This document shows positions 1 through 37,126 of a stretch of DNA of 37,126 nucleotides, piece by piece. The stretch's first letter is position 1. Every line of letters starts with the position of its first letter. The DNA is from a virus. The notes beneath the pieces were generated by a model, which saw nothing but the letters and a program-made list of their open reading frames with translations, did not search any database and was not told the DNA's origin. The stretch is from the IMG/VR virus record IMGVR_UViG_3300035698_004436, positions 1-37,126 of that record, one strand, 5' to 3'. A program made the position numbers and the translations under genes.

Positions 1-2
1 AA

Positions 3-464
3 TTGATAGTCGTAGCTGATGGATGCTCACTGACTGAATTTATAGTACATAAGCATTTCACAGATAAGCGGGTTCATTTGGCAAAGGTTGAACGTAAAGA
101 GCTTTGGAGTAATAAGGCTCGCAATGGGGGACTTGCTTGTGCAAAAGGTAAGTATATCATTTATATTGACTCAGACGACAAGTGGGGCGTGGATCATCTA
201 CGAATCATTAATGATCAGGTAGCTGAGAATGACTGGGTATATTACAATGACTGGAGGTGGAACGGTAAAGAGTTTATCGAACGTAAGATTGACATATCTT
301 TATATGGTCATTGCGGAACGTCTAATATCTGTCACTCCCGGAGGTTACAGCTAAGATGGGAGAAGCCCGGTTATGGTCATGACTACCTATTCATTCAGCA
401 ACTACGTAAGTTCGAGGGTAAGAAGATCACTACACCAGAATATTATGTTTGTCATGAAGTATAA
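3..464 (+). CDS. GT2-like glycosyltransferase, 5' truncated by window edge
   Basis: Probable family 2 (GT-A fold) glycosyltransferase that transfers a sugar from a nucleotide-sugar donor. The visible part starts in the second beta strand (IVVADGCS, where full-length GT2 proteins have a VVDDGS-type motif), so about 30 N-terminal residues lie upstream of the window. The TTG at position 3 is therefore not a real start. An IYIDSDD segment near visible residues 53-59 is the metal-binding DxD region. The C-terminal GHDYLFIQQL matches the acidic catalytic-base segment of this fold in position. The 153 visible residues plus the missing start would give about 185, short for GT2 but similar to other proteins in this cassette. 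It is followed by a possible micro-gene and then a second GT2-like gene on the same strand. Acceptor and donor are unknown. Confidence 0.75.
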   Translation: MIVVADGCSLTEFIVHKHFTDKRVHLAKVERKELWSNKARNGGLACAKGKYIIYIDSDDKWGVDHLRIINDQVAENDWVYYNDWRWNGKEFIERKIDISLYGHCGTSNICHSRRLQLRWEKPGYGHDYLFIQQLRKFEGKKITTPEYYVCHEV

Positions 465-470
465 ACTATT

Positions 471-560
471 ATGAAAAAAAGGGAAAAGAAAGTAAAAAAC
501 AGTATTACATCTCGTTTATGGAAATGGGTACTTAGTTTTAGTGAAAATCCAAATCCATGA
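471..560 (+). CDS. possible 29-residue basic micro-protein
   Basis: An open frame of 29 codons starting MKKREKKVKNSITSRLWKW fills the gap between two glycosyltransferase genes. It begins 6 bases after the preceding stop, and its TGA ends one base before the ATG at 562, which is the spacing style of this operon. The peptide is rich in Lys and Arg at the N-terminus, followed by two tryptophans. There is no recognisable domain. It could be a real small gene, or a leader that couples translation into the next gene. Only the packing argues for it. Confidence 0.35.
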   Translation: MKKREKKVKNSITSRLWKWVLSFSENPNP

Positions 561-561
561 A

Positions 562-1188
562 ATGAAAGCCTTTATAATCACATACAACCGCTTGAATTTG
601 CCTGTTAATATGGCTAAGTTCCTATCCGATCACGGTATTGATCCGGTGTTTGTCGATAATAACTCTGACTATCCACCATTATTGGATTACTACAAGACTA
701 CTCCTTATGAGGTTATCCGTATGCGTGAGAACTACGGTTATAAGGTAGTCTGGGAACAGAACCTTTTGGATAGATTAGGAATAGAAGGTAATTACATTGT
801 GACTGATCCTGATTTGGATATATCGGGTGTTCCTTATGACTTCTTAAGCGTTTTAGAGCAAGGATTGATTAAGTACCCACAATATGATAAATGTGGCTTT
901 AGCTTGGAGATATGCGATCTTCCAGAGACACCATTCAGTCCGGCAGGATATGAGACACAGTTCTGGCAGTACCCATTAGATGATATGTATTTTAAGGCAG
1001 CCGTAGATACTACATTTGCACTATACAAAGTGCCATTTCATTCGTTTAAAGCAATGAGAACTAATAGACCATATACATCCCGACACTTACCCTGGTATTA
1101 TTTTGATTTCAAAGATATGCCCCAGGACGAGCAATATTATTTTCAAACTTGTAAAGAATCACACTCAATGGGAGGGGTGTTCAGATGA
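562..1188 (+). CDS. GT2-like glycosyltransferase
   Basis: The 208-residue protein begins MKAFIITYNRLNLP, a typical GT-A beta-1 strand and loop, followed by FVDNNSDYPPLLDYY, the nucleotide-binding DNNS region. YIVTDPDLDI (about residues 80-89) carries the DxD-type metal site. It probably transfers a sugar in the cytoplasm, but donor and acceptor cannot be read from the sequence. An upstream in-frame GTG at 541 would add seven residues. I prefer the ATG at 562 because it puts the conserved strand at the N-terminus and follows the stop of the possible micro-gene by one base. The stop overlaps the next gene as ATGA at 1185-1188, which suggests translational coupling. Confidence 0.75.
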   Translation: MKAFIITYNRLNLPVNMAKFLSDHGIDPVFVDNNSDYPPLLDYYKTTPYEVIRMRENYGYKVVWEQNLLDRLGIEGNYIVTDPDLDISGVPYDFLSVLEQGLIKYPQYDKCGFSLEICDLPETPFSPAGYETQFWQYPLDDMYFKAAVDTTFALYKVPFHSFKAMRTNRPYTSRHLPWYYFDFKDMPQDEQYYFQTCKESHSMGGVFR

Positions 1189-1565
1189 AAGCAACTGAAT
1201 TAAGAATCGGAAATTTAGTTCAAGACACGCCATTCTCTATACCAAGAGAAGATATGTATTCTGATGGAATAACAAAAATTACAGGTCATGGAATTGACTT
1301 GCTTGAGAGAGGCTTAATGAAAGGATGGCGTCCTATCCCACTCACAGAAGAATGGCTATTGAAGTTTGGGTTTGAAAAGATAGTAATGAATAATATGATT
1401 GATATAATCCACTATCAAAATAAGGATTGTTGGATATATTTAATTAAAGACGTATTTGAATTAGAATTAATAGTAGAAGACGAAAGACTTAACCTTTACA
1501 GAAATTGGAAATATGTTCACCAACTCCAAAACTTATATTTTGCATTAACAGGGGAGGAATTATGA
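1185..1565 (+). CDS. conserved Bacteroidota phage protein of unknown function
   Basis: The 126-residue protein has the layout of a small family I recognise from Bacteroidota phages and prophages. It has an N-terminal ELRIGNLV box, a central RPIPLTEEWLLKFGFEK box and a C-terminal YVHQLQNLYFALTGEEL box. No function is known to me. It lies inside a run of glycan genes and overlaps both neighbours by four bases (ATGA at 1185 and 1562), so it is transcribed and probably translated with them. This family is typical of phages, so its presence suggests the glycan genes really belong to the phage and are not a host fragment at a prophage border. Confidence 0.75.
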   Translation: MKATELRIGNLVQDTPFSIPREDMYSDGITKITGHGIDLLERGLMKGWRPIPLTEEWLLKFGFEKIVMNNMIDIIHYQNKDCWIYLIKDVFELELIVEDERLNLYRNWKYVHQLQNLYFALTGEEL

Positions 1566-2314
1566 CAAAGCTATGTATCGTAATGACATATCACAACAGA
1601 CATGAGTCATTAGCATGGACTTTGGAATCTTTTAAGCACTCAAAGGTAAAGGATTTTAATGTAGTTATAGTTAATGACAATAGCGATAAGGATATTGAAC
1701 TACCTGACCTGCCGTATAAAGTAAGGGTAATCAATAGTAATGTAAAGAATGACATTTGGTCTGGTAAGTATGTTTGTGTATTCAATATGGCTTTTATGTA
1801 TGCCTTGCAAGACAATCCGGATATTATCATAATGCAACATTCCGAGTGTTACCACGCAGGGGACGTTTTAAGCTATGCTCAAAAGGTAACTGATGAATCA
1901 TATATATCATTCGGTTGTTATGCTTTAGGTAAAGAAGAAACACCAGACACGGTTGAAATAATAAACAGATCATGTACTCAAGACGGTCAACGGTCTTGGT
2001 ATAACCATCCACAAATAAGGCCAGTCGGATATAACTTCTGTTCCGCTATCACTGCAAAGAATCTGATTAAGTTAAATGGATTTGATGAACGGTTTAAAGA
2101 TGGTTGTGCTTATGAAGATAACTACTTCTTACATCAGATAAAGACATTAGGATTAAAGGTTGAGATAACAGCAGATCCTATTGTGTATCATCAATATCAT
2201 CCAGTACAGGGTAATCGATCACAGGACGCATGGAGAAGAAATTATGCTTTATATCACGACTTATCTTTAGGCAATGAGTATCGAGCAAAGCATTTATTAA
2301 CACCTGATTTATGA
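1562..2314 (+). CDS. GT2 family glycosyltransferase
   Basis: The 250-residue protein starts MTKLCIVMTYHNRHESL, the first strand of a GT-A Rossmann-like fold, followed by VVIVNDNSDKDI (the nucleotide-binding DNS region). Near the C-terminus LNGFDERFKDGCAYEDNYF contains the acidic ED pair that serves as catalytic base in many GT2 enzymes. MQHSECYHAGDV is in the position of the second-half DxD region but lacks a clear DxD. I chose the ATG at 1562 because a strong Shine-Dalgarno-like GGGGAGGAA precedes it and the ATG overlaps the preceding stop as ATGA. An in-frame start at 1505 lies inside the previous gene. It overlaps the following dehydratase gene by four bases. Confidence 0.82.
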   Translation: MTKLCIVMTYHNRHESLAWTLESFKHSKVKDFNVVIVNDNSDKDIELPDLPYKVRVINSNVKNDIWSGKYVCVFNMAFMYALQDNPDIIIMQHSECYHAGDVLSYAQKVTDESYISFGCYALGKEETPDTVEIINRSCTQDGQRSWYNHPQIRPVGYNFCSAITAKNLIKLNGFDERFKDGCAYEDNYFLHQIKTLGLKVEITADPIVYHQYHPVQGNRSQDAWRRNYALYHDLSLGNEYRAKHLLTPDL

Positions 2315-3591
2315 TAAAACAAAACAACATACAATCCCTAGTAGGTAATCACGTTGCACCATATTTATATAATGATGCTAATTTTAAACCAGGTAAGACA
2401 GTAATTCCCTACTCCGGTCCGTATTGGGATAACAGGGAGAGTGAAGCTGCTATTGATAGCCTATTAAATGGTAATTGGATTTCAGCAGGAGAGAATGTAC
2501 ATAAGTTTGAAAAGGAGTTTAGTAAGAAGTTTAATACAGGCCAGTCGTTAATGGTCAATTCCGGTTCATCTGCTAATCTGGTTATGATAGCTGCCTTAAA
2601 GAAGTACTACGGATGGCAAGATGGTGATGAAGTGATAGTATCACCTACAGCTTTCCCTACTACCATATCAGTATTATACCAGAACGGATTAACTCCGGTG
2701 TTTGCAGATATTGAATGGGACACGTTAAATTTTAATCTATACCGTGTATTAGATAAAATTACCCCCAGTACAAGGGCTATATTCTTATCTCCTGTATTAG
2801 GTAATTCACCAAATATTGATTATTTACTTTATCTTTGTGATAGAGGGATAAAGCTAATACTCGACAACTGTGATTCACTCGGTTCTAAATGGGGTGGTAA
2901 ATATCTGAATGAATATGCCATCGCTTCATCTTGCTCGTTTTATGCAGCTCATACGATATGCACCGGAGAGGGCGGTATGATTAGTACTAAGGATGAAGAC
3001 TTAATGAAGATTATGGTAAGTCTTGCGCATTGGGGACGGGACTGTACTTGTATTGGTCCAGCTAATATGTCAAAATCAGGCTCATGTGGTAAGCGGTTCA
3101 GTAAGTGGCTTGATGCCTATGATGGTATTGTAGATCATAAGTATGTCTTTAGCAATATGGGGTATAACTTAAAGCCTTTAGACCTTCAGGGTGCTATTGG
3201 ACTGGTTCAGTTATCAAAGTTTACCGAGATTGACGCACGAAGGAAGAAGTCAAAACATGTTATTGATGATATATTCATTAATCATATCGGTAATATTGAA
3301 GCCGTACAAGAACTTAACGAGGCTCAAACTACATGGTTCGGCACTCCGTTTATATGTGAGGAGATGGGATTAAAACATAGATTAGTTGAATATTTAGAGA
3401 AGCACTTAATCCAGACCCGCAATTACTTTTCAGGTAATATACTGATGCACCCCGGTTATATGTTTTTGGATGACTATAAGAAATACCCGGAAGCTAATAA
3501 GGTACTTGATAAGGTTTTCTTTGTTGGTGCTGCGCCACATTATCAGGATGAAGTATTTAATTATATCGAAGAAGTTGTTAAAAAGTTTTAA
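2311..3591 (+). CDS. rfbH: RfbH/E1-type [2Fe-2S] PLP-dependent sugar 3-dehydratase
   Basis: Member of the DegT/DnrJ/EryC1 fold, but of the dehydratase rather than the aminotransferase type. In known RfbH and AscC (E1) enzymes a CDP-4-keto-6-deoxyhexose loses its C3 hydroxyl through PMP and a [2Fe-2S] cluster, opening the route to 3,6-dideoxyhexoses. The diagnostic residues are visible. The PLP lysine is replaced by His214 in SFYAAHTICTGEGG, Asp185 precedes Cys187, and the four cluster cysteines are Cys187, Cys245, Cys247 and Cys259. The spacing is C-X57-C-X1-C-X11-C; E1 has X57, X1, X7, so the last loop carries four extra residues. WGRDC and FSNMGYNLK are also family signatures. At 426 residues it is full length. 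Its cytidylyltransferase, 4,6-dehydratase and E3-type reductase partners are not in the window and must come from upstream or from the host. Confidence 0.88.
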   Translation: MIKQNNIQSLVGNHVAPYLYNDANFKPGKTVIPYSGPYWDNRESEAAIDSLLNGNWISAGENVHKFEKEFSKKFNTGQSLMVNSGSSANLVMIAALKKYYGWQDGDEVIVSPTAFPTTISVLYQNGLTPVFADIEWDTLNFNLYRVLDKITPSTRAIFLSPVLGNSPNIDYLLYLCDRGIKLILDNCDSLGSKWGGKYLNEYAIASSCSFYAAHTICTGEGGMISTKDEDLMKIMVSLAHWGRDCTCIGPANMSKSGSCGKRFSKWLDAYDGIVDHKYVFSNMGYNLKPLDLQGAIGLVQLSKFTEIDARRKKSKHVIDDIFINHIGNIEAVQELNEAQTTWFGTPFICEEMGLKHRLVEYLEKHLIQTRNYFSGNILMHPGYMFLDDYKKYPEANKVLDKVFFVGAAPHYQDEVFNYIEEVVKKF

Positions 3592-3592
3592 A

Positions 3593-4330
3593 ATGAATTA
3601 CTTTATATCAGGATCATCCGGTTTTATAGGTACAGCAATAAAGAATCACTTATTGGCAATAGGCGAATCTGTTTACACTATTCCAAGAGATAAATCTATT
3701 AAGCAATTAAAGAGTCTATTTAATTATGCTAATCCTGATTATATCATTCACCTTGCATCATACGGTAATCATTACTATCAGACATACTTCAATGAGATGG
3801 TCCATATTAATATCACCGGAACCTTTAATTTATTGGAGGCATTAAAAGCATTTGATTATAAGAAGTTTTATAACTTTACAACTTCATCCGTACTGTTAAA
3901 GGACCAAACGTATTATTCAATTACTAAGCATTGCGGAGAACAGCTATCTAAGATGTATTCTAATGTAGTTAATATCAGACCTTATTCAGTGTATGGACCC
4001 GGAGAGGGCGATAATAGATTTATCCCGACCGTTATACGATGCCTTAATTCCGGTAAAGAAATGACACTGGACGAAAACGCGACTCATGCATGGATATACA
4101 TTGATGATTTAGTCAGGGCTATGTTTTTAGGTGAGACAGAAATGGGAGGTCCAATAGTTAATAATAAGGCAATAACATTTATATTAGAACAGGTATCAGG
4201 TAAAAAGCTTAAATATGCATGTGGTAAGGTACGTAGTTATGATAATAGTAATTGGGTAGAGCCAAAGTCGATTTGCTATACAAGTCTTTACGATGGATTA
4301 AAACGAACTTATGAATACTTTACACGATAG
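3593..4330 (+). CDS. NAD-dependent epimerase/reductase (short SDR)
   Basis: Extended-SDR-like nucleotide-sugar enzyme of 245 residues, shorter than the usual 310-340. The NAD(P)-binding glycine motif is GSSGFIG (residues 7-13) and the catalytic pair is Tyr108 and Lys112 in YSITK, with Ser98/Ser99 in the TTSS segment upstream. NIRPYSVYGPGE and WIYIDDLVRA are conserved in sugar epimerases and 4-ketoreductases. The start at 3593 is one base after the preceding stop; in-frame upstream codons lie inside the dehydratase gene. Following the RfbH-type dehydratase, it probably reduces or epimerises the 4-keto-3,6-dideoxy sugar or a branched derivative of it. That substrate is inferred from context only. 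It overlaps the next gene by 20 bases. Confidence 0.8.
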   Translation: MNYFISGSSGFIGTAIKNHLLAIGESVYTIPRDKSIKQLKSLFNYANPDYIIHLASYGNHYYQTYFNEMVHINITGTFNLLEALKAFDYKKFYNFTTSSVLLKDQTYYSITKHCGEQLSKMYSNVVNIRPYSVYGPGEGDNRFIPTVIRCLNSGKEMTLDENATHAWIYIDDLVRAMFLGETEMGGPIVNNKAITFILEQVSGKKLKYACGKVRSYDNSNWVEPKSICYTSLYDGLKRTYEYFTR

Positions 4331-4889
4331 GATAATAGAGATTTCTAAGAAGAACAAGATGGCTCATTTAGGGTCAAATCTAACATCTGTTAATATTATT
4401 GATGAGATATACTCGATTAAGAAACCAGACGAACCATTTGTATTAAGTTCCGGACATGCTGGATTGGCACTATATGTTGTATTAGAGAAGTATTACAATT
4501 TTGATGCAGAATACCTTTATTGTAAACACGGAACACACCCTCACCGGGATTTAGATGATAAGATTTATTGTTCAACTGGATCGCTCGGCATGGGATTGGG
4601 CATTGCTTTAGGAATGGCTATGGCAGACAGAACAAAGAACGTATATTGCCTTATCTCGGACGGTGAGTGTTATGAAGGATTAATATATGAGACTGCAAAT
4701 GTGATGCGTAGGTATAAAGTAACCAACTTAAAGATATATCTTAATTATAACGGTATGTCTGCTTATGCTCATATTGAGTCATGGATGCTATCTAATATTA
4801 AACGATTAATACCATTCCTTACAGTCAGAAAGACTGATGTAATAAATTACGGATTAAAAGGACTTTCAGCACATTATATAGTATTATGA
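4311..4889 (+). CDS. transketolase-like N-terminal (TPP-binding) subunit, short
   Basis: The 192-residue protein matches the N-terminal, pyrophosphate-binding half of split transketolases. It contains FVLSSGHAGLALYVVLE, the STGSLGMGLGIALGMAMA block (about residues 88-105) and the thiamine diphosphate and Mg site SDGECYEG with Asp117, completed by Asn145 or Asn147 about 28 residues later. Split N-subunits are normally about 270 residues; here the part after the TPP asparagine is very short. Enzymes of this class move a two-carbon ketol unit. Together with the next gene it probably forms one enzyme. Located next to an RfbH-type dehydratase, it may add a two-carbon branch to a 4-keto sugar. That reaction is my inference, not something the sequence proves. 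Confidence 0.82.
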   Translation: MNTLHDRIIEISKKNKMAHLGSNLTSVNIIDEIYSIKKPDEPFVLSSGHAGLALYVVLEKYYNFDAEYLYCKHGTHPHRDLDDKIYCSTGSLGMGLGIALGMAMADRTKNVYCLISDGECYEGLIYETANVMRRYKVTNLKIYLNYNGMSAYAHIESWMLSNIKRLIPFLTVRKTDVINYGLKGLSAHYIVL

Positions 4890-5347
4890 GACGACAATTT
4901 GCAAAGGACTTATATGAATTAATGGCAAAGGATAAAAACATTATCTTTATCGCTGTGGATTTAGGGTTTGGGATGGCAGACAGGATAAGGGACGACTTTC
5001 CAAATCAGTTTATCAATCCAGGTGCAGCGGAGCAGGCAGCTATTACTATTGCAGTCGGATTGGCTTTGTCTGGCAAGATACCGATAGTCTACTCTATCAC
5101 TCCATTCCTTATTTACAGACCATTTGAGGCCATAAGGAACTATCTCGATAATGAGAGTATCCCTGTTATACTTGTAGGCGGTGGTAGGGGTCAGGATTAC
5201 GTACACGATGGATTTAGTCATGATGCCTCAGACCATGAAATATTAAAACAGTTTAAAAACATTAATTTTTTAGTCCCGGAAAATAGTTTTAACTTAAAGG
5301 AGATTGTTTATTCAAATAAACCGACATATTTAAACCTAAGAAGATGA
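4886..5347 (+). CDS. transketolase-like C-terminal subunit reduced to the Pyr domain
   Basis: The 153-residue protein corresponds to the pyrimidine-binding domain of transketolase. The glutamate that activates the thiamine cofactor is Glu49 in GAAEQAAITIAVGLALSG, followed by IVYSITPFLIYRPFEAIRN and the histidine-rich YVHDGFSHDASDHE loop. Usual split C-subunits are about 300 residues because a third, regulatory or structural, domain follows; that domain is absent here. The stop overlaps the next gene, so this looks like a settled short form and not a decayed one. ATG at 4886 overlaps the N-subunit stop as ATGA, as expected for two subunits made in equal amounts. The active site would lie at the interface of the two products. 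Confidence 0.82.
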   Translation: MRRQFAKDLYELMAKDKNIIFIAVDLGFGMADRIRDDFPNQFINPGAAEQAAITIAVGLALSGKIPIVYSITPFLIYRPFEAIRNYLDNESIPVILVGGGRGQDYVHDGFSHDASDHEILKQFKNINFLVPENSFNLKEIVYSNKPTYLNLRR

Positions 5348-6111
5348 CATATAAAGAATGTACAGATAACCCAATGGATAATCAGCCAGCGTGGGGATTG
5401 CTCGAAAATGATTACAATAGATATTATCTGAATTACGATAATGACAGAACGCCTAAAATTCCACACAACATACATCTTATATGGCTTGGCAGTCCGTTCC
5501 CTGAAAAATACAAAAGAATAAAAGAAACGTGGGAGAAATATCATCCTACCTGGAATGTCAGGGTATGGGATGATTACGATGCAGAAACTTTTGGCATGGT
5601 TAATAAGGAAGCCTTTGATGCTGTGGCTAATTTTGGTGTTAAGTCTGATATATTCCGTTACGAGATTCTTCACAGGCATGGTGGGATATATGTCGATACA
5701 GATATTGAGTGTTTAAAGCCATTTGATGATTTAACGTATTTGGACTTCTTTGCAGGGACGGGATGGAACGCACACCCTGTTGTATTCAATGGAATATTAG
5801 CTAGTGCACCCGGTAATGAGTTTATGGATAATGTGATTCAGGAATTATACGATAAGCCCGTACCCTCCACAGAAAAGAACTGCCCGGTGCTTGATTATGC
5901 CGGATGCGACTTCCTTACAGGTGTTTATATCAAGTATGCTCAAGGAACTACCGACAAAACAGTTATATTTCCTAATCACTTTTTCTATCCTGTGCCTGCT
6001 GTTATACGGATGGACATAAGGGAAGATAACGAGGCAAGCAGAAAGATAATTGATTCATACAAGAAAAGTAATTCATATTGTGTACATTTGTGGTACTGTA
6101 GCTGGCAATAA
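5344..6111 (+). CDS. GT32-like glycosyltransferase (DxD sugar-binding)
   Basis: The 255-residue protein has the layout of the Gly_transf_sug/OCH1-type GT32 family. IPHNIHLIWLG (residues 39-49) is the first strand, WNVRVWDDYD the nucleotide-side loop, KSDIFRYEILHRHGG the conserved helix, and Asp118-Thr-Asp120 in GGIYVDTDIEC the DxD motif for metal and nucleotide sugar. These enzymes often transfer alpha-linked hexoses or HexNAc in capsule or O-antigen assembly. The ATG at 5344 overlaps the preceding stop as ATGA. A 20-30 residue extension before the IPHNIHLIW motif is longer than in minimal members but harmless. Donor and acceptor unknown. Confidence 0.85.
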   Translation: MTYKECTDNPMDNQPAWGLLENDYNRYYLNYDNDRTPKIPHNIHLIWLGSPFPEKYKRIKETWEKYHPTWNVRVWDDYDAETFGMVNKEAFDAVANFGVKSDIFRYEILHRHGGIYVDTDIECLKPFDDLTYLDFFAGTGWNAHPVVFNGILASAPGNEFMDNVIQELYDKPVPSTEKNCPVLDYAGCDFLTGVYIKYAQGTTDKTVIFPNHFFYPVPAVIRMDIREDNEASRKIIDSYKKSNSYCVHLWYCSWQ

Positions 6112-6112
6112 C

Positions 6113-6928
6113 ATGGAAAGATTTATAACAGGAGAGAAATTCAGGACATTAGCGGATTATACATTTTCGCCTAATATTAAGCGTGGAGATGATTATTACC
6201 GCTTACAGGATACCTTTAATCCGGATAGCATCAAAGATGGTGATATAATCTATTCACAAACCGGATATGCTCAAGAGCTTTTAAACGAGGTGGCTAAGCT
6301 TAACAAGCACGTTATTCTGGTAACACATAATGGAGATACAAATATTAATCTCAGGCCGCCCGGCAATGTTATTAAGTGGTTTACTACTAATGTAAATATC
6401 ATTCATCCCAGAGTAGAGTCAATCCCGATTGGATTAGAAAATAGTATGTGGTTCCCTGGTGTTCACAAAAAAGAAAAGATAATAGCCAGACTAAATGAAC
6501 CTAAAAGACATTACAATTTGATGTACATGAGTCATAGTGTTGCTACTAATCCAGAGACTAGAGGTATGTTGTATGATATGTTTGAAGGCAAGTCATGGGT
6601 TACATCAGAGAGGGGATCTAATAGGCCGAATCTATTTGCCCAGTACTTAAATAATGTTGATCGACATAAATTCGTGATAAGTCCTGAAGGTAATGGGATG
6701 GATGTACATCGGACCTGGGAGTGCCTTCATCTAAGAACCATACCTATTGAGAAGCGGAATATTAATAATCAATTCTATACCGATCTCCCTATATGTTTTG
6801 TTTACGAATGGGAAGAGATCACCGAAGACTTTTTGAATAGTGAATATGATAGAATCACAAAACAGGACTGGAATATGGATAAGATAACTTTTGCATATTG
6901 GGAAAACAAAATATTAAATACTAAATGA
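6113..6928 (+). CDS. exostosin/GT47-like glycosyltransferase
   Basis: The 271-residue protein carries the C-terminal nucleotide-sugar-binding signature of exostosin-like GT-B enzymes: FVISPEGNGMDVHRTWECLH (residues 187-206) followed by TIPI and an aromatic-acidic YEWEEITEDFL. The N-terminal half (IIYSQTGYAQELLNEV, VILVTHNGDTNI) looks like the acceptor-side Rossmann domain. I base the family on these motifs; the donor is not predictable. The ATG at 6113 comes one base after the preceding stop TAA (6109-6111), and further upstream starts lie within the GT32-like gene. The last four bases overlap the FAD oxidoreductase gene. Confidence 0.65.
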   Translation: MERFITGEKFRTLADYTFSPNIKRGDDYYRLQDTFNPDSIKDGDIIYSQTGYAQELLNEVAKLNKHVILVTHNGDTNINLRPPGNVIKWFTTNVNIIHPRVESIPIGLENSMWFPGVHKKEKIIARLNEPKRHYNLMYMSHSVATNPETRGMLYDMFEGKSWVTSERGSNRPNLFAQYLNNVDRHKFVISPEGNGMDVHRTWECLHLRTIPIEKRNINNQFYTDLPICFVYEWEEITEDFLNSEYDRITKQDWNMDKITFAYWENKILNTK

Positions 6929-7986
6929 AAATCATTGTCATCGGAGCTGGTATATTTGGCATAACGATAGCATTAGAGCTATCTAAGAAGCACAATATTA
7001 CCCTTGTAGACAGGAATAGTAATATTATGCAAAACGCATCAATGGCAAACCATAGCAGGTTACATTTTGGATTTCATTACCCCCGCAGTAAGGCAACGGC
7101 CTTGCAATGTCTGGACGGGTATAATATGTTTCATGATTATTTTAATGATGCGATAACTTCTGATTTTGAGAACTATTACATGATTGAGAAAAACAGCAAT
7201 GTCAATAGTAAGGTTTACGAGTGTTTTTGTAATGATATGGGTCTGGAATATAAAGAACAATATCCTATAATAGATATGAATTTTGATAATATCGAATCTT
7301 CTTATCTGACTAATGAGCCTATATTTGACTATTACCGAATATATCAGAGGTTATCCAGAGACATAAGAATGTCGGGTATTAAGATGATCATGAATAAAAG
7401 AATTACAAGTAAAAAGGATTTGGAGGGTTATGATGTTGTTATTAATGCTTCATATTTTAATATCAATAAGATAGATAAAATTTTAGGATTACCTCAAGAT
7501 AAATTAAAACTACAGACGGTTATTATTCCGATATTCAAATACTTTAGAAAAAAGATAGGATTAACTATAATGGATGGTGATTTTTGTAGTATTATGCCAA
7601 AGGGATTTAATACTGATACGTTCTTATTATACCACGTTAAAGAGTCTGTTATTTATCAGACAGAGAGCAATACAATACCTCAGTTGTGGTACTATGGGAA
7701 GGAGATTATAAAGAATCGTTTTTTAAAAGATAATATCTATGATAGGATTGCAGCCAAATCGGTATATAAAATAGTAAAGGCATCGATGGAGTATTTCCGG
7801 TTCCTTAAAGATTGTGAGTTTGTGGATTACTGGCAGACAGTCAGAGCCTTGCCTATCAATGATGATGATGAGAGGCTAAGTGTATTTAAAACAGCAGAAC
7901 AGGGGGACCAGAAAATCATATCAGTGTTATCGGGGAAAATATCAACATGTATGTTAACTGCAAACAAGATAAGTAAAATATTATGA
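6925..7986 (+). CDS. FAD-dependent oxidoreductase, DAO-like
   Basis: The 353-residue protein starts MKIIVIGAGIFGITIALELS, a Rossmann FAD-binding GxGxxG (Gly7, Gly9, Gly12), with Asp29 ending strand 2 (ITLVDR) for the ribose hydroxyls. NHSRLHFGFHYPRS (about residues 43-56) resembles the flavin-contacting segment of D-amino-acid-oxidase-like proteins found in polysaccharide clusters. The substrate is unknown. In context it could oxidise a sugar intermediate or act on a glycan substituent. It is coupled to both neighbours by four-base overlaps. The C-terminal VLSGKISTCMLTANKIS is the usual place of the second FAD contact. Confidence 0.75.
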   Translation: MKIIVIGAGIFGITIALELSKKHNITLVDRNSNIMQNASMANHSRLHFGFHYPRSKATALQCLDGYNMFHDYFNDAITSDFENYYMIEKNSNVNSKVYECFCNDMGLEYKEQYPIIDMNFDNIESSYLTNEPIFDYYRIYQRLSRDIRMSGIKMIMNKRITSKKDLEGYDVVINASYFNINKIDKILGLPQDKLKLQTVIIPIFKYFRKKIGLTIMDGDFCSIMPKGFNTDTFLLYHVKESVIYQTESNTIPQLWYYGKEIIKNRFLKDNIYDRIAAKSVYKIVKASMEYFRFLKDCEFVDYWQTVRALPINDDDERLSVFKTAEQGDQKIISVLSGKISTCMLTANKISKIL

Positions 7987-8717
7987 ACAGTATCTTATTT
8001 GGTAATGGCTATTGGGCTAACATCGTTAAAGAGAAAATCGGTAGATTGACAAACCTAGTAGCGGTGGTGGATTCAAAATCAGATATTGATATTCCTGATG
8101 TGGATATAGCTTTTGTCTGCTCATCAACAGCGAGTCATTATGATATAATCAAAAGGTGTTTAGATAAGAATATTAAATACTTATTCTGCACAAAGCCATT
8201 TACTGGTGATTATGAGAAAGCAAAAGAGTTGTTCAATATAGCAAAACGAAAAGATATTAGTATCTTTGTAGATAATTTGTTCTTATTTAGAAAAGAGATA
8301 ACAAACATACAAGTAAAGAGTATGGATCGGATCTCTTTCTACTGGAATAAGCCAGAGATAAGAGAAAGCTTCTTTGACAGCCTACTTTATCATGATTTAT
8401 ATTTATTACTAGAGTGGGGCAGGTCAGATAAATGGAAGGTTACGGGTGGTCATGTATTTGATAATGGGTTGTTTTTGTCTATGAGTAATTCTTATCAAAA
8501 ATGCTGTTTTGAATATCACATACAAAAGACCAATGCCCAGCAAAGTGATAAATGGATTATAATTGACAACTACACATTAGACTTATCTTGCCCTAAGAAT
8601 GACCCATTAGAGGAATGTATTGTTAATATGCTTCAGGGCAATACAGACTATGATTTAAGTAAAAAGATTACATTAGATACATTGAAATTAATGAATAATA
8701 TAAAAAAGCAATTATGA
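7983..8717 (+). CDS. Gfo/Idh/MocA-like sugar oxidoreductase, short
   Basis: The 244-residue protein has an N-terminal NAD(P)-binding fold (LFGNGYW with Gly7 and Gly9), the strand AFVCSSTASHY, and CTKPF (residues 69-73) where the family has the EKP catalytic lysine motif; Lys71 would be that lysine. LLYHDLYLLLEW holds His137 and Asp138, matching the family's conserved HD pair in the substrate domain. Typical members are 330-350 residues, so the C-terminal sheet domain is reduced. Such enzymes oxidise or reduce sugars or cyclitols. Its neighbours on both sides overlap it by four bases. The exact substrate is not predictable. Confidence 0.75.
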   Translation: MNSILFGNGYWANIVKEKIGRLTNLVAVVDSKSDIDIPDVDIAFVCSSTASHYDIIKRCLDKNIKYLFCTKPFTGDYEKAKELFNIAKRKDISIFVDNLFLFRKEITNIQVKSMDRISFYWNKPEIRESFFDSLLYHDLYLLLEWGRSDKWKVTGGHVFDNGLFLSMSNSYQKCCFEYHIQKTNAQQSDKWIIIDNYTLDLSCPKNDPLEECIVNMLQGNTDYDLSKKITLDTLKLMNNIKKQL

Positions 8718-9247
8718 AAATCAATCCATATTACACACATCAAAAGTATTTAACAAAAGAGTTAAGTAAATTAGATTACAGAAAACCAGTAAGGGTATTA
8801 GAGTTTGGTATAGGTGATGGTAGCTCCTCTATCTTCTCTGATTTCACACAACGCTATTCTAATTTAGAGGCACACTCCTATGAAAGTGATTTGTCGTGGC
8901 ATCATAATATGTCTAAGAAATACGCTACCAAAAACTATAACTTTCATCATGTCGATTCGTGGGATGAATTAGTAAAAGACAATAAGTCATTAACTCATAT
9001 GTATGATTTGGTTTTTGTCGATACAGACCCATTTCAGTCGAGAATAGATATAATTAATCTTGTAAGGAATAATGCTAAAGTAATTATATTACATGACTTT
9101 GGTTTTTATAATAAGGGGGTGATTACTGACCTATGGAGTGTAGGTAATGGTAGTTTTTTCAAAAAGCTACTCGGAAGGGATTTTATTATGGAGCCTAATC
9201 ATGAAATAGACCCCGGTACATTAGTATTAAGAAATAAAAGACTATGA
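8714..9247 (+). CDS. class I SAM-dependent methyltransferase-like protein
   Basis: The 177-residue protein has VRVLEFGIGDGSSSIF, matching the glycine-rich SAM-binding motif I (Glu30, Gly32, Gly34, Gly36), an acidic residue after strand 2 (SYESDL), and DLVFVDTDP (residues 98-106) at motif IV, followed by VIILHDF. This is the pattern of the Methyltransf_24-type sugar O-methyltransferases. It would most plausibly methylate a sugar hydroxyl in the glycan. The protein is somewhat short, with no clear metal triad beyond Asp103 and the HDF aspartate. The methyl acceptor is inferred from context. It overlaps both neighbours by four bases. Confidence 0.65.
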   Translation: MKINPYYTHQKYLTKELSKLDYRKPVRVLEFGIGDGSSSIFSDFTQRYSNLEAHSYESDLSWHHNMSKKYATKNYNFHHVDSWDELVKDNKSLTHMYDLVFVDTDPFQSRIDIINLVRNNAKVIILHDFGFYNKGVITDLWSVGNGSFFKKLLGRDFIMEPNHEIDPGTLVLRNKRL

Positions 9248-9996
9248 TTTCAGCAATGTTAGATGGTGGAATAGGGGCTAGGATGTTTCAGATAGCGACA
9301 ACCTATGCTTTAGCACTCGATAATAACGATGTATGTGCCTTTGACCTGAATATGGGTTCTATCAGTCAGGATCATCTAGCTTCAGAGTACAGAGACAATA
9401 TACTAAGGAACGTAAAAGACTTGCCTGCTAATTGGGTAGCTGAGTCTTATTACCCAGAGCGGAGACATGACTTTGATCCTATCCCTTACAAAAAGAATAT
9501 GATGTTAAAGGGATTCTTTACTAGTGAGAAGTATTTTCAACATCGAAGGAAGGAGATAATAGAGTTATTTAAGTCTATGGAGTATTTTGATTCAAAGTAC
9601 TGGAAAAATAGCGTATCACTTCATGTTCGCAGGGGTGATTATCTTGTTAATGCAAGCCATGTATGTAGTGAGGAATATTATAGGAAAGCCTTAATACATA
9701 TTGATACGATAACACAAATAGATTTTATTTATGTAGTCTCAGATGATATTCCGTGGTGTAAAGAAATATTTAAAGATAAACGTATCTTTTTTATTGAAGG
9801 AGTGCCGGACTATATTGATTTTTATGCACAAACTATTTGTAGTCATAACATTATATCAAACTCGACATTTTCACGTATGGCGACATTTTTAAATGAAAAT
9901 GAAGGTAAGATAGTAATTGCTCCGGCTGTATGGTTTGGTGGCAGTATGGCTCATGAGGCTTTAGATGTATTTGATAATAATTTTATATTTATATAA
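9244..9996 (+). CDS. GT11-like alpha-1,2-fucosyltransferase family protein
   Basis: The 250-residue protein carries the hallmarks of GT11. MLDGGIGARMFQIATTYALA is the N-terminal counterpart of GGLGNQLFQ, GFFTSEKYF (residues 90-98) matches the G-F/Y-x-Q/T-SEKYF block, HVRRGDY (residues 127-133) is the donor-binding motif, and ICSHNIISNSTFS is the conserved C-terminal NSTFS block. Known members move L-fucose from GDP-fucose to a galactose 2-hydroxyl, but relatives may use other 6-deoxy sugars. The normally invariant Asn-Gln of GGLGNQLFQ is replaced by Ala-Arg, which may signal a different donor. The stop overlaps the next start as TAATG. Confidence 0.85.
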   Translation: MISAMLDGGIGARMFQIATTYALALDNNDVCAFDLNMGSISQDHLASEYRDNILRNVKDLPANWVAESYYPERRHDFDPIPYKKNMMLKGFFTSEKYFQHRRKEIIELFKSMEYFDSKYWKNSVSLHVRRGDYLVNASHVCSEEYYRKALIHIDTITQIDFIYVVSDDIPWCKEIFKDKRIFFIEGVPDYIDFYAQTICSHNIISNSTFSRMATFLNENEGKIVIAPAVWFGGSMAHEALDVFDNNFIFI

Positions 9997-10658
9997 TGAA
10001 TGGAATAATTTACGACATGGATGGAGTCATTGCATTGACTGAAGATATGCACAAAAAGGCTTTTAATAAAACAATGGAGACTTATGGGGTACAGTATGAA
10101 GATATGGATTGGGGCAAGTTCATAGGGAGAGGCAATAAGGCAATTCTTACTGAAGTGTTTGCAGATTATTATATTAGTGAGAATGTACACGAATGGGTAT
10201 TAAAATGGGTTGCTAATTATCAACAATTAGTAAAAACGGAAGGTGTTACCGTAGTACCCGGCTTCTTAAAGTTTGACAGGGGTCTTTTATATAAGAAAAT
10301 AATAGCAACTGGGGGACTCAGGAAAAACTCTGAAATAATACTCAATTTACTTAATCTGAATTATGGTATTATATCATCTGAAGACCTTATAAACCCAAAG
10401 CCTGACCCTGAGATATTTATTAAAGCTTCTAAGTCAATAAATGTACCGTATAACGAATGTACGGTATTTGAAGATTCAATACATGGTATTAGGGCTGCAA
10501 AATCGGCAGGGATGAGAGTAGTGGCACTAACTACGACATTCACAAGAGAAGAAATAGAAGCTGAATCACCGGATCTTATCATAGATAATTTTATTAACTT
10601 TAATTATTCGTTTTTTAATAAACGTAATATAATTTACCCTCAATTTGAAGAGAGATGA
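9996..10658 (+). CDS. HAD-superfamily phosphatase/phosphomutase-like protein
   Basis: The 220-residue protein resembles beta-phosphoglucomutase-type HAD enzymes. The nucleophile and acid-base pair are Asp7 and Asp9 in YDMDGV, the motif III lysine is Lys135 in NPKPDPEIF, and the metal-binding acids are Glu159-Asp160 in VFEDSIHGIRAAKSAGM. IIATGG (about residues 102-107) stands at motif II with Thr105. A helical cap lies between residues 15 and 80. Reaction: hydrolysis or internal transfer of a phosphate on a small molecule, here probably a sugar phosphate made for the glycan route. It sits between two fucosyltransferase-like genes, overlapping one base upstream and four bases downstream. Confidence 0.8.
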   Translation: MNGIIYDMDGVIALTEDMHKKAFNKTMETYGVQYEDMDWGKFIGRGNKAILTEVFADYYISENVHEWVLKWVANYQQLVKTEGVTVVPGFLKFDRGLLYKKIIATGGLRKNSEIILNLLNLNYGIISSEDLINPKPDPEIFIKASKSINVPYNECTVFEDSIHGIRAAKSAGMRVVALTTTFTREEIEAESPDLIIDNFINFNYSFFNKRNIIYPQFEER

Positions 10659-11479
10659 AAGTTAAGTTTTATTACCCGTATGGAATCGATATAGATATTG
10701 ACACCAATAAGAGTGCCGAAGTTTATATTGATTGTGTTAATTACGATCCAGTGCCTAAAGACTCAATCAGGATAGTTATTATTGAGGAGCCATTAAAAAG
10801 CCCTTATTATGACTTAATGAGAGCCAGGCGGGACTTATACACACACTTACTGACATTCCATAGTGAGATACTGGAAGAGAACCCAAAGGCTCGTAGATTC
10901 CACTGTACTAATACATGGGTAAAAGGTCACATACCAGGGGAGAAGCTTTTTAATATTTCATATATCGTAGGGGGTAAGAAAAACCCGACAATGGAAGGAT
11001 ATGAATTACGGCATGAGGTATGGAGAAATAGGGATAAGATAATGACTCCGAAACTGTTTTATGTAAGTGGTAATTCCGTCCATTCTCATACATTCGTTCC
11101 CTGGGATGAAGCTCATATCAATCCGCTTGTTTTAGGTGCGTTAAAAGAGCCGTTATTTGATTCAATGTTTCATATAGCTATTGAGAATACATCAATCGAA
11201 AACTACTTTACTGAAAAGGTAATCGACTGCTTCCAAACTCGAACAGTACCTATTTATTACGGGTGTAAGAACATCGGAGAGTTTTTTAATCCTGATGGTA
11301 TTCTTATGGCTAATAATCTGAATGATCTGATAAATATTAGTAATCAAGTATATCCAGACTTATATGATAATATGCTTCCGGCAATGGAAGACAACTATAA
11401 TAGGTCAATGGCATGGGTTGACCATGATGATCAGATAAAAACAGCAGTAACGAAAATAATTAAAGAGGAAGAATTATGA
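10655..11479 (+). CDS. GT10-like alpha-1,3-fucosyltransferase family protein
   Basis: The 274-residue protein shows the GT10 C-terminal signature. FHIAIENTS (residues 172-180) and YFTEK (184-188) lead into TVPIYYG (197-203), then IGEFFNPDGILMANN, matching the fucosyltransferase fENs / YvTEKi / vPVyyG / F.P..fI pattern. GT10 enzymes use GDP-fucose to add alpha-1,3 or 1,4 fucose. Here the N-terminal half is divergent, so another donor is possible. With the GT11-like gene it makes two transferases of fucose-using families in one phage. It is the last obvious glycan gene. Its stop overlaps a 54-residue gene (ATGA, 11476-11479) that leads straight into the head module. Confidence 0.85.
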   Translation: MKVKFYYPYGIDIDIDTNKSAEVYIDCVNYDPVPKDSIRIVIIEEPLKSPYYDLMRARRDLYTHLLTFHSEILEENPKARRFHCTNTWVKGHIPGEKLFNISYIVGGKKNPTMEGYELRHEVWRNRDKIMTPKLFYVSGNSVHSHTFVPWDEAHINPLVLGALKEPLFDSMFHIAIENTSIENYFTEKVIDCFQTRTVPIYYGCKNIGEFFNPDGILMANNLNDLINISNQVYPDLYDNMLPAMEDNYNRSMAWVDHDDQIKTAVTKIIKEEEL

Positions 11480-11640
11480 AAAAACACGCAATAATATATC
11501 TAAAGTGGGTTACTTCCCATTGTGTAGCACGAAACACATCAAGGAATAATATTTGGAGTAACTACTGGCAATTAAATGCAACAGGGGTATTGTATAGCAA
11601 TGATGAGTTATATGACTATTGGGAAAAGATAAATAAATAA
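11476..11640 (+). CDS. 54-residue conserved-looking small protein
   Basis: A short gene bridging the glycan cassette and the head genes. The ATG overlaps the previous stop as ATGA, after an AGAGGAAGAA stretch that may serve as ribosome binding site, and the stop overlaps the next start as TAATG. The peptide begins MKKHAIIYLKWVTSHCVAR and is rich in Trp, Tyr and Asn. There is no membrane segment or recognised domain. The perfect fit between two genes on both sides is the main reason to call it. Function unknown. Confidence 0.65.
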   Translation: MKKHAIIYLKWVTSHCVARNTSRNNIWSNYWQLNATGVLYSNDELYDYWEKINK

Positions 11641-12674
11641 TGGCTGATACATCATTAGAATATAGAGATAAGTTTTTAAAACGACAGCTTCAGTATGACC
11701 GTAAGTTCAGGTTAATATTTAATGATATATCTGACCAATTTTCTCGTTTAGCTAATGATCCTAATGCAAAGTTTACCAAGTCATTCCGATTTAATGGTGT
11801 TATCAATAAGAAGATCGATATTATAATAGAGTCGTTACATTCACAAACACTGGCATTAACTGAATCAGAAATTAAGAAGGCTTGGGGTTTATCGAATAGT
11901 AAAAATGATGTAATAGTAAAAGACTACCTAAAAACTATCACCGAGATAAAGACGGCACAATCAGCAGCTTATTTTATGCCTAATATCCCAGCTTTAGAAG
12001 CGTTTATATCAGGCACGCATGGGGTAGAAACACTATCATCAACTATCTGGGAATATGCAGCTCAGATGCGTGGTGAATTACAAATACATTTAGGATTAGG
12101 TCTGATGAATGGTGATTCGGCTCCGGTTATATCAAGACGGATCAGACAGTACATGAAAGACCCGGAAGCATATTTTAGGAGGGTACGAGATAAGAATGGT
12201 AAACTGGTAGCATCAAAGGCAATGAAAGCTAATGCACCCGGACAAGGTAAATATAACAGTGCTTTCAAAAATGCCATGCGTGTAGCCCGTACAAATACGA
12301 ATCAGGCTTATCTTATGGCAGATCATCTACGGTGGTTACAACTTGACATGGTTATTGGGGTTAAGGTTTCCTTATCAGCCCAGCACGTAATATTTGACAT
12401 TTGCGATCATCTTGCAGCGATATATCCTAAAATATTTATCTTTATAGGCTGGCATCCACAATGCCTATGTCATGCTACTGCGATACTTATGCCTAAAAGC
12501 GATTTTAACGCCTATTTAACGGGTTCAGGATCGCTTAAGGCAAAACAGATCACTAAAATGCCTGAGAACTTTAAAACGTACATGAAAGACAATTATGAAC
12601 GATATGAGGGTTATAAAAGTACACCTTATTTCATACAAGACAATCAAGCAGTAATTAATAATATAGTAAAATGA
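11640..12674 (+). CDS. phage minor head / head morphogenesis protein
   Basis: The 344-residue protein resembles the SPP1 gp7 / Mu gpF minor head family. The helical first part is followed by RVARTNTNQAYLMADHLRW (about residues 214-232), equivalent to the ARTE/ART-type motif, and by a Cys/His-containing end. That end is CDHLAAIYPKIFIFIGWHPQ and then CLCHATAI, matching the family's C-x(n)-HPxCxC pattern. Such proteins sit near the portal inside the procapsid and help assembly or DNA ejection. In most phages this gene directly follows the portal gene; here about 11 kb of glycan genes precede it. TAATG overlap upstream and ATGA overlap downstream. Confidence 0.82.
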   Translation: MADTSLEYRDKFLKRQLQYDRKFRLIFNDISDQFSRLANDPNAKFTKSFRFNGVINKKIDIIIESLHSQTLALTESEIKKAWGLSNSKNDVIVKDYLKTITEIKTAQSAAYFMPNIPALEAFISGTHGVETLSSTIWEYAAQMRGELQIHLGLGLMNGDSAPVISRRIRQYMKDPEAYFRRVRDKNGKLVASKAMKANAPGQGKYNSAFKNAMRVARTNTNQAYLMADHLRWLQLDMVIGVKVSLSAQHVIFDICDHLAAIYPKIFIFIGWHPQCLCHATAILMPKSDFNAYLTGSGSLKAKQITKMPENFKTYMKDNYERYEGYKSTPYFIQDNQAVINNIVK

Positions 12675-12901
12675 TCTATTCCGCTTTAGAATACTCAAAG
12701 ATATTCCGCTTTTGTGGGGATTTTGTATCTGCAATGACTATAAAGAGACGATGCAAGAACGGATTACTTAAGCCGGGACACGTAGCAACAAAACTACCTG
12801 GTAAAACTGGTGGGTGGATTATTGAAGTGCCGGATAGGCCTATTCAGCCTATCATAAAGGACAAAAAGTCATCTATGAGTACAGGAAGTTTTCATTGGTA
12901 G
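12671..12901 (+). CDS. small winged-helix/excisionase-like DNA-binding protein
   Basis: The 76-residue protein has a helix-turn-helix look. YSKIFRFCGDFVSAMTIKRR fits the first helices and recognition helix, NGLLKPGHVATKLPGKTGGW the wing, as in MerR or excisionase-like folds; the C-terminal tail is polar. It could regulate transcription, for instance of the divergent minus-strand island, but that is a guess. The ATG overlaps the minor head stop as ATGA. The gene ends immediately before a terminator hairpin, so it closes the plus-strand operon that begins with the glycan genes. Confidence 0.55.
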   Translation: MIYSALEYSKIFRFCGDFVSAMTIKRRCKNGLLKPGHVATKLPGKTGGWIIEVPDRPIQPIIKDKKSSMSTGSFHW

Positions 12902-12926
12902 AAAAAACCCCTTATTTCTAAGGGGT
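12902..12926 (-). terminator. intrinsic terminator of the minus-strand gene pair, possibly bidirectional
   Basis: Inverted repeat ACCCCTTA / TAAGGGGT with a four-base TTTC loop at 12907-12926. On the minus strand it is followed by a run of six T (complement of 12902-12907), the classical layout. On the plus strand the stem is followed only by ATTCC, so plus-strand termination would be weaker. It separates the convergent ends of the genes at 12901 (+) and 12951 (-). Confidence 0.85.
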
Positions 12927-12950
12927 ATTCCAAAAAACGGACTATTACTA

Positions 12951-13211
12951 TTATTTATTTTCTTCAATAGGTGGATTATCAAAAGCCTTTGCTTCGACAA
13001 TTCTTAACTCTACCTTTCTGACATTACCAGATAGTGACTGTTCGAGTTCTGCTCTCTTTATCTCGAGTGCATAAGTTCTATTCATACCATCAAGGGCGTG
13101 GGATGCCTGCTCTGCTTTTTCGATTGTTACTTCGTCACCCATTATTTTCTCGTAAAGATCAGAATATGAATGATAAATTGATTTCTGATTAACTGGCTTC
13201 ATTACTTTCAT
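12951..13211 (-). CDS. small coiled-coil-like hypothetical protein
   Basis: The 86-residue protein begins MKVMKPVNQ; a second in-frame ATG at 13204-13202 would remove three residues, and both overlap the preceding gene. The middle is strongly charged and probably helical (ASHALDGMNRTYALEIKRAE). Small proteins of this look occur in Bacteroidota phages, but I know of no function. It is second in a two-gene minus-strand unit and overlaps the upstream repeat-protein gene by 23 bases. It is followed by a good terminator. The pair looks like an independently expressed insertion in the head module. Confidence 0.65.
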   Translation of the reverse strand: MKVMKPVNQKSIYHSYSDLYEKIMGDEVTIEKAEQASHALDGMNRTYALEIKRAELEQSLSGNVRKVELRIVEAKAFDNPPIEENK

Positions 13212-13965
13212 CTTTTTTGGTTTTTAGTAAACGTTTAATTCTTATTTGTTCTCTATATGATTCTATTAAGTCTGTAGGAGGAATTTTAATATTAAATCTT
13301 ACTTTTAACTGTGACTTAATATATGAATCCACTAATTTCTCTACACGCTCCTTATTTCTTTTGTTATAATAATCTTTATGTAATTCATAATATTCTTTTG
13401 CCCGCTTACCGATTTCCTCTTTATACAATCTATAATATTCTTTTAGATATTCTCTAAGACGATATTTATTAAATTTTTGATATTCTTTCTGATATTCTGC
13501 AATAATATCTTTATGTAATTTACGATATTCTTTTTGCCATTCTGTAATATGATCTCTATGTAATTCATGATATTTTTTGCCATTCTCCTTATGGCGCTCT
13601 TTATTCGATTCGTAATATTCTTTACGTTTTTCTTTATGATATTCTTTATTTAATTCATAATATTTTTTACTATTTTCTTTAAGACGATCTCTGTTTAATT
13701 CACGATATTCCTTATGATATTTTTTGCTATGTTCTTTGTGTGATTCACGCCATTTTTTATTATGTTCTTTATAATAATCTTTATTATTTTGATAGCGTTC
13801 TTTTCTTTCCTCTATAAGATGGCCTTTATTTAATTTTTGATATTCTTTCTGATATTCCTTAAAGCATTTTTTGCATGTATGTAAATACCCATACAAAGAT
13901 CTTTTGTTTTTCCAAAACTCCTCAATCTCTTTCTCTTCTCCGCACTTTTTACAAATTCGTTTCAT
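13189..13965 (-). CDS. zinc-knuckle protein with eleven 15-residue repeats
   Basis: The 258-residue protein has three parts. Residues 1-39 form a Cys4 zinc knuckle (Cys5-x2-Cys8 and Cys31-x2-Cys34) like that at the N-terminus of endonuclease VII / HNH-type phage proteins. Residues 40-204 are eleven consecutive 15-residue repeats of the type KEYYELNKEYHKEKR, with Lys-Glu-Tyr at positions 1-3 and Asn or His-Lys at positions 7-8. Residues 205-258 form a small conserved-looking tail (VDSYIKSQLKVRFNIKIPP, then LIESYREQIRIKR) that I have seen with the same knuckle in other phage proteins. No nuclease active site is visible. The repeats are probably long charged helices that could bind nucleic acid. 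Function unknown. Minus strand, transcribed against all its neighbours. Confidence 0.82.
   Translation of the reverse strand: MKRICKKCGEEKEIEEFWKNKRSLYGYLHTCKKCFKEYQKEYQKLNKGHLIEERKERYQNNKDYYKEHNKKWRESHKEHSKKYHKEYRELNRDRLKENSKKYYELNKEYHKEKRKEYYESNKERHKENGKKYHELHRDHITEWQKEYRKLHKDIIAEYQKEYQKFNKYRLREYLKEYYRLYKEEIGKRAKEYYELHKDYYNKRNKERVEKLVDSYIKSQLKVRFNIKIPPTDLIESYREQIRIKRLLKTKKDESNEAS
13345..13848 (-). repeat. 45-bp tandem coding repeats (15-residue units)
   Basis: DNA encoding eleven 15-residue units of the zinc-knuckle protein. Units differ at many third positions and at several residues, but all keep the 45-base period, so this is an old protein-level repeat and not a fresh tandem duplication. 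TTCTTTATGTAATTCATAAT-type segments recur on the plus strand at that period. Limits are approximate. Confidence 0.7.
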
Positions 13966-13987
13966 TGGGTTTAATAAATAATTTCAA

Positions 13988-13995
13988 CAAATATA
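13988..13995 (-). promoter_or_regulatory. candidate -7 element (TATATTTG) for the minus-strand pair
   Basis: Reading the minus strand, TATATTTG fits the Bacteroidota -7 consensus TAnnTTTG and lies about 23 bases upstream of the ATG at 13965. I see no good TTTG at the -33 position. The intergenic region is AT-rich, so chance matches are likely. Confidence 0.4.
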
Positions 13996-14069
13996 ATAAA
14001 TGATTTATTAAGAAAACATGATAAAAGCCATGTTTAGTGTTTTAATTTAAACAAAGGTAAACAAAATAA

Positions 14070-14101
14070 TTTTATTAACAAATATATTGTATTTACATTT
14101 G
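14070..14101 (+). promoter_or_regulatory. candidate promoter for the scaffold-capsid operon
   Basis: TACATTTG at 14094-14101 matches TAnnTTTG. Twenty bases upstream is TTTT (14070-14073), a three-of-four match to TTTG. The start codon of the scaffold-like gene is 24 bases downstream. This divergent intergenic region (13966-14125) is the only place where a promoter for the head operon could lie, since the genes upstream run the other way. Confidence 0.45.
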
Positions 14102-14125
14102 TATTATACAATATAATATCCATAT

Positions 14126-14797
14126 ATGAAAGACAAAATTATTGCGTTCCTGAAATCGAAATTAACCGGGGTCAGTGAATCATTTTTATCAGGGGTTGCT
14201 GAAACATTCAGTAAAACCGTAAAAGAAGAAAAAGACATTGAGACCACATTCACAGATGGGATCATAGAAACACTCAAGTACTCTGCAACACAACTTCAAG
14301 TCGAAGGCGACCGCAGGGCTACCGAAGCTCAAAAGACAGCTTTAAAGAATTACCAGGAAAAGTACGGACTCAACGAAGATGGCACTCCAATAAAGAAGGT
14401 TATCAAACCAGAGGACATTAAACCTGATCCGAACGAGCCAGCATGGTTTACTGCTTACAAAAAAGAACAAACCGAATCACTTAATGGACTCAAATCGGAA
14501 TTTGAAACACAGAAGAAGGAAAAGACTTCAGCGACCTTATCTAAAAGGGTAAGAGAACATGAAAAACTGAAGGATATTCCAGCATCCTATTTTAAAGGGC
14601 GTAATCTGACACCAAAATCAGAGGACGAAATCGATCAACTAGTGACATCTATTGAAACCGATTATAATGGTTTTAAACAAGAGATGGCAGAAAAGGGGGT
14701 TATTCTTAATACTCCACCAGCGGGAGGTGGCCAGACAGATGACAAGTCAACTATTAAAGACTATCTGGATGAAAAGTTCTCGGAAGAATCTAAATAA
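14126..14797 (+). CDS. probable capsid scaffolding protein
   Basis: The 223-residue protein is highly charged, Lys/Glu-rich and predicted helical, without Cys. It has an N-terminal amphipathic segment (IIAFLKSKLTGVSESFLSGV), a proline-rich break (IKPEDIKPDPNEPAWF, about residues 93-108), a long coiled-coil-like stretch after it, and a disordered GGGQTDDKS linker before a short C-terminal acidic helix. That composition, and its position two genes before the major capsid gene, is what scaffolding proteins look like. No sequence family is recognised with certainty. It is first in the structural operon after the divergent promoter region. Confidence 0.6.
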   Translation: MKDKIIAFLKSKLTGVSESFLSGVAETFSKTVKEEKDIETTFTDGIIETLKYSATQLQVEGDRRATEAQKTALKNYQEKYGLNEDGTPIKKVIKPEDIKPDPNEPAWFTAYKKEQTESLNGLKSEFETQKKEKTSATLSKRVREHEKLKDIPASYFKGRNLTPKSEDEIDQLVTSIETDYNGFKQEMAEKGVILNTPPAGGGQTDDKSTIKDYLDEKFSEESK

Positions 14798-14812
14798 TAA
14801 AAACGAATAATT

Positions 14813-15385
14813 ATGCAAGTAACATCAACAACAGATACCGAAAGGAATTTAGCCGTTGAGCTGATTCTTGAGGATATTCCGGGAGGAGGGGTAGTCGAAA
14901 ATGATGACTTCCCTACATCGTCCAGTGGAATGAAAGCTGGTGCATTGTTAGGTAAGGCTTCCGATGGGATCTATCACCTTACAAAGACCGCAATGGTAAA
15001 CGTTGCACTATCAACAGACGACTCAGATGTGATAGTCCACAACAATCATGAATTTATAGTGGGCGACTATTTAACAATTCCATCACTGGCATCATCGGGA
15101 GTAATAATCACCGCCATTGCTGCATCTGGAGCAGGTCTCGACTTAATTACAGCTACATGGGAAGGACCAGACGTTGCAGCAAGTGGGCTTCTAGTAGCTG
15201 GCTCCGGCATTGGAGCTTGTCCAATGAAATATCCTCCAACTGTTATATCATCTAATTCATTTAGTTTAGATGATGATAATACAGGTTGCGGACTTATGGT
15301 TCGTGGTAGAGTTGTTAAGAGTCTACAGCCATATTATACGGATGCAACTCTTAGAGCATTGTTTCCTTTAGTTCGTTTTGTATAA
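14813..15385 (+). CDS. probable capsid decoration/structural protein
   Basis: The 190-residue protein is rich in Ala, Ser, Gly, Thr and Val, with alternating beta-type segments and no charged helices. It contains DSDVIVHNNHEFIVGDYLTI and a run of small residues around VIITAIAASGAGLDLITATW. Position between scaffold and major capsid protein is the usual place of a decoration protein or head fibre. It carries two Ala-Ser-Gly tripeptides and several Ser-Ser-Gly or Gly-Ser-Gly variants. I cannot assign a family. Confidence 0.55.
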   Translation: MQVTSTTDTERNLAVELILEDIPGGGVVENDDFPTSSSGMKAGALLGKASDGIYHLTKTAMVNVALSTDDSDVIVHNNHEFIVGDYLTIPSLASSGVIITAIAASGAGLDLITATWEGPDVAASGLLVAGSGIGACPMKYPPTVISSNSFSLDDDNTGCGLMVRGRVVKSLQPYYTDATLRALFPLVRFV

Positions 15386-15404
15386 CTATTAAAAACTAGA
15401 AAGA

Positions 15405-16496
15405 ATGGAAAGATCAATTTTGAAAGATAGTTTTAACAAAGCAGACATGGAAGCTTATGTTAACCGTAGAAGGGAACAATTCCTAAAAAAGAATTTTTGG
15501 GCTAAGTTTTTCCCTTTGAAGTACACTACCCAATTAACTTGGGAATCTCTTACCGGATCAGGAGGTAATCCTGTTATGGCTGATGTAATTGAATACAACG
15601 CATCGGCTCCTTTAAAGACTCGTAGAGTAGTCACCAAAACAACTGGTGATATTCCTAAGATAGCTCTGAAAAGGCAAATGGATGAGAAAGATTATAATGA
15701 GTATAATACTATTAAAGCATTATCCAGAGGTGGTGATCGCAATGCCATACTTGATATTGTATTTAATGATATTGACTTCTGTTATACAGGAGTTATGGCC
15801 AGAACTGAATATCTTGCAATGCAGGCACTTAGTTATGGAGTAATCTCATTAACAACCTCTAATAACAATGGTATTGTAACTGAGGTGGATTGTGATTTTG
15901 GCATACCTTCTGCAAATAAGACAGCCGTTACACTTCAGTGGTCACAGGCTTCCGGTGCTACCCCATTAACAGACATTAGGACTGTGGTAGATGATGCCGT
16001 TGCTTCAGGTTATCCTCTTGAATATATGCTAATGGACAGAACGGCCTTTGGAGAGCTTAGTGCAAATACTCAAGTGAAAAATGAATTTTCAGCACTTCGT
16101 AATACTGATGTAACAGATGCAGAGCCAACAATAGTTGAGTTGAATAAAATACTCAAGTCCCGGCTCTTACCTGAGATCATCATGATTGACTCACAGACAA
16201 GGTTTGAGAATACCGAACACAGCATGAGTAACATCACTCCTTGGAAAGCTGGTTATGTAACCTTTATTCCTCAAATGAAGATAGGTAATATCCTTCATGG
16301 ACCAATCGCTGAAGAGACAAGTGCAGCAGTTAGTAAAATAGCGACTCAGGTGAAAAGGGATCATGTGTTCATCTCTAAATGGTCCGAGCTGGAACCGTTC
16401 GGAGAGTTTACAAAAGGGCAGGCTAATGCCTTCCCCCGGTTTACCGATGTGGATAATATATTTATCCTTAAAGTCGATGCAACATCCTGGGCATAA
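15405..16496 (+). CDS. major capsid protein, gpE-like
   Basis: The 363-residue protein is in the range of the lambda gpE-type major capsid family (HK97 fold). Features fitting this are the N-terminal helix region with AYVNRRREQFLKKNFWAKFF, MADVIEYNASAPLKTRRVVT (the loop before the first sheet), GGDRNAILDIVFNDI and YTGVMARTEYLAMQALSYG (helical segment), YMLMDRTAFGELSANTQVK in the middle, and the C-terminal beta strands with VTFIPQMKIGNILHGP. It would form the icosahedral shell. It contains two Ala-Ser-Gly motifs (QASGATP, VASGYPL). It is the last gene before a strong terminator, as expected for a highly expressed product. Confidence 0.85.
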   Translation: MERSILKDSFNKADMEAYVNRRREQFLKKNFWAKFFPLKYTTQLTWESLTGSGGNPVMADVIEYNASAPLKTRRVVTKTTGDIPKIALKRQMDEKDYNEYNTIKALSRGGDRNAILDIVFNDIDFCYTGVMARTEYLAMQALSYGVISLTTSNNNGIVTEVDCDFGIPSANKTAVTLQWSQASGATPLTDIRTVVDDAVASGYPLEYMLMDRTAFGELSANTQVKNEFSALRNTDVTDAEPTIVELNKILKSRLLPEIIMIDSQTRFENTEHSMSNITPWKAGYVTFIPQMKIGNILHGPIAEETSAAVSKIATQVKRDHVFISKWSELEPFGEFTKGQANAFPRFTDVDNIFILKVDATSWA

Positions 16497-16502
16497 AAAT
16501 TT

Positions 16503-16530
16503 AAGGGAGTGGGATAACCTGCTCCCTTTT
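16503..16530 (+). terminator. strong intrinsic terminator after the major capsid gene
   Basis: AAGGGAG (16503-16509) pairs with CTCCCTT (16522-16528). The stem extends inward by GG/CC and two GU pairs to a four-base ATAA loop, about 11 pairs in all, followed by TTTT. It sits between the capsid gene and the neck genes and would reduce read-through, keeping capsid transcripts in excess. Confidence 0.85.
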
Positions 16531-16541
16531 AATAAAATGAT

Positions 16542-16859
16542 ATGACAAATCTTGAGGCAATAAAAGCCAAATTAAACTATCCTTTGTCAGATAATTCATT
16601 TATAGTTGCATTACAGGACAGGGGCGTTACTTCGGCAGGTGTTTATACAGGTGGGGAGTCGTTTGATTTGGCTTATGCTGATGCGATTAATACACTTGTA
16701 ACAGCTCCAGATACTACGGAAGGGGGGTTCTCTATTAGCTTGGCTGATAAGGCACAACTTTTAAGATTAGCAGATGGAATTTATACTAAGTATAGTATAT
16801 CTAATCCAATTACTACAAGTTCTTTGAAACAGAAAGCAACCTTTGTACAACGATTTTGA
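16542..16859 (+). CDS. head-tail connector-like protein
   Basis: The 105-residue protein starts MTNLEAIKAKLNYPLSDNSF and is mostly helical in appearance (ALQDRGV, AYADAINTLVTA, LADKAQLLRLADGIYTKY). This size, helical content and position just after the capsid gene match the adaptor that docks on the portal (gp6/gp15-like connectors; small Bacteroidota families of this type exist). The motif match alone is weak, so the call rests mainly on gene order. It ends in a TGATG overlap with the next gene. Confidence 0.6.
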   Translation: MTNLEAIKAKLNYPLSDNSFIVALQDRGVTSAGVYTGGESFDLAYADAINTLVTAPDTTEGGFSISLADKAQLLRLADGIYTKYSISNPITTSSLKQKATFVQRF

Positions 16860-17173
16860 TGAATCAATATCCTGACAGCATAGTAATAACTACTTCAGCA
16901 TCCGCTTCACAGAACGCAAGCGGTGTATGGACCACAGGGGCAACAGGCTCTTATAGTCTTGATTGTAGGGCTGAAGTGAACGGGGCGGGCAAAAGGATAG
17001 CATCTTCGGACGGTGCGCTAGTTGATTACTCATTCCAGGTGTTTTTACCTGTTATGACAACTGTTATACCTCCGGACTCAGACTTTGTACTTACTGCCTT
17101 ATCTAATGGCACTATATCAGGCAAGGTAAAGAGATCATCTAATGGACAACTAAACTCACGGATATGGCTTTAA
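16859..17173 (+). CDS. head closure/stopper-like protein
   Basis: The 104-residue protein is beta-rich: SIVITTSASASQNASGVW, YSLDCRAEVN, DYSFQVFLPV and DFVLTALSNGTISGKVKR. This resembles the small barrel of head-closure proteins (SPP1 gp16 or lambda FII type). I start it at the ATG at 16859, which overlaps the preceding stop as TGATG; a TTG three bases upstream is less likely. It has one Ala-Ser-Gly motif. It overlaps the next gene by 10 bases. Confidence 0.55.
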   Translation: MNQYPDSIVITTSASASQNASGVWTTGATGSYSLDCRAEVNGAGKRIASSDGALVDYSFQVFLPVMTTVIPPDSDFVLTALSNGTISGKVKRSSNGQLNSRIWL

Positions 17174-17631
17174 AGAGTAATTTCGATGAAGCAAAATCAA
17201 TGAGGGATGTTGAGAAACAGTCTGATAATCTCCATACTAAGATCCTTAACTCGTTTATAAGAGCGGGTGAAGAGTTTGTTACTAATGCCAGAGGTCAGGG
17301 ACAGAGTCATGAGATGGGACAATACAAGGATCAGACAACAAACCTTCGTAACTCGATAGCTTATTATACTTTTTACAACGGTAAGTTAGTGCATAGGAAT
17401 GAAAAAGGTAATGCTAATGTAAATATGCAGGAGATAAGTGGCTTGGTTAAGCCTAAAGGGTATCAGACAATAGGTATTGCAGGACAGAATTATGCTTCTC
17501 ATGTTGAGTCAAAAGGATATAATGTTATCTCTTACCAAGCAGATATTTTTATGGTAGACTTAACAGTGTATCTGGAAAAGCTTGAAGTAGTTAGTAAAGG
17601 AACCGCAGCACGAATGGAAGAAACATTATGA
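17164..17631 (+). CDS. neck/tail component, HK97 gp10-like
   Basis: The 155-residue protein has an N-terminal helical half (AKSMRDVEKQSDNLHTKILN, then a short FIRAGEEFVTNARGQ segment), a central LRNSIAYYTFYNGKLV strand pair and the IAGQNYASHVESKGYNVISY segment. That last segment is the typical YA.yvE.G..V pattern of HK97-gp10-like neck proteins. It would act at the tail-side end of the neck during joining. Order connector, closure, gp10-like, tail terminator is conserved in siphoviruses. It overlaps the next gene by four bases. Confidence 0.7.
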   Translation: MALKSNFDEAKSMRDVEKQSDNLHTKILNSFIRAGEEFVTNARGQGQSHEMGQYKDQTTNLRNSIAYYTFYNGKLVHRNEKGNANVNMQEISGLVKPKGYQTIGIAGQNYASHVESKGYNVISYQADIFMVDLTVYLEKLEVVSKGTAARMEETL

Positions 17632-18023
17632 GCGATTACAAGACAACGGATTTTGTCATAGACAGTGTTTATTCTTTATTAGGATCAATAACGGTTCCTA
17701 AGTATCGAAAAACAAAACCATCGAAGTCAACCGCTGAGGAGTATGTTGTTATTAATTCGCTTCCTATAAATGCTGCTGTGATGCAGAAGTGTTATGTCAA
17801 TGTTAATTATCACGTTAAAGACATAGACGGCGGTACAAGCACTGGATTAACGCCTGATGATACTAAACTATCAGCCGGGACAGCACTTGTATTAGCAGCA
17901 CTAGAAAAGGTTACTACGACACTTTATCTGATTGACTTTGAAGGTCAGGAAACAATAAGAGAGGAACAATTAGGGGAACATTATTCAAATTTACGATTTA
18001 GTTTTAAAAATATTAACAATTAA
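17628..18023 (+). CDS. tail terminator/completion-like protein
   Basis: The 131-residue protein has the size and order of the gpU / gp17-type tail terminator that caps the tube. It begins DYKTTDFVIDSVYSLLGSIT, then a beta strand YVVINSLPINAA and YVNVNYHVKDI, and ends with LYLIDFEGQETIREEQLGEH and LRFSFKNIN. The helix-then-sheet arrangement fits, but sequence similarity is too low for certainty. The next gene is the tube protein, as expected. Confidence 0.55.
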   Translation: MSDYKTTDFVIDSVYSLLGSITVPKYRKTKPSKSTAEEYVVINSLPINAAVMQKCYVNVNYHVKDIDGGTSTGLTPDDTKLSAGTALVLAALEKVTTTLYLIDFEGQETIREEQLGEHYSNLRFSFKNINN

Positions 18024-18034
18024 AAGGAAAAAAT

Positions 18035-18538
18035 ATGTCAGTATTACTATTCGGAGTAAAATCCGTAAAATATGGAACAGCCGCAACGGGTAGCAATATG
18101 CCCTCCGGTGCAGCTCTGACTTCATTGCCAAACACTGTAAAAGGCACTGTAAGTATTGAGGAAGGTCCAGGAACCACTACAAAGTTTTGGGTAGATCAAA
18201 AATCTACACCAGTTAAGATCATCAAGACAGAAGAAGGTGAAGTAACTGCTTCGATGCAATTTTATGACCTAACTTTTGCAACAGTGGCAGCACTTAAGGG
18301 AGGTGTAGGTAATGCTTCAGGTTATACTCCGGCAACCGGATTTAATTTGATTGAATTGGCTCTTGAGATTGAGACAGACTCAAATCATAAGTTCCAGTTC
18401 TATAATGCACATATAGAAACACACCTAACAGGGGGTGGCGCTCGTGATAGCTTATTTGCTATGGAGATGAACGCAATGCCACAGTTAACAGCAGACGAAA
18501 CAGGTAGCTGGAAGATTGATGCACTGGGAGCTATATAA
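18035..18538 (+). CDS. major tail tube protein
   Basis: The 167-residue protein is beta-rich with few charged helices: MSVLLFGVKSVKYG, TKFWVDQKSTPVKIIKTEEG, EVTASMQFYDLTFATVAALK and HKFQFYNAHIETHLTGGGAR. Position between the terminator-like protein and the frameshifted chaperone is that of the tail tube subunit, which polymerises as hexameric rings around the tape measure. It includes one Ala-Ser-Gly (GNASGYTP). A spaced start after an AAAAGGAAAAA stretch suggests independent, strong translation. Confidence 0.72.
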   Translation: MSVLLFGVKSVKYGTAATGSNMPSGAALTSLPNTVKGTVSIEEGPGTTTKFWVDQKSTPVKIIKTEEGEVTASMQFYDLTFATVAALKGGVGNASGYTPATGFNLIELALEIETDSNHKFQFYNAHIETHLTGGGARDSLFAMEMNAMPQLTADETGSWKIDALGAI

Positions 18539-18543
18539 GCCTT

Positions 18544-18954
18544 ATGAAAAAGGAGGTTTCAAATATTATTCTTCAGCAACATGGGCCGGGTGATTGTTTT
18601 ACTTTAAAATGGGGTTGGTTTACTTTTCATTTAAGTATTAAGCCTATTACTGCCCGTCAATTGATTGGTATTAGTGGTGAACTTAGCCAATTAAAAGATA
18701 TTGATAAGGAAAGGGAAATGTTCCCAATGTTAATGGATAATAGCTCTGATTTAGTTCATATCTCAAATGCTATTGCTATAGCTACCGGGGCCAAGTGGAG
18801 AAGGGTTATTGCACGTGCTATATTAAAGTTAGATTTAAAAGACATACAGACACTCTTTAATTTAGTGCATAAACAATCTGACCCTTCACCTTTTTTTTTT
18901 ATTATCATATTGGCGAAGGGCAGCATGAACCTATTGGAGAAGAAAAAGGAGTAG
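18544..18954 (+). CDS. tail assembly chaperone, short (gpG-like) form
   Basis: The 136-residue protein lies between tail tube and tape measure, the position of gpG-type chaperones. It is helical (ITARQLIGISGELSQLKD, VHISNAIAIATGAKWRRVIA, LKDIQTLFNLVHKQ). Near the end the reading frame crosses ten T residues (18891-18900, codons CCT TTT TTT TTT ATT) and then continues only 18 codons, with a basic, low-complexity tail. The sequence after the run is open in the -1 frame, so most of the useful coding information lies there. The short form would be the product of ribosomes that do not slip. The start at 18544 follows a clear gap. Confidence 0.7.
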   Translation: MKKEVSNIILQQHGPGDCFTLKWGWFTFHLSIKPITARQLIGISGELSQLKDIDKEREMFPMLMDNSSDLVHISNAIAIATGAKWRRVIARAILKLDLKDIQTLFNLVHKQSDPSPFFFIIILAKGSMNLLEKKKE

Positions 18955-19151
18955 CTAAAGGTGGTGATTCAATCTTCGGTAGAATTGCATTGATGCGTGT
19001 GAAATTAGGATTAACAGATACAGAGTTAATGAACACCAGTTGGATTGCATTAAATTTAGAGATGGTTGATTACCCATATTTTGATTATTCCGGGAAAAAG
19101 GTTGTTAGGGGTAAAGAAGCAAAAGATGCACTTCAGAAATACATAAAATGA
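18544..19151 (+). CDS. tail assembly chaperone, -1 frameshifted fusion (gpGT-like)
   Basis: If ribosomes slip back one base on T18891-T18900, translation continues as YYHIGEGQHEPIGEEKG, then IFGRIALMRVKLGLTDTEL, and ends KEAKDALQKYIK at 19149-19151. That adds about 83 residues to about 119, making roughly 202 in all. The -1 frame has no early stop, has normal protein-like composition, and ends two bases before the tape measure ATG at 19153. It has no good start of its own; an internal ATG at 18993 would give only 52 residues. A T-rich slippery heptamer between tube and tape measure genes is the well-known arrangement in lambda-like tails. Coordinates are for the joined product. Confidence 0.7.
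18891..18900 (+). other. slippery T10 run for programmed -1 frameshifting
   Basis: Ten consecutive T after CACC. A T TTT TTT heptamer lets both tRNAs re-pair after a one-base slip backward. It joins the chaperone frame to the -1 frame that ends at 19151. A homopolymer sequencing error could also give a frame change here, but the conserved location of this event in tail gene clusters favours a real site. Confidence 0.65.
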
Positions 19152-19152
19152 C

Positions 19153-21534
19153 ATGGCCAGTATACAATTTTCAGCAGACCTAGATACTTCCAAACTTGAA
19201 AAAGGGATCAAGCAGTCAAACAAAACAGTAAAAGACTGGTCTAAGAATGTCGAAAGGGCTAGTGGTAAGGCCGATCAGTCATTTAAAAACTTAGGATCAT
19301 CTCTAAAATCTACTATTAACGAGCAAAAAAGTTATGTCAAAGGGCTGACTAATGAGATTAGAGAGATGCAAAAGGCTTTCGACAAAGCTACAGGAGGCTC
19401 TAAAAAATCAAAATTAGGTGCAGAGTTAGGTCAGGCTAAAAGAAGACTAAAGGAGGCTACCGGAGAACTAATCGGTATGCAGGAAGAGCAGATTGCAGTA
19501 AACAATAAAGAGATTGAAAGTACTAAAGGGCTAACAGATCAGGTTAAGGATTGGGCATTAAAACTTGGCGGTGTTGCTCTTGCTTATAAGTTAGTCAAAG
19601 AGGCCATAGGGAAACTTACTACTGCTATTAATACTTTTAATATTGCAGGTGCTGTGATGCAACAGGTGATGTATAATATAGTCACTGGTGCGCAGAGCTG
19701 GACTGCCGGGATACAAAATGCAATTAAGGCACAAAAAAGATTAAACGAACTTCGATTTGAAGAGAAGATATATGCAAAAGGAGCTTTAGAGGAAACAATA
19801 AAGTACGATAAAGCACTTTCGGCTGCTCACGATCAGTTATTAACGGCAACGGAAAGGGTAGAGGCTTATGATGCTGCATTAGAACATTTAGAGAATGTTA
19901 ATAAACTCCGCAAAAAATCAGTACAGGATGAGATTGATGCACTAACAGAGTCAAGAGAATTTCAAAAAGGAGATGAAAAAACTGTTTTAAAAATAGCAGA
20001 TTTAAAACTTAAATTATTACAGTTAGATCACAGGTTATGGGCAGGGCAAAGAGAGATGGTATCAATGCGTTCTGGGATAGTAAAAACTGAAGAAAGAAAT
20101 ACAAAAAAGGCTTTAGACGACAAAAAGAAAACAGTAATTGAGGCTGCAAAGATTGAGAATAAGATTAAGAAAGAGCAGGACTTATTAACTAAGGCAGTTG
20201 AGGCAGGTAATGAGGCTGAGATAAAAGCTATTGCAAAAAGGCTTGTAGAGCTGCAAAAAGAACTCGTAATAAGACAAAAGATAGCAAGTATAGCTATTGG
20301 GGAGGCAATAACAAGGGAAACTCCAATATCGAAGATAACAGGAATAAAAACACCTACATTATTACCAGGCGGATTAAAAACAACATCTAAGTTATCAGGG
20401 AAGCCTTCAATGGCAAGAAAGGCATTAACCGAAGAAGAGAAAAGGGTGCTTGAAGAACAATTAGAATTAAGAAATAAAATAGTAACTGCTGCTGGTGATT
20501 TGGTTTATAAGATTGGGGAACAGATTGGATTAGATGAAGATCAGCAACAGACATTAGAAGGACAACTTAATACAATAGATCAGATTACTTCAGGAAACTA
20601 CTTAGGAGCTGCTACAAGCTTTTTAAGTACACTTATGGAGATGATACCAAAAGAAGCTGATAAGTTTGCAGGACAGATCGAAGATATTAATAAATTACTT
20701 GAAGAACATCAAAGATTAATCGCAATATCAGAACGTAAAGGCGGGGGAGAAGAAGCTAGGCGGAATGAATTAAATGATCTTGAAAAAAAATTAGCAACAC
20801 AACAAGCAGCATTAAAAAAAGCAGAAGATGAATTAACTCATGGATGGAGTTGGTGGCGAACCGAAAAAGGAATGAAAGAAGCTGCTGCTGCTGCTGAACG
20901 ATTAACTGATGAAATATTAGATACAAATATTGCGATTGAAGATGCGCAACAGTCATTAGATGATTTTCTGTCTGGAGACATTACCGAAAACACTATTGCT
21001 TCAGCTATTGCTCAAGGATTTCAAGAAGGGAAAACCAGTGTAGATGATTTTGCCGGTTATATGAATGATATTTTGCTTGATGCTGTTATGAATGTATTTA
21101 AGTCGCAATATCTTCTTCCTTTGATAGATCAATATTTTATGCCTGCACTTGGTACATTTCTTGCAGATGGGACATTAGATCCTGATGAAATCGCTGATCT
21201 TAATGAGAGGATTGGATATATAGGCGATATGGCACAACCATATTTTGATGCTCTTACTGGAGGACTTGATCTTGGTGGCGACTCTATTAATCAGGGATTA
21301 ACCGGGCAGATACAGAGAAGCATAACCGAAGAGACTGGAACCGAACTAGCTGGATTATTCAGAAGGTTTGCAGATGACCAAAGAGTAGCAAAAGATTATT
21401 CCATATTAGGTGTAACACATCTTGTGGGAATTGAAGCAAATACCGCACAGACAGTAACAGAATTACAGAACGCAGTAATAGAATTACAAGCAATAAATAT
21501 TAATACAAAAGGGGTTAATGTAGTGGATTTATAG
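19153..21534 (+). CDS. tape measure protein
   Basis: The 793-residue protein is the longest tail-core protein and almost entirely helical. Coiled-coil regions lie near residues 20-120 (KSTINEQKSYVKGLTNEIRE and following) and 225-375 (for example LTKAVEAGNEAEIKAIAKRL). A hydrophobic stretch near residues 137-180 (GVALAYKLVKEAIGKL, IAGAVMQQVMYNIVTGAQ) would insert into the host membrane during DNA entry. A mixed region near 520-620 is also helical, and the end (TAQTVTELQNAVIELQAINI) looks like a docking helix. It sets tail length and is threaded by the chaperones encoded just upstream. By the usual 1.5 angstrom per residue rule the tail would be near 120 nm. Confidence 0.88.
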   Translation: MASIQFSADLDTSKLEKGIKQSNKTVKDWSKNVERASGKADQSFKNLGSSLKSTINEQKSYVKGLTNEIREMQKAFDKATGGSKKSKLGAELGQAKRRLKEATGELIGMQEEQIAVNNKEIESTKGLTDQVKDWALKLGGVALAYKLVKEAIGKLTTAINTFNIAGAVMQQVMYNIVTGAQSWTAGIQNAIKAQKRLNELRFEEKIYAKGALEETIKYDKALSAAHDQLLTATERVEAYDAALEHLENVNKLRKKSVQDEIDALTESREFQKGDEKTVLKIADLKLKLLQLDHRLWAGQREMVSMRSGIVKTEERNTKKALDDKKKTVIEAAKIENKIKKEQDLLTKAVEAGNEAEIKAIAKRLVELQKELVIRQKIASIAIGEAITRETPISKITGIKTPTLLPGGLKTTSKLSGKPSMARKALTEEEKRVLEEQLELRNKIVTAAGDLVYKIGEQIGLDEDQQQTLEGQLNTIDQITSGNYLGAATSFLSTLMEMIPKEADKFAGQIEDINKLLEEHQRLIAISERKGGGEEARRNELNDLEKKLATQQAALKKAEDELTHGWSWWRTEKGMKEAAAAAERLTDEILDTNIAIEDAQQSLDDFLSGDITENTIASAIAQGFQEGKTSVDDFAGYMNDILLDAVMNVFKSQYLLPLIDQYFMPALGTFLADGTLDPDEIADLNERIGYIGDMAQPYFDALTGGLDLGGDSINQGLTGQIQRSITEETGTELAGLFRRFADDQRVAKDYSILGVTHLVGIEANTAQTVTELQNAVIELQAININTKGVNVVDL

Positions 21535-21536
21535 AT

Positions 21537-22343
21537 ATGGCACACACTCTAAATAATATTGCACTCAGCACATACGGACTTACAGCAGGTCACGCACCGG
21601 CAAGCAATGTGAGTATGGAGGGGGTGTTCGATATGCCTAAAAGAACCGGAACGACATTTAAAGACTGGGATGACTCGGATAGTGTGGAGCCTTGGGTTTT
21701 AGCTGATGAGCTGTTTTTCGCAGGAAGGGATATTGTTTTCTCCGGATCGATACAGGGTACAGTATCAGGGATGAATGGTTATCTGGAAAGCTTTTATGAT
21801 GCTATCAATGCAGCAATAGGACTGAGTACATTAGTTACTCCATACAATAGTGCATCCGGTTATGTTAAATCTGTTATCCCTCAATACATGGATGGCGGGT
21901 GTTCGGTTGAAATGACCTTCCGTGAGCCAGTTGTTTCTTTAGTAGGCTCATTACCAGCAACAGGATCGAGTGCTAATATGATTGATTCGATTCCATTTTT
22001 ATCATTCGGATTATACTTATCAAAAGCAGAGGCATTACATGAACTAGCAGAACCTAAAGAACAATACTTCACTAAATACGGTGCAGAGGGTTATCAAATA
22101 GTAAAGAGAAAAAATAAAACACTAGAGATAAGAGGTTTTGTAATTGGTACTTCGTTATCAGATTTCACAACTAAAGTACAGGCTCTTTATAAGGCTTTCT
22201 CATCAGCAGGGACCAGGACAATAGTATTAGATACCACAACGACAGTAACTTGTTTTGCAATAGAAGGATTTAGGATTAGTAATATTATTTTATATGATAC
22301 GGGCATGATTGGGAGGTTTAATATTAGTTTGATAATTATATGA
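21537..22343 (+). CDS. distal tail protein, Dit-like
   Basis: The 268-residue protein directly follows the tape measure. Its first half (NNIALSTYGLTAGHAPASNV, KDWDDSDSVEPWVLADELFF, FAGRDIVFSGSIQG, LESFYDAINAA) looks like a Dit N-terminal ring domain, repeated in a second half after FGLYLSKAEALHELAEPKEQ by YGAEGYQIVKRKNKTLEIRG and KVQALYKAFSSAGTRTIVLD. That internal duplication is common in Dit proteins and gives a hexameric hub at the tail tip. It has one Ala-Ser-Gly. It overlaps the next gene by four bases. Confidence 0.72.
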   Translation: MAHTLNNIALSTYGLTAGHAPASNVSMEGVFDMPKRTGTTFKDWDDSDSVEPWVLADELFFAGRDIVFSGSIQGTVSGMNGYLESFYDAINAAIGLSTLVTPYNSASGYVKSVIPQYMDGGCSVEMTFREPVVSLVGSLPATGSSANMIDSIPFLSFGLYLSKAEALHELAEPKEQYFTKYGAEGYQIVKRKNKTLEIRGFVIGTSLSDFTTKVQALYKAFSSAGTRTIVLDTTTTVTCFAIEGFRISNIILYDTGMIGRFNISLIII

Positions 22344-25300
22344 CAACAATAGACATATATCGTGGGTCTAGCGCAATAGAATCGATTGAGATCGATAATA
22401 AAACTGTCTTTAGTAAGAAGCTCCAGGGAGATCAGAAGATAACCACTGAGTTTATTCATAAGGGTGCTTCCGGTCTTGATGTTACTATTGGTGATTATAT
22501 ATCTTATCCTGCCTCTGGGGAGCATTATACTATTAACCGATTGCCAAGTGTAGTTAAAATCAATGATTCAACCTTTAAGTATAATATAACCTTTGAGGCT
22601 ACCCGATATAATTTGGCTAAGAAATTACTCGTATCTTCTGATGAGGTGACAGACTTTAGTTATAACGGTTCTCCTTCAGATCATCTTACCCGGATATTGG
22701 CTAATATAAATGTAATTGATCCCACATGGACGGCAGGGGCTAGTAACTCCACTGGAACAGACAAAACTATACAATATATAAACGAGTCTTGTATGTCTGC
22801 ACTAAGCAAGGTATCAGATGCGTGGGATATGGAGTTTGATATTAACGACAGGGTTATCACTTTGCAGGATGCTATCAATGGAGCTTCTGGTTATAGCTTT
22901 CAATATGGTCAGGCTTCGGGGTTGTATAAGCTTGAACGGCAACAAGTATCTAATCAGAATATAATAACAAGGTGTTACGGTTATGGAGGTACAAAGAACA
23001 TACCAGCTACGTATCGTGCGCCATCAGGAGGCACTAAGAGATTAATCTTTGCAGCTTCGGGAGTTGGTTACTTACAAGACTCTGCAGCAACGGGTTCTTA
23101 TGGTGTTATAGAGGCCCAATATACAGATGATACTATCTACCCACAACGCACTGCTCCGCTGACGGGAGTGGTTTATGCTGCTTCTGGTACGGGTGCATGG
23201 GATACCGATACAGACTATGTAGTCGATTCGGCAATAGATTTTGATGTGAATAGTTATACCATCGAAGGACAGACAGCTACAATAGTATTCAAGTCAGGTG
23301 ATCTAAATGGTATTGAGTGTGAGATATGGAAATACGTTGATGCTACAAAGCGGTTTTATATAACTCCTTTTAAAGATACAGACGGAGCTATACGTCCTAA
23401 CTCGGTTAATTATCCTAGCTCTGGTGATAGTTATACTATTACTAATATATCAATGCCCGATACTTATGTTACTACAGCAGAAACGACACTACAGGGGGCT
23501 ACACAGACATTTTTAGATCAGAACAAGACTCCCCAGGTTGTTTACTCTTTAGATATTGATCCTAAGTATGCAAAAGACAATACCATTGATCTCTCTGTAG
23601 GTGATAAGGTAACACTGATAGATACTGATTTAAGTATTAATTCATTGATAAGAATTTCATCTATTGAATTTCCTTTAACTAATGCCTATAAGATAAAAGC
23701 TACTATAGCAGACTTTGTACCCTATACCTTAAATGAAAGGGTTGTTAAGACTACAATAGCAAATATAAGAGATACTACCATAGTTGATAAAGACAATAGG
23801 GAATTAACAAGAAGGCTTAAGGTTAGCCAGACAACAACTGATTCAGATTTAAGCTTATATGCTAAACTTGCCAGTCCGCACTTTACAGGCAAGGTGGGAA
23901 TTAATACTGTGGCTGGTGTAGATTTACATATTTCATCTGCGGATTATGTTTTGCTTCCTATGGCAAAAATTGCAGGTACAGTTAATGGATCAGCAGAACT
24001 ACAATTAGAAAGATACTCTGTTGGAAGAACAAATGGTATTGTTTTATCTGACAATAATGTAACTAAGTGGTTCTTTGGTCAATATTATGATGGCGGTGGA
24101 GGTCAATATAATTTAGGTCTTGGGACTACTAATTTAGCAGCCAATCAAATAGTGGTTATTACGCCAGCAGGGAATATAGGGGCTGGAACAGATACTCCTT
24201 ACTCAAATACGACATATAGAGGATTTACGCTTAAGGGTAGTGGGGTAGATACGGGTGGAATGTATGAATCAGTCACAAGTGATGCTTCTAAAAAAGTTAT
24301 ACTATTTGCTAATAATTTAGGGGGTAATTTAAGAACAGAAACAAGTCATCCTCTTTATTTAGGAACACATGCAGTTACTAGGGTGGAGATAGGAACTACT
24401 GGGGAGGTTAAAGAACCTAGTTTTGTAGATGGGTGGACTATTAATGGTGGTCAGAATTGGCATATAACAGCAGCCGGAGATTGTACGTTTGAGAACATGC
24501 TTATTAGGGGTGCTGCTCGATTCCGTGAGTTAATAATAGATCAGCTTTCAGTTATAGGAGGTAGTACTTTGCAATCAGTCGCAAGGGGTAAGATAGAAAG
24601 CATAGATGTTCCAAATTCAAAGGTAACATTAGAAGATTTTTATGGTTATGGAGTAACACAATTTGCAGATGATGATTTCTTTTGGAGTAAGAATATAGAT
24701 ATAGATGGAGCTACATTTAGTGATAATAGAGGACAGGTATCTGCTGCCACTGGGTTGGAATTAACTCTTGATTTTACTGTTGATGGGAATAATGGAGCAA
24801 TAGGAGATTTCGCAGTAGGTGATGTTATCGTACAACGGGGTCACCCGACAAATGTAGATCGGCAATCTCTTATTTATACAACGGTATCAGACCCAAGTAA
24901 TCCATTTAGAAAAATAATGACAGAAGTGGATAGCTTGGCATCTTTTGGCACTTTAGCTAAAATAAAACTACAAGATGGCAATTTGGCAAGTTTAGGGGGT
25001 CATGATATTGTACCCGCCAGTGGTGGGTTTGGATTATATTCTAATAATGTATATCTATCCGGATTAATACAAGCTTCATCAGGTTCGATAGGGGGATGGA
25101 ATATAAGTGATAATTCTATATACACAGGAACAGAATATACATCATTAGTAGGTGGTTATGCTGCTAGTGGTATTACTATTAAATCTAATGGTTCTATTCA
25201 TGGAGAGAATTTTTATTTTTCAGATGATGGATCATTAGGATTATTAGAATCACAACCACACTGGATACCGAAGATAACTGGAACTACTTTACGCAATTCA

Positions 25301-25666
25301 ATAGACACTGAGTATACCACAGATATAACTTCATATACCCAATTTTTAGGTATGACCGTTCCTAATGGATTAAAGGGTCAATACACTATTAAATTTGATA
25401 TACATTCTGAAATATTAGGGAAGACTGTTTATGGAAGAGTGTATCTTAATAATGCTGTTTTTGGAGCGGAACAATCTACGTCTACAACATCATGGACAAC
25501 AATGAGTGCTGTATTTACTCATGATTGTGATGCTGGTGATGAAATACAACTATGGCTTAAAGCAGATTCATCAAGCGATGTTTATTCGAGAAATTTTAGA
25601 ATATATTATGATGATGGTGTAGTTGCTGATATTGCAGTAGCATCCAGTCAATCTTTTCCTAAATAA
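22340..25666 (+). CDS. tail-tip/baseplate hub and fibre protein (Tal-like)
   Basis: A 1108-residue protein with a modular build. Residues 1 to about 490 look like a hub domain, beta-rich with KITTEFIHKGASGLDVTIGD and YTLNERVVKTTIANI at its end. From about 510 a fibre begins (LYAKLASPHFTGKVGI), followed near residues 710-735 by FENMLIRGAARFRELIIDQL, a short collar motif I know from Bacteroidota tail fibres. Near 910-925 comes SSGSIGGWNISDNSIYTG, and the last 140 residues form a beta-sandwich-like end that may bind sugar. It would join the hub to the receptor. Eight Ala-Ser-Gly motifs occur, six of them in the first 290 residues. No peptidase active site is obvious. Confidence 0.7.
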   Translation: MTTIDIYRGSSAIESIEIDNKTVFSKKLQGDQKITTEFIHKGASGLDVTIGDYISYPASGEHYTINRLPSVVKINDSTFKYNITFEATRYNLAKKLLVSSDEVTDFSYNGSPSDHLTRILANINVIDPTWTAGASNSTGTDKTIQYINESCMSALSKVSDAWDMEFDINDRVITLQDAINGASGYSFQYGQASGLYKLERQQVSNQNIITRCYGYGGTKNIPATYRAPSGGTKRLIFAASGVGYLQDSAATGSYGVIEAQYTDDTIYPQRTAPLTGVVYAASGTGAWDTDTDYVVDSAIDFDVNSYTIEGQTATIVFKSGDLNGIECEIWKYVDATKRFYITPFKDTDGAIRPNSVNYPSSGDSYTITNISMPDTYVTTAETTLQGATQTFLDQNKTPQVVYSLDIDPKYAKDNTIDLSVGDKVTLIDTDLSINSLIRISSIEFPLTNAYKIKATIADFVPYTLNERVVKTTIANIRDTTIVDKDNRELTRRLKVSQTTTDSDLSLYAKLASPHFTGKVGINTVAGVDLHISSADYVLLPMAKIAGTVNGSAELQLERYSVGRTNGIVLSDNNVTKWFFGQYYDGGGGQYNLGLGTTNLAANQIVVITPAGNIGAGTDTPYSNTTYRGFTLKGSGVDTGGMYESVTSDASKKVILFANNLGGNLRTETSHPLYLGTHAVTRVEIGTTGEVKEPSFVDGWTINGGQNWHITAAGDCTFENMLIRGAARFRELIIDQLSVIGGSTLQSVARGKIESIDVPNSKVTLEDFYGYGVTQFADDDFFWSKNIDIDGATFSDNRGQVSAATGLELTLDFTVDGNNGAIGDFAVGDVIVQRGHPTNVDRQSLIYTTVSDPSNPFRKIMTEVDSLASFGTLAKIKLQDGNLASLGGHDIVPASGGFGLYSNNVYLSGLIQASSGSIGGWNISDNSIYTGTEYTSLVGGYAASGITIKSNGSIHGENFYFSDDGSLGLLESQPHWIPKITGTTLRNSIDTEYTTDITSYTQFLGMTVPNGLKGQYTIKFDIHSEILGKTVYGRVYLNNAVFGAEQSTSTTSWTTMSAVFTHDCDAGDEIQLWLKADSSSDVYSRNFRIYYDDGVVADIAVASSQSFPK

Positions 25667-25674
25667 AAAAAACT

Positions 25675-25989
25675 ATGAAATTAAACGTATTAGAACGGAT
25701 TACTTTATTAAAAATAATACCTATACCGAAAGAAGGTAATAGGATGGCTTTCAAGATGATTTATGATTTTATAGGTGAGCTATCTTTTTCAGATCAAGAC
25801 TATAAAGACTTTGGGATAATTGAGAAGGACAATAAAATAAAGTGGGCAAACTCTGAAAATAAAGAGATTGAGATAGGAGATAAGCTACTTGAGATTATAC
25901 AGGGGGTATTAAAAGAGATTGAAAAAGCTGAAAAACTGGATAATGATTTATACTTCTTACATGAAAGATTTGTGGTAAATAATGTTTAA
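25675..25989 (+). CDS. conserved small phage protein of unknown function
   Basis: The 104-residue protein begins MKLNVLERITLLKIIPIPKE and includes ELSFSDQDYKDFGI, IKWANSENKEIEIGDKLLEI and YFLHERFV. This is the pattern of a widespread small phage protein (helical, acidic, about 100 residues) that I have seen near tail or early genes without a known function. It lies between the tip protein and the appendage genes with 8 and 11 base gaps. No membrane segment. Confidence 0.65.
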   Translation: MKLNVLERITLLKIIPIPKEGNRMAFKMIYDFIGELSFSDQDYKDFGIIEKDNKIKWANSENKEIEIGDKLLEIIQGVLKEIEKAEKLDNDLYFLHERFVVNNV

Positions 25990-26000
25990 CTTTACATGAT

Positions 26001-26354
26001 ATGGCAACTACAATAAACATACGGAGGGGGAACCCGTACAATGCAAAATTGACATTTTCAAATGAAGATGGAGACGCTTATAATTTGACGGATAAGACTG
26101 TATTTTTTACTGTTAAGAAGTCAACTGATAATACTACTGATGATGATTTGGCCGTGATTGAAAAAGATATAACCACTCATACAAGTGCCAGCGGAGGAAT
26201 TACAGCACTAGCATTAACGGCAGCACAAACTAATATCGTTGTGGGAGATTATAAATGGGACGTGCGGGTGTATTCTGCATCTCCATTAATTCAAATGAAT
26301 ACCGAATCGGGTATTTGTAATATTGTTGAAATAACTACTAAAAGAATAACGTGA
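26001..26354 (+). CDS. baseplate upper protein-like (BppU N-domain) protein
   Basis: The 117-residue protein fits the immunoglobulin-like N-terminal domain of BppU-type appendage proteins. It reads TINIRRGNPYNAKLTFSNED, then YNLTDKTVFFTVKKSTDN, LTAAQTNIVVGDYKWDVRVY and a final strand ESGICNIVEITTKR. Such domains anchor receptor-binding fibres to the tail tip. It includes one Ala-Ser-Gly (TSASGGI). It ends as TGATG with the next gene, whose product is probably its partner or continuation. Confidence 0.65.
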   Translation: MATTINIRRGNPYNAKLTFSNEDGDAYNLTDKTVFFTVKKSTDNTTDDDLAVIEKDITTHTSASGGITALALTAAQTNIVVGDYKWDVRVYSASPLIQMNTESGICNIVEITTKRIT

Positions 26355-27502
26355 TGGCAGACGAAATAAATGTAACAATCGAAGGAACTGGGGGTGTATA
26401 TTCCCATCCAGAATTAACTAATCTGGACTTTGCTTCGGCAGGACACACAGGTGTATTACCAATGAACGGTAATCAAATTAATGATTTAGCTTCTGGCACG
26501 GCCTCTGGTGATGCGGTTAATCTCGGACAGATATTAAGTTCACCCGATATTGTTCGAATAGATCAATCTTCACCCCAAACAATAGTTAGTGGATTCCCTT
26601 TGTATGCAGAGGATCATGTAGCTTTTACCGATGAGCATCAATTAGTGGATAAAGAATATGTTGATAATTCTTTAGTATCAATAGGGACAAGATTTTATAT
26701 GTTAGATGCTGAAGATGCTACCGTATCAGGATATAAACAAACATCAATTACTGCTAGTGATTTATCGGAGGCTTCTGGCTTTGCTTCGGTTAATGCAGTA
26801 GCTGATACTTTAATAGATGAATGGATCTCTCCGTCAGATATGACATGGAGTACATTAGATTCGGGAGTTTATGACTTAAATGTATTTGCTGAAAAGACAG
26901 GCGGGAATAGAAAGGTTAGGGTATTTTGGAAATTCTATGAAAGGAAATCAGATAATAGTGAGGTGTTAATCACTACATCTAACCTATCAGATATTATTAC
27001 AACCAAAGCACGAACAAGGATATATTCATCATTATCATCTGATTATACACCATCGGTAGGATCTCGTCTTGTAGGAAAGGTTTACTTTAATACTGTATCT
27101 GGAAGCCAGAATACAACTTGTGTTATTTATTATCGAGGAGATGATGATAGTCACTGGCAGATACCTCTTAGTACTTCTTTTTTAGATGATAATTATGGAA
27201 GAAAATATGCTGTTCAAACTACTGACTTCGCTATCCCATTGGCAATAGATGTATCTACATATAAGGACTGGAAATGTGGCAACGCCTCAGGAGATACGAC
27301 ACTTAATATTACAGGTCAGTCAGACGGGGAGGCTGGTATGATTGAGATATATAACTCCGCTTCCGGAACGCTTACTGTAGGGACGATGTTCACAAAGCTA
27401 TTCGGAGGGGGTACTGTCGATACGGCTGCCAGTGGTGATAATTTAATAGCATGGACAAAATCAGGTGATGACATTTTATATTCAATCTCAAATATTTCTT
27501 AA
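26354..27502 (+). CDS. tail appendage/fibre protein rich in Ala-Ser-Gly
   Basis: The 382-residue protein starts at the ATG at 26354, overlapping the preceding stop (TGATG); a GTG three bases upstream is less likely. The first 70 residues hold HTGVLPMNGNQINDLASGTA and GDAVNLGQIL, a fibre motif common in phage appendages. HQLVDKEYVDNSL follows near residue 100, and the rest is beta-rich with GDDDSHWQIPLSTSF. It has six Ala-Ser-Gly motifs in 382 residues, the highest density in the window. It probably forms part of the receptor-contact apparatus; the receptor is unknown. Confidence 0.65.
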   Translation: MADEINVTIEGTGGVYSHPELTNLDFASAGHTGVLPMNGNQINDLASGTASGDAVNLGQILSSPDIVRIDQSSPQTIVSGFPLYAEDHVAFTDEHQLVDKEYVDNSLVSIGTRFYMLDAEDATVSGYKQTSITASDLSEASGFASVNAVADTLIDEWISPSDMTWSTLDSGVYDLNVFAEKTGGNRKVRVFWKFYERKSDNSEVLITTSNLSDIITTKARTRIYSSLSSDYTPSVGSRLVGKVYFNTVSGSQNTTCVIYYRGDDDSHWQIPLSTSFLDDNYGRKYAVQTTDFAIPLAIDVSTYKDWKCGNASGDTTLNITGQSDGEAGMIEIYNSASGTLTVGTMFTKLFGGGTVDTAASGDNLIAWTKSGDDILYSISNIS

Positions 27503-27523
27503 ATAATTAGTTATTTTTATATT

Positions 27524-28099
27524 ATGAAAATAAGCGGTATATATAAAATTCAATCAGTAATAAAATCCGAACGCATTTATATAGGTTCTGCTGTTAATAT
27601 TCAAAAACGATGGAATGCTCATCTCTGGCACTTACGGAATAATAAACATCATACATCAAAACTCCAAAGGCACTTTAATAAATATGGCGAATCCGATTTA
27701 ATGTTTTCGATTCTGACAATTTGTTTAATAAAGGAATTAATAAATACTGAACAATTTTATTTAGATTCGCATAAGACATATTTTAATACTTGCAAAGTAG
27801 CAGGAAGTACTTTAGGGATAAAGGCATCTTCAGAAACTATTGCAAAATTAAGGATTACTGCAAAGGGAAATAAGGGAAGAAAAGGTATTTCACTAACAAA
27901 AGAGCACAAAAGGAAAATATCAACATCTATGATGGGAGAAAAGAATCCGATGTACGGGAAGCCATCTCCCATGAAAGGTAAAAAAGGGCATCCATCTCCA
28001 ACTAAAGGGATGAAAGGTATTTATTCTGAAGAGACACTCGCAAAAATGAGAATCTCAAGTCAAAAAGCATGGGTTAATAGAAGATTAAAAATTGCATGA
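27524..28099 (+). CDS. GIY-YIG endonuclease with NUMOD3 motifs (homing-type)
   Basis: The 191-residue protein begins with a GIY-YIG nuclease domain (residues 1-90): GIY at 5-7, YIG at 19-21, catalytic Arg29 in QKRWNAH, and Glu76 in NTEQFYLD. The C-terminal half carries NUMOD3-type DNA-binding repeats (GEKNPMYGKPSPMKGKKG), typical of free-standing or intron-encoded homing endonucleases. It cuts DNA at a specific site and spreads between related phages. Its insertion between two tail appendage genes is typical of such elements. Lower operon fit (21-base AT-rich gap upstream) also suggests insertion. No intron boundary is evident. Confidence 0.88.
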   Translation: MKISGIYKIQSVIKSERIYIGSAVNIQKRWNAHLWHLRNNKHHTSKLQRHFNKYGESDLMFSILTICLIKELINTEQFYLDSHKTYFNTCKVAGSTLGIKASSETIAKLRITAKGNKGRKGISLTKEHKRKISTSMMGEKNPMYGKPSPMKGKKGHPSPTKGMKGIYSEETLAKMRISSQKAWVNRRLKIA

Positions 28100-28103
28100 T
28101 AGA

Positions 28104-29039
28104 ATGAAAAAAGAACAATTCATAAAAAATTGGATAGGTCGTTTAGATTGGAGTAGTTACTGGTCTTCACTAATCTCAGCAACGGTAGAAGATGCAGCAC
28201 CAACAAAGGTAGTGATGACCTTTTCACATGCTAACACTTCATTGGTAGCTTCTGATTTTACTGTTGCCGGAAAAATAGTTACGCTACTTGAAAGAGATAT
28301 TACAAATAAGATATTAACAATTACTGTTAGTGTTGCTTTCGTTTATGGTGATACGCCTGTTATTACTTTTGGCAAAACAGGAGAAACGTCCAATGTGACT
28401 AATTATATTATAGGAGCAGGGCAGGTATTCAATGGCATAGATGAGTATGCTTATATATCTGATAATGGTGCATTGGATATAAATCAGGCAAGTACAGACT
28501 TTTGTTTAAGTGGAATTATAAAAACAGGTGCAGTAATATCTACTCTCCAATGGATAATTGGAAAGAATATTAATTCAGGTCCTCCGGGAAGGTATGGATT
28601 TTATATAAATACAGGTATATTGAGATTTTTTATTGAAACGACTACAAATTCCTATGTAATACAAGATAATTTAGTTCTTGCAATAAATACGGAATATTAT
28701 GTTTTAGGCAGAATAGACTTAACTAATTCAAAAATATATTTTTACATAGACGGAGTATTGCAAAATGTAGGAGGAACAGATTTTACAGGTACTATTTCTA
28801 CATTAGATAATAAATTTCCCTTTATATTAGGGGTGGGTATTAATACTAACGGAACAACTCCTTACAATTATTTTGGTGGCACATTAAGGGACGTTAGGAT
28901 TTATCATAAAGATATAATCGCACAAATTGCAGATTTAATGCTAAATAAAAAATTAGGTAATGAGGTGGCTTGGTGGAATCTTCCAACGCTTACAGGATTT
29001 GATGAAACGTCTTATGATTTAACAGGAGTAAATATATAG
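28104..29039 (+). CDS. LamG/concanavalin-like tail appendage protein
   Basis: The 311-residue protein starts at the ATG at 28104; a TTG at 28092 is within the preceding gene. After a short N-terminal helix (MKKEQFIKNWIGRLDWSSYW) comes a small Ig-like domain (residues about 20-110: KVVMTFSHANTSLVASDFTV, then KILTITVSVAFVYGDTPVIT). A laminin-G/concanavalin-like domain follows (about 115-290): VFNGIDEYAYISDNGALDIN, FCLSGIIKTG, YYVLGRIDLTNSKIYFYIDG and FGGTLRDVRIYHKD. This fold commonly binds glycans, so the protein is a candidate receptor-binding or enzymatic tail accessory. It lacks the Ala-Ser-Gly motif found in the other appendage proteins. Confidence 0.72.
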   Translation: MKKEQFIKNWIGRLDWSSYWSSLISATVEDAAPTKVVMTFSHANTSLVASDFTVAGKIVTLLERDITNKILTITVSVAFVYGDTPVITFGKTGETSNVTNYIIGAGQVFNGIDEYAYISDNGALDINQASTDFCLSGIIKTGAVISTLQWIIGKNINSGPPGRYGFYINTGILRFFIETTTNSYVIQDNLVLAINTEYYVLGRIDLTNSKIYFYIDGVLQNVGGTDFTGTISTLDNKFPFILGVGINTNGTTPYNYFGGTLRDVRIYHKDIIAQIADLMLNKKLGNEVAWWNLPTLTGFDETSYDLTGVNI

Positions 29040-29042
29040 ACT

Positions 29043-29417
29043 ATGGAATTTATAAAACTAATAAAGCCGCTTGAATACAGAGTTGATACAAATCATTTAA
29101 TAAAATCTGTATTGAAGGATGAAAAAGGAGTCTCACTCTTAAGAAGTGATTTAATTCCGAGGATAAAAGATAAAACGATTAAAGATAATCTTTTAAAAAT
29201 AACGAATAAAAACGAGGTCAGACATTTACCGAAACTTGGTGAATTGATTACTAAAGATGTTTTATATATTTCTGAATATGGATTAATAAAATGTATTGCA
29301 ACAACTATATTAAGTAAACCTCCGATTAGTTTAAAATCAGCGTTTTCGGGTTTAACAGATTTTCCAGAAGATGAAATAATAAAGGAGATTGAACCTATTA
29401 TAAAACTAACAAAGTGA
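29043..29417 (+). CDS. hypothetical protein at the end of the tail module
   Basis: The 124-residue protein starts MEFIKLIKPLEYRVDTNHLI and is basic in the middle (IPRIKDKTIKDNLLKI) with an acidic C-terminus (PEDEIIKEIEPII). No signal peptide, membrane helix or Cys pair. It starts three bases after the LamG gene's stop, so it is probably coexpressed and might be a chaperone or structural partner for it. Unknown family. Confidence 0.6.
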   Translation: MEFIKLIKPLEYRVDTNHLIKSVLKDEKGVSLLRSDLIPRIKDKTIKDNLLKITNKNEVRHLPKLGELITKDVLYISEYGLIKCIATTILSKPPISLKSAFSGLTDFPEDEIIKEIEPIIKLTK

Positions 29418-29515
29418 AAAAGCTATTACTAATATTATTTGTCTTTCTTACTTTGAATAGCTATTCTCATTGGCAGGGGTGTATTTTTAACAGTTGGAAT
29501 AGCAATACCTATTAA
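29414..29515 (+). CDS. possible 33-residue membrane/secreted micro-protein
   Basis: A GTG start at 29414 overlaps the preceding stop as GTGA and opens 33 codons beginning MKKLLLILFVFLTLNSYS. This is a perfect signal peptide or membrane helix in composition, followed by only 15 residues with two Trp and one Cys. It might be a lysis-related membrane peptide, since the next genes look like a lysis module, or the remnant of a longer secreted protein. The signal-like N-terminus makes chance less likely, but the gene is unproven. Confidence 0.35.
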   Translation: MKKLLLILFVFLTLNSYSHWQGCIFNSWNSNTY

Positions 29516-29650
29516 TGAATTAAAGCGATAGTGGTTAAGGTATACGTATAACTATTATTTTTATAAGTAGTTAAAACACAGTAAATAATAAATTAGTGGA
29601 GTTGAAGAATAAATAGGGATAGAATAAAGAACTTTAAATAACATACTCCC

Positions 29651-30007
29651 ATGAGCGAAAGAGAAGATTTGTTTTTTACAAGAGCTGAGAAGGCTTTAGA
29701 AGCTTTAGAGAAAACTAAGGTGTGGTATAAATCTGCTGCAATGGCTTTCGCTGTATCTTTTCTCGTTTGTGTATCTGGTGCTGGTGCTTTAGGCTATAGA
29801 GTAGGGAGGCTTGAATCTGACATGGACGAACTGGCTACTAAAAAATCAGTTGTAATGTTAAATGACAATAACGAGGCTTTTATGGATGCGGTTAGCTGTC
29901 TTATAGCAGATAAATACCAAGAGGCTTATGATGGGTTTAAAGCCAGATATAAAATAATGAACGCTAATATTTTCGAGTTCACAACCGAGAGGGGAGGTAA
30001 AGAATGA
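29651..30007 (+). CDS. single-pass membrane protein of the lysis region
   Basis: The 118-residue protein has a charged N-terminus (SEREDLFFTRAEKALEALEK), one membrane helix at about residues 28-49 (AAMAFAVSFLVCVSGAGALGYR) and a soluble, mostly helical C-terminal half. It is near a DUF5675-like protein and two further membrane peptides. It might be a holin-related or spanin-like protein; there is no specific motif to decide. It follows a 135-base gap with no clear promoter and overlaps the next gene as ATGA. Confidence 0.65.
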   Translation: MSEREDLFFTRAEKALEALEKTKVWYKSAAMAFAVSFLVCVSGAGALGYRVGRLESDMDELATKKSVVMLNDNNEAFMDAVSCLIADKYQEAYDGFKARYKIMNANIFEFTTERGGKE

Positions 30008-30429
30008 AGTGTATAATGAGCCGTAAGTATGGCATCAAAGAAACTCAATCCGTCTTTATGGTAATGGATGGTATTGATAAGTATTTTGAATGTGTAACTA
30101 TTGAGCTTCCAAGAGTAGTTATTCCTTATCGGGTTAATGCTCATAATGTAGATTGTATTCCGGAAGGTATTTATCCAGTTAAAAAGATTATCAGTCCAAC
30201 AAAAGGAAAGTGTTTCTTATTGGAAGACGTACCAGACAGATTCGCAGTTGAAATTCATATAGGGAACTTTGTAGCTGGTAAGAAAGTAGATTCTCAGGGA
30301 TGTATTTTACCAGGTATGTATTTTGAAGACATTAATGAAGATGGGAACATTGATGTTTGTGATAGCACAAAAGCATTAACTACATTATGGAATATCCTTC
30401 CCGACAATTTTAAGCTTCATATATTATGA
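30004..30429 (+). CDS. DUF5675-like protein (possible cell-wall enzyme)
   Basis: The 141-residue protein matches the DUF5675 layout as I know it: IELPRVVIPYRVNAHNVDCI, PEGIYPVKKI, VEIHIGN (His85) and DSQGCILPG (Cys100). The His-then-GC arrangement recalls the catalytic His and Cys of YkuD-type L,D-transpeptidases, which is why the family is suspected to act on peptidoglycan. I see no other lysin candidate in the window, so this may be the endolysin-type protein of this phage; that is inference. A strong GGAGG precedes the ATG. The stop overlaps a 47-residue gene (ATGA). Confidence 0.7.
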   Translation: MKCIMSRKYGIKETQSVFMVMDGIDKYFECVTIELPRVVIPYRVNAHNVDCIPEGIYPVKKIISPTKGKCFLLEDVPDRFAVEIHIGNFVAGKKVDSQGCILPGMYFEDINEDGNIDVCDSTKALTTLWNILPDNFKLHIL

Positions 30430-30569
30430 AAATAAGCACCATGTTTAAAATATATATGTTCATCAAAGGGATTCCAAAACACATTAAATTCTTTTGTATA
30501 CACTGGCTGCCAATGATTTTAATTACTGCATCCATTATTCTTTTATGTTTTATAAAATATATATTATGA
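30426..30569 (+). CDS. 47-residue membrane protein, holin-like candidate
   Basis: Short gene with ATGA overlaps at both ends (30426-30429 and 30566-30569). The peptide begins MKISTMFKIYMFIKG and ends with a membrane helix WLPMILITASIILLCFIKYI, with positive charges before the helix. A single-pass small membrane protein here would fit a holin or antiholin-like role. The overlaps on both sides are the evidence that it is translated. Confidence 0.55.
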   Translation: MKISTMFKIYMFIKGIPKHIKFFCIHWLPMILITASIILLCFIKYIL

Positions 30570-30721
30570 AATTTGAAATTACATTAACAGCATCAAAAAT
30601 ATTAGCTTTTTTACTTGTGATAGCAGGATGGTGTATGGGTGAAACTGCTTTTATGTTTGCAGTACCATTTGCTTCAGGACTTGTTCTAGGGAAACAGTAT
30701 TTTGATAAAACCAATAAATAG
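30566..30721 (+). CDS. 51-residue two-helix membrane protein, holin-like
   Basis: Starts MKFEITLTASKILAFLLVIA with the ATG overlapping the preceding stop as ATGA; a longer reading from 30494 would run through the previous gene and is not needed. Two short hydrophobic segments (residues about 9-24 and 28-43, FMFAVPFASGLVLGKQYF) are joined by a Gly-rich turn, and the end is charged. This hairpin is typical of class II-like holins. It has the only Ala-Ser-Gly I found outside the virion genes. Similar small proteins occur in Bacteroidota phages. Confidence 0.6.
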   Translation: MKFEITLTASKILAFLLVIAGWCMGETAFMFAVPFASGLVLGKQYFDKTNK

Positions 30722-30726
30722 AAATC

Positions 30727-30834
30727 ATGCCAAAAGGAAAACCAAGAAGAGACGGATCAGGACGAGGGACAGGAAACACCGGCCGGGGAGGTTGTGCAAA
30801 TCCAAGAGGGACCAGACAAGGGAGGAATAGATGA
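30727..30834 (+). CDS. 35-residue Gly/Arg-rich basic micro-protein
   Basis: ATG at 30727, stop overlapping the next start as ATGA at 30831-30834. The peptide starts MPKGKPRRDGSGRGTGNTGR and contains one Cys, four Pro, no acidic residue except one Asp, and no hydrophobic core. It is probably disordered. It resembles the short Gly/Arg-rich proteins that begin with MPxG and a DG(S/T)G element in phages and bacteria. Function unknown; nucleic acid or envelope binding are both possible. Confidence 0.5.
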   Translation: MPKGKPRRDGSGRGTGNTGRGGCANPRGTRQGRNR

Positions 30835-31409
30835 AAAACATTAAGCTATATTTTTACGGAATAATCGCAATATTCTTTATCGGTGCGGTTGTTATGGCGA
30901 ATGTCTATAAGAACAAATACGAGCGTGAACAAATCAATTCATTAAGACTGTCCCAGAACAACCTTCAATTAATGTCATCTGAACGCACTAATACGAACCT
31001 ATTAATGACAAAGGATGAGCTTATATCTACTATGTCAACTGAATTAGATAGTGCCTTAAAGCGTCTCTCTATACCCTTAAAGACCATAACAAAGATAGTC
31101 GAGAAGGAAGTTATCATACATGACACCACAATCAAAACAGTATTTGTTCAGTCATCCGGTAAAGATGAATGGGTAATTAATGATTCTGATAAGTGCTGGA
31201 ACTGGTCCGGAGTAGCTAATTTGATAGCCGATTCATTGAATGTCAAACGTACCGAATTTAATTACCACAACAATCATACTGATATATTTAACTGGATAAG
31301 ACCTCATAAGTTTTTATTCTTTAAGTGGGGTAAAAAGGAGGTAATACAAACTTCATCTTCTGAATGTGGCGAGACTACTTCTCGTACTATTTCAATAATT
31401 AAGAAATAA
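30831..31409 (+). CDS. spanin-like membrane-anchored protein
   Basis: The 192-residue protein has an N-terminal membrane anchor (residues about 7-25, LYFYGIIAIFFIGAVVMANV), then a charged helical segment to about residue 95 (LLMTKDELISTMSTELDSAL), and a beta-rich end with WNWSGVANLIADSLNVKRTE and three Cys. This matches the usual layout of Rz-like inner-membrane spanins, as well as the Bacteroidota phage DUF6549-type family. It is preceded by a strong GGGAGG. It is last in the lysis-type operon; a palindrome follows immediately. Confidence 0.6.
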   Translation: MKNIKLYFYGIIAIFFIGAVVMANVYKNKYEREQINSLRLSQNNLQLMSSERTNTNLLMTKDELISTMSTELDSALKRLSIPLKTITKIVEKEVIIHDTTIKTVFVQSSGKDEWVINDSDKCWNWSGVANLIADSLNVKRTEFNYHNNHTDIFNWIRPHKFLFFKWGKKEVIQTSSSECGETTSRTISIIKK

Positions 31410-31426
31410 CATGATATTTATCATGT
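31409..31426. promoter_or_regulatory. 18-bp dyad operator candidate, site 1
   Basis: ACATGATA-TT-TATCATGT, a perfect inverted repeat with 8-base arms around a TT centre, overlapping the spanin-like stop and lying 56 bases before the metallophosphoesterase ATG. It shares the core YATGAYA-NN-TRTCATR with sites at 32770 and 34799. A weak TTTG at 31429-31432 and TACCTTG at 31447-31453 might be promoter elements. Confidence 0.5.
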
Positions 31427-31481
31427 ATTTTGTCAAATATACGTTATACCTTGCTAATCAGTATTAATTAAACCCAACCCA

Positions 31482-32486
31482 ATGGTAATTTGTAGAAAAT
31501 GCAAGAGTTCAAAAGTTGTTAAAAACGGAACCAGGGCAAGAGATGGTTATCGAGTGCAACAATATCACTGCGAAAGCTGTAAATTTCACTGGCATGAACG
31601 TATTGAGACTATTAAAATTGAGGGAATTACAGCAGACGAAAGGACTGATTTTGAAGGTGACATACTGCCTTATTTAATAAAGATAGGGGAGAAGGCTAAA
31701 CAAAAGAACCTGGACGAAAACAAACAACTTATTACCCTTACTGATGGTCCATTTGCTTTAGCTTTATTATCAGATATACATGGAGGGGGTAAGTGTGATT
31801 ACTCCGCACTTGAAAGGGATATAAATATAATCAGTGGTACTCCTGATATGTATGTAGGTAATCTTGGAGATGACACAGACAATTTTGTTAATTCTAAATT
31901 ACAGTGGATTCAAAAAGCACAGCCGACTACATTCGATATGGAAACCAGGTTCTTAGAATGGCTATTTAAAAAATTGGCTGGCAGTGTTCTGTTTTGGTGT
32001 TCCGGTAATCACAATAACTGGACCGTTAAATCTTCAGGTATTGATTTTATCAGGGAAGGATTAAAGGGGACCCATTGTCTATACGATAACGCTCAAATAT
32101 TCTTTACTCTTAAATGGGGAGATAATGAGCAGAAGTGGCTTGTAAGGCATAAATGGAAATATTCAAGTATACTTAATCCGACTCACGGTATTGAGGTGGG
32201 ATGGGCAAGGATAGGGCTTAATTTTGATGTAGGTTGTGCAGGACATACCCACATAGCCACCATGTGTAGACCGTTTATCAGAGAAGGACAAAAGAGATTT
32301 GCTGTATTAATGGGTACTTATAAGATCCGAGATAATTTTGGTAGGGAGTGCGGCTATGCAAGCTCATACGGTACTGGGTCTGGTGCTTTTGTTTACCATC
32401 CTGACGGCCGTAGATTCTGGTGTGAAGAACTTGAAACGGCAAAGGATTTACTAAATATGTGGAAAAAAGATTATGGTACAATGTAA
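31482..32486 (+). CDS. zinc-ribbon + metallophosphoesterase fusion
   Basis: The 334-residue protein combines two parts. Residues 1-40 form a Cys4 ribbon (Cys4, Cys7, Cys30, Cys33, with NGTRARDGYRVQQYHCESC), of the type found at the N-terminus of IS1/InsA-like transposases and other DNA-binding proteins. From about residue 88 it is a calcineurin-like phosphoesterase. Metal ligands visible are Asp98 and His100 (LSDIHGGG), Asp130 (GNLGDD), Asn176 and His177 (GNHNN), His223 and the GHTH pair His255/His257. The ribbon may bring the phosphatase or nuclease to DNA. Phages of this group often carry such esterases without known targets. It stands alone between a dyad and two terminators. Confidence 0.85.
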   Translation: MVICRKCKSSKVVKNGTRARDGYRVQQYHCESCKFHWHERIETIKIEGITADERTDFEGDILPYLIKIGEKAKQKNLDENKQLITLTDGPFALALLSDIHGGGKCDYSALERDINIISGTPDMYVGNLGDDTDNFVNSKLQWIQKAQPTTFDMETRFLEWLFKKLAGSVLFWCSGNHNNWTVKSSGIDFIREGLKGTHCLYDNAQIFFTLKWGDNEQKWLVRHKWKYSSILNPTHGIEVGWARIGLNFDVGCAGHTHIATMCRPFIREGQKRFAVLMGTYKIRDNFGRECGYASSYGTGSGAFVYHPDGRRFWCEELETAKDLLNMWKKDYGTM

Positions 32487-32545
32487 ATTATATTTAACAA
32501 AACCTATCATGCCAACGTAAAAGGTATTTAACATTATAAGTTTTT

Positions 32546-32560
32546 CCCGGCCGGGTTTTT
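32546..32560 (+). terminator. short GC-rich terminator-like hairpin
   Basis: CCCGGCCGGG followed by TTTTT. The inverted repeat is complete, but with a realistic four-base loop only three GC pairs remain, so alone it is a weak terminator. It lies 60 bases after the metallophosphoesterase stop. Confidence 0.5.
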
Positions 32561-32561
32561 G

Positions 32562-32603
32562 GGAGGAGTAAGGTTTATAGGGTTTTTCCTTGCTTCTCCT
32601 TTT
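32562..32603 (+). terminator. strong 12-pair terminator hairpin
   Basis: GGAGGAGTAAGG (32562-32573) pairs fully with CCTTGCTTCTCC (32588-32599) as RNA, with two GU pairs, around a 14-base loop, and is followed by TTTT (32600-32603). The two wobble pairs make the hairpin better on the plus-strand RNA than on the other strand. With the preceding hairpin it forms a tandem terminator. Confidence 0.75.
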
Positions 32604-32606
32604 GAT

Positions 32607-32621
32607 ATCACAAATTGTGAT
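32607..32621. promoter_or_regulatory. 15-bp perfect palindrome ATCACAA-A-TTGTGAT
   Basis: Seven-base arms with one central base, directly after the terminator. Size and perfection suggest a dimeric regulator site, different in sequence from the TATGACA family of dyads. No nearby promoter element is obvious, so it could also be part of an unknown structure. Confidence 0.45.
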
Positions 32622-32769
32622 CTCCAATACTTACTCAAATTAAGTCATTAACTGTTTAAAACATGACAATTCATTCATTAACGTATAATATGTCACATAA
32701 TATATAGTTAACCTGACATTATACGACTAACTGTATCTAATCTCACAAATATATAATTATTTTCAAAAA

Positions 32770-32785
32770 TATGACAAATGTCATA
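32770..32785. promoter_or_regulatory. 16-bp dyad operator candidate, site 2
   Basis: TATGACA-AA-TGTCATA, perfect seven-base arms, 50 bases before the start at 32836 and just upstream of the TATATTTA element (32807-32814) that may be a -7 box. Same core as sites at 31409 and 34799. Confidence 0.55.
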
Positions 32786-32835
32786 GAAAAGTTTAAATAA
32801 GTGTTATATATTTACATCAAATAAAACTCAAAGAC

Positions 32836-33009
32836 ATGGACTTAATAAACCAAATCAAAAAGATCATCGATAGTGAATTTTCCTCATCCCTTAAAACAAG
32901 GGAATTGATTAACCTTATTAACATGGAGCTTATCAAAGAAGCGAGGCAGTGCCTTGCAGATGATAACCCAGATGGAGCAAAAGCAATCTCATCATTAATA
33001 ATAGAATAA
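32836..33009 (+). CDS. 57-residue small phage protein
   Basis: First gene of the rightmost operon, starting MDLINQIKKIIDSEFSSSLK and ending AISSLIIE. Predicted to be all helical. The stop TAA overlaps the next start as TAATG at 33007-33011. It follows the main control region. No known function. Confidence 0.65.
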   Translation: MDLINQIKKIIDSEFSSSLKTRELINLINMELIKEARQCLADDNPDGAKAISSLIIE

Positions 33010-33407
33010 TGGCACATTTAAAACTAACAGTAAAAGACCCCAACGAAAAAGAACTAGATTCCGCCTTCGTTAAAAAACTTATGAAAACCTTATACCAAGA
33101 CTTTGAACTCATAGACGATTGGGATTCGTGCGGACTAGAACTGTCCGAGTTATTCACTCACAGAGAGCTGGACGACATATCTCTTTTAGTCAATGGTAAC
33201 GACTGGCCTTCATCCGTACACGCCTTAAAAGAGCTTATATTAGTCGGGGAGAAGCGAGACGGTGGGTTCTGTCCTAATTGCGGACATAAGAATTATTATT
33301 ACACTGGAGGCCGTATGTTATGTGGTCAGTGCGAATATTCAGAGGTATCAGACGAAGACAATGATGACGGTGATATTGCTGATTATTCGGGAAGGGTTGC
33401 GTTATGA
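33009..33407 (+). CDS. small zinc-ribbon protein
   Basis: The 132-residue protein has a helical N-terminal half (LKLTVKDPNEKELDSAFVKK and FELIDDWDSCGLELSELFTH). A Cys4 ribbon near residues 88-108 reads FCPNCGHKNYYYTGGRMLCG and then QC. An acidic tail follows (SDEDNDDGDIADYSG). Such ribbons bind nucleic acid or protein. Function unknown. It overlaps both neighbours by one to four bases. Confidence 0.65.
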   Translation: MAHLKLTVKDPNEKELDSAFVKKLMKTLYQDFELIDDWDSCGLELSELFTHRELDDISLLVNGNDWPSSVHALKELILVGEKRDGGFCPNCGHKNYYYTGGRMLCGQCEYSEVSDEDNDDGDIADYSGRVAL

Positions 33408-33610
33408 AAACAAGAAGAAATTTATCTGGAGTTTATTTTAGAGTTAAAGATACAGGAGAATGGTGTAATGTTTGTTTTGAAGAATTAACCAGAGAAGAAC
33501 AAGATAATGTAATGACAGGCAAAGATGAAGTATGGTTAAGATCATTAGTCAAGCAATTATCTTTCATATTAAACGAGATAGGTGAAAAATTTGATCTCAA
33601 ATCATTATGA
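33404..33610 (+). CDS. small conserved phage protein
   Basis: The 68-residue protein begins MKTRRNLSGVYFRVKDTGEW and continues with VCFEELTREEQDNVM, a pattern common in small early phage proteins. ATGA overlaps with both neighbours. No function can be given. Confidence 0.65.
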   Translation: MKTRRNLSGVYFRVKDTGEWCNVCFEELTREEQDNVMTGKDEVWLRSLVKQLSFILNEIGEKFDLKSL

Positions 33611-33858
33611 ACACCGCCCCCTTTATATTAAAACTTAAAAAACTGTTCTGTAAAAAGCTAGTCAATGACTCAGTGATACCAGACAACGCCATTATACTTA
33701 ATGTAAGAGGCTTTAAATACGCTTTCTATAAAGGTAATGACATGGTAGTTGAACGGTTCTTAAAGAGCTTTGTTCGTCCCTGGGAGATGGTTGTTATAAC
33801 TGGCTACAATGGGGAATGGATTGAGACGATTCGGATGGATGAACTTTTTAACTATTAG
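33607..33858 (+). CDS. small hypothetical phage protein
   Basis: The 83-residue protein has a basic N-terminal segment (LKLKKLFCKKLVND) and a mixed beta-like middle (AIILNVRGFKYAFYKGNDMV) ending in an acidic YNGEWIETIRMDELF. It overlaps the preceding gene as ATGA and ends two bases before the HNH gene. Unknown function. Confidence 0.6.
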   Translation: MNTAPFILKLKKLFCKKLVNDSVIPDNAIILNVRGFKYAFYKGNDMVVERFLKSFVRPWEMVVITGYNGEWIETIRMDELFNY

Positions 33859-33860
33859 AT

Positions 33861-34253
33861 ATGGACTATTCCGATTTACTACTAAATCCGTTATGGATAG
33901 CAAAAGCAAAACGAATCAGGAAACGAGACGGCTATAAATGTACTGTTTGTAATTCAAAGAAATCATTAGAGGTTCATCATACATATTACTATACAAAGAA
34001 AACAGAGCCCTGGAGATACCCAGACGAAAGCCTTTTAACCGTTTGCCATAAATGTCATAATGATTGGCATATACATAATGAGAATACTTACATTAAAAAG
34101 CCAAAGCCAGTAAAAAAGAATAAGCGATATAAGAAAATAAAACAATTCCGGAAGAGTAAAGTTAAGGTATATAGGCACAATAGGAGATTAGGCATTCAGG
34201 AACGGATTGAAATAGAAATGGAAAAGATCAGGGATAAAACTCGTGTACATTAA
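33861..34253 (+). CDS. HNH endonuclease
   Basis: The 130-residue protein has a compact HNH fold at residues 20-70. CTVCNSKKSLEVHHTYYY holds the first Cys pair and the catalytic His-His, followed by WRYPDESLLTVCHKCHNDWH, with the second Cys pair and the last His of the motif. The C-terminal 50 residues are very basic (KKNKRYKKIKQFRKSKVKVY), likely for DNA binding. It may be a homing-type nuclease or an early DNA-processing enzyme. The packaging-type HNH that stands next to terminase is not expected here because no terminase is nearby. Confidence 0.8.
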   Translation: MDYSDLLLNPLWIAKAKRIRKRDGYKCTVCNSKKSLEVHHTYYYTKKTEPWRYPDESLLTVCHKCHNDWHIHNENTYIKKPKPVKKNKRYKKIKQFRKSKVKVYRHNRRLGIQERIEIEMEKIRDKTRVH

Positions 34254-34263
34254 TAAATAGATT

Positions 34264-34554
34264 ATGAAAAGAGTAAACAGTATAGAAGCAATATTTAGAA
34301 ACACTCAAAGAATACATGGAAAGTCTGAGTCTTTAGATTGGATTAAGATTGCATCAATCAAGGTAGAAAGATACTTAAATACATTCGTTGTTCAAAAACC
34401 GACTGACAAAGAAATTGAATTAAGAGCAATAGAATTACTTGAATCAGGAATGGCACTCCAAAATGAGTCCCCTATTTCATACACACATAAACAAGTATGC
34501 TTACATGATGCTCAGGGATTCAGGGCTGGTGCTAAGTGGGCTAGGGAAAAGTAG
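34264..34554 (+). CDS. small hypothetical phage protein
   Basis: The 96-residue protein ends in GFRAGAKWAREK, a motif shared by many small early phage proteins of unknown function, and includes KPTDKEIELRAIELLESGMA. Predicted helical. No catalytic or metal motif beyond one Cys. Confidence 0.6.
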   Translation: MKRVNSIEAIFRNTQRIHGKSESLDWIKIASIKVERYLNTFVVQKPTDKEIELRAIELLESGMALQNESPISYTHKQVCLHDAQGFRAGAKWAREK

Positions 34555-34601
34555 AAATCTATACTAATAATATACAATGAGTATTTAAAACCAACAAAGA
34601 C

Positions 34602-34793
34602 ATGAAGACAAAAGCTGAAATACTTAAAAGTCAATTACTGCACGACAATATCCCTTTTTCAAATAAAACATTCGAAAAAGATTGGGGTTATGTTTTAGAA
34701 GCTATGAAAGAATTTGGGCAGCTCGAATACAATCGAGGAATTAAAGACGGTAAGATAATAGCCGAACATGGTACAGTAAATTGGATTGAATAG
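34602..34793 (+). CDS. small hypothetical phage protein
   Basis: The 63-residue protein begins MKTKAEILKSQLLHDNIPFS, carries an acidic and amphipathic helix (WGYVLEAMKEFGQLEYN) and ends with GTVNWIE. It is separated by 47 bases from the preceding gene, and a dyad operator candidate follows immediately. No recognised function. Confidence 0.55.
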   Translation: MKTKAEILKSQLLHDNIPFSNKTFEKDWGYVLEAMKEFGQLEYNRGIKDGKIIAEHGTVNWIE

Positions 34794-34798
34794 AAAAA

Positions 34799-34814
34799 TA
34801 TGACATTTATCATA
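34799..34814. promoter_or_regulatory. 16-bp dyad operator candidate, site 3
   Basis: TATGACA-TT-TATCATA, one mismatch between the arms, located 34 bases before the ATG at 34848. The left arm is identical to site 2 and the TT centre and right arm resemble site 1. A TATATTG at 34836-34842 may be a weak -7 element. Confidence 0.5.
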
Positions 34815-34847
34815 AGAAAATCCATTTAAAGAGTATATATTGCACTC

Positions 34848-35114
34848 ATGAAAATAAAAGAATCAGTTAAAACATGGAGCGGACATATTGAAATTCCAGG
34901 AACCTTAAAAGGTCAAACAGTTTGTACTGCTACTCATCCAGATATGCCTAATCATTCAGGACATTCAAGGGGCAGAAAATTACACCTGTTAAAATCTCCT
35001 AATCTTACATTTTGTAATATGTTAGTAGACGAACTCGCACCGACTGATTATAGATACTATTCTATGACAAGTAACGGAGTATGTAAGAATTGTTTAAATG
35101 CAGTTAAGAGATGA
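34848..35114 (+). CDS. small Cys-containing hypothetical protein
   Basis: The 88-residue protein starts MKIKESVKTWSGHIEIPGTL and has several Cys and His (TVCTATHPDMPNHSGHSRGR, and CKNCLNAVKR at the end with a C-x2-C pair). These could form a zinc site with Cys26 and the histidines. First gene after a dyad operator candidate. The stop overlaps a 38-residue gene as ATGA. Confidence 0.6.
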   Translation: MKIKESVKTWSGHIEIPGTLKGQTVCTATHPDMPNHSGHSRGRKLHLLKSPNLTFCNMLVDELAPTDYRYYSMTSNGVCKNCLNAVKR

Positions 35115-35227
35115 AAACCTACTGTTCAATCTGTAAAAAAGGAGATAAGACCTCTCCAAAAATAAGAGTATGTAAGGAATGTCAAACTAAATTAAATAAA
35201 CCCGATAATGGAAAACGACTTTATTAA
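35111..35227 (+). CDS. 38-residue zinc-knuckle micro-protein
   Basis: Short gene with ATGA overlap upstream and a 20-base overlap with the exonuclease gene. The peptide has two C-x2-C pairs (Cys5/Cys8 and Cys21/Cys24, in TYCSICKKG and VCKECQTK), enough for one zinc site. It might assist DNA recombination or regulate the genes that follow. Function unknown. Confidence 0.6.
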   Translation: MKTYCSICKKGDKTSPKIRVCKECQTKLNKPDNGKRLY

Positions 35228-36116
35228 ATCTGGGGAGTTACATGAATGCCAAAGAGATACGGACGAATGGCGAGCAGCTAAAGGATATATCTCAAAGTCT
35301 GGATTAAAGAAGATAAAACAGTCACCAGCTCATTTTAAATATGGTGAAGAATTCAAAGAGACTCCGGCGCTTGTTGAAGGAAAGCTATACCATTGCTTTG
35401 TATTAGAACCCGTTAAATTTGAATCAGAATATTATGTGTTCGATGATAGTGTGGTTTGTGGTGCATTAATGGCTAAAGGATCAAAAAGTCCGAGATCGAC
35501 AAAGGACTATAAAACATGGATGGAAGGTGAATATAATATTGCTGCCGGGAGAACATTAGTTGAAAAGAAGGATTACGACAAAATGGTTGCAATGAAAAAA
35601 CGGTTATTTTCTCATCCTTATGCAAAAATGTTATTATCAAATGGGATAGGCGAACATGGGTTAATAGGTAAGATACAAACTATTGCCGGAGAAATAGGAA
35701 TCAAATTAATAATTGATTATCGGAAAGATAATAAACGTATTGTTATCGAACTCAAGACAGCTAAGGATGCTTCATTAAACGGGTTTACAAGGGATGCAGC
35801 GAATAATGATTATCATATAGATGCTGCCTTTTATTCTGATATGGCCGAACTATATTATGGTGATGGTATGAAGACAATATTTATATTTATTGCTCAAGAG
35901 AAAGTGAAACCTTATGACTTTAATCTATTCGAGGCATCGCCTCAATTTATCGGTCAGGGAAGATATGAATATGAAATGCTTTTACAGCTGTATAAGTACT
36001 GTTTAGATAATGACAAATGGCCAGGCTATCAGTGTTTTTGTGCTAATCGCTTTGGATTACTTGACCTCGAATTACCCAAATATGCAATTAAATCACTTGA
36101 CTATTATACTTATTAA
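35208..36116 (+). CDS. RecE-like PDDEXK exonuclease (DUF3799 type)
   Basis: The 302-residue protein fits the PDDEXK-like DUF3799/RecE group. KGYISKSGLKKIKQSPAHFK is the N-terminal segment, ALVEGKLYHCFVLEP (about residues 54-68) carries the conserved G-x-x-x-H helix, and LIIDYRKDNKRIVIELKTAK (about 166-185) holds the Asp and the Glu-x-Lys of the active site. Tyr and Gln residues in the FIFIAQEK region are also typical. It degrades double-stranded DNA from the end, leaving single strands for annealing. The next gene, a probable annealing protein, completes the pair. The start overlaps a zinc-knuckle gene. Confidence 0.78.
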   Translation: MENDFIKSGELHECQRDTDEWRAAKGYISKSGLKKIKQSPAHFKYGEEFKETPALVEGKLYHCFVLEPVKFESEYYVFDDSVVCGALMAKGSKSPRSTKDYKTWMEGEYNIAAGRTLVEKKDYDKMVAMKKRLFSHPYAKMLLSNGIGEHGLIGKIQTIAGEIGIKLIIDYRKDNKRIVIELKTAKDASLNGFTRDAANNDYHIDAAFYSDMAELYYGDGMKTIFIFIAQEKVKPYDFNLFEASPQFIGQGRYEYEMLLQLYKYCLDNDKWPGYQCFCANRFGLLDLELPKYAIKSLDYYTY

Positions 36117-36118
36117 TT

Positions 36119-36685
36119 ATGGAAAACAAAAACCTACCAACAATTCAAGAACTCCGAGATGGTGATCTTATGCGAAAAGGAGAACAGTCACAGGCTAATG
36201 TTCTTCTTAATGCAGAGCCTATAAAAAGCTTTGTAAAACAACACCCTGTTATTAAAAAGGTTAAATATATTCCTATTGACAAAATAGAATATCTTTTAAC
36301 AAGGATATTTATAAAGTGGAATGTTGAAATCAAAACGGTTCAGCTTATGGCGAACAGTGTTTTGGTAACAGTACGCCTTTATTATCAGGATATATTTTCT
36401 GAAGATATGCTATGGCAGGATGGAGTCGGAGCTGCCCCTTTGCAAACCGATCAGGGCGCAGGGGCTATTGAGTTTGATAAGATTAAAAACTCAGCCGTTA
36501 TGATGGCTGCTCCTGCTGCTGAAAGTTATGCTGTTAAGGATGCAGCCGAAAAGATAGGTAAGCTCTTTGGAAAGGACTTAAATCGTGCAGATCAGATTAT
36601 GTATGATAACCTTATCCCGAAAAACGAAGAGAACAGACACGCAGATTTATTTGATGAACAAACTAATAATAAAAAAGATGAGTAG
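36119..36685 (+). CDS. probable single-strand annealing protein
   Basis: The 188-residue protein lies directly after the RecE-like exonuclease. It has YIPIDKIEYLLTRIFIKW, VLVTVRLYYQDIFSEDMLWQ, GVGAAPLQTD, VMMAAPAAESYAVKDAAEKI and GKLFGKDLNR. The ending A-x-x-x-A-x-KxAAE-x-(L/I)-G-x-x-(F/L)-G resembles the conserved end of Rad52/Erf/RecT-type annealing proteins. I therefore infer annealing of single strands during phage recombination. Exact family unproven. It shares eight bases with the next gene. Confidence 0.6.
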   Translation: MENKNLPTIQELRDGDLMRKGEQSQANVLLNAEPIKSFVKQHPVIKKVKYIPIDKIEYLLTRIFIKWNVEIKTVQLMANSVLVTVRLYYQDIFSEDMLWQDGVGAAPLQTDQGAGAIEFDKIKNSAVMMAAPAAESYAVKDAAEKIGKLFGKDLNRADQIMYDNLIPKNEENRHADLFDEQTNNKKDE

Positions 36686-37040
36686 AATTAGCGGAAAATT
36701 AAACCTATTACAGTTACACGCTGTACGTAAAATGATCACCGGACAATTAGGTCCAGTTGAATGTCTTGTAATACCAATAGAGAAAAACAAACTCTTTGTT
36801 GGCGAAAAAGGAATCTACCTGGATCTTATCGCTTTTGAGCTTGAAAAGAAAAAGGAAGATTCAAAAGATAGTCATTTAGTAAAACAGTCATTTAGCAAAG
36901 AGAAAAGGGAAAAAATGACCGATGCTGAATTAAAGGCTCTCCCAATACTCGGTAACTTGCAAGTATGGAGTGACCAAATTGAATCCGAGCCGACAAGTAA
37001 TTCTGAACTACAAAACGAAATTGATCCATTACCGTTTTAG
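36678..37040 (+). CDS. conserved phage protein with SSB-like C-terminal tip
   Basis: The 120-residue protein begins MSRISGKLNLLQLHAVRKMI (ATG at 36678; earlier in-frame codons lie inside the previous gene). Conserved-looking boxes are CLVIPIEKNKLFVGEKGIYL, DSKDSHLVKQSFSKEKREKM and ALPILGNLQVW. I know this pattern from Bacteroidota phages, where it occurs near recombination and SSB genes, without a function. It ends EIDPLPF: acidic residues and a final Pro-Phe as in the tip of bacterial SSB (which recruits DNA repair proteins). It may thus interact with the same partners. No OB-fold signature is clear by eye. Confidence 0.65.
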   Translation: MSRISGKLNLLQLHAVRKMITGQLGPVECLVIPIEKNKLFVGEKGIYLDLIAFELEKKKEDSKDSHLVKQSFSKEKREKMTDAELKALPILGNLQVWSDQIESEPTSNSELQNEIDPLPF

Positions 37041-37041
37041 A

Positions 37042-37073
37042 TTTGAATAAGTGAAAGATATTTTGTATCTTTG
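37042..37073 (+). promoter_or_regulatory. Bacteroidota-type promoter TTTG-N20-TATCTTTG
   Basis: TTTG at 37042-37045, spacer of 20, TATCTTTG at 37066-37073, an exact match to the Bacteroidota -33 and -7 consensus. It starts two bases after the preceding stop and would drive genes beyond the window, with transcription starting near 37080. It is the best promoter seen in the window. Confidence 0.75.
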
Positions 37074-37084
37074 GAATTGGATAG

Positions 37085-37126
37085 ACCGGATTGATCCCCG
37101 GTTGATAAGGGCAAACTGAACGCCCT
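37085..37126 (+). ncRNA. structured leader with two tandem hairpins, cut by window end
   Basis: ACCGG (37085-37089) pairs with CCGGT (37098-37102), and AGGGC (37108-37112) pairs with GCCCT (37122-37126). They lie at the start of the transcript predicted from the promoter just upstream. This may be a leader, an attenuator or a small RNA; the decisive part lies beyond the window. Confidence 0.4.

Follow-up and report, generated by a model that had tools for sequence, protein, structure and literature searches.

A candidate phage pathway to a branched sugar, with an E1-type 3-dehydratase, a short epimerase/reductase and a mini split transketolase

The Four-Gene Block and Its Cassette

The window analysed here is the complete 37,126-base virus record IMGVR_UViG_3300035698_004436, the right part of which codes for phage head, tail and recombination proteins. 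Its phage identity is given by genes for a major head protein, head morphogenesis and a tape measure protein, and the nearest major head proteins among phages with a named host are those of Porphyromonas and Riemerella phages (about 28-30% identity). The left part of the record (1-11,479) is densely packed with genes for glycosyltransferases and sugar enzymes, a cassette that is cut by the contig end. Within this cassette, four adjacent plus-strand genes encode an E1/RfbH-type PLP/[2Fe-2S] sugar 3-dehydratase (RfbH-like, referred to below as RfbH; 2311..3591, 426 aa), a short NAD(P)-dependent epimerase/reductase (SDR; 3593..4330, 245 aa) and the two halves of a mini split transketolase, namely the TPP-pyrophosphate domain half TKN (4311..4889, 192 aa) and the pyrimidine-domain half TKC (4886..5347, 153 aa). 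Gene calls, profiles and folds agree with the original prediction, which had described 2311-5347 as four adjacent, coupled genes of exactly these types. RfbH and SDR are separated by a single base, SDR and TKN overlap by 20 bp, and ATGA overlaps join TKN to TKC, TKC to the next gene and the upstream glycosyltransferase gene to RfbH. The SDR start was taken at the ATG at 3593; a longer ORF from 3470 would overlap RfbH.

The overlapping neighbors, also on the plus strand, encode a family 2 glycosyltransferase at the RfbH start (1562..2314, Pfam Glycos_transf_2) and a Gly_transf_sug glycosyltransferase at the TKC stop (5344..6111, PF04488, 3.9e-14), and the cassette also holds plus-strand genes for a family 11 (9244..9996, PF01531, 1.7e-19) and a family 10, fucosyltransferase-like, glycosyltransferase (10655..11479, PF00852, 4.1e-07). 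No nucleotidyltransferase, 4,6-dehydratase or rfbF/rfbG-like gene was found in the 37,126-nt record, and the absence of the latter says little because the left end of the record falls within the cassette. Nucleotidyltransferases of PF00483 and PF01467, considered as the missing first step, proved rare and not systematic.

The Dehydratase and the SDR

The 2311 protein matches Pfam DegT (8e-65), NCBIfam RfbH (3e-95) and the Yersinia E1 structure in the PDB (3bcx, 2e-63). Its His214 aligns with His220 of E1, and Cys187, 245, 247 and 259 align with the four E1 cysteines, all five residues being invariant in 12 phage relatives. A His in place of the aminotransferase Lys is the mark of a dehydratase rather than an aminotransferase. 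Judged by alignment, the window protein keeps the catalytic His and the four Cys that mark E1-type dehydratases, and it is predicted to carry a [2Fe-2S] cluster, which is bound by four cysteines in E1 and SpnQ and is absent from ColD (PMC8987622). On the NCBIfam equivalog model NF011936 it scores 319.5 bits against a cut-off of 423, hence by its profile score it is classed as E1-type but divergent, not as an RfbH equivalog; a related phage protein (locus L133) reaches 465 bits on the same model.

The SDR (Pfam Epimerase, 1.3e-26) contains both the GxxGxxG and the YxxxK motif, which are kept in 87-104 of 105 SDRs adjacent to a transketolase, and is proposed to be the reductase of the branched sugar. 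Three SDR groups are found on such loci, namely a short upstream type to which the window protein belongs, a short RmlD-like downstream type and a type of about 316 aa, for which the best model is dTDP-glucose 4,6-dehydratase.

The Mini Split Transketolase

The best Pfam matches of TKN and TKC are Transketolase_N, DXP_synthase_N and Transket_pyr. Among solved structures, the chains nearest to them in sequence are 6yak and 6yaj, which together make up one split transketolase. AlphaFold models of TKN and TKC have a mean pLDDT of 92.9 and 90.8, respectively, and superimpose on these chains, TKN on 6yak with Z 20.4 and rmsd 2.2 over 192 residues and TKC on 6yaj with Z 20.3 and rmsd 1.9 over 147. 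Both halves are therefore confidently predicted to adopt the TPP domains of transketolase. With all of its 192 residues, TKN spans residues 6-265 of E. coli transketolase with about 68 N-domain residues missing, and TKC spans 357-520. The C-terminal domain is absent, since the TKC model reaches no further than the counterpart of E. coli residue 520, and neither TKC nor the next genes match Transketolase_C.

Residues aligned with H26, H66, H100, D155, E160 and N185 of E. coli TktA (numbering taken from the Salmonella TktA of the same length) are invariant in 59 TKN sequences; in the window these are H19, H49, H76, D117, E122 and N147, which comprise the Mg/TPP motif and active-site His residues. 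In 63 TKC sequences, E49, aligned with the catalytic Glu of TktA (E411), and H112, at the position of H473, are likewise invariant. Two further positions have changed: S385, which contacts the substrate phosphate in TktA (PMC5073344), and H461 are both Gly in the window, S385 having been mapped by position only, while the Gly at the H461 position (G100) is invariant in the 63 TKC sequences and is followed by an invariant Arg. These replacements suggest a changed substrate site but do not point to a particular substrate.

It is conceivable that the halves keep the fold but catalyze a different TPP-dependent reaction, as a carboligase or decarboxylase that takes, for instance, pyruvate or hydroxypyruvate as donor. 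The missing C-domain and N-domain residues would fit such an enzyme, as would the TKC structure, which is as close to DXS as to transketolase, and the existence of distant mini-TKC relatives outside sugar cassettes in Campylobacter phages, among them a phage CP21 gene annotated as transketolase. The invariance of the His residues aligned with H26, H66, H100 and H473 of TktA points back to a transketolase, and we regard a different TPP enzyme as very improbable. Assignment to the decarboxylase-superfamily family of YerE was rejected on the Pfam matches given above.

Co-occurrence in Phages and Bacteria

A scan of viral contigs with the TKC alignment returned 371 stretches that encode a relative, of which the best 80 were kept. 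As a single query, the window TKN retrieved no relatives from viral contigs and only weak matches in named phages, but the TKC query and the TKC alignment did retrieve relatives. The set analysed comprises 90 loci with both halves, which fall into 52 clusters at 80% identity; the records are mostly fragments and the matches were sampled from the nearest relatives. In annotated phage records, no close mini-transketolase was found, the identity being at most about 37%. Several of the records with these matches resemble bacterial contigs filed as phage.

An SDR gene directly adjoins the transketolase pair in 82 of the 90 loci and flanks it in 47 of the 52 clusters, compared with a mean of 10.2 and a maximum of 19 in 2000 shuffles. 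A His-type sugar 3-dehydratase is present on the locus in 24 clusters and lies within the contiguous block in 15 (shuffled mean 3.8, maximum 10). As the loci are not independent and were selected by similarity to the window family, these figures show clustering rather than prevalence; the four-gene neighborhood is not due to chance. The DegT-type proteins classified on these loci are all of the His type (52 of 52, 34 with four Cys), which means that the transketolase occurs together with enzymes producing 4-keto-3-deoxy sugars; Lys-type aminotransferases are present on four of these records as well, at a greater distance.

The closest relative (L119) has the window's order RfbH-SDR-TKN-TKC with one extra gene between the halves, whereas other phage loci have TKN-TKC-SDR-RfbH-4,6-dehydratase (L113, L133, L144, and L163), RfbH-4,6-dehydratase-TKN-TKC-SDR (L147, L168, and L189) or RfbH-TKN-TKC-SDR (L181). 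This reshuffling of gene order at constant membership argues for a shared function. A 4,6-dehydratase, which would supply the preceding step, is added in many phage blocks; three proteins of this type were scanned against models and the remaining ones were assigned by profile.

In bacteria, a Formivibrio MAG (L057) carries rfbF-rfbG-rfbH-TKN-TKC-SDR, and its glucose-1-phosphate cytidylyltransferase, CDP-glucose 4,6-dehydratase and RfbH score well above the curated cut-offs. At two further loci (L245 and L280) a full-size split transketolase comes after RfbH, and at another (L047) RfbH lies near one on the opposite strand, which brings to four the bacterial loci that combine RfbH and a full-size split transketolase. 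This is a minority arrangement, as most of the sampled bacterial RfbH loci have no transketolase nearby. Co-occurrence elsewhere, the absence of which had been named beforehand as speaking against the original prediction, was thus found in many phages and in bacterial clusters, and rfbF/rfbG-like neighbors, which it had suggested looking for upstream of the window, are present in L057.

The same survey bears on a rival explanation, in which an unbranched 3,6-dideoxyhexose like paratose or abequose is made by RfbH and SDR, and the transketolase pair stands beside them without a functional link, serving pentose phosphate or nucleotide metabolism in the cell during infection. Sugars of this kind are the usual end of E1 products (PMC8987622), and RfbH occurs without transketolase in phages with glycan cassettes: a Transket_pyr match is absent from the records of 15 phage RfbH relatives, many of which are fragments. 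Against this, SDR and the pair stand together in nearly all clusters, no shuffle places RfbH in the block as often as observed, the pair is located inside sugar cassettes, and the S385 and H461 positions are replaced. A nucleotide-metabolism role for the pair is disfavored by this gene context, and an unbranched product with an unrelated transketolase is considered unlikely.

The Asp469 Position

The residue of the phage TKC proteins that corresponds to E. coli Asp469 is Leu, Ala or Cys in 23 of the 24 clusters with a dehydratase, whereas Asp is kept in 27 of the 28 clusters without a dehydratase on the locus (Fisher p 1.6e-12 over clusters). On the tree, this pattern needs no more than two changes and yields just three independent pairs (p 0.5-1 in a sign test), hence the correlation, taken from aligned residues, can serve as a lead only. 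Several bacterial split transketolases also have no Asp at this position. Engineering of D469 increases the ratio of activity on propionaldehyde to that on glycolaldehyde (PMC3657141); propionaldehyde is an acceptor without an alpha-hydroxyl, and a 3-deoxy-4-keto sugar likewise has none on one side.

The window TKC keeps the Asp (D108) and is the sole exception among the dehydratase-bearing clusters. This would agree with a variant in which the pair and SDR branch a 4-keto-6-deoxy sugar that still bears its 3-hydroxyl, while the window RfbH feeds another sugar, as would the observation that about half of the clusters combine SDR and transketolase without a dehydratase, nearly all of these with Asp469 in place. 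However, the nearest relatives of the window (L119 and L121) have Ala at this position and RfbH in the block, and in the window itself RfbH directly abuts SDR, so that we hold branching of the 3-hydroxyl sugar to be improbable here.

A Proposed Pathway to a Branched Sugar

The reading that we favor, and consider rather probable, is that the four genes form one sugar-nucleotide pathway, in which a ketol unit is transferred to an NDP-4-keto-3,6-dideoxyhexose and the product is then reduced. The genes, the kept catalytic residues, the predicted folds and the repeated co-occurrence are observations, from which we infer the chemical steps, the donor, the nucleotide, the identity of the sugar and its destination. 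In the first step, an NDP-4-keto-6-deoxyhexose would be stripped of its C3 hydroxyl by RfbH, which gives the NDP-4-keto-3,6-dideoxyhexose; the nucleotide of the starting sugar is probably CDP, and the sugar would come from the host or from genes past the end of the contig. TKN and TKC would then jointly bind TPP and move a two-carbon ketol group, donated by a ketose phosphate of the host, onto the C4 ketone, yielding a C4-branched octose, the new side-chain ketone of which may be reduced by SDR. Finally, the glycosyltransferases of the cassette might attach the sugar to the host surface or to a virion glycan.

A branched dideoxy-sugar pathway had been put forward in the original prediction, and it is the interpretation that best accounts for the comparative evidence, given that the genes co-occur in many phages in varied orders and beside bacterial rfbF/rfbG/rfbH; it has to be balanced against the RfbH relatives that often have no transketolase and the roughly half of pairs that have no dehydratase on the locus. 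In its broader form the proposal is more tentative: it is possible that in hundreds of environmental phage contigs a small split transketolase acts on a sugar ketone instead of an aldehyde and works with a reductase and two dehydratases, one of E1 type and one a 4,6-dehydratase, in a route to a C4-branched dideoxy-octose that is for the most part encoded by the virus, with the same module beside rfbFGH in bacterial polysaccharide clusters. If this is true, a transketolase route to branched sugars joins the YerE route, and phages build rare sugars on their own, with consequences for how receptors are changed and virions decorated; a block to superinfection is a further putative role, named in the original prediction.

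Comparison With Known Systems

No prior description of the four-gene module was found among the open-access papers searched. Phage-borne 3-dehydratases are already annotated in cyanophages, namely in the Synechococcus phages S-H68, S-B05 and S-CAM7, where an RfbH- or ColD-like dehydratase is accompanied by glycosyltransferases, as in the window; in contrast to the window, the records of S-H68 and S-B05 have no Transket_pyr match and no transketolase is annotated near the dehydratase of S-CAM7. The two-chain split is shared with the transketolase of Carboxydothermus hydrogenoformans (6yak and 6yaj; 27-30% identity in the structure alignment), but the chains of the latter have 309 and 341 aa as against 192 and 153 aa in the phage pair, which is without the C-domain.

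With regard to chemistry, split-gene transketolases (13 putative sequences, all from Streptomycetes) have been put forward as the enzymes that add hydroxyacetyl to keto sugars when miharamycin and amipurimycin are made in Streptomyces, and these proposed ketone-acceptor cases are listed as untested in vitro in a review from 2025 on TPP enzymes for the formation of tertiary alcohols (PMC12247030). The likeness lies in a split transketolase proposed for hydroxyacetyl addition to a keto sugar; the Streptomyces clusters are antibiotic clusters, whereas the phage module has a smaller enzyme and an E1-type dehydratase. The phage family bears on whether a transketolase can use a ketone acceptor: it supplies numerous small candidates in two parts, for which the partner dehydratase is defined, and its members that have kept or lost Asp469 can be compared as natural variants.

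The closest parallel in pathway logic, already drawn in the original prediction, is yersiniose A biosynthesis in Yersinia pseudotuberculosis (E1/RfbH, YerE and ketoreduction), which shares with the steps proposed from the phage genes the formation of a 4-keto-3,6-dideoxyhexose by E1, a TPP-dependent two-carbon branching and the reduction of the side chain. The parallel is fair at the level of function and does not extend to the enzyme family: YerE uses pyruvate and belongs to the decarboxylase superfamily, not to the transketolases (PMC12247030), whereas the putative phage branching enzyme is a two-part mini transketolase.

The DegT-family dehydratase and the transketolase halves in related phages

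Among the 52 phage clusters compared at the TKC site aligned with Asp469 of E. coli transketolase, only L167, a record of 71 kb, combines a leucine at this position with the lack of any DegT-type protein. Since its sister locus L151 retains RfbH, the E1-type sugar 3-dehydratase, in the block of genes around the transketolase halves, the sequence comparison suggests that L167 may have lost RfbH recently or may have it supplied by the host. In L119, the closest relative of the window, TKN is separated from TKC by an additional gene of ~530 bp (9173-9701), which is not a transketolase. The PHROG families matched by TKN and TKC of the window have lengths of 192 and 153. The glycan cassette of the window also encodes an FAD oxidoreductase (DAO), a GFO/IDH/MocA oxidoreductase and an unassigned protein of 177 aa (6925-9247).

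The window further carries two homing endonuclease-like genes, namely a GIY-YIG gene (27524-28099) and an HNH-like gene (13189-13965), the latter being surrounded by an AT-rich stretch and the sole long gene on the minus strand of an otherwise plus-strand genome.

Comparison with other phage records

Counts of transketolase matches in phages are inflated, because bacterial-looking records are filed in the phage collection: AGRM01000002.1 is in fact a contig of a Salmonella chromosome, and several of the records under Listeria phage and Acinetobacter phage look like similar cases. The RfbH of the uncultured 642-kb phage LR756502.1 is 62% identical to that of the window, and its region at 435-456 kb also encodes one further DegT protein and carries two relatives of the window gene 6113-6928, as two copies; a search of this record for a Transket_pyr match, the domain of TKC, found none. 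TKC-like proteins of 149-153 aa are encoded by the Campylobacter phages CP21 (HE815464, 74423-74872) and CP220 (FN667788, 160309-160770), where no sugar cassette surrounds the gene and a GroES-like gene adjoins it in both.
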